DNA of 64,000 nt from Acidobacteriaceae bacterium. Its GTDB lineage: Bacteria; Acidobacteriota; Terriglobia; Terriglobales; Acidobacteriaceae. The translations under genes were made by a program, and so were the position numbers. Location of the stretch: positions 567,011-631,010 of the forward strand of contig PLCS01000007.1 in the NCBI GenBank assembly GCA_003134855.1, given 5' to 3'. Positions 1 to 64,000 of the stretch are shown piece by piece. Each line of letters opens with the position of its first letter. Position 1 is the first letter of the stretch. The notes below the pieces were generated by a model, which did no database searches, was not told the DNA's origin, and worked only from the letters and a program-made list of their open reading frames with translations.

Positions 1-652
1 TGCGAATCCCCTTTTCCGCCGCGGCCACGTGCAGGTCGTTCCACTGAACCGAAAAGGCAAACTGCAGGACCTGCTCCTCGGCGACGCGCCGCGCATGGGT
101 AGCTGCGGCAAGGGCCAGCGCCTGTGGCTCCCGGCGGCGCAGCGGCTCTGGCCAGACCGTCCACGCACCGGTCGAGAACTGGCGGCGCAGCTCGGCGTAG
201 AGCGCATAGTCGGGAAGCCAGGCTGCCTCGGCCCGGCAGAATTTCTCATAGTGCGCCCACTGCCAAGCCAGCTTTGGATCGTGCGGCCCGCGGTCAAGGA
301 AGTTGCCCGCGGCTTCGTAGAGCAGCTTCACCTTGCGCGACTCGATCTCTTCAAAGTTCACAGGTCCGCTACACCCGCCCTGGCTGGCGATGCGCTCCGG
401 GGCGATCCAGCCCCAGTCGGAGAGAAACTCAAGGCTAATGAGGAGGGGATTGCCGGCAAAGGCTGACGTGCCCGCATAGGGCGAGTTGCCATAGCCGGTG
501 GGGCAGAGCGGCAACACCTGCCACACGTGCTGCTTGGCCGCGGCGAGAAAGGCCACAAACTCATGGGCGGCAGGCCCCAGGTCGCCGATGCCGCCGTTCG
601 AAGGCAGTGACGTGACGTGCAGCAGAACTCCGGAGGAACGCTGAAAATCCAT
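1..652 (-). CDS. malQ: 4-alpha-glucanotransferase (MalQ-like), partial, runs off left edge
   Basis: Reverse-strand reading from ATG at 652 gives MDFQRSSGVLLHVTSLPSNGGIGDLGPAAHEFVAFLAAAKQHVWQVLPLCPTGYGNSPYAGTSAFAGNPLLISLE..., typical of the GH77 N-terminus; open to the window edge. Confidence 0.9.
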   Translation of the reverse strand, partial: MDFQRSSGVLLHVTSLPSNGGIGDLGPAAHEFVAFLAAAKQHVWQVLPLCPTGYGNSPYAGTSAFAGNPLLISLEFLSDWGWIAPERIASQGGCSGPVNFEEIESRKVKLLYEAAGNFLDRGPHDPKLAWQWAHYEKFCRAEAAWLPDYALYAELRRQFSTGAWTVWPEPLRRREPQALALAAATHARRVAEEQVLQFAFSVQWNDLHVAAAEKGIR

Positions 653-735
653 GATTGTATTATCAGCGCAGCCATGGGCTGCTTACCAGTGTTTTGAAAG
701 GGCACGGCGTGCGGAGGAATTCCACCCAAAGCAAA

Positions 736-762
736 AGAGGGGCGGCATTGAGCCGTCCCTCT
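736..762 (-). terminator. Rho-independent terminator downstream of the cold-shock gene
   Basis: Minus-strand AGAGGGACGGC-TCAAT-GCCGCCCCTCT followed by TTTGCTTT. Confidence 0.7.
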
Positions 763-797
763 CTGTTTGAATCCGAACCGTTTGAAGGGGGTAACCC

Positions 798-998
798 TTA
801 GACGACCTGGACGTTCTCAGCCTGCCAGCCCTTGGGGCCCTTGGTTACGTTGAACTGGACGCGCTGGCCCTCTTGCAGCGAACGGAAGCCGTTCGACTGG
901 ATGGCGGTGTGATGGACGAAAACATCCTCGCCGTTTTCGCGGCTCAAAAATCCAAAACCCTTGGCGTCGTTAAACCACTTGACTGTGCCTGTTTCCAT
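798..998 (-). CDS. csp: cold-shock domain protein (CspA family)
   Basis: 66 aa [34 protein letters not shown]..., canonical RNP1/RNP2 motifs. Confidence 0.97.
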
Positions 999-1274
999 TT
1001 GTGTGTTGCTCCTCTGTACCGATTTACCGCGAACGCAATGTGGAAGTTTGCGAGTAGGCGGTAACCGGAACAGGCAAGAACTTCAGATCGAATTCTACGA
1101 TTACAGAGAGTATAGCACGGATTCGACACCGGGACAGGATATTTCTGGCATGATCCGCGAAGGAATGGCGGATAGGGTACGTTTTGTCCCAGGAGGCTGC
1201 CGGACGCTCTTCAGGAAGAGTGTGAGAGGTGCGGGGCACAGGGTAAACTCATTCTGGCCCTGGAGGAACGACTT

Positions 1275-2357
1275 TTGACTAACGAGAAGAGCCGGGTGCT
1301 GGTTCTGAATCCCGGAGCAACGTCCACGAAGTTTGGGGTTTATACGCAGGACGGCGCCGAATGGGAACACACGATCCGGCACGGGGACGATGAGATCGAG
1401 CGCTTCCGCGGCAAGCCGATGCTGGCGCGGCTGGACTATCGCGCCGGGCTGATTGAGCAGGCGCTGGCGGAGGCCGGGTACGCGGCAGAGGCGTTTGCCG
1501 CCACGGTGGGCCGGGGCGGAATTCTGCCGCCGCTGCCCTGCGGCACCTATCTGGTGGATGAGGCGATGGTGGAGGAGTTGCGCCTGGCGCGCCGCGGTCA
1601 GCACGCCTCGAACCTGGGCGCGCTGCTGGCGCTCCGCTTCGCTCAGGCCACCGGGGTGAACGCCTATATCGTGGATCCGGTGACGGTGGACGAGTGGCAG
1701 GCGCGCGCGCGCCTGACCGGCTCGCCGCTGATCGAGCGTACCTCCATCGGCCATGCGCTGAACACCAAGGCCGTGGCCCGGCGGTTTGCGCGCGAGCAGG
1801 GGAGCACCTACCCGGCGCTGCGGCTGATTGTGGCGCACCTGGGCAGCGGAATCACCGTTTCGGCCCACCAGGACGGTCGGATGATCGACAGCAATTCCAT
1901 CGAGGAAGGCCCATTCGGCGTGGACCGGACGGGCGGGCTGCCGGTGCGGGCGCTGGCCCGGCTCTGCTTCAGCGGCCAATACACCGAGGTTCAGCTCGAC
2001 CGCCAGCTCTTCGGAGACGGCGGGCTCTTCGCCTATCTGGGCACGCGCGACCTGATCGAGGTGGAACGGCGGATCAATGAGGGGGACGGTGAGGCCGCCC
2101 TGGTCTTTGATGCGATGGTCTATCAGGTCAGCAAGGAGGCCGGGGCGATGGCGGCAGTGCTCAAGGGCAAGGTGGACGCCGTGCTGCTGACCGGTGGAAT
2201 GGCGCGCTCGGAGAGAGTGGTGCGGCAGTTGCGTAGTTACCTGGAATGGATTGCTCCAGTCTGGGTTTATCCCGGCGAGGATGAGTTACAAGCCCTGGCC
2301 GAGGGAGTATTTCGCATATTAAGTGGAGAGGAGCAGGCAATGCGGATGGGGGAGTAA
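1275..2357 (+). CDS. buk: butyrate kinase
   Basis: 360 aa; VLVLNPGATSTKFGVY, GRGGILPPLPCGTYLVDEAM, IVAHLGSGITVSAHQDGRMIDSNS: acetate/butyrate kinase (ASKHA) motifs. Confidence 0.93.
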   Translation: MTNEKSRVLVLNPGATSTKFGVYTQDGAEWEHTIRHGDDEIERFRGKPMLARLDYRAGLIEQALAEAGYAAEAFAATVGRGGILPPLPCGTYLVDEAMVEELRLARRGQHASNLGALLALRFAQATGVNAYIVDPVTVDEWQARARLTGSPLIERTSIGHALNTKAVARRFAREQGSTYPALRLIVAHLGSGITVSAHQDGRMIDSNSIEEGPFGVDRTGGLPVRALARLCFSGQYTEVQLDRQLFGDGGLFAYLGTRDLIEVERRINEGDGEAALVFDAMVYQVSKEAGAMAAVLKGKVDAVLLTGGMARSERVVRQLRSYLEWIAPVWVYPGEDELQALAEGVFRILSGEEQAMRMGE

Positions 2358-2409
2358 GCGGTGGAGGATTATCTCGCTAAATAAAACCAGTTTCCATCTA
2401 TCGAACCTA

Positions 2410-3390
2410 TTAACTGGTCCAGAGTCCACCGAGTGACTTAAGCCATTCAACTGTCTCGTTAACTCCGTCTTCAAGAGAGTACTTGGGGCTGCCAAGAACT
2501 GCAAAGGTTGGGGCCATATCGACAAGATAGCTTTGCGTCATGCTTCTGTAGCGGCTGGTGAACAATGGAAACGGCCGCCCAGTGGACCTGATGATGTCCC
2601 CTATCAACGCAATCCCGCGTAGGACAGGCCTTGGGACAACGCGCGGCTGATGGCCCGTGAGAGCCTTCGAAAACGCGGAGACCCATAGCAGGATATCCGC
2701 TGGAGGATCTCCCACGTAAAACGTCCTGCCAGAGACCGCGTCAGCCGGCGCTGCAAGAATCTTGAGAGTGTATTCCGCCACGTTCCCGACATATCCGTAG
2801 GCACGGACAACCGCCGCCCCCCCTGGATGTACATACCGCCCTTTCTTTACGACAAGCCAAAACTCCTGCGCATAACGGGGATGCCATGGACCCCAAATGT
2901 TCGTTGGGCGCACAATGGTCCAAATGCCGGAAAGGCTTGAATCCTGCCGGATCATCTCCTCCATTTCTTTCTTGCTTTCGCCATATAGATTGACCGGGCG
3001 GTATTCCCGGTCGCTTCGCGCCAATGGCCCGGCACGCACTACATACTGGGTGGAGTAATATACAGTGCGTTCCACGCTTCCCGCTGCTTTAATTGCCTTA
3101 ATAAAATTGGCGCTGCCCTCTGTGTTTACTCGGTAATCGTCCAGAGTAAGTCCGCTATCATCAGTTCTAGCCGCCATATGGATCGCATATGTAGGTTGAA
3201 ACTCCTTCACGGCTGCCATGAAGGATGCCGGATCCAGAAGATCGCTCTTGTGCCAATACGGGAGATGCCTGGTTAGCTTCGGACCTTCGCGGTCGATGTT
3301 AAGCACTTCGGCGTCTGGGTTTAGGCTTAGCAGCCGTTCAATCACGCGCGTACCGATAAAGCCGCTTCCTCCGGTAACAATTACTCGCAT
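2410..3390 (-). CDS. NAD-dependent epimerase/dehydratase (extended SDR)
   Basis: VIVTGGSGFIGTRVIERL Rossmann motif; SDR catalytic region YGESKKEME. Confidence 0.9.
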   Translation of the reverse strand: MRVIVTGGSGFIGTRVIERLLSLNPDAEVLNIDREGPKLTRHLPYWHKSDLLDPASFMAAVKEFQPTYAIHMAARTDDSGLTLDDYRVNTEGSANFIKAIKAAGSVERTVYYSTQYVVRAGPLARSDREYRPVNLYGESKKEMEEMIRQDSSLSGIWTIVRPTNIWGPWHPRYAQEFWLVVKKGRYVHPGGAAVVRAYGYVGNVAEYTLKILAAPADAVSGRTFYVGDPPADILLWVSAFSKALTGHQPRVVPRPVLRGIALIGDIIRSTGRPFPLFTSRYRSMTQSYLVDMAPTFAVLGSPKYSLEDGVNETVEWLKSLGGLWTS

Positions 3391-3401
3391 TCTCCACTCA
3401 C

Positions 3402-4538
3402 CTATCCTTTCAATAGTGACAAGGCGTTCTCCATCGCGTTGCGATGCGCCTCAATCGTAAAATAACGTAAATATCTCTCTCTCGCGTTCCTGCCCATCCG
3501 AACTCTCAGAGCGGGATCGTTGATGAGTTGAGCCAGAGCGTCCCGGCAGCCTGCGATATCCCGGGGTTCACACAGTATCGCGCAACTACTCTCCTCGACA
3601 ACCTCGGGTATCCCGCGCCACCTGGTTGCAACCACTGGAAGGCTGAAGCACATAGCTTCAAGTAGGACAATACCGAAGGTTTCTGAATGGAAATAACTCG
3701 GAAAAACGAAAATGTCTGCATTCCGGTAAAAGTCCCATTTATCGAATCCTGTTTGAACGCCTGGAAATCTAAACTTGGATCTGAACCTTGGCTCTATCAG
3801 GGATTCCGCGTGTGTCCGCATATCTGGCGAGTCCCATTCTCCCATACAAGTAAGCTCCACATCCATTCCAGCTATCAGCAATTGTTGAACAGCGCTGATA
3901 GCAACAAGAACGCCTTTGTCTTCCCGAAGCAAAGCTACCAGCAGGATCCTGATAGGCTCACCGCTGCTAGCCGTTCTATCAATACGCTTCCCTGCGGAAT
4001 CGGGAATGCCATTTGCAATTACCACTTCCCGCTGGCAATGCAAACCTTTGCCGTCCTGTGCAGAAAGGCATGCCGTTCGTATGACCAGGTCGGGATTAAA
4101 AAGAGCAAGCCGGAAAATACATCGTAATGCAGGATTCATTCTTAAGTAGAACTCTGAAATCCCGCCTGCATGGAGATGAAATACTGTCTTGTTAAAAAGC
4201 CGTCGGGTCGCACAGAGAATAATTATATCTCTAATAACTGGCACATAATTTGGCCCGGACGGCGGATAGTAGAGCACCTCTGGCCGCATTATGAACTTGG
4301 CGCGGTAAATCGCGGCTACAACTCGGAATAATTCCCAGATCTTGTCGAGTTTAAGTCTGCCGTTTGAATTCAACTCTTTCGAAAAGTTCATGCGGACATG
4401 AACTAACTCGATGTCTTGGTATGCGCCATCGAGCAAAAGCTGTATCATCACGGTTTGCCCGCCATAGGGCGGCGGCGTCTGGCCTACTACAAGAATACGA
4501 AGCGGTATCATTAGAGCTAGCTGGCCTCCACAAAGCAT
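3402..4538 (-). CDS. glycosyltransferase, GT4-like
   Basis: ILVVGQTPPPYGGQTVMIQLL... and FVFPSYFHSETFGIVLLEAMCFSLPVVATRWRGIPEVVE (E-x7-E GT-B motif). Confidence 0.9.
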   Translation of the reverse strand: MLCGGQLALMIPLRILVVGQTPPPYGGQTVMIQLLLDGAYQDIELVHVRMNFSKELNSNGRLKLDKIWELFRVVAAIYRAKFIMRPEVLYYPPSGPNYVPVIRDIIILCATRRLFNKTVFHLHAGGISEFYLRMNPALRCIFRLALFNPDLVIRTACLSAQDGKGLHCQREVVIANGIPDSAGKRIDRTASSGEPIRILLVALLREDKGVLVAISAVQQLLIAGMDVELTCMGEWDSPDMRTHAESLIEPRFRSKFRFPGVQTGFDKWDFYRNADIFVFPSYFHSETFGIVLLEAMCFSLPVVATRWRGIPEVVEESSCAILCEPRDIAGCRDALAQLINDPALRVRMGRNARERYLRYFTIEAHRNAMENALSLLKG

Positions 4539-4675
4539 TGCATATGTTAGATAATATCAGAAGAGTTAACTTCACGACGCAGGATGATGCCGATTCCTGG
4601 CCGCCAAGAATCTCATGCAGACTCCGGGAGTCAATGTCTATGCGTTATGAAGCACTATTCGGACGAAGTAACATA

Positions 4676-6067
4676 CTAAGAACGAGACGCGGCGATCATT
4701 CTTGCAGAAATGCCAAGGATAAGGCAGATAATGATATTCTGCAGATAGAAAGCGCCCCGTAAAGGGACGGAGAAATCCGCAGTATCCATTCCGTTCGCCA
4801 AACAATAGATAAGCAGAACCAGCGCGCATCGAAGCGTGTGGCGGGACGCACTGTCTGACGCCAAGGCCATATAAGTGTGCTCTTGTGCATAACGAAAACC
4901 TATCCTGAATATCTTTACCATCGTAATCAGATAGATCGTCAAGGCCAGCCATCCAGCATCTGCTAGAATATCGATAAAAGAGTTATGACCGTTGCCGATA
5001 CGGTTAACATTGACCTGTAGTCCGAGGGCGAAATACTGTCTGAAGATAATTCGGAAGCCGGCGATATATCCCATCCCTTGCGGGTGGTCCATGCAGTATT
5101 GGATAACAAATTTCCAAATGTCCGTTCTTCCGCTAGCGCTTGCTATGCCTTGAGAGCTTTGACCGCGGTTGAAGCTGTTCCACATGTGTTCCCCTCCGAC
5201 AACTCCCAAAAGCCCGCCAAAGAGCAATATCGAAGCCATGAATCCGGAAATAAACACGTACGCGGCGCGTCTGCTTGTCTTTGCCCATCCCGCAATAAGA
5301 ATTGCGAATGATAATATCAGGGCGAGTTCACTTCCTCTTGACTGCGTGATTACAGTACCCGTCAGGCCGACCAGAAAGAAGAACGTTGATCGAGCTTTGG
5401 ATTCGAGAGAATGCAGAAAGGCATATGCCGAAATAATCGCAATCAACGGACAGATCGCAGTTATAGGAGCAACAGCTCCTCCGGCAAGGCGTATCCCGAT
5501 TCCAGGTATAACTCTCATGACGAGAATTGGATTGATAAAGACGGTGATAAGAACCAGAAGGCAAAGTAGACATAATATCAACCTTAGATGAAGCAGGCAT
5601 TGTATCCAATCTGGCGGATTCCTATAAGCATCGACTATAAACTCTACGACGCAAATCCAGGTGAGAAAATATAGGATCGAGTATGCCGCCGAAACAAAGT
5701 GGCTGGGAGAGTATGCCGCGGATGCCAGGAATAACAGTCCGAGGAAAAAGGAATATCTAAGAATGGATCGAACCTGCTGAGGCATGAAGATTGTATGAGC
5801 GGAAGCTAAACGCAGGATCGCCCTAACGGCAATCAAGGCGAGCCAACCGACCTGGAAAAAAGACCAGATATCCACATTTCCTTTGGTTGCGTCAATCCCC
5901 TCGTTTGGCCTGAATATTGGCGGACCAAACGCCAGCAGAAAGACAGGGTACCTCCAAAGGAATCTCAGGAACGAAACGCGCCTATTGGACCTAGCTACTG
6001 GGATATCGACTTCGCTATTGCCAATCCATCGAGGAGATTGCATCATATACTGCCTTGTCCTGTTCAA
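4676..6067 (-). CDS. O-antigen ligase/polymerase-like membrane protein (Wzy-like)
   Basis: 463 aa multi-TM protein within the EPS cluster; GHNSFIDILADAGWLAL typical of the Wzy_C/WaaL family. Confidence 0.82.
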   Translation of the reverse strand: MNRTRQYMMQSPRWIGNSEVDIPVARSNRRVSFLRFLWRYPVFLLAFGPPIFRPNEGIDATKGNVDIWSFFQVGWLALIAVRAILRLASAHTIFMPQQVRSILRYSFFLGLLFLASAAYSPSHFVSAAYSILYFLTWICVVEFIVDAYRNPPDWIQCLLHLRLILCLLCLLVLITVFINPILVMRVIPGIGIRLAGGAVAPITAICPLIAIISAYAFLHSLESKARSTFFFLVGLTGTVITQSRGSELALILSFAILIAGWAKTSRRAAYVFISGFMASILLFGGLLGVVGGEHMWNSFNRGQSSQGIASASGRTDIWKFVIQYCMDHPQGMGYIAGFRIIFRQYFALGLQVNVNRIGNGHNSFIDILADAGWLALTIYLITMVKIFRIGFRYAQEHTYMALASDSASRHTLRCALVLLIYCLANGMDTADFSVPLRGAFYLQNIIICLILGISARMIAASRS

Positions 6068-6113
6068 ATAACTTCAACATTGCTAGTCTTGGCTGCCGCG
6101 GTCAAATCATAGA

Positions 6114-7316
6114 TTATCGTGCGGCGATGTGATTCGTCAGGCTGGCCCAGGATAACTCGTTATTTCTGGCAAGTGCTCCCATAGAAAGATGCTTCAACTC
6201 CGCGGCGGACAGTGTCCCCAGGGAGATCATGGCGTTCGCAATTCGGGTAACTATCTGCGCCTCATCGGCGTCTGCTGTTGGAATAATGATTCCACAGGAC
6301 GAGGTGACTATGATGCCGGGACCGCCGAGATCGAGACAGACCACAGGCGTTCCTTCCTGGAGCGACTCCAACACAGCGAATCCTCCGGAGTCATGAAGAC
6401 TGGGATAGACGAACGCGGTGTAGCTGTTAAGCGTGTCAACAAGCATCCACCGGGGGAGATAGCCGGCGAATACAACTGCATCAGCCACGGCGTATTTCGC
6501 AGCCACTTCTCGTAACCACTGCTCTTCTGGTCCGCACCCAATGAGAGTGAGGGTTACATCGGGAATAGTTTTCCGGGCTTCAGCGAGCGCCCGGATTGCG
6601 AAATGCACTCCTTTCCAATGAAGGAGGCGTCCGGCGAATATAAACCGAGGCAAGTCTGGCAGTCTTCGTTCATCGCAATGCGCCGTATGACTCATCGTAG
6701 CGATAGCCAGGTGCACCGAAGTCTTATGGCGCCATTTGGCTGGAACTAGTCGCAGACTGTCTGCCGTCGCCACATAAATATGTTCCGCAGCGGCAAACGC
6801 AGGACGAGTGAGTGGACTGTAGCGCTGGAATATAATTCCCAGATCGCGCAGAAGCTCGGTAACTTTGCCGCGACATGGCATACTGCGACGCAGGCGCAAG
6901 GGCGCGCGTTCTCCGCCTGCAATGGGCCCGACAATAAACGGCACTCCGAGCCGGCCCATAAAGGAACCGTACTGCATGCTGGCAAAGGTGACGTGATAGA
7001 CGCGGTCAAACGGCGTTATGCGATGGCGCCTGGCAGCCAGGCGGTAGGCCCCCCACTGCCAGAGGATGAAGTAAAGGGGATAAAACCAGGCTTGCTTTTT
7101 GAGTAACAGCACCCAAGGTGGAAGGTCATAATAGAGAAAATGCAAATCTGGAGCGCTGCTGAGAGGATCAGACTCGATCACCGCCTGATTATTGGAGCGA
7201 GTGAGAACCCAGACCTCGCCGGCCAACTCTGCCATATGCAGCGCTCTCTGCCAGCCGACCTCCGGCTCAGAGCCTTTTCCTGGCTCGCAAGCATACGCCG
7301 AAAGCAGAACTCTCAT
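6114..7316 (-). CDS. glycosyltransferase, GT4-like
   Basis: MRVLLSAYACEPGKGSEPEVGWQRAL and FVYPSLHDSGGFAVLESLQEGTPVVCLDLGGPG. Confidence 0.92.
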   Translation of the reverse strand: MRVLLSAYACEPGKGSEPEVGWQRALHMAELAGEVWVLTRSNNQAVIESDPLSSAPDLHFLYYDLPPWVLLLKKQAWFYPLYFILWQWGAYRLAARRHRITPFDRVYHVTFASMQYGSFMGRLGVPFIVGPIAGGERAPLRLRRSMPCRGKVTELLRDLGIIFQRYSPLTRPAFAAAEHIYVATADSLRLVPAKWRHKTSVHLAIATMSHTAHCDERRLPDLPRFIFAGRLLHWKGVHFAIRALAEARKTIPDVTLTLIGCGPEEQWLREVAAKYAVADAVVFAGYLPRWMLVDTLNSYTAFVYPSLHDSGGFAVLESLQEGTPVVCLDLGGPGIIVTSSCGIIIPTADADEAQIVTRIANAMISLGTLSAAELKHLSMGALARNNELSWASLTNHIAAR

Positions 7317-8131
7317 GCCTTTTCCGCCTTCTCCATGTATCTTTGATAACCCAGGCTGTAGCAGCCCGTCAGCAGCCTCCAGAGGATGCGCATTCCCATG
7401 GCTACCTTGCGGCGAAGAAATAAAGTCTTTGGCACAGCATGGTTTTTCCAGTAGCGGGAGCGGATTTCGATATCATCGCGATCGCTCTGTGCGCGCAAGC
7501 GTCTATTATTCTGCTCAGAATAGAAACGCATGCACGACCACTGGCGCGCTATGTGCCTGATCTTACCGTGCGCATCGCTGAATCTTATCCATAGGTCGGC
7601 GTCGAAGGAGAGGCGATAGGTTGTGGTAATTCCTCCCACCCGGTCATATATCCCTCGCCGCCAAAAAGTGGACATACCGGGAATATAGTTATAGGTATAG
7701 ATCCAGAGAAAGCGATTGAAGGGGATTTCCTTCTGCCGGCGCAGGGACTTTCCATCGGCATTAATCCAGGTTGTATCTCCATAGACGACGTCCACATCAG
7801 GATGCGCGGAGAAATACTCCCCGACCTCGCGCAGTACGCCCGGCTCAAAGAGGTCATCGCTGTTGAGAAAGCACAGGATCTCTCCCGTGGCGTGAGAAAA
7901 GCCCTTGATCAGGCCCTCCGGGTGGCCTCCATCCGGCTCACTGCACCAGAATTTCATGTGCTGCTGGTACTTGCGGATAATATCCGGACTTTCGTCCTTC
8001 GAGCCTCCGTCAATCACGATCAGCTCAAGGTCGGGGTAATCCTGGCCGAGAATGGAGCGAAGGGTCAATTCCAGGTATTTTGCCTGATTGAAGGAGGGCA
8101 CCACAACGCTGATCCTGGGTAGAGATGTCAT
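7313..8131 (-). CDS. glycosyltransferase family 2
   Basis: ISVVVPSFNQAKYLELTLRSILGQDYPDLELIVIDGGSKDES; overlaps the preceding ORF by 4 bp. Confidence 0.95.
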   Translation of the reverse strand: MTSLPRISVVVPSFNQAKYLELTLRSILGQDYPDLELIVIDGGSKDESPDIIRKYQQHMKFWCSEPDGGHPEGLIKGFSHATGEILCFLNSDDLFEPGVLREVGEYFSAHPDVDVVYGDTTWINADGKSLRRQKEIPFNRFLWIYTYNYIPGMSTFWRRGIYDRVGGITTTYRLSFDADLWIRFSDAHGKIRHIARQWSCMRFYSEQNNRRLRAQSDRDDIEIRSRYWKNHAVPKTLFLRRKVAMGMRILWRLLTGCYSLGYQRYMEKAEKA

Positions 8132-8287
8132 TGCAAATCATCTCCTCATCGATGGATAACTAGCACGCGGCATTTCAGTTGCACGGCACGAAAGCACAAC
8201 AGGAATTAGTATCAAGCGCAGGCTATTCACAAGCCAGCTGGGCGATCAATGCTCCTGCCGATCCTCTGAATGATCTTGTGCTTTCCG

Positions 8288-9328
8288 TTAGAGAGAAACA
8301 GGGTCGATCTCGCGGACTATTCCCGCAGCGCCGCTCTCCCGCAACTTATATTGATCGTGGATCCATGCGTAGGTATTTTCCAGGCCCAGCCGCAGAGGGA
8401 TGCTCGGCTCCCACCCAAGATACTTCTGGATCAGCGTATTGTCGCTGTTGCGGCCATTCACGCCTTTAGGAGCGTCCAAGTCATACCTGCGCTTTAGCTT
8501 GATTCCCGCGATATCCTCGACGATATCCACCAACTGATTGATGCTAACCGCCTCGCTGGAGCCAAGATTGAGGGGCTCGATAATATCAGAGTTCATGATC
8601 ATGTCGATGCCTTTCAGGCAATCGTCGATGTACATGAAGGAGCGCGTCTGGTGGCCATTTCCCCATATCTCGATCTCGTGCCTGCCTTTTAGTTTAGCTT
8701 CGATCACCTTGCGGCAAATCGCCGCCGGCGCCTTCTCGCGGCCGCCGAACCAGGTTCCCCAAGGACCATAGACATTGTGTAAGCGCGCCACGCGCGTGCG
8801 CAGGCCGAAATCCTCCATGTAGTGGCGGCACATCCGCTCGGAGAATAGCTTCTCCCAGCCATAACCGTCTTCGGCGAGCGCGGGATACGCGTCAGTTTCC
8901 TTCAGCGCCGGCGGCGTAAATCGGTCGCCGTCATCGGAAGTGTGCTGTAAATCGCCGTTATATACGCAGGCGGACGAGGAATAAAAATAGCGCTCGACGC
9001 CGTATTTCCGCGCCGCCATCAACATATGCGTATTGATCAGCACGGAGAGCATGCAGAGTGCTTTGTTCTTTTCGATGAAGCCCATGCCGCCCATGTTGGC
9101 GGCCAGATTGTAGATCTCCGCGGCACCTTTTGCGGCGATCTCGCAGCTCTCTTTTTCATTCAGGTCGAGACAAAGATTCTCGACACCCTCGAATTTCTGA
9201 TACCAATGCTCCAGCGGCTTTACATCGACAGCGCGGATATGACTGCAACCCCTCTGCCGGAGCGATGCCACCAGATTTCCGCCGATAAATCCGCTCGCAC
9301 CGGTAACCACGATCAGTTTGTCGCTCAT
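8288..9328 (-). CDS. NAD-dependent sugar-nucleotide epimerase, GDP-mannose 3,5-epimerase-like
   Basis: MSDKLIVVTGASGFIGGNLVASL, AANMGGMGFIE, LHNVYGPWGTWFGGREKAPAAICRKV, all resembling GDP-mannose 3,5-epimerases. Confidence 0.8.
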   Translation of the reverse strand: MSDKLIVVTGASGFIGGNLVASLRQRGCSHIRAVDVKPLEHWYQKFEGVENLCLDLNEKESCEIAAKGAAEIYNLAANMGGMGFIEKNKALCMLSVLINTHMLMAARKYGVERYFYSSSACVYNGDLQHTSDDGDRFTPPALKETDAYPALAEDGYGWEKLFSERMCRHYMEDFGLRTRVARLHNVYGPWGTWFGGREKAPAAICRKVIEAKLKGRHEIEIWGNGHQTRSFMYIDDCLKGIDMIMNSDIIEPLNLGSSEAVSINQLVDIVEDIAGIKLKRRYDLDAPKGVNGRNSDNTLIQKYLGWEPSIPLRLGLENTYAWIHDQYKLRESGAAGIVREIDPVSL

Positions 9329-9450
9329 GCTACTTTCCTTTTGCCGAAACGGCAATTAGTTGGAATCTCCCTTGTTACATACAAACCGCCGGCACACTCG
9401 CTCCAATGAATGGAAGGCCATTGCTTTAGCACTGACAACAGGTTCCAAGC

Positions 9451-10211
9451 CTACGACTCCGCGAGCCAATCTTCATTGTCTAACTGCCGCAACCGGTAGC
9501 CGAAGCCATGAACAAACTGTAAAAGGTCGAATACACAATAGCCGAACGGCTTGCAATTTGATTCGTTGGCTTCAAAGATCAGGCTTGGCTTGTCCGGTGA
9601 AGATAATAACTGCGTGGCCCCACGAAGAATGAGAAGCTCCGCGCCTTCAGCATCCATCTTAACCAGGCCGATCTTCGGGGTCCCCAGCTCGCTTAAAACA
9701 TCGTCCAGGCGCTGCGTAGCCACTTCTACGGTCTTCATAACATCGAATCGGCCATTCGCGCGCATGCTACCAAACCCTTCATTTCCTTCAGAGGGGACGT
9801 GAAAGGTCACAGTGCCAGGCGCATCGGCCAGTGCAAAGGGGAAGACTTCGACGTTGCCCTGGGCATTCAGTTCGATGTTGCGCCGCAACTTAGCCACCAT
9901 GCGCGCCTGGGGTTCAAACGAGAACACGCGCTTCTCCGGGCCGATCAATTCGGATGTGAGGACCGTGTAGTATCCGATATTCGCGCCAATATCGATCACG
10001 TTCACGCCGCGGACGCGATTCGCACAATCTCTCGCCGCACTTCCGGCTCGAAAGTCTCCTCACAGCGAATTTGCTGCGCCAAAGTGTCATTCGTATCAAG
10101 AATCATCCTGCCGCCGCCGATCAGGCGTTGATGGACAGTTTTCTTCCCGAAAGCGTACATGCCGCGAAGGCTCCAGATGGCACAACGTCTCTTAACATAA
10201 AGCGGAATCAA
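9451..10211 (-). pseudogene. FkbM family methyltransferase split by an apparent 1-nt frameshift near 10019
   Basis: ORF 10211-10002 encodes ...MILDTNDTLAQQIRCEETFEPEVRREIVR... (FkbM N-part); ORF 10005-9451 encodes VNVIDIGANIGYYTVLTSELIGPEKRVFSFEP... (SAM-binding part). Joining with a -1 shift gives EPEVRREIVRNRVRGVNVIDIGAN with family-like spacing. Confidence 0.75.
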
Positions 10212-10232
10212 TTAAACCCTTCCCATTCCATT

Positions 10233-11336
10233 CTAGCTCTTCTGGTTGTAAAGAATATGATCGATGATATGAGCATATCCATCGACCACACAATTGGGGC
10301 CGGGCTCTTTGCGGGCACCCCAAAGATATAGCGTGCAATGATTCATCAGGTAAGCCAGAGCCTGCGAATACTCCTTGTAGCAAGCCTCCGGGCCAAGCTG
10401 CTGGCGGCATAATTGCAGCGTATTGCGCATCTGCTGGATCATATCTCCCTTCGGCCGGCTCTTCAAAACCATCGGCATCAGGGCAAAGTGGAGCGGGTCG
10501 AACAAAGGAAGCTGTTCATAGTCCGCATATTCCCAGTCGAAGATTCTGGCGGAGCCACTCTGCACGCGGATATTCCATGGGGTGAAGTCATTGTGCGCGG
10601 CCACAAACAGACTCGGCGGCCCGGAAAGCGACTGCTCGATTCTTTGCATCGCTGTCTCTATGCGGATCGACCATGCCTGGGTAAGTAGCCCGTCGAGATC
10701 CTTCAACCGCGAGTGTAGATTCCGGTACAGCCTGGAGTCTTCAAGCCTGATGGTCTGGCGCGAGTTCTCCTGAAACTTGCGTAGAAACGCGATGTGCAAC
10801 TCTCCGAAGTTATAGTCGAGCTTGCCGGGGAGCGGAGATTCCGCCACGAAGGAGAGATCCTCTACGGAGCGATGAGCTATCAGTTCGGGAACGTGGCCGG
10901 CCAGCGGCGCCTGACCGCGCAGCGTGTGTAGCCACTCCGCTTCGTTGCGGAGAAGGGAGTCAACGGCTTCTCCCGCGCCCGCCTTGACGATATACAGCGG
11001 CTCGGCGGAGTGATCCAACAACAGAATGGTGTCTTTGGACCACGGTCCGGGCGCCCCGATGCGACAACAGGACCATCCTGCTTCCTTGCCAATTGCCTGA
11101 CGGATGGAGACCATCTTATCGTCTTCCACGCAACTCGCAACGCCGAGCAGGCGCGGCAGGCGAGCCATTGCGCGCAGGGGAAATTCCAACCGGCCCGGAT
11201 GAAAGAGTTTCCAACAAGCCTTCTGCCCGGCGGCGTCGCGAGGAACGATAAAGCGCACCCGTCCATTCCAGCGCAGGGCGAGATGGGTTCCAGAAGGCTG
11301 GTCCGGCGCTCTGTAGAAACGGCTAACTTCAACCAC
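10233..11336 (-). CDS. APH/choline-kinase-like phosphotransferase in EPS cluster
   Basis: GTG start; C-terminal VAAHNDFTPWNIRVQSGSARIFDWEYADYEQLPLFDPLHF matches the HxDxxxxN + DxD APH catalytic motifs. Confidence 0.8.
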   Translation of the reverse strand: MVEVSRFYRAPDQPSGTHLALRWNGRVRFIVPRDAAGQKACWKLFHPGRLEFPLRAMARLPRLLGVASCVEDDKMVSIRQAIGKEAGWSCCRIGAPGPWSKDTILLLDHSAEPLYIVKAGAGEAVDSLLRNEAEWLHTLRGQAPLAGHVPELIAHRSVEDLSFVAESPLPGKLDYNFGELHIAFLRKFQENSRQTIRLEDSRLYRNLHSRLKDLDGLLTQAWSIRIETAMQRIEQSLSGPPSLFVAAHNDFTPWNIRVQSGSARIFDWEYADYEQLPLFDPLHFALMPMVLKSRPKGDMIQQMRNTLQLCRQQLGPEACYKEYSQALAYLMNHCTLYLWGARKEPGPNCVVDGYAHIIDHILYNQKS

Positions 11337-12006
11337 GATTGCCTTCGGATTCGATCACCGCTGTGGTGATGGCATGCTCAACATCCGTGATAACTTTGCC
11401 CAGCGGCTGCGAAGCGTCTACGATCACATAGTTTCGCTGCTTTCGGACCAGCGACAAGTATGCCTGGCGCTGCCGCGCACTTTCCTCGGCCTGAACCTCC
11501 TGCTTGCGCGCCCGCAGAATCTCGGTCGGGGCATCCAAGAGCACCCACAGTCTTGGCCTGGGCATGAGGGTTCCGATGAGCCGGGCTATACTCATCGGCC
11601 CTCCGTAGCGATACCGGATAGGGTCAACCAGGAGATCATGATAGTAGCGATCGCAGATGAGCAACACCGCCTTTTTATCCTGGAGGAGATATGCGTACCA
11701 CTCTTCCAGGAGCCAGACGAATATCTTTGCAACAGAAGTCAGCGCCGAGCGAGGCGGCATGCAGTGAGGAACGGGGTTAATCAAAACCGGCGCGCCGCGC
11801 CGTGGCCGGACATAGAACGGCTTCAGGTGGCGCATCTTCACGACGCGCCCAGCCTGAATCCAACTCCCCATGAACCCCTGAATGACAGAGCTTTTGCCCG
11901 CTCCATCTGGGCCAAGAATTACGATTCTCAGTTTGAGGTTCTCCTTAGAAGCGATTCTTGAGCTTCCTGTCTGTGCGCTGGGCGAGCATATGAATGATTG
12001 CGGCAT
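11329..12006 (-). CDS. thymidylate-kinase-like P-loop kinase
   Basis: LRIVILGPDGAGKSSVIQGF (Walker A), LLICDRYYHDLLVDPIRYRYGG, LRARKQEV lid-like segment; start ambiguous (see findings). Confidence 0.82.
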   Translation of the reverse strand: MPQSFICSPSAQTGSSRIASKENLKLRIVILGPDGAGKSSVIQGFMGSWIQAGRVVKMRHLKPFYVRPRRGAPVLINPVPHCMPPRSALTSVAKIFVWLLEEWYAYLLQDKKAVLLICDRYYHDLLVDPIRYRYGGPMSIARLIGTLMPRPRLWVLLDAPTEILRARKQEVQAEESARQRQAYLSLVRKQRNYVIVDASQPLGKVITDVEHAITTAVIESEGNRG

Positions 12007-13330
12007 ACGCCTCTTCTGTGACGCTGGTGACTGGCTTACTTGCGTCGAGGATGATGTGTTCTTTTCTAGTCTTTACGAAGGAGCGGTAGGCTTCAATTTT
12101 CCTGAGTGTTTCCCCTGATGGAAGCTCCGGGGGCCTCGGTTGCAAAGCATCTGCTGCCGGGTCCAGCAATATCCACAGATCGGGAGACGGAAATAGCTTG
12201 CCAACGAGACGCGCAAACCACCTGGGGCCGCAATATCGGCATCTCTTGGGGTTGATGAACAGGTCGTGGTAATAGCTCTCGTGGAGGTGAAGTGTGATAT
12301 TTACCTTTTCGGCGAATTTACTACGCCACTCAGCCACCAGCCACAGGACGGCGTTGGCCATGGAGGTAAACGCCCCGCTTGAACCTTCCGCTGGGGAATC
12401 CGCGCGCGCGGCATTGCCTATTGGCCCTCCAGCAAGAGGCAGACGTTGCCGGAGTGGGATCTTCTCAACTACCTTGGCCGCGGATTCCAGCATGGGCCGC
12501 AGGTTTTCGATGATAGTTGCATTGCAGCCCCCGTCCGGGCCCAGAATGCACACCGTTTCAAGAGTCTTTGGTGAAAAACGAACGATAAATTCCCGCGCAT
12601 AGTATTGAGCAATCGACAAAGGACCGCGGAACGGCCCATGCTGCAGACTGCGCAGAATCAGCGAAGCACGCATAGCTGTTACGCAACCCAGCAACTTCAA
12701 GCGGTCGCCAGCCAACACCGCATCCACCAGCCGCGTTGCCAGCTTCCGCCCGAATTGGCGCGAGAGGATGGCAGCCGTCTCGGTGCTATTGCCGGCGATC
12801 GTTTGTTGCACCCGGGGAAAGTACTTTTCCTTCACCCGGCCGCCAATCAGCAGCGTGGCCAGCAGGGACGTGATTGCCTCGTAAACCGGAGAAGGAACAA
12901 AGAAGTGAAGAGCGCCGGCGTTCCGCGGAATCACGGTTTGCAGCATCTTGCCGGCCGGCAGGTAGGGAAGCTTCTTCCAGCTCAGGGATAAAAAGAAGTC
13001 GATCTGGAGCGACCGGACCCCCGGAGCAACGGAAACTCCTTCCACATACGCGATTGCCCCAGCGGGAAGTTCGCAATAGCCGACGATGCGAATGCCTGGA
13101 ATGGAGCGAAGCCCGCGGATCGCAAGCGGCAACTGGGTAGAACCAATCATTAGATCCATATCGTTGCCGTTGTTATTCTCCGGGAATCCCTCATAATTCC
13201 GCAAGACGCAGTAGCGTACTCCCTCCGCTTCAAGCGCCTGAAAAAGGGACGCCAGGAATTCACCGAAGGGGAGAGCCGGCGGCTGCCGAAGGGAGGGTGC
13301 GTTCATCGACTCCTGTAACTCCATTTGCAT
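11945..13330 (-). CDS. nucleotidyltransferase-like N-terminal domain fused to a degenerate thymidylate-kinase-like domain
   Basis: N-term YCVLRNYEGFPENNNGNDMDLMI (GxDxD NTase-like); C-term VCILGPDGGCNATII ... HESYYHDLFINPKRCRYCGP aligns with the neighbouring kinase but lacks the Walker A Lys. Confidence 0.75.
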   Translation of the reverse strand: MQMELQESMNAPSLRQPPALPFGEFLASLFQALEAEGVRYCVLRNYEGFPENNNGNDMDLMIGSTQLPLAIRGLRSIPGIRIVGYCELPAGAIAYVEGVSVAPGVRSLQIDFFLSLSWKKLPYLPAGKMLQTVIPRNAGALHFFVPSPVYEAITSLLATLLIGGRVKEKYFPRVQQTIAGNSTETAAILSRQFGRKLATRLVDAVLAGDRLKLLGCVTAMRASLILRSLQHGPFRGPLSIAQYYAREFIVRFSPKTLETVCILGPDGGCNATIIENLRPMLESAAKVVEKIPLRQRLPLAGGPIGNAARADSPAEGSSGAFTSMANAVLWLVAEWRSKFAEKVNITLHLHESYYHDLFINPKRCRYCGPRWFARLVGKLFPSPDLWILLDPAADALQPRPPELPSGETLRKIEAYRSFVKTRKEHIILDASKPVTSVTEEAYAAIIHMLAQRTDRKLKNRF

Positions 13331-13386
13331 TCTTCATTCTCTTAGAGGCTTGATCGGCCGATTGCCGCTCACCTGCCGGTAATCCG

Positions 13387-14331
13387 TCACGTGCGGCGAA
13401 GCAGCAGCTTCGAGGTGATTTGCGGGAAGGTATAGCCAGGCTGCAAGATCAAAGCCGCAATGAGTGTTGGAGCAAGCAGATAGTACCTGTGCTCGGCAAA
13501 ATGAAAAACTGCGGCCTTGTAAAGCACCTTGGCCGTGTCCTTGCGCCACGCGTTGGCTCGCACATACCACGGCAGCGTCCGGCGATAACTACAATACTCG
13601 TCCCAGGATAATTCCGATTGACCGCTGCGCCTGCGCAACAAGCTGTCCTTATACCAGTGCATCTGTTCACGGATATGCCGCGGTCGGGCAATGCAAACTG
13701 ATTCAGAATGAATGCGGTACTTGACGAGGTACTCCGGCTGGATAAGTATTTTGCAGCCTGCCTCCAACAGCCGGTTCCACATATCTACGTCCTCGCCCAC
13801 GCGGAACTGCGCGCGATAGCCTCCAACTGCCAGCACCGCGCTCTTGCGCATCAGCGCCGTGCAGGAGTTGAACCCGATCAACTCATTCGCCTGATAGAGC
13901 TTTTGCACGGCCTCATGCGTGACCAGGGGCGATTCTCCCTTGCCGATAATTTTTCCCTGGCTATCGATGTGCAGGCACCAGCCGCCCGCTACAGACAACT
14001 CCGGGTGCTCTTCCAGGAAAGCCACGTTGCGTTCGAGACGGTTGGGCATCAGCACATCGTCTCCCTGCATCAGGGCCACCCACTCGTTGGCGGCGAGCGC
14101 GAATCCTCGATTCAGTGTCGCCGCGACACCCATGTTGGGATGCGATTCGACGCGCACGCGTGCATCGAGAAGAGCGTAGCTTTGGGCGATCTCCCGGGTG
14201 CGGTCCTGAGATCCATCGTCCAAAACAATCAGCTCGAGATTCGTCCAGGTTTGCGCCAGCACGCTTTCGATCGCTTCGGCAATGAATCGCTCTTCGTTGT
14301 ATGCCGGCATGATGACAGATAATTGCATCAT
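13387..14331 (-). CDS. glycosyltransferase family 2
   Basis: MMQLSVIMPAYNEERFIAEAIESVLAQTWTNLELIVLDDGSQDRT; GAGGAG RBS just upstream of the ATG at 14331. Confidence 0.95.
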   Translation of the reverse strand: MMQLSVIMPAYNEERFIAEAIESVLAQTWTNLELIVLDDGSQDRTREIAQSYALLDARVRVESHPNMGVAATLNRGFALAANEWVALMQGDDVLMPNRLERNVAFLEEHPELSVAGGWCLHIDSQGKIIGKGESPLVTHEAVQKLYQANELIGFNSCTALMRKSAVLAVGGYRAQFRVGEDVDMWNRLLEAGCKILIQPEYLVKYRIHSESVCIARPRHIREQMHWYKDSLLRRRSGQSELSWDEYCSYRRTLPWYVRANAWRKDTAKVLYKAAVFHFAEHRYYLLAPTLIAALILQPGYTFPQITSKLLLRRT

Positions 14332-14372
14332 TGCAGCCTCCTCGCAACATGGTTGCAAATCGGATTGCGGTA

Positions 14373-15239
14373 TCACATTCGCTGCCTGGCGTTGCGGCCA
14401 GGCGCCGGAGCGAAGGGATGATCCTTTAACTCGGCGACATAATTTGAAACGCCCCGGAAATATTCAAGGTCCTCATAGTATTCATCAATCGCAATCTGCT
14501 TTCCGCCCGGCGTAATGCGCCAAATCCGAAATCCAGCGGAGGTCAACAGATTCCAAAACTGGCGGAAAAATGTTCGGGAGTTGACATTTCCGCTTCCAAA
14601 CTCGAAGAGCATCGCACCAATGCGCCGTTCCGAGAGGGCAGTCTTGGCGCCAAGCAGCGCAAACAATTCGTGCCCCTCAATATCCATCTTGAGAAAATCG
14701 ACAAACTCCAATTGCCGGGCCTTGATAAAGTCATCGAGCGTGACTACATCCACTTCAAGCTGCGCATAGGTGCGATCCTCAAAGAAGGTATCTTCCCGGG
14801 GATGCAGAGATGCGGACCCATCCGTCGGCTGGCTGAAGTGCAGGAGCGCTTTCCCCGCCCGCTCTCCGACCGCTGCCGGAACAATCGTCGCATTGTCAAG
14901 TTGCGGCCTCTTCGCTATTTGCTCGCGGCATGCAGGGGAGGGCTCGAAGAGAAAGAGCGTGGATGCAGGCTTGGCGGCAGAGATCTTTGCCGACCATTTT
15001 CCAACATTGGCTCCTACGTCAAAAATTACCGGCTCAGGCCTGTAGATCAGCGATAACGCCACTTGAACTTCGCTATTGAGATCCCAGCCGGTTCCCGCGC
15101 CCTTGCCAGTCAGGATATTCAGGTAAGCATCCAGCATTCTGAGGGGCGTGAATAGCGGCCGGGAGACGGCCAGCCTGCTGAGGGGTGCCGCGATGATCTT
15201 TGCCGTGCGGTCCAGCCACTTCCATCTACGCATCTTCAT
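14373..15239 (-). CDS. FkbM family methyltransferase
   Basis: VIFDVGANVGKWSAKI ... FLFEPSPACREQ ... VTLDDFIKARQLEFVDFLKMDIEGHELFALLGA. Confidence 0.9.
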   Translation of the reverse strand: MKMRRWKWLDRTAKIIAAPLSRLAVSRPLFTPLRMLDAYLNILTGKGAGTGWDLNSEVQVALSLIYRPEPVIFDVGANVGKWSAKISAAKPASTLFLFEPSPACREQIAKRPQLDNATIVPAAVGERAGKALLHFSQPTDGSASLHPREDTFFEDRTYAQLEVDVVTLDDFIKARQLEFVDFLKMDIEGHELFALLGAKTALSERRIGAMLFEFGSGNVNSRTFFRQFWNLLTSAGFRIWRITPGGKQIAIDEYYEDLEYFRGVSNYVAELKDHPFAPAPGRNARQRM

Positions 15240-15525
15240 GGTTGAGCAGTGCTCCCTTTTTGAGTGTCGATTGGTGTCTAATTCGAAAGAATATTCACCG
15301 GGAACACACTCGATTTTGCCTGCGGGAACGGTCGTCTCTCCCTGCTGGTTATGCCGCCCATGCACTGGTGATCGCGTTCGATTGCGTGGCGCGGGGCAGG
15401 CAATTTTGACTTACGCCCGAAGGACTCTCTGCTGGGCGATTGCCAAACTCGACTCCAGAATCTATTCAGCCTGAAGATACGGCTTCCGAGCGAAGAGTCA
15501 GCCTCTCTCGCGCCGAAGTCAAGCC

Positions 15526-16854
15526 TCACTCAGCCGCGGCGGGAGATTGCGCCAAAAGAGCCGCTTGCTGCCCAACGCGGCGCGCTTTCAGCAGCAGAGA
15601 AATGCCGACGATGCTTTGAAAGAGAATCTGCGCTCCTAGGAGTCCGAGCAACGAACCGCTAATGCCCAGCCTCTTGGCCAGCGGTCCCGCAAAAGCGAGC
15701 GCAAAAGCCGTCATAGCCAGGTAAGACCAGAAGATCGGCACGGTAAACTCCAGCGCCTGCAAGCCGGCGCGCAACGGGCCGCCCACAAAGACAATGACAT
15801 AAAGCAAGGCATACAGCCGCAGGATGTAGCCGTACTGAACCATCTCAGGCGAGTAGATCAACTTCAGCCAGAAGCCCGGCGCCGCCGCCATGACGATAGC
15901 GAAGAGCAAGGTCAGCCCGCCCCACTTGAGCAGAATCGACCGCGTATAGGCCAGCATCGAATCCACCCCGCCCTTCCGCAGGTGGCGCGCTGTCTCCACC
16001 GGAACGATGTTATCCAGCCCCTGAAACCAGACGTGGGTCACGCCCATCAGGTTCTGCGAGGCCTTCAGAACGCCGGCCGCGGCGGCTCCATAATAGACCG
16101 GAGCGGAGAGCAGAAAGATATTGCTGGAGGTCCACACCAGCAATGCCGATCCGGTAAGCCAGCGGGAGACTCTCCAGTGGCGCAGCGAGATCGACTTGAT
16201 CCACTCCCAACTGAATTCGAGCGGCTCCATCCAGAACCATCCCGGCGCCAGGCCAAGGATCGAGGTGCCCGCCATGGTCCATAGCGCGGTCACGCTGTTC
16301 AGATGCCCCGCATGATGCAGCAGGAAGAGGATCGGCAACTGGGTCAGATAGCTGAGAACGTCATCGGCCAGGGCGCGGCGGCTCTGCCGAGTGGCGAAAA
16401 AGTAGCGCCGGACAAAGTCCTGCATCTGATAGGCGAACGCGGAGACCGCTAGGGGAAGCGCGAGCTGTTGCAAATTCTTATGAGGAAAGAAGTTACTGGA
16501 GGTCTTGAGGGCGAGCAAGACCAGAACGAAGCAGCAGGAAACAAGAACCAGTTCCTGGAAGACGACGGCGCCGAAGTAGGAAGGCCTGTCCTTCTCTTCC
16601 TGCTTGGGGCCGATGCTCATCATCGGCGCGACAATCAGCGCGGTCTGGAGGCTATTGACGAAGAGCACCGACATCCAGGCCAGCGTGAAGACGCCAAACT
16701 CGCGCAGGCCCATGAAGCGGAGGAGCATCACATTGGTGAGGAAGTTCGTCGCGCTGACCACCGCCTGGTCGGTCAGCGCCCAGGTTTCCCGCCCCAGGAA
16801 TTGGCGAAGCAAGCCACTCTGAATTCGCTCCTCAAGCGCGGCTTTCTCACTCAT
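15526..16854 (-). CDS. polysaccharide flippase (Wzx/MATE-like)
   Basis: 442 aa, ~12 hydrophobic segments, located in EPS cluster. Confidence 0.82.
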   Translation of the reverse strand: MSEKAALEERIQSGLLRQFLGRETWALTDQAVVSATNFLTNVMLLRFMGLREFGVFTLAWMSVLFVNSLQTALIVAPMMSIGPKQEEKDRPSYFGAVVFQELVLVSCCFVLVLLALKTSSNFFPHKNLQQLALPLAVSAFAYQMQDFVRRYFFATRQSRRALADDVLSYLTQLPILFLLHHAGHLNSVTALWTMAGTSILGLAPGWFWMEPLEFSWEWIKSISLRHWRVSRWLTGSALLVWTSSNIFLLSAPVYYGAAAAGVLKASQNLMGVTHVWFQGLDNIVPVETARHLRKGGVDSMLAYTRSILLKWGGLTLLFAIVMAAAPGFWLKLIYSPEMVQYGYILRLYALLYVIVFVGGPLRAGLQALEFTVPIFWSYLAMTAFALAFAGPLAKRLGISGSLLGLLGAQILFQSIVGISLLLKARRVGQQAALLAQSPAAAE

Positions 16855-17020
16855 CCTGCCCCCGAAACGCTCTTTGTTAGATTGGTACCTGGATGCACGG
16901 ATGGCGGCAACGTCTCGGTGGGCACAATCGCTTCCATGCTGCCGTCTCGGCGGGCTTTGCTCATGATGACAGGTGAGGCGGGGCGCCCGGCGTTAACAGC
17001 CCGGCGGCCGCATCAAGGGG

Positions 17021-18055
17021 TCAGGGATGCGAGACGATGGCCGCCGAGGCTGCGGAGGAGATAATCCCCGTAGCCGTGGAGAACGTGGCCTTGACTTTGC
17101 TCATGGGCACATAAACGATGTCCTGCGCTTGCAGCAGGAGCGGCGTCTGGGTTCCCTTGGTAATGGCGTTATAGGAGAGGGGAAAATCCAATACGGTTCC
17201 GTCTGGATTGCGGCGAATCACCCGCAGGCCGCCGGTGTTGGCCTGGAGAACCGTTCCTCCGCTGAGGGCCAGGGCCTGGGCGACATTCAACTTTCCGTCT
17301 TCCTGCATCACGTAACCGCCCGGCTTGTTGACCGCGCCCAGAATATAGACGATGCCGGCGCGCGGAACGATGACCGAGTCGCCGGGGCGCACGAGAATGG
17401 AGGCTGCCCCCCGGGAGTTCTGACTGCGAGAATAAGGAACATCTTCCTCCGGCACGGCGTCATTGGCTCCATGGCGGATCTTGATGCGCGCGCCCGCCAG
17501 AGGAGTCACGCCGCCGGCTTCGGCAAGAATCTCGCCGAGCGTTGTGGGGGCGATCAGCGCCACCCGCCCCGGGGTGACGACTTCGCCCATGACCGTCACG
17601 TATTGGCCGGCAAACTGCGCCACATCGACATTCACCTGCGGCTGGACCAGTATCTGGCCGTTCTTGAGAGCCGCCTCCAGGCGCTTGGCCGCCTCGGTCA
17701 GGGTCAGCCCCAGAAGATTCACTTTGCCGCAGAGGGGAATCGTCAGGTCACCGGCAGGGTCTACGCGATACGAATTGGTGAACTCGGGAGCGTCGTAGAC
17801 GCTGACGTTCAACAAGTCTCCCGGCGCGATGCGCAGTTCGGATAAGTCCTTGGGAACGACGATGGGCCCCTGCCCTTGAGAGGGGGCTTGGGTCTTGCTG
17901 GAGGAGGAAGCCAAGCCTGCCGTGGCAGTCGAAGCAGTTGAGCCGCCCGGCACCTGAGCATTTCCCGGCACAGTCATCATCGCCGGCAGCAAGACGGCGC
18001 CGAGCAGAAGCAGAAGGCCGCTGCTGAAAGCTGCCTTAGGTTGTCTTTTCGCCAT
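17021..18055 (-). CDS. polysaccharide export protein (Wza/BexD, SLBB)
   Basis: LRIAPGDLLNVSVYDAPEFTNSYRVDPAGDLTIPLCGKVNLLGLTLTEAAKRLEAAL, YVTVMGEVVTPG; signal peptide from MAKRQPK... Confidence 0.93.
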   Translation of the reverse strand: MAKRQPKAAFSSGLLLLLGAVLLPAMMTVPGNAQVPGGSTASTATAGLASSSSKTQAPSQGQGPIVVPKDLSELRIAPGDLLNVSVYDAPEFTNSYRVDPAGDLTIPLCGKVNLLGLTLTEAAKRLEAALKNGQILVQPQVNVDVAQFAGQYVTVMGEVVTPGRVALIAPTTLGEILAEAGGVTPLAGARIKIRHGANDAVPEEDVPYSRSQNSRGAASILVRPGDSVIVPRAGIVYILGAVNKPGGYVMQEDGKLNVAQALALSGGTVLQANTGGLRVIRRNPDGTVLDFPLSYNAITKGTQTPLLLQAQDIVYVPMSKVKATFSTATGIISSAASAAIVSHP

Positions 18056-20354
18056 AATAGCTCTGCACATTGTAGCCATACACGCTCCGATACTCAGTTG
18101 CAGACATATCCACCGCTTCAATCACGAGGCCGAGAATATGAATGCGGTTCCGGGCAAGGGTCTGGACAAAGCGGCGCAACGCCTTTCGAGAAGTACGGCC
18201 GGCGCGCAGCACGCCGATGGTTCCATCGCAGTGCGTTCCCACGATAATCGCGTCGGCGACCGGCAAGACGGGCGGGTTGTCGATAAAGACCAGGTCAAAC
18301 CGCTGCCGGGCAGCTTCAATGACCTTTTCGATCTCGCCCGCTCCCAGCAGCTCGGAGGCAAGCGGGGAGTTGCGGCCGGAGGTTAACACGAAGAGATTCG
18401 GCTCGATGGGATGCGGCTTGATGGCCTCGTCAAACGATTTCATGCCGGCCAGGACATCTGCCAGCCCATCTTCGCGCCCTACGCGGAAGAGGGAGTGCAG
18501 CCGGGGGCGGCGAAGATCGGAGTCGATGAGGAGCACGCGCCTGCCGGTGGCGGCAAAGGCAAGCCCCATGTTATAGACGGTAAAAGATTTGCCTTCTCCG
18601 GGAAGAGCGCTGGTAATGGCCAGAACGCGGAGCTTTCGCCCTACGCCGGAGAGAGTCAGTCCGGAGCGCAAGCTGCGGAAGGATTCCGATGTGGCGCTTT
18701 CCGGAGCGATCAGGAAGGGGCTGGATTCGGCTGCCATGGCGCCTTCCCGCATTTTTGGCTCCATGCGGTGAAATGGAACCATGCCCAGGACCGGCAGGTT
18801 GGCCACCGTTTCCACTTGAAAGCTGTCCGCCAAAGTGTCATCCTGGCTTTCCATCAGATAGGCCAGGCTGACGCCCAGGAAAAGGCCGCCCAAAATACCG
18901 AGAACGATAAACAGAACAGGCTGCGGCATATACGGCTGGCCGGGAGGCCGCGCGGGATTGGCGACGGTAACATTCGTCGCGCTGTTGCCGGCATCGATGT
19001 TCGCTTCCTGCAGCTTGGCGTAGAGAAGGTCATACAAGTCGCGGCTGGAGCGGGCCTGCGCCATGAGAACGCCCAACTGCACGACATCATAGTTCATCTT
19101 GCTGGTCACGAGCTTTTGCGCTTCGAAGGCGGCGCGCAGAGCCTGTTCGTTCTGCTGCGCCAGGACAAGATCGTTCTTCGCCCGCTGCTTGATCTTTCCC
19201 ATCTCGTTTTGTATCTGCTCCTGAATCGACTTCACTTGATTGGCGATGTCAGCCAAACGGGGATTTTTGGAGCCATACTTGGTTTCCGCACTGGCATACG
19301 CCACCCGCGCCGTCGCCTCCTGCTGGCGCAGAGCATCCAGGATTTCCAGGCCGCCGCCCTGAGAGAGGACTGTAGAGCCGGAAAGTCCGGGAAGAGAACT
19401 GGAGCCGAGCGAAGAGATCAGATCCGGATTCTCCGTTGCCGTCAAACGGTAGACTGCCTCGCGCCCCATGCGCGCGGCTTCCGCCTGGGTCACCTCGTCA
19501 TTGAGTGTCGTGAGACGCTCTAGTTCCGGTATGGACACAGAACCGCCGCCCCCGCCCCTGCCGCCGGATGAAGATGCAGAGCCGCCGCCTAGTGTCGCCA
19601 GGCCCAGCATCGCGGCGGAAAGATTGTGTGAGCGCTCGAACTCCGCAACGGCCTGCTGGGTTTTGGTTACCTGGCCGGAAAGATCGCCTAGCTGGGCAGA
19701 AAGCCACTGCGAGACTTCCTTGGATGAATTGAAGTTAGAGTTCAGCAGATAAGACCTGTACTCGGCAACCACCTGATTGGCCACCTGCGCGGCCTGCACC
19801 GGATCCCTGCTGGTATAGGTAATAGCAAGGAGGCGTGAACTCCCAACCTCTTCTACCTTGAGATGCGCCTCGAAGTTGCTAATCAGGTCTTCGCGCTGCG
19901 CGGCGGGCAGGTCTTCCGGTTTATTTACCAGGGGCCCCGGCTCCTTGCTGAACCGGTCAGGATTCTCCAGCCGCAGCATTCCCATCTTGCCGAGTACAGC
20001 CAGGGCGATCGAGTCGTCCTTGATGACCGCGGTTTCGGTTTCAACCTTTATTTTCAGCTCATCCGCGTGCCCTCCTCCCATCGATGCCATGCTGGAGAGC
20101 GCGTCGGCCGCGCTGGCAGATTTTTCGTTGAGCTCGATCATGGCGGTAGCGCGGTATCTCGGATGCATCAGAACGCAAACAAGGACCGCTAATAGCCCGC
20201 AAAAGACCGTGCAACCGCCTACAAGATATTTCCGCTTCCATGGAACCAGCGCTAGCTCGCGCAGAGATACCTGGTCTTCGGGATCGAGGAGGCGGCTGCC
20301 TTCAACAAGCCGGCCACTGAGGCTGCCCGATTGCGTTTCATTCTGTTCTCTCAA
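18036..20354 (-). CDS. polysaccharide co-polymerase / tyrosine autokinase (Wzc/BY-kinase)
   Basis: N-term Wzz domain; LAITSALPGEGKSFTVYNMG (Walker A), RVLLIDSDLRRPRLHSLF (Walker A'), C-terminal Tyr cluster YRSVYGYNVQSYYGEKTT. Confidence 0.95.
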   Translation of the reverse strand: MREQNETQSGSLSGRLVEGSRLLDPEDQVSLRELALVPWKRKYLVGGCTVFCGLLAVLVCVLMHPRYRATAMIELNEKSASAADALSSMASMGGGHADELKIKVETETAVIKDDSIALAVLGKMGMLRLENPDRFSKEPGPLVNKPEDLPAAQREDLISNFEAHLKVEEVGSSRLLAITYTSRDPVQAAQVANQVVAEYRSYLLNSNFNSSKEVSQWLSAQLGDLSGQVTKTQQAVAEFERSHNLSAAMLGLATLGGGSASSSGGRGGGGGSVSIPELERLTTLNDEVTQAEAARMGREAVYRLTATENPDLISSLGSSSLPGLSGSTVLSQGGGLEILDALRQQEATARVAYASAETKYGSKNPRLADIANQVKSIQEQIQNEMGKIKQRAKNDLVLAQQNEQALRAAFEAQKLVTSKMNYDVVQLGVLMAQARSSRDLYDLLYAKLQEANIDAGNSATNVTVANPARPPGQPYMPQPVLFIVLGILGGLFLGVSLAYLMESQDDTLADSFQVETVANLPVLGMVPFHRMEPKMREGAMAAESSPFLIAPESATSESFRSLRSGLTLSGVGRKLRVLAITSALPGEGKSFTVYNMGLAFAATGRRVLLIDSDLRRPRLHSLFRVGREDGLADVLAGMKSFDEAIKPHPIEPNLFVLTSGRNSPLASELLGAGEIEKVIEAARQRFDLVFIDNPPVLPVADAIIVGTHCDGTIGVLRAGRTSRKALRRFVQTLARNRIHILGLVIEAVDMSATEYRSVYGYNVQSYYGEKTT

Positions 20355-21021
20355 GTGGGTTCCTCTTCCCCGGTCTTCTCTTCGGAGGGCGCATCCTGGA
20401 GTAGGGCATAATGCTTCTGATGAGGGTTCAGCGAATCCGGCACAACTACAGGGGATCTATCAATAGTTACCACATCGCTCATCATTTGAGCATAGCTTCG
20501 CTATCCTCACTTGGCAGGAGGAGTTTCCCACAGACCGCTCACGCCAGAATACGGCTCGTGACAACCGCACCGTCCGCAGGATGAGAGAATCAGCCTTCGT
20601 CCCGCACCTCGCGATATGCCTCATCGGCAGATCCAAGTAACTGTGCTTAAGACTAGCAACGGTTGGTGTATCAGTCAACATGCGAAAGGGTTGTAATGGC
20701 GCTTCCGCACGGGGCGGGAGGCGGGCTGTCCGTGGCTTATGCAGTTACTTCCACGTTTGAGCATTTGCTGTTTTTTGATAAGGTTACAGCAATCGATCAC
20801 TCGTTGTATGCGAAGCGTCCGGTTGCGCAGGACCAGATTGGGATGGCAACTCTTCCCACGGGCCAGGAGCAGAGTCGCAGATGCGGTGTTGGCTCTCGCC
20901 CGGATCTTCAAAGCTCCGTATGAATTTGTACTCTGCTCTAACGACCGGCGGGAAGAATGTCTCGCCAATTGCATGCTGCCCCAAAAATGTCCGTGATAAA
21001 CTGTCCGCACCAGGAGGGCGG

Positions 21022-21339
21022 ATGGCAAATTCCTTTGGCACGGACATTCTCATACAAGCACCAGAGCCCAAGACAGCGGCTGCATTCTACGTCGAGCATC
21101 TTGGTTTCAGAATCACCGGCGAAGATCCGGGGATGATCAGCCTGCATGGCGCGCACATTAACCTCTTCATCGAGCGGGGCCCGGCGCTGGGGCCGGTGCT
21201 GGAAGTCACCGTGGAGAACGTGCAGGAAGTCGCGCGGCGGCTGGTGGAAAACGGCTGCCGGGTCGTTAAGGACGAGCCGGAATTTCCCCGATGTTACGTC
21301 CGGGATCCCTACGGCCTGATCTATAACCTGATCACCTGA
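21022..21339 (+). CDS. VOC/glyoxalase-like protein
   Basis: ILIQAPEPKTAAAFYVEHLGFRITGEDPGMISL ... CYVRDPYGLIYNLIT. Confidence 0.85.
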   Translation: MANSFGTDILIQAPEPKTAAAFYVEHLGFRITGEDPGMISLHGAHINLFIERGPALGPVLEVTVENVQEVARRLVENGCRVVKDEPEFPRCYVRDPYGLIYNLIT

Positions 21340-21378
21340 ATTTGTTACCAAATCGACCTGAGGCGCATCTCTACTACC

Positions 21379-21858
21379 ATGAGCATAGAAAAGGCAACCT
21401 TTGGAGCGGGATGTTTTTGGGGCGTCGAGGCGGCCTTCGCGGCCATCCCCGGCGTGACGGCGTCGGCTGTGGGCTATGAAGGCGGCTCGCTGGAGCGGCC
21501 CAGCTATCAGGACGTTTGCACCGACCAGACCGGCCACGCCGAGGTGGTCGAGGTGGAGTTCGACCCGGAGCGGGTCAGCTTCGAGCAGCTTCTGGAGGCA
21601 TTCTTCGCCCTCCACGACCCCACCACTCTCAACCGCCAGGGTCCGGACTGGGGCACGCAGTACAGATCTGCCATCTTCTTCCACTCGCCCCGCCAGGAGG
21701 CGCAGGCCCGCGCCAGGATCGAGCAGCTCACGACCGAAGGCCGCTTCCAGCCGAAGCGCATTGTCACGAAGGTTGAGCCGGCGCAGAGCTTCTGGCGCGC
21801 CGAGGAGTACCACCAGAAGTACCTCGCCAAACGCGGCCAGGCAAGCTGCCACATTTAA
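21379..21858 (+). CDS. msrA: peptide-methionine (S)-S-oxide reductase MsrA
   Basis: ATFGAGCFWGVEAAFAAIPGVTASAVGYEGG ... YHQKYL. Confidence 0.97.
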   Translation: MSIEKATFGAGCFWGVEAAFAAIPGVTASAVGYEGGSLERPSYQDVCTDQTGHAEVVEVEFDPERVSFEQLLEAFFALHDPTTLNRQGPDWGTQYRSAIFFHSPRQEAQARARIEQLTTEGRFQPKRIVTKVEPAQSFWRAEEYHQKYLAKRGQASCHI

Positions 21859-21920
21859 TCAGGGATCAGATTCATTGGGAGCAGCCTGATTCGCTGCTGC
21901 AAGTTACGCAGCAATGAGCC

Positions 21921-21970
21921 CGCGAACTTGCGAACTTGCTATCACCGCGAAGCGGTGGCTAACTTGCTGA
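21921..21970. repeat. dispersed repeat copy 1 (CGCGAACTTGCGAACTTGC...CACCGCGAAGCGGTGGCTAACTTGCT)
   Basis: Near-identical to 51288-51333; contains CACCGC-GAA-GCGGTG hairpin. Confidence 0.85.
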
Positions 21971-22035
21971 TTTTGTCTACAAACCGCCTCATCCAACCAT
22001 GATGTTCATAGGGAGGCTTGCGGAGCCCCTTCGGC

Positions 22036-22722
22036 TCATTTCAGATTGAAGCTGAAATCTCCGTTGGGCTGGCGGTTTTCCAGAAATGCGGTGCTGTGCT
22101 CAATGTCGACGCGCAAAAGGGTATCCCCGGTCGCTAGATGCACACTCATCTGTCCTAACTTTTCCGCCACCGCGCCGGCCTGCTCCGCGGTGATTTTGCT
22201 CGATGCTTTGTCAAAATTGAATTTTTTAATCAGGCCGAGGATGGCGGCAACATCTTCCATCGGCTTATCTTCCATCGCCTGCAGGTTGGATTGAGCCTGA
22301 TAGATATTGGTGTACCGCCCGGCTTCCTCGTAAGGCATATACGCCAGCGCGCCGGTCGATTGCGCCGTTCTCCACGCCGTATCGTCCAGAGTGACACCGC
22401 CAGAGTTGACCGCAAGGCTGGCGTGCTGAGCCGCCGGATCGTTCGGATGTTCCTGGATGCGCTTCATCGCGGCCAGATCGGCGTCAATCTGATCCTGCCA
22501 GGCTTTCAGCCCCGGCTGAATCCCCCGCAGACCCTTCAGGTTGCTGGCAATCTCCGCCCTGAGCGCCACCCGCGCCTGCTCGGCCAGATGCAGGTGGTGG
22601 CGCCACTCGACGAAATTCTCGATCTGCACAGCGATCAGCAGGCCGACTGTAATCGTGAAGAGATGAATCAGGAACTCGGAGAATCCACGGATGGACTTAT
22701 GCGGCAGATGAATATCGAGCAT
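22036..22722 (-). CDS. hypothetical single-TM protein
   Basis: MLDIHLPHKSIRGFSEFLIHLFTITVGLLIAVQIENFVEWRHH... one N-terminal TM, long soluble C-terminus. Confidence 0.75.
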   Translation of the reverse strand: MLDIHLPHKSIRGFSEFLIHLFTITVGLLIAVQIENFVEWRHHLHLAEQARVALRAEIASNLKGLRGIQPGLKAWQDQIDADLAAMKRIQEHPNDPAAQHASLAVNSGGVTLDDTAWRTAQSTGALAYMPYEEAGRYTNIYQAQSNLQAMEDKPMEDVAAILGLIKKFNFDKASSKITAEQAGAVAEKLGQMSVHLATGDTLLRVDIEHSTAFLENRQPNGDFSFNLK

Positions 22723-22811
22723 GGGCGGGCACACCTCAAGTGAAATCATCCGCGTTCCCGTCCAATTCGTGAGAAAGAGCGGACAAACACCTTATATTAC
22801 GAACCCCCAGC

Positions 22812-23660
22812 TTATTCGTCAGCCGGCGGCGGTTCTTCCTCCGGCGCGGACGCAGCCAACTCCGGCGCCGCCTTGGCCGCTCCCGGCTCGTCGAGCCACA
22901 GCCAGACGATCCACCACAGCAGCGCGCACAGGTAGACCAACTTGTTGGCGTTCACCAGACTAGCAAGCAGGCCGATGATGTGGTCATACTCCTGCTGGGA
23001 ATGGGGATGCGCCGTCTTGACGATGGACTGTACCGTTCCCTGCAACGCCAGCAAGGCAATGGCTACGGTCGAGAGTCCGATGGCAATCATCTGTGTGTGG
23101 CTGCGCCAGCCGGCCTTGAAGCGTCGGCCAAAGAGCACCACCAGCAGCCCCAGCCCCACCGTCAGCAGCGCCACCAGCAGATCGCCCTTCTGCGCCAGCA
23201 GTTGCATCAGCCGCAGCTTGCCGAGCAATGAGTCCAGAACAATATCCTTGCGCGCCGGCCAAGGCCCCCACACGGTCAGCAAGCCGCCGGCCACCACCAG
23301 CAACCCTACGGCATTCACGACCCACAAGGAGCGCTGAAGTCCGGCAAAGGCTCGACGCGCCAACTCCACCAAGACCAGCAGACCCATTATCACAGCCAGG
23401 TCGGCCAGCGTGAGAAGCATCTCCTGTAACGGGAGCGTAGCCATGCGGCCCGCCAGCAGAACCTCGGCCATCAGCCGCAGGGCTGCGAGCGCGATGCCGG
23501 CGGTGAACCAGGGATAGCGCCGCGCGTGGTCGCGGCCCATCAGAACCACCAGCAAAACCAGTTGCGCGGCAAAGGTCAGCGTCCAGAGAACCCGTTCGAC
23601 GATTTGCCCCGGGGGTGCCGAATGGAGGGGAGAAGCAAAAAAGCTGAGAAGCATTTGCAC
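22812..23660 (-). CDS. hypothetical multi-TM protein
   Basis: 282 aa with several hydrophobic segments, no family recognised. Confidence 0.75.
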   Translation of the reverse strand: MQMLLSFFASPLHSAPPGQIVERVLWTLTFAAQLVLLVVLMGRDHARRYPWFTAGIALAALRLMAEVLLAGRMATLPLQEMLLTLADLAVIMGLLVLVELARRAFAGLQRSLWVVNAVGLLVVAGGLLTVWGPWPARKDIVLDSLLGKLRLMQLLAQKGDLLVALLTVGLGLLVVLFGRRFKAGWRSHTQMIAIGLSTVAIALLALQGTVQSIVKTAHPHSQQEYDHIIGLLASLVNANKLVYLCALLWWIVWLWLDEPGAAKAAPELAASAPEEEPPPADE

Positions 23661-23718
23661 CTTGTCCAGGCCGCGCGTGAGTAGCTATGCGGCCCCATTC
23701 CATTTTAACCGCCCGCGT

Positions 23719-24243
23719 CTACTTCTGGGCGCGGGTGGTCCAGGTGGCCAGGTAGATCGACAAACTCGGTTTGTCGGCCACGATGGCTTGGTAAAACGCG
23801 ACCCGCGCATCCTGGAAGGCTGCCACCAGCGCCGCGGGATCGGCAGAATTGGCCGCATCCAGCGTCATTGGGCCCCAGTCGCTGTCATCCACGAGTTGCG
23901 CCGCGCCCGAACCGGCCAGTGTATTCAGGGCCTGCTGCAGGCAGCGCACCGACGCCGCGCTGCCGGCATTGACGGCAAAGTCAAAGACCCGCTTGCACAG
24001 GTCATCGGAAACCAATTGCGCGTACCACATATTCCAGAAGTGGTTCTCGTAAAACTGCTGGACGAGCGGCTTGCGCTGGTCCTGGGGAAGCTCCACGATG
24101 GCCGCGAACTCATCCGGCCACGCCGCGCTGTTGATGCCGCTGATGGCAAAGGCTCCGGGGGGCGCGTCGGGAACCTGCGCGCAGGCGCGCGCGGCATCCT
24201 CGTTGTCCATCATCCAGTTGTAGGCGAGATTCCAGTTAGCCAT
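23719..24243 (-). CDS. GH108-like muramidase/endolysin
   Basis: NWNLAYNWMMDNEDAARACAQVPDAPPGAFAISGINSAAWPDEFAAI ... FYENHFWNMWYAQLVSDDLCKRVFDFAVNAGSAASVRCLQQALN resembles GH108 plus PG-binding domain. Confidence 0.75.
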   Translation of the reverse strand: MANWNLAYNWMMDNEDAARACAQVPDAPPGAFAISGINSAAWPDEFAAIVELPQDQRKPLVQQFYENHFWNMWYAQLVSDDLCKRVFDFAVNAGSAASVRCLQQALNTLAGSGAAQLVDDSDWGPMTLDAANSADPAALVAAFQDARVAFYQAIVADKPSLSIYLATWTTRAQK

Positions 24244-24632
24244 AGTTCCTCATTTCGCGGAAGATCAAGAGTATAAAAGCGGAAGGCCGGCAGTATCGAT
24301 AAAAAAGCGGACTCGCCGCGGAGATTCGAACTCCAAACTGAGCACGAAGCAGGAAGCAAAATGCTTGGAATCAACAACCTGCCAGGATGATGAAACAACT
24401 TGCGCCACGCCGCAAACATGGACTTGGAGCGGCGTTGCGCAGAGCCACTCAATCTGTCGCCACAATACCACCAAACAGGAAGAAGGCACAAATGAAGCGC
24501 AGGATTTGCCTTGGTCCGGCGCATAGCTATGAACCCCAGAATACATCCGTCCCGGTTTTGCTATAGTCTGAACCAGTTGCCGCCAATCGCCAGGGCGCAA
24601 AATCCTCATAGGACATAACTGACAGGAGAAGC

Positions 24633-25616
24633 ATGGCATCGGGCGCTCACCTTGAGATCCTCGACCTGCGGCACTTTGCGGCGCCGGTGCTGCGCCCCGT
24701 GCTGGAGGCGGAGAGCGAGCTGTGGAAGCAGCGCCTGCACTGGGACTACAACGTCTCGGCCCGGCTGCTGATGCAGTACCTCGACAGCCATACGCTGCCC
24801 GGCTACGCGGCCCTGGAGGCAGGCCAGGTTACCGGCTTTGTCTTCTGCATTTACGAGGAGACCAAGGCGGTCATCGGCGACGTCTTCGCGCTGCCCGGCC
24901 TGCGCGCCGATGGCGGATCGGCGTACGAAGTCGAGGAGACGCTGCTGCGCCACCTTCTTGAGCTGCTGATGAACTCTCCGCAGGTGGATCGCATCGAATC
25001 GCAACTGCTACTGCACCCCTCCGGCTCGCACACCGGCGTCTTCCTCGATGCGGACTTCCAGAGCTACCGGCGGCTGTTGATGAGGCGCTCTCTCGATGGC
25101 TACTTCGCCGCGCCCCGCGTGCATCTTCCTGTCCGGCTGGAGCTGCGTCCCTGGCGCGACGATGACCTCTCCGCCGCCGCGCAGTTGATCGCAGCGGTAT
25201 ACCGCGGCCATCCAGACAGTGTGGTCAACGACCAGTACCGCTCGGTGCACGGCTCGCTGCGCTTTCTCAATAACATCGTCCGCTTCTCCGGCTGTGGCGT
25301 CTTCAGCGCTCCTGTCTCGCATGTGGTGATCGATCGCATCAGCCGGGAGATGGTGGCGCTGGTGCTGGGCTCCCGCGTCAGCCCCGAGAGCGGCCACATC
25401 ACCCAGCTCTGCGTCCATCCCGAGTATCGCCGCCGCGGCCTGGCCCGCAACCTGATCAACCTGGCCGCCTCCTGCTTCCTGCGACAGGGTGTGAGCGAAA
25501 TCTCGCTCACCGTCACTGAAGCCAACACCGATGCCATCGACCTCTATCGCGCCGAAGGCTATGGCTGCGCGCACAGCTTCGACGCCACCGTCTGGCTGCG
25601 GAATCGAACGGCTTGA
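24633..25616 (+). CDS. GNAT family N-acetyltransferase, possibly two GNAT-like halves
   Basis: C-term ITQLCVHPEYRRRGLARNLINLAASCFLRQGVSEISLTVTEANTDAIDLYRAEGY; N-term half VTGFVFCIYEETKAVIGDVF. Confidence 0.88.
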   Translation: MASGAHLEILDLRHFAAPVLRPVLEAESELWKQRLHWDYNVSARLLMQYLDSHTLPGYAALEAGQVTGFVFCIYEETKAVIGDVFALPGLRADGGSAYEVEETLLRHLLELLMNSPQVDRIESQLLLHPSGSHTGVFLDADFQSYRRLLMRRSLDGYFAAPRVHLPVRLELRPWRDDDLSAAAQLIAAVYRGHPDSVVNDQYRSVHGSLRFLNNIVRFSGCGVFSAPVSHVVIDRISREMVALVLGSRVSPESGHITQLCVHPEYRRRGLARNLINLAASCFLRQGVSEISLTVTEANTDAIDLYRAEGYGCAHSFDATVWLRNRTA

Positions 25617-25660
25617 GGTGAATGGAAAAAAGGTAGTTCCACGCCTCGATTTGCGCACAA

Positions 25661-26557
25661 TCAGGAAGCCTCTGCCGTGCTTCCACAATCGAGAAACCGC
25701 TTCACCATCGCCAGGTACTCGTCGAAGCGCAAGAACATCGTCGCATGGCCGCCGTTGTGGAAGGTGTGAACCTCGGCGCTGGGGTAGGTTTCGCGCAGAG
25801 CCTGGCGGCGGCGCGGGCCGATCACGTCCGTGTCCGATTCCGCGATGAGAACCTTGCCCTGCCAATCCGCAAGATCGTTGGGCGTGAAGTGATAGCGCCG
25901 ATGGTATGCAAGCTGGATGCGGAAGTTGGCCAGCATATCCGCTTTAGTGATCCGGGTGGAAAGCATCTCGTCGAGATAGGCTTTCCAGAAGTCGCGGTCC
26001 TTGCCGGCCGGGTCGATGGCCTTAAGCAAGGGACCGCGCAAGAGCCCGGCTGTGGCAGACCACGGCAGCGCCCGTGCGATCCAATTGAAGAGGCGCACGG
26101 ACGGCGCAAGATAGCGCAAAGGAACGCCGCAATTCGAGAGCAGCAGATGGCTGATCCGCTCTGGGTACTTGCGTACGAAGACCTGGGCAAGCGCTCCCCC
26201 GAAGGACGCGCCGAGGATCGCGGCTTGATCGATCTCTTCCGCATCGAGAATCGCGGCCAGGCCGCTGGCCAGCTCCTCCATCGAATCGACGCGCGGGTAG
26301 GCCGGATAAACGATGCGGCAGCAGCCGCGCATCGCCAGCGCAAACTCGAAGCCCAGATCGTTGACCAGCTCGCCGCCGGGAAGAGCCAATAGCGCCCGGG
26401 AGCCGGTGCCGATCACGCGATAGCGCCACTTATGCGCACCGTCCCTGACAACCTTATCCGGAAAGCGGCGGCGAAAATCTGCCAGCGCGGCGGCTTTGGG
26501 AGACACAACATTCCCATAGAACCGCGCGAAATTCTCCTCTGAATCCGGTGAGTTCAT
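25661..26557 (-). CDS. alpha/beta hydrolase
   Basis: ALLALPGGE ... AAILGASFGGALAQVFVRKYPERISHLLLSN (GxSxG nucleophile elbow) ... HNGGHATMFLRFDEYL. Confidence 0.9.
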   Translation of the reverse strand: MNSPDSEENFARFYGNVVSPKAAALADFRRRFPDKVVRDGAHKWRYRVIGTGSRALLALPGGELVNDLGFEFALAMRGCCRIVYPAYPRVDSMEELASGLAAILDAEEIDQAAILGASFGGALAQVFVRKYPERISHLLLSNCGVPLRYLAPSVRLFNWIARALPWSATAGLLRGPLLKAIDPAGKDRDFWKAYLDEMLSTRITKADMLANFRIQLAYHRRYHFTPNDLADWQGKVLIAESDTDVIGPRRRQALRETYPSAEVHTFHNGGHATMFLRFDEYLAMVKRFLDCGSTAEAS

Positions 26558-26584
26558 TGAAACTCCTTCACAGAATGCCGAGAG

Positions 26585-26767
26585 CTAAGCTGAAGTGGAT
26601 GTGCGGCGGGATTTCGCCGGTGCAAACAAATCGGGCCGGGCAGCGGCAACGCTCTTGGGCGCTTCCCGGCAGGCGCAATGCAACTGATGCTCCCGGTGCC
26701 ACTGGATGCGCTGTTCCAGCGTCGCCTTGGATGGCATCTTGTTCTCCGCGTGCCACTGCTTGTTCAT
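26585..26767 (-). CDS. small protein with WHREHxxHCxCR motif
   Basis: 60 aa MNKQWHAENKMPSKATLEQRIQWHREHQLHCACREAPKSV... Confidence 0.5.
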   Translation of the reverse strand: MNKQWHAENKMPSKATLEQRIQWHREHQLHCACREAPKSVAAARPDLFAPAKSRRTSTSA

Positions 26768-26793
26768 GGTGATCCTCCGTGCCGACTCCTTCT

Positions 26794-27177
26794 CTATCTT
26801 GATACTCCTTTGACGGACGCAGGGTCAACGCATCGCCTCTCGATGCCGTCCGCAATCAGCAATGCGAGAGTCCAAGGCACCACGGCCAGGACCGCGAAGG
26901 AAAGCCAATCCAGCCGCCGTTGCGTGTGCCATAGCATCCACGCATGATGGCCATGACTGTATAGAACTTGGAGTGTGAGCGCGGCAAATGCCGCCACGAA
27001 CCAGCGCGGTCGCCGGAGAAGATACCAGGCGCAGAGGAGATCGATTGCACAGAAGACAGCATGGCGCCAGTGCGATGCCCCAGCGCTGAACGCAGGATCC
27101 AGGAACGGGACAGCATGGTAGATCGCCGCGCCGGCAAACAAAACTGCGAGGATGCGAAAGAGGGTTTTGCGGGACAC
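26794..27177 (-). CDS. hypothetical small membrane protein
   Basis: 127 aa, 3-4 TM-like segments. Confidence 0.7.
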   Translation of the reverse strand: MSRKTLFRILAVLFAGAAIYHAVPFLDPAFSAGASHWRHAVFCAIDLLCAWYLLRRPRWFVAAFAALTLQVLYSHGHHAWMLWHTQRRLDWLSFAVLAVVPWTLALLIADGIERRCVDPASVKGVSR

Positions 27178-27187
27178 GTTGCTCCAG

Positions 27188-27358
27188 TTATCGCGCGATA
27201 AAAAACATCAGCCAGCTGAGCGCAATCGCCGAGCCGACGAAGAGCACAAAGCAATAGATTCCATAGCGGATCATGCCGCGCGGCGTTTCGCGCTGGGTGA
27301 TGCCGAAGACCGTCGAGGCGAAGAGAGCGAAGAGCAGCACCGCCGGAAAGTAGGTCAT
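27188..27358 (-). CDS. hypothetical 56-aa membrane protein
   Basis: MTYFPAVLLFALFASTVFGITQRETPRGMIRYGIYCFVLFVGSAIALSWLMFFIAR, overlaps upstream ORF by 4 bp. Confidence 0.7.
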   Translation of the reverse strand: MTYFPAVLLFALFASTVFGITQRETPRGMIRYGIYCFVLFVGSAIALSWLMFFIAR

Positions 27359-27801
27359 GACTTCCTCCCGGTGCGCAGATTGTGCGCGTCCACGGCGGCA
27401 ATCACGTTGAGCAGCCCGGCCACTACGATGAAGCGCCCGCCCCAGTCGGCGACCGTCGTCTGCGCCTGCTCCGCGCCCCAGCCCGCAACTCGGCCGGCCA
27501 CGTACAGCAGCCCGTTGCCCAGGTCGCCGGCCAGGCAAAGGATGTCCAGAATGTTATGCGCGCTGGTGTACAGCTGGCCGTGCATCGCCAGCCCGGTCAC
27601 GAACATTCCCAGAATCGACGCCGCCAGCAGCGACCCGCGAATCCATTTGCCCAGCAGAAAATGCCCCGCTCCCGGCACCAGCCAGCCGGCGATCAGAGGC
27701 AGGTAGACAAAGCCCTGTTGCGCTGCCGGTTGCGAAGCGGCCTTCGCGCCGGATTGCGAACCGGACCCTGGCGCGGCGTTCTTGTTCTCTTCAGTAGCCA
27801 T
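27355..27801 (-). CDS. DUF6677-like membrane protein
   Basis: YLPLIAGWLVPGAGHFLLGKWIRGSLLAASILGMFVTGLAMHGQLY... Confidence 0.72.
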   Translation of the reverse strand: MATEENKNAAPGSGSQSGAKAASQPAAQQGFVYLPLIAGWLVPGAGHFLLGKWIRGSLLAASILGMFVTGLAMHGQLYTSAHNILDILCLAGDLGNGLLYVAGRVAGWGAEQAQTTVADWGGRFIVVAGLLNVIAAVDAHNLRTGRKS

Positions 27802-27829
27802 TCTTTTTGACTATACCGCATCGGGGTTA

Positions 27830-27957
27830 GCAGCCCGTGGTGTAAGTCTGGTTTTGAAAGGGCACGACTTTAGTCGTGCCGATAAAGCCAATAGAATCCG
27901 TGGGCTTTAGCCCCTGAGGGAAGTTTTTTCGGCACGTCGGACTTTTACCACGGGCTG
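27830..27957. repeat. MITE-like intergenic palindromic element
   Basis: Terminal arms CAGCCCGTGGTGTAAGTC / GACTTTTACCACGGGCTG plus internal palindrome GGCACGACTTTAGTCGTGCC. Confidence 0.7.
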
Positions 27958-27993
27958 TTAGGGGTTAGTCCCTAGTCCCTATGTCCCTAGTCC

Positions 27994-29166
27994 CTAGATC
28001 CGCACCAGCTCCCGCTGAATCTTCCCCGTGACCCAGGCCTTGCCCGGCGCGGTCATCATATCGATCTCGCTGCGCACGCCGAACTCCGGCAGGTAAATCC
28101 CCGGCTCGACGGAGAAGCAGGTGTTGGGCAGCAAGAGCCGCTCGTCGTGGGTCTCCAAGTTGTCAAGGTTCGCGCCGGAGCCGTGGATCTCGGGGCCGAT
28201 GTTGTGGCCGGTGCGATGGGTGAAGAACTTGGCCATGCCGTCCGCGCGGATGACCTCGCGGGCCGCGTCGTCGGCCTCGAAGCCGCGGATTGCGCGATTC
28301 TCGGCAAAGGCCTGCTCGACGGCGTGGATGGCCGCGTCACGCGCCTTCACCACCGTCTCGAAGACGTGCAACTCCGTGGCCGTTGGCTCGCGTCCCACCA
28401 CGCCGGTCCAGGTAATGTCGTAATAAACGCTGCCCGGTTTATCCGCTTTGGCCCAAATGTCAATGAGAAGAAAATCGCCCGCGGCGATGGGAGAACTTCG
28501 CTCTGCCGTCGGCTCATAGTGCGAGTCGGAGCTGTTGGCGTTCACGCTGACGTTGGGGCCGTCGTCCCAAACCAGGCCTTCGTTGCGCATAGCCGAGCTC
28601 AGCCATTGCATATGGTCGAACTCGGTGTACGGGCCCGCTCCGGAGCGCACTCTGCGGCCAATCACTCGCCAGCTCTCGGCCAGAATCGCGTCGATGGCCC
28701 GCTGCGCGACGCCGTGGCTGGCGATCTGTTCTTCACTCAGGACTGCCTCAAAAACGCTGACAAGGTCAGCAGAGCTTACAATTCGTTTGCCCAGCCCGCG
28801 CAGAAACTCGACCGTGCCGGCGTCCACCATCGAGACGTACATAATGGCGTTGTTGGGCGAGTATTGCATGGCCAGTGTGCTCGCGCCCGCCAGCATCGCC
28901 TCCAGGCCGGCGGCGAGCTCCTGCCAGCTGGAGTAGAGTCCCTTGGCGCCGGGCAGAGAGTCCAGCCGGCCCTGTTCTATTCTATGGACCAGCTTGCGCG
29001 GCTCGCCCGTGGCGGGCACAAAGTAATACCAGCGGCGCGTGATGTGCGCCTTCTCGTCGAGTCCCAGGATGCGCTGGGCAATGGGGTCGCGGTGATGATG
29101 GTCGTAGAAGAGCCAGCCGTCAAAGCCGGCCTCGCGGATGGCCGCCTGAATCGCTTGAAGGTCCAT
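27994..29166 (-). CDS. M24 family metallopeptidase (Xaa-Pro aminopeptidase-like)
   Basis: MDLQAIQAAIREAGFDGWLFYDHHHRDPIAQRIL ... GDFLLIDIWAKADKPGSVYYDITWTGVVG ... HRTGHNIGPEIHGSGANLD. Confidence 0.92.
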   Translation of the reverse strand: MDLQAIQAAIREAGFDGWLFYDHHHRDPIAQRILGLDEKAHITRRWYYFVPATGEPRKLVHRIEQGRLDSLPGAKGLYSSWQELAAGLEAMLAGASTLAMQYSPNNAIMYVSMVDAGTVEFLRGLGKRIVSSADLVSVFEAVLSEEQIASHGVAQRAIDAILAESWRVIGRRVRSGAGPYTEFDHMQWLSSAMRNEGLVWDDGPNVSVNANSSDSHYEPTAERSSPIAAGDFLLIDIWAKADKPGSVYYDITWTGVVGREPTATELHVFETVVKARDAAIHAVEQAFAENRAIRGFEADDAAREVIRADGMAKFFTHRTGHNIGPEIHGSGANLDNLETHDERLLLPNTCFSVEPGIYLPEFGVRSEIDMMTAPGKAWVTGKIQRELVRI

Positions 29167-29223
29167 ACCGGCCATGATACGCGAGCAGGGGCGGATCAGA
29201 ACCATGCCGGCAACAATTGCTCC

Positions 29224-29302
29224 ATGGCTCCATGCCCCACCCTCGCCGCGTTTTTGTTTTTGCGGCTTCGGGGTCCCCAACGACAGGTCCTCGTCGTTGG
29301 GG
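29224..29302. repeat. composite intergenic repeat with two palindromic modules
   Basis: GCCCCACCCTCGCCGCGTTTTTGTTTTTGCGGC module plus perfect inverted repeat CCCCAACGAC-aggtcctc-GTCGTTGGGG. Confidence 0.75.
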
Positions 29303-29417
29303 TGAACTAGGGCGGGAAACCATGAATTCCACCCGCCGTCTGGCCAAATTTATGCCCAAAAGTCTCTGCTTCGATGCAGAGTCTTTTTCGCGCGGATGTG
29401 TACACAATTCCGCCCGA

Positions 29418-29777
29418 TCACAGCGCCGTCAGCGCCTCGGTCTGCGTGGGGAAGAGGCCGGCGTACTTGGTGATGCCCACCATCGTAAAGACTTTGGTGA
29501 AGTGCGCCGAGAGGCCGAAGGCGTAGACCTTCTGGCCGCAGTTCGAGGCCTCGATCATCATCTGGATCACCAGCGCGATGCCGCTGGAGTTGATGTAATC
29601 CACCTTGCTGAAGTCCAGCAAAACCAGCCTGGAGGTCTCCTTGGGCAGCGCCTGGTAGGTGCCCAGGACCGCATCCTTCGAGGTGCTGGCGATGTCGCCC
29701 TCGAAGCGCAGGACGGCGACCGCATGCCCGGCCGGGGAAGTGAGTTGCTCAACGCGCGCCTTGGTTTCGCTTTGCAC
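29418..29777 (-). CDS. STAS-domain anti-sigma factor antagonist (RsbV/SpoIIAA-like)
   Basis: VAVLRFEGDIASTSKDAVLGTYQALPKETSRLVLLDFSKVDYINSSGIALVIQMM. Confidence 0.93.
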   Translation of the reverse strand: MQSETKARVEQLTSPAGHAVAVLRFEGDIASTSKDAVLGTYQALPKETSRLVLLDFSKVDYINSSGIALVIQMMIEASNCGQKVYAFGLSAHFTKVFTMVGITKYAGLFPTQTEALTAL

Positions 29778-29804
29778 GATCCATCGTCTCCGTATTCTCT
29801 AGGG

Positions 29805-30278
29805 TTATTCCGCGTCCTTATCCAGCCGGATGACCAGCCGGACGTAACTGCTGTTGCCGTCGACGCCGACCACCCACTCGGCTTCGTCCACCAGCGCCTG
29901 GATGAGAAACATTCCCATGCCGCGCGGGCCTTCGTCGCCGTGCATCTTGCGGTCGATGTCGGGCTTGCTGACAAGGCCCGGCTTCCGGTTCATGCCCTTG
30001 CCATCGTCGATGACCTTAACCTCCAGCGAGTTGGCGTTGACCGAGAGCACAACACCCACGCTGAGCTTTTCGTTCAGCCGGTTGCCATGCTCGATGGCGT
30101 TGATGCAGGCCTCGGCGACGGCCGTCTTCAGGTCTTCGATGCGGTCTTCGCGGAAGCACATCAGCTTGGCCACCGCCGCCGCGGTACTCATGGCCACCTT
30201 CTCGAAGCCCATGCGCGAGGGCAGCCGTACCTCGACCATGGTGGGCTTGGATTTGGGGATGGAATTGTCTTCGCTCAT
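29805..30278 (-). CDS. anti-sigma regulatory factor, HATPase (RsbW-like)
   Basis: DLKTAVAEACINAIEHGN (N-box), VKVIDDGKGM, GPRGMGMFLIQALVDE. Confidence 0.93.
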   Translation of the reverse strand: MSEDNSIPKSKPTMVEVRLPSRMGFEKVAMSTAAAVAKLMCFREDRIEDLKTAVAEACINAIEHGNRLNEKLSVGVVLSVNANSLEVKVIDDGKGMNRKPGLVSKPDIDRKMHGDEGPRGMGMFLIQALVDEAEWVVGVDGNSSYVRLVIRLDKDAE

Positions 30279-31462
30279 GCCGGCATCTCCATCACACCCG
30301 TTTCGCGGCACAGCGCCAGTGCGGTCATGTCGTCTCCCTGCGGCCCGCCTTCGGAGAAAGCCTCGATGGCCGCCCATAATGCATCGAGAATACCATCGGC
30401 CTTTGCCGCCTGGCACCTTAAAAATTCGTCCAGAAGTCGTTCGGGACCAAACTCCTCATCCCCCTTGAAGACTTCCGTCAGCCCATCGGTATAAAACAGC
30501 AGTCGCGTTCCCGGCAAAAAATCGCAGCGCTCGCTCGCGTAGCGCATCCCCGGCAGCATTCCCAGCGGTGTGCCGGCGGCCTCAAAGAGGCGCGGCTCCG
30601 CGCCGGGCTGCGCCAGAAACCCAGGATTGTGGCCGGCGTTGACCACCTCGATCTCGCCCGCCTGTGCATGCAGCCGCAGGAAAATCGCCGTGACATAGCG
30701 GCGGCGCGCCTCTTCGCCCTCCGCCCAATGGTGCTGATTCATGCGCGCAGCCAGTTCGTCCAAGGGCGGCCCGTCGGCGGCCATCGCGCGGAAGGCCGAG
30801 CGGAAGCTGGTGGACATGATCGCCGAAGCCATTCCCTTGCCGGCCACATCGGCCACCGCCATCAGTAGGCTGCCGTCCGGCTGGGCCACAATGTCCAGGT
30901 AGTCGCCGCCCACCTCGTAGCAGGTATCGGAACGGAAGGCCAGCGAGTAGCCCGGAATCGCGGGAAGCCTCTGCGGCAAGAGCGAGCGCTGAATGGCGCG
31001 CGCCGCGTCCATATCTTGCTGCACGCGGGCAAACTCTATGTTGCGCTTGTGGTTGCGCGCGTTTTCCAGCGCCACGGCGGCCTGCAACGCCAGCCCCTCA
31101 AGGAAGTCGGTCTCGTAGATCGTCAGCGCTCGGCCGCCCGGAGACGCCACCAGCAGCTCAGCCATGAGCTGGCCGGTGCGGTCTTCCAGCGGATAAGCCA
31201 GCGCGTCCGCCGTGTCGAGGTCGTCAGCGCTCGGAGCGTCGCCATAACTCAACCCAGCCGCAGGAAAGGCCGCACCGGCCATCTCAAGCTCGCGCACCAC
31301 AATGCGCAGCACCTGCTCCAGCACCTCTTCCTCGCGAATGGTCGAATGCACCTGCCGCGAAGCCTCCAGAAGCGCCTGCAACCGCGCCACCTGCTGCTGC
31401 AACCCAATCGTATCGGCATTGCCCGTCTCGCCATGACCGGGAAGCTGAATTCCAGCCGCCAT
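30275..31462 (-). CDS. GAF + PP2C/SpoIIE-type phosphatase (RsbU-like)
   Basis: RAIQRSLLPQRLPAIPGYSLAFRSDTCYEVGGDYLDIV ... VADVAGKGMASAIMST ... LFYTDGLTEVFKGDEEFGPERL. Confidence 0.93.
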   Translation of the reverse strand: MAAGIQLPGHGETGNADTIGLQQQVARLQALLEASRQVHSTIREEEVLEQVLRIVVRELEMAGAAFPAAGLSYGDAPSADDLDTADALAYPLEDRTGQLMAELLVASPGGRALTIYETDFLEGLALQAAVALENARNHKRNIEFARVQQDMDAARAIQRSLLPQRLPAIPGYSLAFRSDTCYEVGGDYLDIVAQPDGSLLMAVADVAGKGMASAIMSTSFRSAFRAMAADGPPLDELAARMNQHHWAEGEEARRRYVTAIFLRLHAQAGEIEVVNAGHNPGFLAQPGAEPRLFEAAGTPLGMLPGMRYASERCDFLPGTRLLFYTDGLTEVFKGDEEFGPERLLDEFLRCQAAKADGILDALWAAIEAFSEGGPQGDDMTALALCRETGVMEMPA

Positions 31463-31522
31463 CGCGCCTATCCCCCGTGAAATTTCACTCTAGCATGATG
31501 AGGTCCGCGCTGGCGCAGGTTT

Positions 31523-32188
31523 TCAGCGATTGGCCAAGCAGCGAAGATCCCTTGTCTCCAGAATCCGCTTCTCATAGCCCCGCCGCGCCACAGCCAGCAC
31601 GGCCTGGCCGATCTCGCGCGTCGACAGAACCTGATTCGGCAGCGCCCGGCGGAGTAGCGGCAGCAGCGGCTTGGTGAGCTTGTACAGGACGCGATAGGCA
31701 CGCGTCTTCGATTGAATTCCATCCAGCGGCTCAATCAGCCCGGGACGAAACATGAACGCCTTGAGCGGCAGCTGCAGCAGGGCATTCTCCGTCCGGCCCT
31801 TGATGCGCGCCCACATCACGTGCCCCCGCTCCGAGCTGTCGGTTCCCGCGCAGGAGACGTAGATGAAGGTCATCCCCGGATTGAGCCGGCTGAGCGTCTC
31901 CGCCGCGGCCAGCGTGAGTCCATAGGTGATGCGCTCGTAATCGGCCTCCTTCATGCCGGCTGCCGAAACGCCGAGCGAGAAGAAGCATGCGTCGAAGCCA
32001 ACCAAATCGGTCTCCACCGCCATAAGATCGCCGACGTCAGCGCAGACAATCTCGCGCAGCTTCGTGTCGTGCACTCCGGTTGCTACGCGGCCAACGGACG
32101 CCACAACTTCCACATCCGGGGCTCGCAGGCACTCGCGCAGAACCCCTTGCCCCACCATCCCCGTCGCGCCAAAGATCAGCACTTTCAT
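31523..32188 (-). CDS. NAD(P)-binding oxidoreductase (NmrA/HTATIP2-like)
   Basis: MKVLIFGATGMVGQGVLRECL; FIYVSCAGTDSSERGHVMWARIKGRTENALLQL. Confidence 0.85.
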   Translation of the reverse strand: MKVLIFGATGMVGQGVLRECLRAPDVEVVASVGRVATGVHDTKLREIVCADVGDLMAVETDLVGFDACFFSLGVSAAGMKEADYERITYGLTLAAAETLSRLNPGMTFIYVSCAGTDSSERGHVMWARIKGRTENALLQLPLKAFMFRPGLIEPLDGIQSKTRAYRVLYKLTKPLLPLLRRALPNQVLSTREIGQAVLAVARRGYEKRILETRDLRCLANR

Positions 32189-32386
32189 CTCGTCCCTCTT
32201 CTCTGTTTGCCCATGCTGGAAGCAAGTATAGTCCCGGCTGTTTCTTCAGGAGATGAGCAGCGGTTTCACAGCTGTGTAATCCGCGGCTTTGGCTATGAAA
32301 ATTTTTACCGAGAATTCTTCAACTTCCGCCGCCTGCGGAGAGGGCTTTGGTTGCTACAGCAGGGCAGGAAAGAATAGTTTATTGAC

Positions 32387-34396
32387 ATGCGGAAGATGAA
32401 TTGCACGCGAGCCATTGCAGCGCTGATCGCGCTTTGCACAATTGAAATCTGCGCTGCGCAACAGCAGGCGGCGTTGCCGGATGTAACCATCGCGCCAAAA
32501 TCGAGTGCGGCGGTGAGCGCGCAAATCATAGACCCTGCCAGTGAGCCAGCGATTACACAGGCTGAGAAGCTGCGGCTGATCCACAGCCGGATCAAGTACG
32601 TCTTTGTACTCTTCCAGGAGAACCGTTCCTTTGATTTTTATTTTGGCAGCTATCCCGGCGCGGATGGAATCTACGCGGGAGCGGCTGGCCCCTACCAATA
32701 TCGCCAGGTGCCGGGATTCACGCAACTACTGGTGAATACCGACGGAACTCTGGGAGTGATTTCGCCCTTCCGGATTCCAACAACAATCATCGATGCAAAG
32801 GGCAGCACCGTGCCGCTCTATCCGGCGGACATAGCCTCGGTGATTCACTCGCATGTGGGCATCGCGCGCAAGATCGCGCTGGATGCAAACGGCGTGGCGC
32901 GGAACTCGGAGTATGCGTTGACCGAAGAGGGCGTGACGCTGACCAATGGCAAGCCGTCCAAGGCGCCGACGCTCGAACGCAAGCAGTTTGGTGAGCTGGT
33001 GATGGCTCATGTGGACTGCGATACCGCGCCGTTTCTCTGGCGCTACGCGGATCGCTTCACGCTCTTCGACCACTTCATGGACACGATCATCGGTCCTTCG
33101 ACGCCCAATGCTATTGCGATGATCGCGGGTCAGGGCGGCGAGACGCAGTGGATGCTGCATCCGGATGCTGCGGCCTCCGGCGGCCAGGGCAAGGGAGCGA
33201 CGGTGCCGTTGGTCTCTGATCCTCAGCCCTATTGGGGATCGCCACTGGATCGCGCGGATCGCCTGAAACAGCCGCAAGCCACGCGGCCCTTTGGAGGCGT
33301 CTCGAAGAACCTGACCTTTGCCAGTCTGCCGCTCTCCTTCATGGGCAGCGAGATCAAGAAGACCACGGCGGCCGATTATGATCCTGCGTTTGATCTGCCC
33401 GATGTGCGCGAGGACATTGAAAAAATTGCTGGTCACGGCGTGAGCGCGATCAACTGGGGATGGTATCAGCAGGGCTATGAACACGAGAACAACGACGCTC
33501 AAGGGAAGGCCTCGCACGAAGGCTACGTGGCGCATCACAATGCGCCGCAGTACTTCGGCTATGTGGCGAACAATCCGCTGGCCAGCACACATCTGCATGG
33601 GTTGAGCGAGTTCTTCGACGCGATTGCGAAAAAGCAGTTGCCGGAGTCCGGCGTCTTCTATCTGCGCGGCGGCTACGGCAACATTCGCGGATGGAAGCCG
33701 CAGGATCCGAACCCCAAGCTGGCCGCAGTCTTCAACGGCAACGACGATCATCCGGGCTACTCGGACACGCAGATCAGCGAAGGGCTGCTGGCCGAGGAGA
33801 TCAATGCGATCGCGGCGAGTCCGTATTGGAGCGAGAGCGCGATCATCATTACCTACGACGAGTCGGACGGGCTCTACGATCATGCGCAGCCACGCATCCG
33901 TTCGCGCGACGCGAATGGGCTGCCTCTGGAGCAGGGGCCGCGCATTCCGGCGATTGTGATTTCGCCTTACGCGGTGGCGCATGGCGTCTCACACGTGCCT
34001 TCGGAGCACAGCTCGATCATCAAATTTGTGGATGAGTTGTTCGGCCTGATTCCGCTCGCCGACCTGCCGGATGAGATGTGGGCCCGGCAGATTGGCGCGG
34101 ATAAATTCGGCCAGCCGAATCTCGGCCCGGCGGACGACAAGGTGGAGGGCGTGGGCGACATGAGTACGGCCTTCGATGCGCTGCGGCTGATGGGCAAGCG
34201 CGCGCCACTGAGCGCGGAGTATGCGACCATTCCCGCGGCGGAGATCACGCACTTTCCTCATGCCAACGGCGCCGGTTGCAAGCAACTGGAAATTACGCCG
34301 ACCGATTGGGCGCTTCCGAATCCTGTGCCGGCGGACTTTAACCCCCGGCCCGATACAACGCCGGGCGTACCCGCTGCGGGCGGATGGACGCCATAA
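32387..34396 (+). CDS. secreted phosphoesterase / phospholipase C-family protein
   Basis: IKYVFVLFQENRSFDFYFGSYPGADG ... FDHFMDTIIGPSTPN ... IIITYDESDGLYDHAQP. Confidence 0.9.
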   Translation: MRKMNCTRAIAALIALCTIEICAAQQQAALPDVTIAPKSSAAVSAQIIDPASEPAITQAEKLRLIHSRIKYVFVLFQENRSFDFYFGSYPGADGIYAGAAGPYQYRQVPGFTQLLVNTDGTLGVISPFRIPTTIIDAKGSTVPLYPADIASVIHSHVGIARKIALDANGVARNSEYALTEEGVTLTNGKPSKAPTLERKQFGELVMAHVDCDTAPFLWRYADRFTLFDHFMDTIIGPSTPNAIAMIAGQGGETQWMLHPDAAASGGQGKGATVPLVSDPQPYWGSPLDRADRLKQPQATRPFGGVSKNLTFASLPLSFMGSEIKKTTAADYDPAFDLPDVREDIEKIAGHGVSAINWGWYQQGYEHENNDAQGKASHEGYVAHHNAPQYFGYVANNPLASTHLHGLSEFFDAIAKKQLPESGVFYLRGGYGNIRGWKPQDPNPKLAAVFNGNDDHPGYSDTQISEGLLAEEINAIAASPYWSESAIIITYDESDGLYDHAQPRIRSRDANGLPLEQGPRIPAIVISPYAVAHGVSHVPSEHSSIIKFVDELFGLIPLADLPDEMWARQIGADKFGQPNLGPADDKVEGVGDMSTAFDALRLMGKRAPLSAEYATIPAAEITHFPHANGAGCKQLEITPTDWALPNPVPADFNPRPDTTPGVPAAGGWTP

Positions 34397-35439
34397 TGCG
34401 AGTTAAAACTTTCATCGCGGCATTGGCCATGATAGCCGTGTGTAGTGCGTTGTGTGTTGCTCAATCCTCCTCCGCAAATGAATCGACCTTGGCGCGTGTA
34501 CGCGCGGCGGGTGTGTTGCGCTGCGGCATCGATCAAGAGGAAGCCGAATACACGACCTCGGACGATCACGGCAATCGCGAGGCCTTCGACGCCGATCTCT
34601 GTCGCGCGGTAGCCGTGGCTGTGCTGGGAAAAGACGCGCTGATGCGCGTGACGCATTATCCGGATGACCGCGCCGCGAGGCAGGGACTCAACGCGGGCGA
34701 GGTGGAGATGGTGGCCACGCTCTCCGACGACTTTACTCACTTCGTGGCGACGCATCTGAGATTCACGCAGCCGGTGCTGTGGGACGGCGTTGGATTTCTT
34801 GTGCTGGCGAAAAGTCCGTCGATGCATGCGCGGCAGTTGAGCGGAAAGAAGATTTGTTTGCTTGCTGAGACCACGGTGGAAGAGAGCGTGCGCGCATGGT
34901 TTGCTCGCGAGCATCTGGAGTTTGTGGCGTTTCCCTTTCAGGAAGAAGGCGAGATGCAGGCAGCCTTCGCCACCGGTAATTGCGGCGCTCTGGCCGGCGA
35001 CCGCACACGCCTGGCTGGGACGCGCGCGGAATTGATACGTCGCGGAAAGCAGACGCATTTGCTGCCCGAAACAATTTCTCAGGATCCGCTGGCGGCATCG
35101 GTGCGTGAGGACGATCCGCAGTGGGCGGCGCTGGTGAATTGGGTGATGGAGGCACTCATCCAAGCAGAAGAGAGTGGCGTAACGCAGGCCAATGTGAATG
35201 CGATGCGCGCGCGGGCTGACAGCGACCCGGCGCTGCGCTTTCTGCTCGGCGGCTCGCGTGAGATTGGCCCAGCTCTGGGGCTCGATGACGGCTGGGTGGC
35301 GCACGTGATTGCAGCCACGGGAAACTATGGCGAGATTTACGAGCGTGATCTGGGCAGCGGCTCGGCGATGAAGCTGCCGCGCGGTGAGAACAATTTACGC
35401 GCGCATGGCGGCGCGATGAGGTCGTTGCCATTCAAGTAG
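34396..35439 (+). CDS. periplasmic amino-acid-type solute-binding protein (SBP_bac_3)
   Basis: VRAAGVLRCGIDQEEAEYTTSDDHGNREAFDADLCRAVAVAVLG; TAATG overlap with the upstream stop. Confidence 0.85.
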   Translation: MRVKTFIAALAMIAVCSALCVAQSSSANESTLARVRAAGVLRCGIDQEEAEYTTSDDHGNREAFDADLCRAVAVAVLGKDALMRVTHYPDDRAARQGLNAGEVEMVATLSDDFTHFVATHLRFTQPVLWDGVGFLVLAKSPSMHARQLSGKKICLLAETTVEESVRAWFAREHLEFVAFPFQEEGEMQAAFATGNCGALAGDRTRLAGTRAELIRRGKQTHLLPETISQDPLAASVREDDPQWAALVNWVMEALIQAEESGVTQANVNAMRARADSDPALRFLLGGSREIGPALGLDDGWVAHVIAATGNYGEIYERDLGSGSAMKLPRGENNLRAHGGAMRSLPFK

Positions 35440-35454
35440 CGAGGCGAATCATTC

Positions 35455-36393
35455 CTACTCTTCGCGCACCATCTTGAGCCGCGACAGTCCCTGGCGGGCC
35501 AGGTCTGCGATGGCGCGGGCGAGCGTGACCGATGCGTTCAGCGACTCGGGCCGCTCCAGGCGAAGATTCAGTTTTCTGGCAAATTCGCGGAAGAAAATGT
35601 CGACATCATAAAGGATTTCGACGTGATCGCAGAGAAAGCCGATGGGCTGAAGCAAGACTGTCTTTGCGCCTGATGCGGCGATCGATTCCAGCGTCTGCTC
35701 GACGCTGGGACCGATCCACGGCCCTCCGCTTGCGCCCTGGCTTTGGAATGCGAAACTCCACTGCGGAATCTCCGGTACGCTCGCGGCCACCAACTCCGCG
35801 GTGCGCCGGGCCTCGTCGGCGTAGGGGTCGGCGGGCTGGCCTTCAGAGGCCTGAATGGTGCGCGTGGGGACACTGTGCGCGGTAAAGAGGACGGGAACCG
35901 GCGCGCCGGTCTCGGCGCTGAACTTGTTCCAGGCTGGGCGGAGGCGCTCGGCAAAGGCTTCGATGAGGAGCGGATGCTCGGCCCAGCTCGCCGTGAAGTC
36001 GATGCGCAGGCCGGAAGTCTCCACTGCGCGGCGATAGAGCCCCACACTGGTGCGTGAATTCTGCGGCGCAAGGCAGACGACCGCGGCTTCTTCCACTCCG
36101 TCGGCGCGCATCCTACTGACAATGTCAGCAATGTAAGGGTACCAGTTGCGCATCGCCACATAGACCGGAACTCGCTCGCCGCTGGCGGCTAACTCAGCCT
36201 CGACGAGGCGGGATTGCTCGTGCGTGATTTCAATAAGCGGGCTGCGGCCGATGAGCGCGTAGCGGCGCTGAATCTCTTCGACGACCTCATGCGGGAGCGG
36301 CCGTCCGCCGGTCACGTTGCGCAGGTACTCGGGAATCTGCTCGATAGTCTCGGGCGTGCCGTGGGCCAATAGAAGGACGGCTTGCTTACCCAT
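35455..36393 (-). CDS. hemH: ferrochelatase
   Basis: [32 protein letters not shown] ... VPVLFTAHSVPTRTI ... VLLQPIGFLCDHVEILYDVDI. Confidence 0.93.
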   Translation of the reverse strand: MGKQAVLLLAHGTPETIEQIPEYLRNVTGGRPLPHEVVEEIQRRYALIGRSPLIEITHEQSRLVEAELAASGERVPVYVAMRNWYPYIADIVSRMRADGVEEAAVVCLAPQNSRTSVGLYRRAVETSGLRIDFTASWAEHPLLIEAFAERLRPAWNKFSAETGAPVPVLFTAHSVPTRTIQASEGQPADPYADEARRTAELVAASVPEIPQWSFAFQSQGASGGPWIGPSVEQTLESIAASGAKTVLLQPIGFLCDHVEILYDVDIFFREFARKLNLRLERPESLNASVTLARAIADLARQGLSRLKMVREE

Positions 36394-37480
36394 GTGCTTT
36401 CTCCAGCCGGAACTCGCGCACCATGCGGACGACGGCTTGAACATTCTCGACCGGCGTATTGGGCACGATGCCGTGGCCGAGATTGAAGATGTGGCCGGGA
36501 CGGCCGCCCGCTGCGCGCAGGATTTCATGGACGCGTTGCTCCAGAACTTCCAGCGGCGCAAAGAGCGTGATGGGATCGAGGTTGCCTTGCACCGCGTGGC
36601 CATGGCCGACGGCGCGCCAGCCTTCGTCGAGCGGCTGCCGCCAGTCGAGGCCAATCACATTCGCGCCGGTCGCGGCCATTTGCGTCAGCAGCCCCGCGGT
36701 CTCTACGCCAAAGTAGATCACCGGCACGCCCATCTGCTGGACGGAACGCACCAGGCGCTGCGAGGCTTCGAAGGCGTATTCGCGATAATCGGTCAGGCTG
36801 AGCGAGCCAACCCAACTGTCAAAAATTTGGATCACGTCCGCGCCGGCCTCGACCTGCAGGCGGCAATACTCCGTCAGCATCACCACGATCTTGTCCAAAA
36901 GGCTGCGCCATGCAGTGGTGTCCGTGTACATCATCTGCTTGGTGTGGATGTAATTCTTTGAGCCGCCGCCCTCGATCATATAGCTGGCCAGCGTGTAGGG
37001 CGCGCCGCAGAAGCCTATGACGCCCAAGCGATCACGGAAGTGCGCGGCGACTTTTTCGATGGCGCGCGCGACGTAAGCCAGATCGGCAGCGCGATCGGTG
37101 CGCAGCGCGCGGACATCGTCGGCGGTGCGGACGGGGTGATGGACGACCGGCCCCTCGCCGGCCTGAAACTCGAAGTCCAGGCCCATCGGCTCCAACGGCA
37201 AGAGCAGGTCGGCGAAGATAATGGCCGCGTCCACGCCCAGCTTTTCCGCGGCGGTGATGGTGACCTCGGCGGCGATCTCCGGCTGCTTGCAGATTTCCAC
37301 CAGCGTGTGGTGCTTGCGGATCTCGCGGTACTCCCGCATATAGCGTCCGGCCTGACGGAGAAACCAGACCGGCGTGCGGTCGACCGGCTGGCGCAGACAG
37401 GCGCGGAGAAAGCGGCTGCCGGCGGGGGTGTTTGCGGGGATGGTTTCGGCGGCTTTGGTGGTTGGATTAGTTGGATGCAT
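36386..37480 (-). CDS. hemE: uroporphyrinogen decarboxylase
   Basis: [29 protein letters not shown] ... [18 protein letters not shown] ... [18 protein letters not shown]. Confidence 0.98.
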
Positions 37481-37558
37481 ACAAGTTGATTCTAGCGGGT
37501 AGAGGGACAGCATTTTTCCAATGCCCTTCAGTCGCAGTTCTTACAGATGATCGCACAC

Positions 37559-37590
37559 AAAAAAATCGGCCCCCGTTATGAGCGGGGGCC
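37559..37590 (-). terminator. Rho-independent terminator
   Basis: Minus-strand GGCCCCCG-CTCATAA-CGGGGGCC followed by GATTTTTTTG; downstream of the OmpA-family gene. Confidence 0.85.
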
Positions 37591-37689
37591 AGTTGCCTTG
37601 GTTCTCTCGTTATCGAGAGCTTGATTGGCGGCCGGACGGCTGGGGGCCGCCGGTGCGGATAGGAGCCTCGGGGGCGGGGCTGCGGGTTC

Positions 37690-38583
37690 TTAGGGCCGCT
37701 CCGCGCCGGTCAAGGAGGCCGCATCATGGGGAGATGCGACTTCCCGGGCCGCCAAACTGTTTTCCATCAACCGGATGCTGACGCTGCTCGTCTTTGCGGG
37801 CTTGGTCTCTTCCGAGCCGGGAGCGGGAGCATTGCCGAGGGCTACGGTGTGCAAACGGTAGACGGGAATCTGATCTTCTGTGACGAGGTAACGCTTGACC
37901 GCCTCGGCCAATCGCCCGGAATTCTGAATGCCGGCGGTGCTCGCCTGAGGCGAATGGCCCTCAATCTCCAGCACGTATCCTTGATGGCCGGCCAAGTTGG
38001 CGGCGAAGGCGTCCAACTGCTTGCGGGCCGCGGCCGAGAGGATAGGCTGGCCGTGGCGAAACGCTACGTCAAGCTGGTTTGCCTGGTGATACTGGTCCAG
38101 GCCGGAGACGGTTGTGTTCAACTGATCCACATGGCCGTTCGCGCCCAGAGCCGTGGCATGAGCTCTTTGCGCCAGACTGCCGGCTTCGCTGGCCGTCTGG
38201 TTGGCAACGTCCGCGGTGGACTGGGCCTTGCGGATGCCCGCCTGCGCCCTGCCGTTCACGTCTTTAATGTCGCGCCCGTTCCTGGCGTTGACTTCATCCA
38301 GTTCATTGAGCTGACCCTTCAGGGGCTCCACCCGGTTATTGACCCACTTCTTGCGCGCAAAGGGATTGACCCGGCCCCAGAAGCCCTCCTTAGGGGCGTT
38401 GATGAAGACCGACGGCGGTGCAATGAGGGAGGACTGCTGTTCGACCGTGGCAGGCGGAGTGTTCTGTGAGTCTGTCGTTGGCTGCCCCTGTTGCGCAAGG
38501 GCGGGAATTGCAAGTGCAGATGCCAGCAAAACAAATGCAAGCTGGCGAGGGAACAAGTTCCGAGATATTGCGATAGCTTTCAT
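37690..38583 (-). CDS. OmpA-family outer-membrane protein
   Basis: Signal peptide; repeated coiled linker; C-term LEIEGHSPQASTAGIQNSGRLAEAVKRYLVTEDQIPVYRLHTVALGNAPA. Confidence 0.78.
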   Translation of the reverse strand: MKAIAISRNLFPRQLAFVLLASALAIPALAQQGQPTTDSQNTPPATVEQQSSLIAPPSVFINAPKEGFWGRVNPFARKKWVNNRVEPLKGQLNELDEVNARNGRDIKDVNGRAQAGIRKAQSTADVANQTASEAGSLAQRAHATALGANGHVDQLNTTVSGLDQYHQANQLDVAFRHGQPILSAAARKQLDAFAANLAGHQGYVLEIEGHSPQASTAGIQNSGRLAEAVKRYLVTEDQIPVYRLHTVALGNAPAPGSEETKPAKTSSVSIRLMENSLAAREVASPHDAASLTGAERP

Positions 38584-38840
38584 CTTATGGACCCCCTTCA
38601 GGGTTCTTCTCCGCCAGGGTTGCACGGGGTGAGCGGTCGCGTCTGCTCGCTTCTCTAGAAAGCAAGCCACGCGCCAAAACTGGCGGTCTGGGCATGAAAA
38701 TCTGGATTTACTTTGGATTGTTTGACTTGGAGCGCGTCTGCTGCGTGGAGCGGCGACGGAGAAGGGTTGGATGCGGCGAGCCGGGTGTGTAATTTTTGCC
38801 GGACTGAGTATTTTCTACCCGGTAAATCCCGCGGGGTGGT

Positions 38841-39365
38841 CTATTGCGATTCGACGTGGAGGATGCGAATCTCCGGGTAAGCGCCGTTCCAGTCGGCCGA
38901 AACCACATCGAAGACCAGACGGAACTCGCGCTCATCGCCGGGCTTGAGCGGCGCCGCGGAGACCGGTTCGACATCAATATAAGGTTCGCGCACACGGATC
39001 AGCTTGAGCGGCATGGTTTCGTTCTGCGCCACTTCGTTGTAGACAGTGCGAAAGAGCACCTGCACGGTGACGGCGGTGACGGTGCGCGCGCCGGTGTTGG
39101 CGATGTGGCCATCCAGGTAAGTGACCTTGCCTCCGGCCAGATTGGCGGATTCGCTCATGGCCAGGCCTGTCAGCGCGAGGCTGCCCGCGTAAGGGTCGAG
39201 AGGCGCGTTGATCGGCGTAACCGTGCCCTTGCCGCGGGCGTCTTTCAGGCTCAGCAGGATGGCAACGGCAACAATCGACAGGACAACGGCAGCGGCCACC
39301 GCCAAGGGCAGCCAGTTGCGCTCTTCCTTCTCGCGGATCGGGATGACTTCGGGCGGAGTGCTCAC
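38841..39365 (-). CDS. DUF2393-like membrane-anchored protein
   Basis: N-terminal TM then LTGLAMSESANLAGGKVTYLDGHIANTGARTVTAVTVQVLFR...; GTG start inferred. Confidence 0.65.
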   Translation of the reverse strand: MSTPPEVIPIREKEERNWLPLAVAAAVVLSIVAVAILLSLKDARGKGTVTPINAPLDPYAGSLALTGLAMSESANLAGGKVTYLDGHIANTGARTVTAVTVQVLFRTVYNEVAQNETMPLKLIRVREPYIDVEPVSAAPLKPGDEREFRLVFDVVSADWNGAYPEIRILHVESQ

Positions 39366-39490
39366 GTGCGAGATTTTACACCCGCGAGAGGAGAAATTTC
39401 CCAACTTCATGTTTTGAGGAATAATGTAGAGCGCAGAGGCTTGATGGATCGACCGGTCCGCTAGCGGATATTTGCGGGCAGGAGGAGACA

Positions 39491-39913
39491 ATGCCAGACG
39501 AAACGAAGAAGTATCAACAGTCCGATTACGTATTCAAGGCCAGGTCGGCAGCCGAAGACTGCCTCGAAATTGCCAAGATCCACCACCGCGAGGCTAAGCA
39601 ACTGTTTGAAAACGCGAGCAGGGCGGAGGCCGAGGGCAGGTTGGAAGAGGCCAAATTGTTGACGGACCTGGCAGTGGCGCGGGAGGCGACAGCCGTTGAG
39701 TTCGAGAGCACGGCCCGGGGCGAGAGCAGCGACCCGGTTGTGGCCGAAATCCTGGATTGGCAGGAAGATCTGAGCGAAGGTTATGTCGCCTATACACCAA
39801 CCTTTGTCACCGGAGATGAACCGGTTCCCGAGCAATTGATCGAGGAGCTGAGAAAGCCCAAGCCCGGACTTATCGCTCGCGCCGTGGCATGGGTAGGGGG
39901 CTTGATCACATGA
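39491..39913 (+). CDS. hypothetical protein
   Basis: 140 aa MPDETKKYQQSDYVFKARSAAEDCLEIAKIHHREAKQLFENASRAEAEGR...; GGAGGAG RBS. Confidence 0.7.
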   Translation: MPDETKKYQQSDYVFKARSAAEDCLEIAKIHHREAKQLFENASRAEAEGRLEEAKLLTDLAVAREATAVEFESTARGESSDPVVAEILDWQEDLSEGYVAYTPTFVTGDEPVPEQLIEELRKPKPGLIARAVAWVGGLIT

Positions 39914-39955
39914 TGCGCTGGCCGCGCCCTTGCCGCACAGCCGGTGATCCTCACA

Positions 39956-40312
39956 TCACATCCCCGGCGGTCCTTGCACCAACCCGATCAGATTGCCATC
40001 GGGATCGAGGAAGCCGCCAATGATGCCGCCATCGGGGATGGGATGCGGCCCGAAGGCCTTCTTTCCACCTTTGCTTTCGATGAGCGCCAGAGCGGTGCTT
40101 ACGTCCTCTACCGCTACATAAAAGGTTACGTGTGCATGGCCTTCTCCCATGGCGCCTATGCCGCCGCCGATGCCGGAACCGGGTTTGACCAGCGAATACC
40201 CCTCCATCGCGGGGGTGATCTCCCAGTCGAAGACGCCTTTGTAGAACGCCTCCAGCAGCTTCTGGTCCTTGCCTAGAATCTCAAAATGGACAACCCCATT
40301 GGTTTGGGGCAT
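39956..40312 (-). CDS. VOC family protein
   Basis: VVHFEILGKDQKLLEAFYKGVFDWEI ... GGFLDPDGNLIGLVQ. Confidence 0.92.
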   Translation of the reverse strand: MPQTNGVVHFEILGKDQKLLEAFYKGVFDWEITPAMEGYSLVKPGSGIGGGIGAMGEGHAHVTFYVAVEDVSTALALIESKGGKKAFGPHPIPDGGIIGGFLDPDGNLIGLVQGPPGM

Positions 40313-40530
40313 GGATTGAACCTCCTCTTGAGTCCGATATGAGCCTCACTCTACTCGCCCCCTCCCGGCAAAATCCAATGAAAAAACGCCCCCTAAAAAT
40401 AATTATAAAAAATCCCTTGACATCTATTGCGGATTGCGATATACCTATTGCATATTGCGATAGTGATGCGGATTGAACGGCAACCCCATCGCAGCGGGAA
40501 TCGGGTACGGAGCCGGTTTGGGTTCGTGGA

Positions 40531-40571
40531 TTCCCACCCTTTTCGCATAATGCGCGAAAAGGATGGGGCAC
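40531..40571. repeat. dispersed palindrome copy A
   Basis: TTCCCACCCTTTTCGC-ATAATGC-GCGAAAAGGATGGGGCA. Confidence 0.85.
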
Positions 40572-40619
40572 GGAACTGACCGCTGTCCACTGACGACTGA
40601 CAACTGACAACTGGTTCTT

Positions 40620-41234
40620 ATGAAGCTGGGCGAAAAAATCCGTTATCTGCGCGAGGTGGAGGGCAGCCTGCGCGGCCTGGACCGGGCGATGAGCCAGCAG
40701 GAGATGGTGCGCGACCTTGCGGTCGAGACCGGCTCGAAGCTGAGCCAGAGCTACCTTTCGCAGATTGAAAGCGGCGCGCGGCCGCACATGACCAACACCA
40801 CGCGGCAGCTACTGGCACGCTTCTTCAAGGTGCATCCGGGTTACCTGGTGGACGATCCGGAGGGCTACTCGCCGGAATTGCAAAGCGAACTGCGCCCGGT
40901 GGAAGACAAGCTGGATCTGTGGCTGGTGGCGGGCGCCGAGCGCTTCCGCCGCGACCCGGAGTTGATGAAGGCGCTGCTGACCCTGGCCCGCCACGAGCAC
41001 TCGCGGGAGTGCCTGCTGCTGCTGGAAGCGATCCTGGAGACGCCGGGGCTGATGCCGCGGCTGACCGAAGTCCTGCGGCCCAAAATCAGGGAACAGGGAT
41101 CAGCCACCCCAGCGAGTAAAGACCGCTCGCCGGGGACCCCGGCAGAGAACAGGGATCAGGGACAAACGGAGTTGGCGGCGGCTCATTCGCGGAAACAAGG
41201 GTTCAAAGCAAATGGCAGGAAAGGCGAGGCATAA
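40620..41234 (+). CDS. XRE-family HTH regulator with repeat-derived C-terminal tail
   Basis: MKLGEKIRYLREVEGS...SQQEMVRDLAVETGSKLSQSYLSQIESGARPHMTNTTRQLLARFFKV; tail from AGGGATCAGGGA-type repeat. Confidence 0.85.
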   Translation: MKLGEKIRYLREVEGSLRGLDRAMSQQEMVRDLAVETGSKLSQSYLSQIESGARPHMTNTTRQLLARFFKVHPGYLVDDPEGYSPELQSELRPVEDKLDLWLVAGAERFRRDPELMKALLTLARHEHSRECLLLLEAILETPGLMPRLTEVLRPKIREQGSATPASKDRSPGTPAENRDQGQTELAAAHSRKQGFKANGRKGEA

Positions 41235-41236
41235 CG

Positions 41237-41881
41237 ATGCACTGGGAGACATTTTATTTCGTTTGCTTTCTCGTAGGGCTCTTTCTTAGCGCGTTTTCGC
41301 TGTTGGGCTGCATGGGGCACTTTGGCGGGCACGTTCACGTGCCACACCTGCCGCACGCAACGCATCTGCCCGGCGCCGGCCATATACCGCACGTTGCGCC
41401 GCATGGTGCAGCGGGGTTGAGAGCGGGGCAGGCAACGGCCAGCATTCCCTGGTGGAATTCCTTCTCGCTGATGATCTTTCTCTGCTGGTTTGGCGCTGCG
41501 GGTTATTTACTCACCCGCTACGGCGGCTTTGTCGCCGGGATTGTGGTGGTGTTCGCCGCGGTTTGCGGCGTGGCCGGAGGGGCGATCGTCTTCTTCTTTC
41601 TGGCCAGGGTGATGCTGCCCCACGAGCACGAACTCACTGCGGACGAAACAGATGTCGTCGGGGTGGTGGGCCGGATCTCGGCTCCCATCCGGGCTGGCGG
41701 AATCGGGGAGATTGTTTACGAACAACTGGGCGCGCGCCACTCGGCTCCGGCGCGCTCCGAGGACGGCGTGGCGATTCAGAAGCAGGAAGAGGTCTTCGTC
41801 GTCCGCTACGAAAAGGGAATTGCCTACGTCCGGCGCTGGGAAGACTTGCCGGAAGAGCTGGGGACAGGGACTGGGGACTGA
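41237..41881 (+). CDS. NfeD-like membrane protein
   Basis: Multi-TM N-terminus; DETDVVGVVGRISAPIRAGGIGEIVYEQLGARHSAPARSEDGVAIQKQEEVFVVRYEKGIAYV (NfeD OB-fold-like). Confidence 0.8.
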   Translation: MHWETFYFVCFLVGLFLSAFSLLGCMGHFGGHVHVPHLPHATHLPGAGHIPHVAPHGAAGLRAGQATASIPWWNSFSLMIFLCWFGAAGYLLTRYGGFVAGIVVVFAAVCGVAGGAIVFFFLARVMLPHEHELTADETDVVGVVGRISAPIRAGGIGEIVYEQLGARHSAPARSEDGVAIQKQEEVFVVRYEKGIAYVRRWEDLPEELGTGTGD

Positions 41882-41912
41882 GGGACCAGGGACAGAGGGA
41901 GTAAGAGAGGAT

Positions 41913-42029
41913 ATGAGCAACAACGGTGTGCTGATCATCGACATGGCCATCCTGGTGGGGATATTCCTGCTGGGGTTCCTGGCCAAGATTTTTCCCAAAA
42001 ACGGCCGGAATGACGGCTCGAAGCAGTGA
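41913..42029 (+). CDS. 38-aa single-TM microprotein resembling the flotillin N-terminus
   Basis: MSNNGVLIIDMAILVGIFLLGFLAKIFPKNGRNDGSKQ; RBS-like AAGAGAGG upstream; compare flotillin N-term MDNQIILIVGLGVLALIFILGLLAKMYRKAGPN. Confidence 0.65.
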   Translation: MSNNGVLIIDMAILVGIFLLGFLAKIFPKNGRNDGSKQ

Positions 42030-42145
42030 TCATCAGTAGTCAGTTATCAGTAACCGCAAGCTGGCGACTGAAAACTGACAACTGACAACTGACAACTTTA
42101 AAACCATCAACCACTCACCTCCCGGATGAAAGGGCCGGGATTGCA

Positions 42146-43570
42146 ATGGATAACCAAATCATTCTGATTGTCGGACTGGGCGTACTCGCACTGATTTTCA
42201 TCCTGGGTCTGCTGGCCAAGATGTATCGCAAGGCCGGTCCCAACGAGGCCTTGATTGTCTACGGATTCCGCGGCCCTCGCGTCATCAAAGGCCATGGCAC
42301 GGTGATCTTCCCCATGGTGGAGAGCTGTCGTGAGCTCAGCCTGGAGCTGATGAGCTTCGATGTGGCTCCGCAACAGGACCTTTACACCAAGCAGGGCGTC
42401 GCGGTGACCGTAGAGGCCGTCGCCCAGATCAAGGTGCGCTCGGACCAGGCATCGATTCTAACCGCTGCCGAGCAGTTCCTCACCAAACCGCCGCAACAGC
42501 GCGAGGGGCTGATTCGCCTGGTGATGGAGGGCCACCTGCGCGGCATCATCGGCCAGTTGACGGTGGAGCAGATCGTCAAGGAGCCTGAGATGGTGGGCGA
42601 CCGCATGCGCGGCACCTGCGCCGACGATATGAGCAAGATGGGCCTGGAGGTGATCTCGTTCACCATCAAGGAAGTCCGCGACAAGAACGAGTACATCTCG
42701 AATATGGGCCGGCCCGATGTGGCGCGCATCAAGCGCGACGCCGATGTGGCCACCGCCGAGGCGGAGCGCGACACCGCAATTCTGCGCGCCAATGCGATGC
42801 GCGATTCCTCAGTGAACAAGGCCAAGGCCGACCAGGAGCGGGTGATCGCCGAGACCGCCTCCGCGACCCGCCAGGCCGAGGCGCAGCGCGATCTTGACAT
42901 CAAGAAGGCCGAGTACAGCGAGCAGAGCCGCCGTCAGCAGGCCACCGCCGACAAGTCCTACGAGCTGCAAACCAACGTCATGCTGCAGCAGGTGACCGCC
43001 GAGCAGGTGAAGGTGCAGCAGGTGGAGCGCGAGGGCCAGATCAAGGTGCAGGAAGCGGAGATCCTGCGCAACGAAAAGCAGCTGATCGCCACCGTGCTCA
43101 AGTCCGCCGAGATCGAGCGGCAGCGCATCGAGAACATGGCCGCCGCGGAGAAGAACCGCCTGACTACCGAGGCCGAGGGACGCGCCGCCGCCATCCGCGC
43201 GCAGGGCGAGGCCGAGGCCAGCATCATCTTACAAAAGGGAACGGCGGAAGCCAAGGCCATGAGCGTGAAGGCCGAGGCCTACCAGGAGTGGAACCAGGCC
43301 GCCGTTGTGGACAAGTTGCTGACCAATATGGCCGACGTGGTTCGCGCCATGGCCGAGCCGCTCAGCAAGGTGGACAAGATCACCATCGTGTCCACAGGGA
43401 ATGACGAGGCCGCCGGAGCGTACAAGATCACCGGCGACATGACGCGCATCGCGGCGCAGGTGCCGGCGTTGTTTGAGGCTTTGAGCGGCATGGACATCAA
43501 GCAACTGATGTCCAACGTGAAGGCCATCAAGCCGAAGCCGGAGAAGGATAGCAAGCCGGTGGAGAAATAA
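42146..43570 (+). CDS. flotillin-like SPFH protein
   Basis: PNEALIVYGFRGPRVIKGHGTVIFPMVESCRELSLELMSFDV... long Glu/Ala-rich coiled coil AAEKNRLTTEAEGRAAAIRAQGEAEA. Confidence 0.95.
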   Translation: MDNQIILIVGLGVLALIFILGLLAKMYRKAGPNEALIVYGFRGPRVIKGHGTVIFPMVESCRELSLELMSFDVAPQQDLYTKQGVAVTVEAVAQIKVRSDQASILTAAEQFLTKPPQQREGLIRLVMEGHLRGIIGQLTVEQIVKEPEMVGDRMRGTCADDMSKMGLEVISFTIKEVRDKNEYISNMGRPDVARIKRDADVATAEAERDTAILRANAMRDSSVNKAKADQERVIAETASATRQAEAQRDLDIKKAEYSEQSRRQQATADKSYELQTNVMLQQVTAEQVKVQQVEREGQIKVQEAEILRNEKQLIATVLKSAEIERQRIENMAAAEKNRLTTEAEGRAAAIRAQGEAEASIILQKGTAEAKAMSVKAEAYQEWNQAAVVDKLLTNMADVVRAMAEPLSKVDKITIVSTGNDEAAGAYKITGDMTRIAAQVPALFEALSGMDIKQLMSNVKAIKPKPEKDSKPVEK

Positions 43571-43576
43571 ATGATG

Positions 43577-43667
43577 GGTGCCCCATCCTTGCGGCTGTCA
43601 TCCTGAGCGAAGCGCAGCGAAGTCGAAGGATCCGCGATTCGTTCAGATGCCGCAAGGGTGGGATACC
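43577..43667. repeat. nested dispersed palindrome copy G
   Basis: Outer arms CCCATCCTTGCGGC / GCCGCAAGGGTGGG around inner TCATCCTGAGCGAAGCGCAGCGAAGTCGAAGGATCC. Confidence 0.8.
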
Positions 43668-43714
43668 AGGAACCAAATCATCGCTGATTCAAGAAGTTTC
43701 GAGACGAGGAAAGT

Positions 43715-44347
43715 ATGAAGAAAACCATTTGTTTTGCCGCGGCATTGGGAATGATGATGTTGCCCTGCGCAGCCTTTGCGCAAGCCCCTGCCGCACCACC
43801 CTCGACCGCGCCTGCGGCGGTTTTGCCAGAGCCATCTGTCATTCCTGCCGACCAGCAGCCCACCAAGGAACAGTTGACCAAACTATTCGAGTTAATGCGC
43901 ATCAAGCAGCAGATGTCATCGATGACCAAAATGATGCCTGCGATGATGCGGCAACAGATGCAAGCTCACGTCAAGGAGATGCAGAAGAACCATCCAGAGC
44001 TGGCGGCGATGACAGAAGAACAGCAGCAGGCCTCCATGAAGGTGGAGAGCAAGTTCATGGAGAAGGTGGTTGACCTCTACACCTCCGACGAGATGATCGC
44101 GGACATGGAGGGCATCTACCAGAAGCATCTGACCCGGTCGGATGTGGACGGAATCATCGCCTTTTACAGTTCGCCGGCCGGACAGCACATGGTCGATATG
44201 GCGCCGGTCATCATGCAGGAGTATGTGCCGCTGATGATGCAGCGGACGCAGGAGCGGATTAAACCGTTGATGGACGAGATGAGCAAGGAGATGGAGCAAA
44301 TCGCCAAGCCTGCGGCTCCTTCCACAGACAAGCCGGCAACGAAGTAA
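43715..44347 (+). CDS. DUF2059-domain secreted protein
   Basis: Signal peptide; LFELMRIKQQMSSMTKMMPAMMRQQM ... YQKHLTRSDVDGIIAFYSSPAGQHMVDMAPVIMQE. Confidence 0.88.
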   Translation: MKKTICFAAALGMMMLPCAAFAQAPAAPPSTAPAAVLPEPSVIPADQQPTKEQLTKLFELMRIKQQMSSMTKMMPAMMRQQMQAHVKEMQKNHPELAAMTEEQQQASMKVESKFMEKVVDLYTSDEMIADMEGIYQKHLTRSDVDGIIAFYSSPAGQHMVDMAPVIMQEYVPLMMQRTQERIKPLMDEMSKEMEQIAKPAAPSTDKPATK

Positions 44348-44351
44348 CACG

Positions 44352-44398
44352 GACTCCCACCCTGGCCACAACAACAAGAACGCGGCGAGGGTCGGGGC
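44352..44398. repeat. dispersed palindrome copy E
   Basis: ACTCCCACCCTGGCCACAACAACAAGAACGCGGCGAGGGTCGGGGC, related to 61975-62022 and to the reverse complement of 29226-29270. Confidence 0.7.
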
Positions 44399-44444
44399 AA
44401 CTGACAACTGATAACTGACAACTGAGAACTGACGGAGGTACGTC

Positions 44445-45107
44445 ATGGCACTGTTGGAGAGAGTGAGCACATTGCTCCGCGCCAATCTGAACGACCTGAT
44501 CGAGAAGGCCGAGGATCCGGAGCGGATGTTAAAACAGATCGTGCTGGACATGGAGAACCAGTTGATGCAGGTGAAGACGCAGGTGGCCATCGCCATCGCC
44601 GACGAGCACCTGCTGGAGAAGAAGCGCGCCGAGCACACCGAGCAGGCGGCGGAGTGGCGGCGCAAGGCGGAGCTGGCCGTGCAGAAGGGCCACGACGACC
44701 TGGCCCGCGCGGCACTGGAACGCGCGCTGAGCCACGATCAGCTTGTGGCCGGCTTCACCACCCAGGCCGAGGACCAGAAACACGAGGCCGACAACCTTCG
44801 CCAGGCGCTGCGCAAGCTGGAGCAGAAGCTGGGCGAAACGCGCGCCCATTGCGAGATGCTGGTGGCCGAGCATCGCCGCGCCAAGGTGGTGGGCCGGGCC
44901 ACGGAAGCTCGCCAGGTCGTCGGCATAGGGCAGGAGCACGCGCTAGGCCGGATGAAGACTCGCGTCCACCTGAAGGCGGCCCAGAACGCCGCCGCCAGCG
45001 AGGTGATGGTCCCCGAGTCGCTCGAAGACCGCTTTCATGCGCTGGAGAGCGAAGACCGGATTGAGCTGCTGCTCAACGAGATCAAAACCCGGCAAGCGAT
45101 TCAGTAG
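44445..45107 (+). CDS. PspA/IM30 family protein
   Basis: MALLERVSTLLRANLNDLIEKAEDPERMLKQIVLDMENQLMQVKTQVAIAIADE. Confidence 0.95.
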   Translation: MALLERVSTLLRANLNDLIEKAEDPERMLKQIVLDMENQLMQVKTQVAIAIADEHLLEKKRAEHTEQAAEWRRKAELAVQKGHDDLARAALERALSHDQLVAGFTTQAEDQKHEADNLRQALRKLEQKLGETRAHCEMLVAEHRRAKVVGRATEARQVVGIGQEHALGRMKTRVHLKAAQNAAASEVMVPESLEDRFHALESEDRIELLLNEIKTRQAIQ

Positions 45108-45394
45108 ATGCTGCAGCGAATCCCACCCTGGCCGTATGAGACGCTAGGAATAAACAAGCGTGGACCGGGAGGTCCACGCTACAGCCGGCCGGGAGGCCGG
45201 CGCTACAGTTTCATGTCCCGCGGCTCGGTAACGCCGGTGGGGGACTGAAAAGGAAGCCCGGCAGGAGCAGAAATTGGACCAGCGCGCCGGCAAGGAATGC
45301 GGATGCGCCGCGCGGTTAGTCGCACAGGGGCCACGCGCGATACTCTTGAAAGAGCAGCACAGTCCTCTCCAGTTGCCGCGAAAGGAAACCAACG

Positions 45395-46702
45395 ATGTAC
45401 TCAGTCCATGCCTGGAATTGCCTGCTCTCGTTGGCATTCATTCCCGTCTTCGCCGCGGCGCCCTTTGCGCTGGCCAAGACGGCGCCCCAGGACGGCGCCG
45501 GAGCCTATACAACCGGAAAGTATCGCAATCTTTTTGTGGAAGCCGGCCATTCGCCCCAAGAGGTTAAGGCGAAGATCGACGCCGCCTTTCAGCAGCTCTT
45601 CCATGGCGACCCGCAGACGCAGGCCGTGGCTTATTCTGCGGGCAGCAACGCCAACGGTCCGCTGATGTATTTGAAAGACGTGTATAGCCGCGACGTGCGC
45701 ACCGAGGGGATGTCGTACGGCATGATGATCGCCGTGCAGTTGGACAAGAAGGCCGAGTTCGACGCGCTGTGGAATTGGGCGATGACCTACATGTACATCA
45801 GCGACCCGAAGCATCCGTCGTACGGCTATTTTTCCTGGTCGTGTAAAACGGACGGCTCCCCCAACGATGAGTCGCCGGCGCCCGACGGCGAAGAGTACTT
45901 TGCGATGGCGCTGCTGTTCGCGGGCAATCGCTGGCCGGGAGGCCACGGCATCTACGACTATCATGCCGAAGCCTTGCAACTGCTCTCCGCGATGCGTCAT
46001 CGCGCGATCATCACCGGCGCCACGAAGTTCGGGCCGCGCAGTGTGGGTCCGCAGGTGAGCGAAGAGAATGCGATGATTCTCTTCACCCCGGCCATCATGC
46101 CGCATCCTTTCACCGACCCCTCCTACCACCTGCCTGCCTTCTACGAGTTATGGGCGCGCTGGGGTCCGGTGGAGGATCGCGCTTTCTGGGCGCGCGCCGC
46201 CGAGGTGAGCCGCGCCTTTTTTGTGAAGACCACGAATCCTCAGACCGGCCTTGCTCCCAACTATGCCAACTTCGACGGCACGCCGCACGTCACCGGATAT
46301 GCGCAGTCGGGCGTCTTCGCCTACGATGCGTGGCGCACGGCCAGCAACTGGTCAGTGGATTGGTCGTGGTGGCGCAAGGCGCCCGCGGAGCAGGAGTTGA
46401 GCGACCGAATCCAGAAATTCTTCGCTGCCGAGGGGATCGACAGCTATGGGCCAATCTACACGCTGGACGGCAAAGATCTTGGCACGCCTGGAGCGAACAA
46501 GGACCATCCCGCCGGGCTGGTGGGCATCAATGCGGCCGCGGGACTCGCGGCCACCGACCAGGCCCGCGCAAAGCAGTTCACCGAAGCCTTGTGGAAGACG
46601 CCGATCCCCTCTGGCCAGGGTCGTTATTACGACGGCATGCTTTACCTGATGAGCATGATGCATATGAGCGGCGAGTTCCGCATCTGGGCGCCGCGGCATT
46701 GA
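45395..46702 (+). CDS. glycoside hydrolase family 8 (reducing-end xylanase-like)
   Basis: YLKDVYSRDVRTEGMSYGMMIAVQLDKKAEFDALWNWAMTYMY ... SPAPDGEEYFAMALLFAGNRW ... NWSVDWSWW. Confidence 0.9.
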   Translation: MYSVHAWNCLLSLAFIPVFAAAPFALAKTAPQDGAGAYTTGKYRNLFVEAGHSPQEVKAKIDAAFQQLFHGDPQTQAVAYSAGSNANGPLMYLKDVYSRDVRTEGMSYGMMIAVQLDKKAEFDALWNWAMTYMYISDPKHPSYGYFSWSCKTDGSPNDESPAPDGEEYFAMALLFAGNRWPGGHGIYDYHAEALQLLSAMRHRAIITGATKFGPRSVGPQVSEENAMILFTPAIMPHPFTDPSYHLPAFYELWARWGPVEDRAFWARAAEVSRAFFVKTTNPQTGLAPNYANFDGTPHVTGYAQSGVFAYDAWRTASNWSVDWSWWRKAPAEQELSDRIQKFFAAEGIDSYGPIYTLDGKDLGTPGANKDHPAGLVGINAAAGLAATDQARAKQFTEALWKTPIPSGQGRYYDGMLYLMSMMHMSGEFRIWAPRH

Positions 46703-46790
46703 CCGGGCATGAGACTGGTTGATCGCGCCATCAGAGTTGATGGTGCGCATCCAGAGAGTTTTCCGGATGCACCTGGAGTCGAACAGGTCC

Positions 46791-46831
46791 GCTTATAGTG
46801 ACTTTTTCTTGAGGGAAAAGCCACTATAAGC
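46791..46831. terminator. bidirectional terminator-like hairpin between convergent genes
   Basis: GCTTATAGTGACTTTTTC-ttgag-GGAAAAGCCACTATAAGC, 1 mismatch in the core arms; overlaps stop codon of 46824 CDS. Confidence 0.7.
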
Positions 46832-48281
46832 GCGACTCTCTCATCAGTTCACGGCCCCGCTCAATTGCGCGCCGGTTCAACTCCGTCCAGCGCGGATTTT
46901 TCACCAGCCTCTTGAGCGCCGCGTCAATATTGACGTCCCGCAACACTCCGGTCATCTCCAGCAGCGCGCCCAGCATCAACATGTTGCCCGCGCGCGCATT
47001 GCCCAGCGCATCGGCAATTTCCGTGAAGGGACACGCCAGCACTTGCACGCCTGGCTGTTCGCAATCGGCCGGGAACTCCTCGCCGTTGTAAAGAATCCAT
47101 CCGCCCGCGTGCACGCTCTTGACAAACTTGCGCAGCGCCGGTTCATTCATAGCCACCAGCACATCGGGATTGGTCACCATCGGTGAATCGATGACACGCG
47201 TGGCTAAACGCACATGACAGTTCGAAGTGCCCGAACGCATCTCCGGCCCATACGAAGGCAGCCAGGAAACTTCGAGACCAGCGTCCAGCCCGGCCTCGGC
47301 CAGCACCTCGCCCAGCAGCAAGACTCCCTGTCCGCCAAAGCCCGCCACGCGCACGGCAAGATCCAGATCCGCGGCCGTCTCATCGTGCACGGCCGGATTG
47401 CCCTCCGGCAGATCCTCGTTGGCGACGCCCAGAATCTGCGGAATCCGATCCAGCGCCGGAGCCGCCTCGGGCAACGCTCGCGGCTGCGCCTCTTTGGTGC
47501 GATCGCGAAAGACGCCCAGCGGAAAGGTCTTCTCCATCACGTCACGCACCCAGCGCTGCGCCTCCACCGGTGTCATCTTGAAGAGCGTCGGACAGGGCGA
47601 GAGCACCTCGATCAGCGAGAAGCCCAGCCCGCGCACCTGGTTTTCCACGGCCCGCTTGATGGCGCGCGCGGCCTGCATGATTTGCTTATTGTCTCCCAGG
47701 CCCACGCGCTCGATGTAAACCGGAGCTTCGAGTGTAGCCAGCAGCTCGCAGACGTGCAGCGGATAGCCTTCGTTGGCCGCGTTGCGCCCCTCCGGAGAGG
47801 TCGCGGTCTTCTGCCCCAGCAGCGTTGTCGGCGCCAATTGTCCGCCGGTCATGCTGTAGATGGCGTTATTCACGAAGATCACCGTGATGTGCTCGCCGCG
47901 ATTGGCTGCGTGCAGAATCTCCGCCGAGCCGATGGCCGCCAGGTCTCCGTCGCCCTGGTAGTCGATCACGATGCTCTCCGGCCTGCTCCGCTTCACCCCG
48001 GTAGCCACCGCTGTCGCGCGTCCATGCGCCGCCGAGATATTGCCCACATCGTAGTAGTAGTATGTGAAGACTCCGCAGCCGACCGGGCCGACCAGGATCG
48101 TGCGGTTCTGGATGCCCAGCTCATCGATGGCCTTGGCCAGCATCTTGTGCGTCTGGCCGTGCCCGCAGCCAGGGCAGAAGTGCGTCTGATGCTGCAACTC
48201 ATCTTTGCGCTCATAGCGCTCGTAGAAGGCCTTCGCCTTGCCGTGCGAAACCTCGTATTCCGCAATCATCTCGCTAGACAT
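46824..48281 (-). CDS. 2-oxoacid:ferredoxin oxidoreductase, fused beta (TPP) + gamma subunits
   Basis: [23 protein letters not shown] ... [47 protein letters not shown], then [23 protein letters not shown] ... [15 protein letters not shown]. Confidence 0.93.
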
Positions 48282-49368
48282 TGGCCACACACTCCTCTTC
48301 CAGATGCAATGCCGGCAGGGATTGCCGTGCCAGCTTTCGCACAAATTCAAGCACCTCGCCGTGCGATGGCACATTGCCGCCCACGCGGCTCAAAAACTCC
48401 ACGGGCCGCGCGCCGTTGAGCGCCAGCCGAACATCTTCCAGCATCTGGCCGTTGCTCATCTCCACCACTACGAAGACGCGCGCGCTTTTGGCCAGCCGCT
48501 GGAAATGCAACTTCGGAAATGGGAAGAGCGTGATGGGACGCAGCACGCCGATCTTGAGCCCGTCCGCGCGCGCCTCCGCCGCTACGGCCTTCAGTATGCG
48601 GCCCATGATTCCGTAGCCGGTGAGCACAATCTCCGCATCCGCGGTGCGCCATTCTTCGGCGCGTGTTTCATGCTCCTCGGCGTGGCGATACTTCGCTTCC
48701 ATGCGGCCCTGATGCGCCTCCATCTCATCGATGTCGAGATGCAGCGAGCCGATCAGATTGCCGCGCGTCTCCTTCGTGCCGGTCACAGCATAATCAGGCG
48801 TCCGCGGCTCAACGGCCGTCTGCGAAAACTCGACCGGCTCCATCATCTGCCCGATGAATCCATCGGCCAGGACGAAAACCGGATTGCGATAACGGTCCGC
48901 CAGCTCGAAGGCCAGTGCGGTCAGGTCCGCCATCTCCTGCACCGAATGGGGCGCCAGCACAATGGTGCGATAGTTGCCGTGGCCGCCGCCCTTCACCACC
49001 TGGTGATAGTCGCCCTGCTCGGCGGCAATGTTGCCCAATCCCGGCCCTCCGCGAGTGATGTCGGCAATCACGCAAGGCAGCTCCGCGCCCGCCATGTAGC
49101 TGATGCCTTCCTGCATCAAGCTGATCCCCGGCCCGCTCGACGCGGTCATTGAACGTACGCCCGCCCCCGCCGCGCCGTAAATCATATTGATTGCCGCGAC
49201 TTCGCTCTCCGCCTGCAGGAAGACTCCGCCGGCCCGCGGCATATAAAGCGCAGCGGCCTCGGCAATCTCGCTGGCCGGCGTGATCGGATAGCCGTAGAAC
49301 GCGCGGCATCCGGCCAGGATCGCGCTCCTCACAATCGCTTCGTTCCCTTTCATCAGTTGCTTGCGCAT
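48274..49368 (-). CDS. 2-oxoacid:ferredoxin oxidoreductase alpha subunit
   Basis: [32 protein letters not shown] ... [40 protein letters not shown]. Confidence 0.95.
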
Positions 49369-49643
49369 TCGCTTGCTCCCACCATGCACTGTTCAACGCT
49401 GCGTGCTCGATTTACGATTCTCATCACAGTAATCGCCCCCGGTTCGGGGCACGCCATAAAGCAGATTCCGCAGCCCGTGCAGCCCGTGCCTTTGTAGGCC
49501 GCCGTGCGATAGCCGTAGTGATTCAACCGCTCACCCAGCGCGATCACCTTCGGCGGACAGGCCTCCACGCAGAGTCCGCAGCCCTTGCACTCTTCCACAT
49601 CTACCCGCAGTTGTCCACGGTCCTGCTTTTCCACATACGCCAT
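49353..49643 (-). CDS. 4Fe-4S ferredoxin-type delta subunit
   Basis: [36 protein letters not shown] ... [22 protein letters not shown]. Confidence 0.93.
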
Positions 49644-49672
49644 TCGCACTCCTCTCCGACGGCCGCCAGACC

Positions 49673-50998
49673 TCAGGCCTGCAGGATCGCCGCTGCTTTG
49701 CGCTCCAGGTAATGCGAGCGCATCGCGAAATCTTCCAGATCTCCCCTGAACTGCGGATCGGCAATGGCGATCAACGCCTCCGCCCGCTCGCGCAGCGTCT
49801 TGCCGTGCAGGTACGCGATGCCGTGCTCCGTCACCACGTAATGCACATCGGCGCGCGAGGTCACCACGCCCGCGCCCGGCTCCAGCATCGGCACAATCCG
49901 CGAAACCGTGCCGTGCCGCGCGGTCGAAGGCAGCGCGATGATCGGCACTCCGCCCTTGGAGCGCGCGGCCCCGCGAATGAAATCCACTTGTCCGCCAAAG
50001 CCGCTGTAGGGCTTTGTTCCCAGCGAATCCGCGCACACCTGCCCCGTCAGGTCCACCTGCAGCGCTGAGTTGATGGCCACCATATTGTCGTTTTTCGCCA
50101 CCACAAACGGGTTGTTCGTATAGCTGATCGGCTGAAACTCAAAGCTCGGATTGTGATCAATGAAATCGAAGAGCCGCTGCGATCCCAGCACAAACGAGAG
50201 CACCACCTTGCCGCGGTGCAGTGATTTTCGTTCGCCGGTCAGCACGCCCGCTTCCATCAGGTCAATCACGCCATCCGAAACCATCTCGGTATGTATTCCT
50301 AAATCGCGCCTGTCTCTCAGGCAAGAAAGCACCGCGTCCGGGATCCCGCCGATCCCGGTCTGAATCGTCGCTCCGTCGGGGATCAGCGAAGCCACATTCG
50401 CTCCCACCCGGCGCTGGATTCCAGTGGATGGCTCCGGATGCGACTCCAGCAGCGGCCGCGATGTCTCCACAATCGCCGAGAGGTGGCTCACATGAAAGGA
50501 CGTGTCTCCATGCGTGCGCGGCATCCGCTCATTCACTTCGGCAATCACCGTCTTCGAGGCGCGGGCCGCATTCAACGTGCAATCCACCGTCGTCCCCAGG
50601 GTCACGAATCCGTGCTCATCCGGGGGCGAAACCTGCATCAGCGTAACATCCAGCGGCAGAGCGCCGCTCGCAAACAAGCCTTCAATCTCGCTGAGGAAGA
50701 TGGGGGTGTAGTCGGCGCGTCCGGCGGCCACCGCCTCGCGCACATTGTCTCCTAAAAACAATGCGCGATGACGAAAGATTCCTTCGTACTCCGGCCTGGT
50801 ATACACCGCCTCGCCCAGCGTCTTCATGTGAACGATTTCGACATTGCGCAACTCGGAGGCGTGCGCTACCAGAGCGTCCAACAGCACGGAAGGCGTGCCG
50901 CACCCGGACTGGACCCATACGCGCTCGCCGGAGCGAATCGCCTTGAGCGCCTGGGCGCCATCCATGCACTTGCTCCGATACTCCTCGCGCCAGTTCAT
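49673..50998 (-). CDS. acetyl-CoA hydrolase/transferase family CoA-transferase (4-hydroxybutyrate CoA-transferase-like)
   Basis: [18 protein letters not shown] ... [59 protein letters not shown] ... [19 protein letters not shown]. Confidence 0.93.
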
Positions 50999-51287
50999 CT
51001 CTGCTCCGCTATGCTCTTGCGCTGACTACTGCGCTACGCTGGCCACTACGAATCATCATCCCCAAAACCCAAATCATTCTCGTCTTCGCAAGGGTGCCCG
51101 GCAGTGACGCGCGTCACCTGTTAAATTCGCATTTTATTGGCTGCATCTCCATGGTAAGGCCTCTGACCCGGGGAACGAAACCGGGCGCCCCATCCTCGCC
51201 GCTCTCATCTTGAGCAGTTCAACGCGCCATGTCGCGTTACGTCCAGAGAAGAATGAAAGATCCTAAAAGAAAGACTGCCGAATCATC

Positions 51288-51333
51288 CGCGAACTTGCGA
51301 ACTCGCGATCACCGCGAAGCGGTGGCTAACTGC
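51288..51333. repeat. dispersed repeat copy 2 (CGCGAACTTGCGAACTCGCGATCACCGCGAAGCGGTGGCTAACTGCT)
   Basis: Near-identical to 21921-21970. Confidence 0.85.
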
Positions 51334-51451
51334 TAAATGGTTAACCAGTCCCCATGTGTTTCTGGCGAAAGGGTGGGAAACCTCGAACCCAGTCGGCCTG
51401 GTAGATTGTAAGTAATGTAAGCGACGTAGATTTGCATTCCGCAGCAGCCGG

Positions 51452-53794
51452 ATGAATAATTGCGCTCGGATGAGAACTCAGATCAATTCCGTCGCGGAAC
51501 GCAAGCCGAAAGGCTCTTCACCGGCCGTCAAGGCGGCTCTGATGCTGATCGGATGCAGCGCCGTACTCGGCCAGATCGTCCTCATGCGCGAGCTGATGGC
51601 CGTCTTCAACGGCAACGAAATCTCGCTGGGCATTCTGCTGGCCACATGGCTCTTCTGGACCGCGATGGGCAGCCTCGTATGCAGCGCTCTTGCGCAGCGT
51701 GAACGTAACGCGCGCCGCGCGGTGGCCGTGCTCGAATGTTTGCTCGGCATCAGCCTGCCGCTCACCGTCTGGGCATTGCGCTGGAGCAAGAGCCTCTTTC
51801 AAACCGTGTCCGGCGAGCTGGTTGGCCCGCTCCCGGTGCTGCTTGCATCGCTTATCTGCCTGAGCCTCTTCTGCGTGATTGCGGGCGCGCTGTTTGTAGC
51901 CGCCGCGCGCATGATGAGCATTGAATCCGCCGTTGACGCGCGCCGAGCCAGCAGCACGGCCTACCTGCTGGAAGCGGCCGGCTCCGCCGTGGGAGGAATC
52001 ATTGCCAGCCTGGTGCTGCTGCGCTTTCTCTCGCCCTTCCAGATCGCCGGCATTGTGCTCGTCTTGAACCTGCTGATGGCAGCCGTCCTCTGGTTGCGCA
52101 TGAACCGCAAACAGATTGCGGCCGCGGTCGCGGCTGCCACGCTGCTCGCAGTTTTTCTTCTCATCGAAGTTGCGCCGCGCATGGAAAGGCTGGCGCAGGC
52201 ACAGGAGTGGCGCGGCTTTCACCTGCTCGCCTCGCGCGATTCGATCTACGGCAACCTGACGGTCATCGCAACCGGCAACAATCGCAGCCTCTATGAAAAC
52301 GGCCTCATCCTGGCCAGCACGCCGGATGAAAGCGCCGCCGAAGAATCGGTTCACTACGCGCTGCTGGAGCATCCCGCGCCGCGTAAGATTCTGCTCATCG
52401 GCGGCGGCGCCGGCGGCAGCGTCCCGCAGGCGCTCAAGTATCCCACCGTCGAGCACATCGACCTGGTTGAGCTGGACCCCGCGCTCATCCGCATGGCGCG
52501 TGATTATCTTCCCGCGGACTCCTCGCCTCTTGATCCCCGCGTGCATCTGCACTACGCCGATGGCCGCACTTTCCTCAACGCGACGCGCGACAGCTTCGAT
52601 GTAATCATTGTCAGCCTTCCTGACCCTCAGACCGCGCAGTTGAACCGCTTCTACACCGCCGAATTCTTCCGCTCCGCGCGCGATCATCTTGCGCCGGACG
52701 GGCTGCTCGCCTTGCAACTGCGCTCGTCGGAGGAAGCCATCAGCCCCGATTTGGCGGAGTTCCTGCGCTGCATCAACCGCACGCTGCATGAGGTCTTTCC
52801 CAACGTTGTCGCGATTCCCGGAGAGACGATTCACTTCTTTGCCGCGACGCGCTCTGGTCTTCTCACGGACGATCCGCGAGTGCTGGTTGCGCGGCTGCTC
52901 GCGCGCCATTTGAAGACGCGTTATGTGCGCGAATACTTCATTCCCTTCCGCATGATGCCCGATCGCATGGGGCAGGCGCGCGGCGAATTGCAGCCGCTGG
53001 CCACGACACAAGTCAATCGCGACTTCTCGCCTATCGCCTACTACTTCAACACGGTTCTATGGAGCGCGCAGTTCAAGCCCGCCTATGCCAACTGGCTGCG
53101 CTCGGCTGCGCGCGCGCGCTTCTCCGCCATGCTTGGCGGCACTCTCATCGTTCTGTTTTCCGTGACGGCGCTGCTCGCGTTTGTGCCCGCTCGCGAGCGC
53201 TGTGCCCGCTTCGCCGCTGCCGGCTGCATGGCCGCGACCGGCTTCACGCTGATGGCGCTGGAAATCATTCTGCTGCTCGCCTTTCAATCCCTCTACGGCT
53301 TCCTCTACCGCCAACTCGCCATTCTGATTGCGCTGTTCATGGCCGGTATGGCGGTTGGAAGCTGGCTTGGGCTGCGCCACATTCGCCGCGATCATCGTCC
53401 TGCTTGCCGCGCTGTTGCTGGCACGCAGTTTCTTCTCGCGCTCGCCGCGCCTCTGCTGATGCTCGTGATCAGCTTGCTCGCCAAGCTCTCCGGGATGGCA
53501 GCAATCTGGCTGGCCGCGCAGTGCGTTTTCCCAGCCCTGGCTGCGCTCTCGGGCATCCTGGGAGGCTTCCAATTCCCCCTTGCGACGCACCTCTATGGCG
53601 GCAGCGGAGGGCGAAGGCTCGGATGGCTCTACGCCATCGATCTGCTCGGCGGCGGCGCGGGCGCTCTGCTGCTGAGCGCCTACCTCATCCCGGTCTTCGG
53701 ATTCTGGAAGACCGCGTGGCTCACGGCGGCGGTGAATCTGGCGCCGGCTCTGCTGGCCGCGTGGATTTGCTTTCCGCGCCGCGAGCGGCCCTGA
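51452..53794 (+). CDS. membrane-fused spermidine-synthase-like protein
   Basis: TM N- and C-terminal regions flank a Rossmann methyltransferase-like domain: KILLIGGGAGGSVPQALKYPTVEHIDLVELDPALIRMARDYLP. Confidence 0.88.
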   Translation: MNNCARMRTQINSVAERKPKGSSPAVKAALMLIGCSAVLGQIVLMRELMAVFNGNEISLGILLATWLFWTAMGSLVCSALAQRERNARRAVAVLECLLGISLPLTVWALRWSKSLFQTVSGELVGPLPVLLASLICLSLFCVIAGALFVAAARMMSIESAVDARRASSTAYLLEAAGSAVGGIIASLVLLRFLSPFQIAGIVLVLNLLMAAVLWLRMNRKQIAAAVAAATLLAVFLLIEVAPRMERLAQAQEWRGFHLLASRDSIYGNLTVIATGNNRSLYENGLILASTPDESAAEESVHYALLEHPAPRKILLIGGGAGGSVPQALKYPTVEHIDLVELDPALIRMARDYLPADSSPLDPRVHLHYADGRTFLNATRDSFDVIIVSLPDPQTAQLNRFYTAEFFRSARDHLAPDGLLALQLRSSEEAISPDLAEFLRCINRTLHEVFPNVVAIPGETIHFFAATRSGLLTDDPRVLVARLLARHLKTRYVREYFIPFRMMPDRMGQARGELQPLATTQVNRDFSPIAYYFNTVLWSAQFKPAYANWLRSAARARFSAMLGGTLIVLFSVTALLAFVPARERCARFAAAGCMAATGFTLMALEIILLLAFQSLYGFLYRQLAILIALFMAGMAVGSWLGLRHIRRDHRPACRAVAGTQFLLALAAPLLMLVISLLAKLSGMAAIWLAAQCVFPALAALSGILGGFQFPLATHLYGGSGGRRLGWLYAIDLLGGGAGALLLSAYLIPVFGFWKTAWLTAAVNLAPALLAAWICFPRRERP

Positions 53795-53939
53795 CAGATC
53801 ACCACGGCGATTCCAGCATTTCCATTGCCACAACGGCCGAGGCGGGAAAATAAATCTCTGAAAAACAGCCGGTGTAGGAAGACGAATTCTGAAAAATAAT
53901 TCACATTAAAGTTTTTTCAATTTTTGCCGATAATTATGT

Positions 53940-54256
53940 ATAGAGCGCCTAGGCTAAGAAGTAGCCAGACCAGAGTCGGAAGTGCCGAGCCCGGCGAATG
54001 TTTACGCCCTCCCCCAGCGGATGGTTCCGGGGCTTGGGGCCGTCTCTGGTCTTCCCTTCAGCGGCTCTCCGCCGCGAGCTAGAGCCGCAACCACGGTGGC
54101 GCTCGAAATCGGGGAGATGCGACAAATCGAGACCAGCGGCTGGCACGCAACACTGCCCGCCGCGGGTCTCGATTTGTTTTTGTGCGGAAGCGGTTTGAGC
54201 CTCTCCCGTGCGTCAAATTTCAGGTAACCAAGGCGGCTGAGGCCGCCTTTTTCTTT
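53940..54256 (+). ncRNA. candidate structured RNA / 5' leader ending in an intrinsic terminator
   Basis: Perfect arms AGACCAGAG(53967)/CTCTGGTCT(54044), GCGGCTCT(54061)/AGAGCCGC(54081), ACAAATCGAGACC(54122)/GGTCTCGATTTGT(54165), terminator AAGGCGGC-TGAG-GCCGCCTTTTT; not translated in a plausible frame. Confidence 0.45.
54230..54256 (+). terminator. intrinsic terminator/attenuator 17 bp upstream of the 54273 start codon
   Basis: AAGGCGGC-TGAG-GCCGCC-TTTTTCTTT. Confidence 0.8.
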
Positions 54257-54272
54257 GCGAGGAGCTTTCCGC

Positions 54273-55109
54273 ATGAATCCCATTTCGAATATCTGGAACC
54301 ACCCCAAGACCTCGGCCGCCGGGCTGCTGATTGGGGTCATCACCATCGCCAGCGTGTTTTCGCAGCAGGGCATCACGCTGGGCGCGGCCGGCAGCGGCAC
54401 CATGGTTACCCTGGTGAGCGGCCTGGCCACCGCGCTGCTGGGCCTGCTGGCCCGAGATCCGGCCCCATCCAATGGCAACTCCGCCAACTCCACCAACACC
54501 ACCGCCAAGCTCGGCGTCTGGGCGCTGATCGCCCTGCTGCTGCCTTTCACGGCCGGCTGCTCGGGTACCAGCGTGGCGCAGAACATTGTGAACTGGACGC
54601 CGACGCTGCAATCCGCGGTGGCTACGGTGGATTCGACAGCGACGCTGCTCGATCCGCTCGATGCGCCGATCTTTACCGCGGCCACGGTGGGCTTCGACGC
54701 GGCCTCCAATGTGCTGGTGGCCCAAGCCAAGGCGTACCTGGTCAATCCTACGGCCCCTCTTCTCCAGCAACTGCAAACCGCCGTGGTAGCCTTCCAGCAG
54801 CAAGTGAACGCGGCGCTGCTGCGGGCGGCCAGGATCTCCAACTCCGCCAGCCAGCAGCAGGTGCTGAACGCGATCAACGCGGTGGCGACTGTGGTCAGCG
54901 CGATGCTGGCGCTGGTTTCGTCCATCTCCAGCAAGACTGCCGTGGCACGGATGGCTTCGCAATCGACGATCAAGCTAGCTCAGGTCCGGCCCTATATGGA
55001 TGAAGGCAAGGCTGCCTCAATGGTGGCCAGTCACTACGGAGAGCCGTTGAAGCTGGCGGTAATGCAGGTTGCCCAGGTGGAAGCAAGCGCGGCACAGGCC
55101 GGGTTCTAG
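54273..55109 (+). CDS. holin-like N-terminal region joined to a lipoprotein-signal-like C-terminal region; function unknown
   Basis: MNPISNIWNHPKTSAAGLLIGVITIASVFSQQGITLGAAGSGTMVTLVSGLATALLGLLARDP + KLGVWALIALLLPFTAGCSGTS...; GGAG RBS. Confidence 0.7.
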   Translation: MNPISNIWNHPKTSAAGLLIGVITIASVFSQQGITLGAAGSGTMVTLVSGLATALLGLLARDPAPSNGNSANSTNTTAKLGVWALIALLLPFTAGCSGTSVAQNIVNWTPTLQSAVATVDSTATLLDPLDAPIFTAATVGFDAASNVLVAQAKAYLVNPTAPLLQQLQTAVVAFQQQVNAALLRAARISNSASQQQVLNAINAVATVVSAMLALVSSISSKTAVARMASQSTIKLAQVRPYMDEGKAASMVASHYGEPLKLAVMQVAQVEASAAQAGF

Positions 55110-55168
55110 TCTGACAGGAAGGCATGAGCGGCGGGGAATTCATCTCGGCTGATCGTCGACGGCGCTCG

Positions 55169-55202
55169 ATTCAAGGCGGAGGCTATGACCGCCGCCTTGA
55201 AT
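55169..55202. repeat. perfect 11-bp inverted repeat downstream of the holin-like gene
   Basis: ATTCAAGGCGG-aggctatgaccg-CCGCCTTGAAT; no clear U-tract. Confidence 0.7.
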
Positions 55203-55273
55203 TCCAACTTCAACTGAGCCTGAATGGTGATCCGATCCGATAATGTCGATTACTCATATTGCATGCGAATATA

Positions 55274-55350
55274 TGGTGCGCCCGGAGAGATTCGAACTCC
55301 CGACCTAACGCTCCGGAGGCGTTCGCTCTATCCAGCTGAGCTACGGGCGC
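55274..55350 (-). tRNA. tRNA-Arg (anticodon CCG), CCA encoded
   Basis: Minus strand GCGCCCGTAGCTCAGCTGGATAGAGCGAACGCCTCCGGAGCGTTAGGTCGGGAGTTCGAATCTCTCCGGGCGCACCA folds as a cloverleaf. Confidence 0.97.
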
Positions 55351-55434
55351 GCATTACCAGCATATCGTACTTTGGATTCTTCCGGGTGAAAGCAGCCAGC
55401 GGACCCGAATAAGGCCGGATTCGGCTCCCTGCTT

Positions 55435-56013
55435 TTACTCTTCGTGCGGCTCGTCGTCGAGGTTATCCAGCGCGGCCAGAGCTTCGTCGGGCACATCCCA
55501 CTGGCGGAGAATCTTGTAGATCACGCCGGGAGAAAAACCAGCCGCTACCAGGCGGCGCATGATGCGCGCGGTCTCCTTCTCGCTCTCCGGCTTGAGCAGG
55601 TGCTTGCGTTCCAGGTGCTCGCGGGCCAGAGCCTCTTCGCTGGTCTGGCCGTAGCGGGCTTCGAGGGTCTCGGCGATCAGCTCGCTGCCGACGCCTTTCT
55701 GCTGCAAGTCCTGGCGAACGCGGCGTACCCCCAGCTTCTCGTTCTCCTGGCGCAGGCGGGCATAGGTCTCGGCAAAGGCGGCGTCGTTCAGGTAACCGTG
55801 CTCGCCCAGACGAACGACGACAGCCGCGATGGCTGCCTCGCCGCGCACTCCCGGCTCGATGCGTCTCTGCATCAGCCGCCGCAGCTCAGCCTCCGTGCGC
55901 ATCGCCCGCCCCAGCGTCTTGACGGCATAGTCGTAGAGACCGGCTTCGTCGAGGAAGGGGCGGGGCTTGGCGGGTTTGGATTTGAAAGGCAGCTTCCACC
56001 TCCTGGTTCTCAT
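55435..56013 (-). CDS. recX: regulatory protein RecX
   Basis: YDYAVKTLGRAMRTEAELRRLMQRR ... LGEHGYLNDAAFAETYARLRQENEKLGVRRVRQDLQQKGV. Confidence 0.92.
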   Translation of the reverse strand: MRTRRWKLPFKSKPAKPRPFLDEAGLYDYAVKTLGRAMRTEAELRRLMQRRIEPGVRGEAAIAAVVVRLGEHGYLNDAAFAETYARLRQENEKLGVRRVRQDLQQKGVGSELIAETLEARYGQTSEEALAREHLERKHLLKPESEKETARIMRRLVAAGFSPGVIYKILRQWDVPDEALAALDNLDDEPHEE

Positions 56014-56099
56014 TTAATGGCTGAGTTGCGATCGCTCTAGTCTTTACTACCTATCCTTCCTAGTACTGTTGTTCGTGTGAGACTGACCACTGACTGCTG

Positions 56100-58319
56100 T
56101 CACTTCGTCCACTGGTCCACCCAGTCGTTCACTGTCTTGTACCAGAGGCGCGAGTTCTGCGGCTTCAGCACCCAGTGGCCTTCGTCGGGGAAGTAGAGCA
56201 TCTTGCTGGGCACATTGAGCCGCTGGAGGGTGGTGAAGAGCTGGAAGCCCTCGGCGACGTCGAGGCGGTAGTCGAGCTGGCTGTGAATCACCAGCGTAGG
56301 CGTCTTGAAGTTTTTGGCCGACATCGCCGGGGACCACTTGCGGAAGGGGTTCTCTGCGTCCTGCTTGCCGTAATAATCCCAGGGCTTGCCCTTGAACTCC
56401 CACTCGTTGAACCATAACTCCTCGGTAGTCCCGTAGGCCGATTCGGGGTTGAACATTCCGTCGTGGCTGACGATGCACTTGAAGCGGTCGGTGTGGCCCA
56501 GAATCCAGTTGGCCATGAAGCCGCCGTAGCTGGCGCCGAGGGCGCACTCGCGGCTCTTGTCGATGAAGGGATAGTGCTGCTCGGCGTAGTCGAGGCCCTG
56601 CAGCAGGTCGGTGAAGGGCTTGCCGCCCCAGTCGCCGTTGACGCCATCGACGAAGGCCTGCCCATAGCCGGTCGAGCCGCGGGGATTGATCATTACTACC
56701 ACGTAGCCGTTGGCGGCAAAAAGCTCCGCGTTCCAGCGATAGCTCCACGAGTCGCCCCAGGCGCCCTGCGGCCCGCCGTGGATAAGGAATTTGACAGGAT
56801 ATTTTTTCTTGGCGTCGAAGGCCGGCGGCTTCAAGATAAAGCCCTGCAACTTGACGCCGTCATCGGCCGTAAACCAGAAATAATCGAGCGCAGAGAGATC
56901 GAGTTGGACCAACAATCTTCCGTTTAAGTTCGTCAACTGCTTGAAGTGCAGCGATGTCGTTGGAGCATTCGAGTGAAGTATGTTTGCTGCGTGAGTAGCA
57001 ATCTCTTCCTCATGTTTAGAGAGCGCCTCTACCGATAGTAAGATCACTTCGCCTGGGCGGCTGATGCTACCCCAAACAACAAGAACAGTGTGATTATCTG
57101 CGAGAGGCTGCAAATCGCTCAAGGTTCCAGAGTCATAGAAATGTTCCAAAGCGCCATCAAGACTGAGGATAAAACTTCGAGAAATACCTGCTGAAGTTGA
57201 GTAAAGCATAGACATAGTGGAGATAAAGTATAGCCTTTGCGAATCCGGTGCCCACGCAAACTCCTCCACCCAATTGTCGAACTTCGGCAGCAAATCCTTG
57301 ACCGTCTTCGCCGCGCGATCATAGAGCGCCAGCCTGAACTTGTCGCTCTCGTACCCAGCCCGCGCCTCGGACCGCCACGCAATGTACTTGCCGTCGGGTG
57401 AGTAGGCGGGGTTGAAGTTGCCGCCCGCTGAGGTGCTGATCGCTACTGGCTTGGCCGCCGGGTTGGTCAGGTCAAGCGTAAAAATTTTTGCGCTCACGCT
57501 GATAGCCGGTTCCGGGTCGAGGTTCTCGGTGAAGGACAGCTCCCTGGAGTCAGGCGCAAAGGCGCAGCCGCAGCCGCCGCCTTCGAGCGAAAACGGCGGA
57601 ACGTCGTGCGGATCGTTGGGCGTCAGGTCGCGCAGAGCGCCCGTTGCAATCGTCAGCAAAAACAAATGGCTGCGTTTATCGCCGGTAAAGTGGTTCCAAT
57701 GGCGATACAAAAGATGCGTAAAAATCTGAGCTTTGACCTTGCTGGCGGCAGCAGCCGCGTCGCGGTCGGCGTTGCACTTATCGCCCGTCGCCGCGTCGGC
57801 TGCCGTGATGGCCGGACAGTCCGGATTGACGGCAGAAGTAAAGAGAATGGAGTTCCCGTCGGGGGACCAGAGGGCGTCGCCGGCTTCGGTCGAGATCGCC
57901 GTGAGCTTCTTGGGGTTGGCGCTTGCGCCGGTGGACGCATCGAAGTCAGCCGTCCAGACCTGTTGGCCACCCTCTCGACTGGAAAGAAAGAGCACGGAGT
58001 GCCCGTCCGAGGCGAACTGAATCCCCGAGTCGCCGGGCCGCGCCACGTCCAACTTCTTCGGCGCCTGAGATTCAGAATTTGGGCCGGCAATCGCCTGAAT
58101 CCACAGCTCCGCTGTTTTGGTGTTTTGGTCGAGATTGACGGTGGTAACGCCGTAGGCCAGCCACTTGCCGTCAGGCGAGATGGCGGTGTCGCCCAACCGC
58201 TTCATCTTCATCAGATCCTCGAAGGTCATGGGGCGCTTGTCGGGCGCGGTTTGGGCTGGGCAAAACGAGGCGAGGACGAAGGCGAGTGCGAGGGCGAGAC
58301 AAATCGTGATTTTGCGCAT
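56100..58319 (-). CDS. S9 family peptidase (prolyl oligopeptidase/DPP-like)
   Basis: Signal peptide; C-term PVKFLIHGGPQGAWGDSWSYRWNAELFAANGYVVVMINPRGSTGYGQAF ... ALGASYGGFMANWILGHTDRFK. Confidence 0.95.
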   Translation of the reverse strand: MRKITICLALALAFVLASFCPAQTAPDKRPMTFEDLMKMKRLGDTAISPDGKWLAYGVTTVNLDQNTKTAELWIQAIAGPNSESQAPKKLDVARPGDSGIQFASDGHSVLFLSSREGGQQVWTADFDASTGASANPKKLTAISTEAGDALWSPDGNSILFTSAVNPDCPAITAADAATGDKCNADRDAAAAASKVKAQIFTHLLYRHWNHFTGDKRSHLFLLTIATGALRDLTPNDPHDVPPFSLEGGGCGCAFAPDSRELSFTENLDPEPAISVSAKIFTLDLTNPAAKPVAISTSAGGNFNPAYSPDGKYIAWRSEARAGYESDKFRLALYDRAAKTVKDLLPKFDNWVEEFAWAPDSQRLYFISTMSMLYSTSAGISRSFILSLDGALEHFYDSGTLSDLQPLADNHTVLVVWGSISRPGEVILLSVEALSKHEEEIATHAANILHSNAPTTSLHFKQLTNLNGRLLVQLDLSALDYFWFTADDGVKLQGFILKPPAFDAKKKYPVKFLIHGGPQGAWGDSWSYRWNAELFAANGYVVVMINPRGSTGYGQAFVDGVNGDWGGKPFTDLLQGLDYAEQHYPFIDKSRECALGASYGGFMANWILGHTDRFKCIVSHDGMFNPESAYGTTEELWFNEWEFKGKPWDYYGKQDAENPFRKWSPAMSAKNFKTPTLVIHSQLDYRLDVAEGFQLFTTLQRLNVPSKMLYFPDEGHWVLKPQNSRLWYKTVNDWVDQWTK

Positions 58320-58420
58320 GGTGTTTTCCTGTTCGCGCGGGGAAAAGATGGCTTCTCCGCGAAGAAGAAGTTTACACCTCGGATGGATTGGTTTGTCAGG
58401 GGGCGGGTCAAGTTTGTGGA

Positions 58421-58463
58421 TTCCCACCCTTTTCGCATCGAACGTGAAAAGGATGGGACGCCC
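58421..58463. repeat. dispersed palindrome copy B
   Basis: TTCCCACCCTTTTCGC-ATCGAAC-GTGAAAAGGATGGGACGCC. Confidence 0.8.
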
Positions 58464-58501
58464 AGAGTACATGGCAGGGGCAGATGGCTTAATCTGAGCG
58501 C

Positions 58502-59599
<1,098 letters not shown>

Positions 59600-59763
59600 C
59601 GCTCTGATTGAGGCGCGCCTACACGCTTTCTCTCGCATCCTGACAGGCTTGCGACGCATCAAACGGACGTCCTGCATTTTGCAACCGCGGTTGGGGCTTC
59701 CCCGGCAGCGGCGCATCCGGCAACGCAATCCCAAAACATTCAATCAACCCCCAAGGAGGCATT

Positions 59764-60195
59764 ATGGCAAGCAAGGCAAGCGCGGTATGGAAAGGTTCAC
59801 TGAACGAAGGCAAGGGCACGATCTCGACGGCGACGGGCGTGCTGAGCAACGCAAACTACTCATTCGCCACACGCTTTGAAGGCGCGGATACGGGCACCAC
59901 GCCCGAAGAGCTGATTGCGGCGGCACACGCCAGTTGCTTCTCGATGGCGCTGGGCGCGCAGTTGGGCGGCGCGGGGCTGACGCCTGCCAAGATTGAAACC
60001 CACGCGGCGGTCACGCTGGGCAAGGTCGGCGACGGCTTCGCTATCACCCGCATTGCGCTGACCACCACGGCCAGTGTTCCCGGCGCCACTCCGGAGGTCT
60101 TTGCCAAGGCCGCCGCCGACGCCAAGGGCGGCTGCCCGATCTCCAAGCTCTTCGCCAACAACACGGAGATCCTGTTGGACGCCAAGCTGGTGTAA
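59764..60195 (+). CDS. osmC: OsmC family peroxiredoxin
   Basis: ASAVWKGSLNEGKGTISTATGVLSNANYSFATRFE ... TPEELIAAAHASCFSMAL ... GGCPISKLF. Confidence 0.96.
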   Translation: MASKASAVWKGSLNEGKGTISTATGVLSNANYSFATRFEGADTGTTPEELIAAAHASCFSMALGAQLGGAGLTPAKIETHAAVTLGKVGDGFAITRIALTTTASVPGATPEVFAKAAADAKGGCPISKLFANNTEILLDAKLV

Positions 60196-60213
60196 GCAGG
60201 ACTCTGAAGCCTT

Positions 60214-60250
60214 GGCCGGGGCCAAAAGCTCCGGCTTTCCCGGCCTGTTT
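60214..60250 (+). terminator. probable terminator after osmC
   Basis: GGCCGGG-GCC...GGC-CCCGGCC followed by TGTTTCC (weak U-tract). Confidence 0.5.
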
Positions 60251-60337
60251 CCTGCGCCGGAAATTTGACACCGTGAGCCGCATTTGCGAGACTCAGAACT
60301 GCTGCTTGTTCAGCGAAATGCTGGACTTGCGTACTGT

Positions 60338-60424
60338 GCCGAAGTGGCGGAATTGGCAGACGCGCGTGGTTCAGGTCCACGTACTCGCAAGGGTGTGGGG
60401 GTTCGAGTCCCTTCTTCGGCACCA
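60338..60424 (+). tRNA. tRNA-Leu (anticodon CAG), CCA encoded
   Basis: GCCGAAGTGGCGGAATTGGCAGACGCGCGTGGTTCAGGTCCACGTACTCGCAAGGGTGTGGGGGTTCGAGTCCCTTCTTCGGCACCA with long variable arm. Confidence 0.97.
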
Positions 60425-60664
60425 TAGATTCCTATAAACTCCTTATTCCGCGCCGCCGGCGTCTCGGACATCGTGCCAAACCGCGTCAAAAGCAGTACAG
60501 AATACGCAAGAAAAGCTTCACTCCGAAGCAGAGCTAGTTTGGCGTAAAAGTGGCCAAGAATTGCGTTCAAAGACGACCCTCCGCAGCCTTTTGCTCTTCC
60601 GTACAGAGCCATCTGGGCTTTGCCCAATTCCACTTCACCTAAGAACATTTAGACTGGAAGAGCC

Positions 60665-61954
60665 ATGAGCACACTGAAAGCAGTACGCGGGACGCGGGAT
60701 TTGCTGCCGCCGGAGACCGCGCTTTGGAACCGGATTGAGGCTACGGCGCGGGACGTTTTTGCGCGCTACAACTTCGGCGAGATTCGCACGCCGGTCTTCG
60801 AGGATACAGGGCTCTTTGCCCGCGGGGTGGGCGAGGAGACCGACATCGTCTCCAAGGAGATGTACACCTGGGAGGATCGGGCGCGGGCGCAGTCGGAGAA
60901 GACGCAATCGCTGACGCTGCGGCCGGAGAATACCGCCGGGGTGGTGCGGGCGTACATCGAGCACGGGCTGGGCGAGAGCGGGCTGTTGCAAAAGCTCTAC
61001 TACATAGGGCCGCAGTTCCGGCGGGAAAGGCCGCAGAAGGGGCGCTACCGGCAGTTTTCGCAGATCGGGGCCGAGGTGATTGGGCCGCCGTCGGCGGGGA
61101 GCGAATCGCCGCTGCGGGATGCGGAAGTGCTGGAGATGCTGGCCACTCTGCTGGACGAGCTGGGCATCACCGGCTGGGTGCTGGAGCTGAATTCTGTGGG
61201 GTCGGCGGCGGACCGGGCGCGCTACAACGAGGCGCTTCGGGAGGCGCTGATTCCGGTCGTTGGGCAGATGTGCGGGGATTGCCAGCGGCGGGCGGAGACC
61301 AATCCGCTGCGGGTGCTGGACTGCAAGGTTGCCGCCGATCAGCCGATCATCGAGACGCTGCCGGTGATTGCCGATTCGCTGGACGAGGCTTCGGGGGCGC
61401 ACTTTGCCGCGGTGACGGCGGCGCTGGATGCGGCGGGCGTGCCGTACACGCGCAACCACCGGCTGGTGCGCGGGCTGGACTACTACACGCGAACGACCTT
61501 CGAGTTTACGCATGGTGGCCTGGGGGCGCAGAATGCGCTTTTGGGCGGCGGACGCTACGACGGGCTGAGCGAGATGCTGGGCGGGCCGCGCGCGCCGGGG
61601 ATCGGCTTCGCCATCGGCGAAGACCGGCTGGTTCTGACCTTGCTTGCTGCACTCGACCAAAAGGCTGCCCCACCGCAGGTGGCGGATGCGTTTATTGCGC
61701 CGCTGGGCGAGGGGATGAATGCTGCGGCGCTGGTTCTGGCGCGTGAATTGCGCCACCAGGGGTTGTGGATCGAGCTGGGCGAGGGCAGCTTCCGGCTAAA
61801 GAAATCCTTTGAGGCCGCTGACAAGACGGCCCGCCAGATCGTGATTCTGGGCGAAGACGAGCTTCAATCCGGTATTCTGACAGTGAAAAACTTCTCCACA
61901 GGCGTGCAGACCAAGGTTCCTCGCGGGGAACTGGCGGTTTTTCTTTCTAATTGA
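60665..61954 (+). CDS. hisS: histidine--tRNA ligase
   Basis: VRGTRDLLPPETALWNRIE ... LTLRPENTAGVVRAYIEHGL ... FRRERPQKGRYRQFSQIGAEVIG ... RGLDYYTRTTFEF. Confidence 0.98.
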   Translation: MSTLKAVRGTRDLLPPETALWNRIEATARDVFARYNFGEIRTPVFEDTGLFARGVGEETDIVSKEMYTWEDRARAQSEKTQSLTLRPENTAGVVRAYIEHGLGESGLLQKLYYIGPQFRRERPQKGRYRQFSQIGAEVIGPPSAGSESPLRDAEVLEMLATLLDELGITGWVLELNSVGSAADRARYNEALREALIPVVGQMCGDCQRRAETNPLRVLDCKVAADQPIIETLPVIADSLDEASGAHFAAVTAALDAAGVPYTRNHRLVRGLDYYTRTTFEFTHGGLGAQNALLGGGRYDGLSEMLGGPRAPGIGFAIGEDRLVLTLLAALDQKAAPPQVADAFIAPLGEGMNAAALVLARELRHQGLWIELGEGSFRLKKSFEAADKTARQIVILGEDELQSGILTVKNFSTGVQTKVPRGELAVFLSN

Positions 61955-61974
61955 ATTTCGGATTGAGTTTTTGG

Positions 61975-62022
61975 TCTCCCACCCTAGCCGCAAAACAAGA
62001 ACGCCGCGAGGGTGGGGCACCC
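61975..62022. repeat. dispersed palindrome copy D
   Basis: TCTCCCACCCTAGCCGC-AAAACAAGAAC-GCCGCGAGGGTGGGGCACC. Confidence 0.75.
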
Positions 62023-62034
62023 AAAGTTCGTGGT

Positions 62035-62076
62035 TTCCCACCCATTTCGCAAAGTACGCGAAATGGATGGGGCACC
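62035..62076. repeat. dispersed palindrome copy C
   Basis: TTCCCACCCATTTCGC-AAAGTAC-GCGAAATGGATGGGGCACC. Confidence 0.85.
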
Positions 62077-62100
62077 CGGCTTTCTGGCCGAGCCTGCGAA

Positions 62101-62661
62101 TTAACCTTTCCGCATATAGTGAAAGACTGTAGGCGGCAGTTCGTGGCCTTTGTCCTCGTAGATCCAGGTCTCGTCGTGGTGGTCGGTGTCGATGAAGGTG
62201 AAGATCAGGCCTACCATGTGGCCTTCTCCGGGGCCGATGTTGCTTCCATCCTTGAAACGGAAGGCAATCTGGTTGGGGCCGGGCGCCGCGACCAGCTGCA
62301 TACGGGGCTGGTTGTGCGCCGAGCAGTAGTGCGTGGCCAGCAGGGTCGCTCCGTCCGGGTGAATCATCGTCACCATCTCGTGTGAGGTGTCCTTGTCGAG
62401 CAGATGCATGATCGCCGAGCTGTCGCCGGTCATGCGAATTTCGAGTGTGGTGGCGGATTTCTTGCCATCCTCAGCCACGGTGCCCTGCCATTGCCCAACG
62501 AGTGAGCGAAGCTGCCGCCACTCGGGGCTGTCGGGCGCGGGGATGTGCTTCATCTCCATTTGTTTGGCAGCCTCGGGCTGCGGCGGGGGCGTCTGCGCCA
62601 TCAGGCCGGCTGGGGAAAGAGCCAGTGCGAAGAGCACGATTACGCGAATGAGTGTGTTCAT
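62101..62661 (-). CDS. hypothetical secreted protein (DUF1579-like)
   Basis: Signal peptide; LRSLVGQWQGTVAEDGKKSATTLEIRMTGDSSAIMHLLDKDTSHEMVTMIHPDGATLLATHYCSAHNQPRM. Confidence 0.75.
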   Translation of the reverse strand: MNTLIRVIVLFALALSPAGLMAQTPPPQPEAAKQMEMKHIPAPDSPEWRQLRSLVGQWQGTVAEDGKKSATTLEIRMTGDSSAIMHLLDKDTSHEMVTMIHPDGATLLATHYCSAHNQPRMQLVAAPGPNQIAFRFKDGSNIGPGEGHMVGLIFTFIDTDHHDETWIYEDKGHELPPTVFHYMRKG

Positions 62662-62881
62662 GCGGACCTCCTTGGGTTCATTGTCGGCAGACGAGGCAGA
62701 TGTGTCAAATGAGTTTTTGCCGAGGATCGGCTCTACATCAATACACCGATTTCGGTATTAAAAACATTGGACAATCCAACTGGCCGTCGGTCGGCCCGGC
62801 ACCCTTTTTGCCAAACAGGAACGGGTTCAGGATAGGAAAGAACTTACTTCCGTAGATTCATTCCATTACAATGAAATAGAT

Positions 62882-64000
<1,119 letters not shown>

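Follow-up and report, generated by a model that had tools for sequence, protein, structure and literature searches.

Organization of the locus

The window, that is, the whole stretch of 64,000 nucleotides of the Acidobacteriaceae contig analysed here, includes an exopolysaccharide (EPS) locus. Export genes of EpsE type and Wzc-like genes occupy 17021-20354, a Wzy_C/O-antigen-ligase family protein is encoded at 4676-6067, and further genes code for glycosyltransferases of families GT2 and GT4, for FkbM methyltransferases and for SDR epimerases. The original prediction placed in this locus three minus-strand open reading frames (ORFs) that would form an undescribed modification module. The three ORFs are all present, and are listed here with their domains and with two other genes of the locus.

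11945-13330, minus strand: gene 1, a fusion of a nucleotidyltransferase (NTase) and a degenerate thymidylate kinase (TMK)-like domain (pseudokinase), 461 aa
12602-13261, minus strand: pol-beta-type NTase domain of gene 1, residues 24-243, with the catalytic D57, D59 and D111 present
11960-12556, minus strand: pseudokinase domain of gene 1, residues 259-457, with the P-loop K/S, DR and LID residues lost
11941-11946, minus strand: Shine-Dalgarno-like AAGGAG, 9 nt ahead of CTG 11931-11929
11329-12006, minus strand: gene 2, a P-loop kinase of thymidylate-kinase-like type with its motifs intact, called at 225 aa, about 200 aa from the likely CTG 11931 start
10233-11336, minus strand: gene 3, an APH-fold phosphotransferase with HNDFTPWN and DWE motifs, 367 aa, model pLDDT 93.5
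6114-7316, minus strand: partner GT4 glycosyltransferase, motif YACEPGKGSEPEVGW
15526-16854, minus strand: Wzx-type flippase, of a family fused elsewhere to module domains

Scans for tRNA and Rfam families gave nothing relevant. A long antisense ORF (11374-11961, plus strand) runs across the kinase gene; such ORFs are typical of GC-rich coding DNA and it was not counted as a gene.

Tight overlaps between the genes had also been proposed, and of these the one of 8 nt (11329/11336) holds if the GTG start is used. The overlap of 62 nt (11945/12006) is probably an artefact of the ORF caller, because the homologous stand-alone kinases begin at the position of CTG 11931-11929, 9 nt behind AAGGAG; the counterpart of this codon is ATG, TTG and CTG in the related loci L058, L054 and L048, respectively.

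The nucleotidyltransferase domain

Gene 1 taken alone has no match in Pfam or NCBIfam. Across 42 homologues drawn from many phyla, residues D57, D59 and D111 show no or almost no variation, and gene 1 meets the criterion of the pol-beta NTase superfamily, i.e., a catalytic DxD and a third Asp on a later strand. The order of strands and helices of the NTase in the model of the fusion (pLDDT 88) is also compatible with a pol-beta NTase. When the profile of the gene 1 NTase family was compared with proteins of the uncharacterised nucleotidyltransferase family NTP_transf_5 (PF14907), the active-site strand and the DxD motifs were aligned with an hhalign probability of 92-95%. The two differ in that the window NTase remains under the Pfam threshold, with the PF14907 gathering cut-off of 31.2 bits reached by no part of the window fusion and matches found in only 4 of the 42 homologues (best E 0.0049), and in that the window family is kinase-linked in nearly all the loci seen. 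A Foldseek search with the fusion gave only nucleotide or nucleoside kinases among the matches listed, nearly all of them TMKs; the assignment of the NTase fold is therefore based on the profile comparison and the conserved residues. A few NTase domains look catalytically degenerate, e.g., that of L064, so that certain loci may do without the NTase step.

The live kinase and the pseudokinase

Gene 2 retains the complete set of motifs of the thymidylate-kinase-like P-loop kinase that it had been predicted to be, namely the GPDGAGKSS P-loop, DRYYHDLL and the LID motif RKQEV. At the corresponding positions the C-terminal half of gene 1 reads GPDGGCNATI in the P-loop, ES in place of DR and RPPEL in place of RKQEV, in agreement with the proposal that an NTase-like half is fused here to a degenerate kinase. 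The degenerate half shares 34% identity with gene 2, which marks the two as paralogues. Gene 2 scores 27.9 bits against Thymidylate_kin (PF02223), above the gathering cut-off of 27 (Pfam 2e-6), and this family is matched by 39 of 42 homologues of the fusion at E ≤ 0.1. With dTMP kinase it shares the fold, the P-loop with a carboxylate, the DR motif and the LID arginine region; however, it is below the TIGR00041 cut-off of 83.25 bits (29.8 bits with hmmscan), it is tied to EPS loci and its family is fused to an NTase. The possibility that it is the housekeeping TMK was rejected, given its 18.9 bits in the genome scan against the same cut-off and the presence elsewhere in the genome of the true dTMP kinase (G000:C8:369593-370213, 161 bits against TIGR00041). 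The same genome has, outside the window, a second non-canonical TMK-like kinase with the motif DRYTYDELAN (G000:C9:249714-250409; L065 7619-8374).

The window variant belongs to a clade of six sequences, two of which are identical copies of one genome, with a support of 100/99; in this clade the fused kinase is degenerate, and a separate intact kinase follows the fusion wherever the locus is visible. In the whole tree a degenerate fused kinase arose at least four times (starred branches), and in each case, where this could be checked, an intact kinase of the family is present elsewhere in the locus or in the genome. The degenerate class takes in L050 and L059, for which the live kinase is encoded at another site of the genome or by a second fusion. 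Locus L059 contains two NTase-kinase fusions (5631-7082 and 12044-13483), one of them with degenerate kinase motifs. Between the window and L048 the pseudokinase is 50% identical and the live kinase 66%, from which it follows that the pseudokinase evolves faster; its frame stays open and shows an excess of third-position changes, which indicates that it is not in plain decay. Together these comparisons establish that the kinase was duplicated in the lineage of the window, that the fused copy died, and that the separate live kinase supplies the activity. Given that TMKs are homodimers, it is inferred that the dead copy may have been kept as a structural partner of the live kinase, and the two would pair as a heterodimer that keeps the NTase and the kinase in one complex, for which there are no heterodimerisation data.

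The APH-type phosphotransferase

Gene 3, predicted to be an APH-type phosphotransferase with intact HNDFTPWN and DWE motifs, agrees with this description. It reaches 39.3 bits against APH (PF01636), whose cut-off is 23.2 (Pfam E 8e-10), and 29 of 33 of its homologues match the same family at E ≤ 0.1. The residues K118, E132, H248, D250, N255 and D267, which comprise the catalytic Lys, the Glu, the H-x-D, the Asn and the second Asp, are invariant in the family. Its model, obtained separately from that of the fusion, matches the structures of aminoglycoside phosphotransferases and of homoserine kinase. A role as an aminoglycoside resistance enzyme was rejected, as no NCBIfam resistance model matches gene 3, with only a weak match to GntI; likewise, none of the PADLOC models of anti-phage defence matches any of the three proteins.

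Co-occurrence, distribution and fusions

Of the 298 genomes of the order, 21 match the NTase-kinase profile strongly (E below 1e-40). The APH family profile is also found in 21 genomes at E ≤ 1e-12, with nothing listed between 3e-36 and 1e-12, and the two sets of genomes are identical (Fisher 1e-32; this value is descriptive, without correction for phylogeny and with genomes that are not independent). In most of these 21 genomes the two genes are adjacent. The GT4 family of window 6114-7316, with the motif YACEPxxGSEPxxGW, reaches E below 1e-120 in 19 of the 21 genomes that have the module, as against 2 of the 277 without it, and the Wzx-like family of window 15526-16854 gives a high score in 15 of the 21 and 12 of the 277. 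The N-terminal motif of the GT4 subfamily is invariant, and this enzyme accompanies the module across phyla as a fourth component linked to it. The Wzx-like flippase itself has no Pfam or NCBIfam match.

The cross-phylum scan of genome contigs used a profile of the kinase only, which also left the test of association with the NTase and the APH free of bias; genes in the related loci were called by greedy or six-frame procedures, with no trained gene finder. At least 80 loci were recovered from at least a dozen phyla and from the archaeon Ca. Argoarchaeum, and the true distribution is wider. The phyla among the matches listed are Acidobacteriota, Pseudomonadota, Bacteroidota, Verrucomicrobiota, Bacillota, Melainabacteria/Cyanobacteria, Nitrospirota, Planctomycetota, Chloroflexota, Rhodothermota, Myxococcota, Thermodesulfobacteriota and Binatota, with others. 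Among the 80 matches listed, many of them on short contigs, 76 have the NTase (67 in the same ORF as the kinase), 60 the APH and 51 the GT4 family; 8 of the 47 long loci among the matches listed have no APH in the stretch examined.

The commonest form consists of one NTase-kinase gene and one APH gene. Other arrangements include triple NTase-kinase-APH fusions (L086, L092 and L110) and APH-NTase-(degenerate kinase) fusions accompanied by a separate live kinase (L060 and L102). The Wzx family is fused in the order NTase-kinase-Wzx (L064 and L116), Wzx-kinase (L084) or Wzx-APH (L098), and module domains are also fused to GT4 (L095, L118 and L115), GT11 (L144), hexapeptide transferases (L077 and L090) and an initiating polyprenyl glycosylphosphotransferase (L127). 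On annotated plasmids the fusion appears as a "hypothetical protein" and the APH as a "phosphotransferase", with a flippase, an EpsG-type polymerase or export genes as neighbours. Cultured non-pathogens that carry the module include Flavivirga jejuensis, Novimethylophilus kurashikiensis and Leisingera sp. M658. In two loci of Akkermansia type (L131 5104-8621 and L140 5040-8627) the module, with one GT4 (and a GT2), is beside apparent succinate dehydrogenase genes, and no export genes were seen nearby. Locus L108 is GC-rich and unlike the other Akkermansia loci; its label as Akkermansia muciniphila may be wrong.

The original prediction would have been refuted by a lack of conserved co-occurrence across genomes, or by each family being well characterised in an unrelated process, and neither was the case: the genome sets coincide, the families lie together in EPS loci of many phyla, fusions occur in several permutations, and no described function was found for the families. 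The three families almost certainly constitute one functional module. Co-inheritance was thus borne out, and what has to be revised is the natural unit, which is three domains in two genes plus the partner GT4, with the three-gene layout as a derived state. A literature search restricted to open-licence PMC papers, where absence is no proof, gave no description of the module; a paper on the Akkermansia capsule mentions an aminoglycoside phosphotransferase beside cps1 and describes no such module (PMC13343947). The components look like known enzyme folds in an undescribed and widespread combination in EPS loci.

Possible functions of the module

The evidence given above demonstrates that three enzymes whose catalytic residues are intact (an NTase, a TMK-like kinase and an APH-type kinase) are inherited together as adjacent or fused genes, and that they are linked to a single GT4 family and in many cases also to a Wzx family. 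That the module phosphorylates a glycan or a carrier, or activates it with a nucleotidyl group, is an inference. The explanation that we favour, tentatively and with somewhat less than even confidence, is a cytoplasmic module of three activities in Wzx/Wzy-type polysaccharide assembly, with the lipid-linked repeat unit as its most likely substrate. The APH enzyme and the TMK-like kinase would make successive phosphorylations on one substrate, and the NTase would transfer a nucleotidyl, or a similar phosphoryl, group onto it; the lipid-linked unit would be modified near the GT4 step, ahead of flipping, although no evidence on the substrate exists. The reason for favouring this substrate is the nature of the fusion partners, most of which are assembly enzymes that act at the membrane on the growing lipid-linked unit. 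Kinases of similar fold that act on glycans or glycolipids include the LPS and O-antigen kinases WaaP, KdkA, WbdD and LpxK, and POMK-fukutin; however, no sequence membership in these groups has been shown for the window proteins, and to our knowledge none of them has been linked to an NTase-TMK fusion. Against a lipid-linked substrate it should be considered that no homologue of known function is close to the module, and that free nucleotides are the substrates of the nearest relatives of the kinase, and small molecules mostly those of the APH fold, so that a soluble substrate fits at least as well.

The main rival, possible though we give it less credit, is a salvage-like synthesis of a soluble activated donor. 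Here a sugar or polyol would be phosphorylated by the APH, the TMK-like kinase would contribute a further phosphate or regenerate the nucleotide, and the nucleotide-linked donor for the GT4 would be produced by the NTase. The near-strict pairing with a single GT4 family is consistent with this scheme, as is the fusion of the three enzymes to each other, which is frequent for consecutive soluble steps; moreover, the APH structures nearest to the gene 3 model act on small molecules (aminoglycosides and homoserine). The salvage pathways of AmgK/MurU and of the bifunctional Fkp follow the same logic of a kinase plus a nucleotidyltransferase, sometimes fused, but at least one of their enzymes has another fold, the window module has a third activity, and no sequence relation was seen. 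Known sugar-1-phosphate NTases also differ in fold from pol-beta NTases, the loci showed no epimerase or dehydratase as a consistent partner, and with a soluble donor it is hard to explain why module domains are fused to Wzx and the initiating sugar transferase.

The other two functions are less likely than those based on a lipid-linked unit or a soluble donor. In a decoration similar to LicABCD, the APH would phosphorylate a small alcohol and the pol-beta-fold domain would move the phospho-alcohol from a nucleotide carrier to the glycan. LicA choline kinase is among the PDB sequence matches of the APH profile, 7 of 33 APH members weakly match Choline_kinase, and LicD, which like other LicD/fukutin-type proteins acts as a transferase, also has the pol-beta fold. 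Gene 3 shares with APH, choline kinase and LicA (PF01636 and PF01633) the kinase fold and catalytic motifs; nevertheless, its family stands apart from these, has a long extension at the N terminus and is co-inherited with the NTase-kinase, and it has not been shown together with LicB, LicC or LicD. Since, in addition, no LicC-type cytidylyltransferase or choline/polyol transporter was noted in the loci (without a systematic search), the NTase profile matches PF14907 while LicD is not among the families listed for NTase members, and the TMK-like kinase has no counterpart in LicABCD, we consider this function improbable. Even weaker is the case for a regulatory module, in which phosphorylation or nucleotidylation of proteins would control EPS assembly without a biosynthetic role: the APH fold is related to protein kinases and pol-beta NTases include protein-modifying regulators such as GlnE, yet the fusion partners are glycosyltransferases, an initiating sugar transferase and Wzx rather than regulators, and no consistent regulatory partner is found in the loci. 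Finally, the idea that unrelated kinase genes, mobile or carried as cargo, came to lie together by chance is conceivable in EPS loci that are variable and swap genes and for a module with a patchy distribution (21 of 298 genomes of the order), but it is refuted by the perfect co-occurrence in those genomes, the repeated fusions in several permutations and the counts of loci across phyla, and can be practically disregarded.

Returning to the lipid-linked repeat unit, a more specific and rather speculative form of this explanation, which we would not rate as likely, is that of an undescribed and widespread system that adds a phosphorylated and nucleotidylated substituent, perhaps of the nucleotide-diphosphate type, to the lipid-linked units before flipping, by means of a complex of NTase and kinase, with one half of the kinase dimer taken over by a pseudokinase on repeated occasions. 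The enzymes of capsule and EPS synthesis are usually thought to be catalogued, i.e., the glycosyltransferases, Wzx, Wzy, Wzc and the NDP-sugar pathways. The reaction of the module would predict a chemical modification in many environmental and gut polysaccharides that structural work has not sought, and the repeated split into pseudokinase and kinase represents a natural experiment on the subfunctionalisation of an enzyme dimer.
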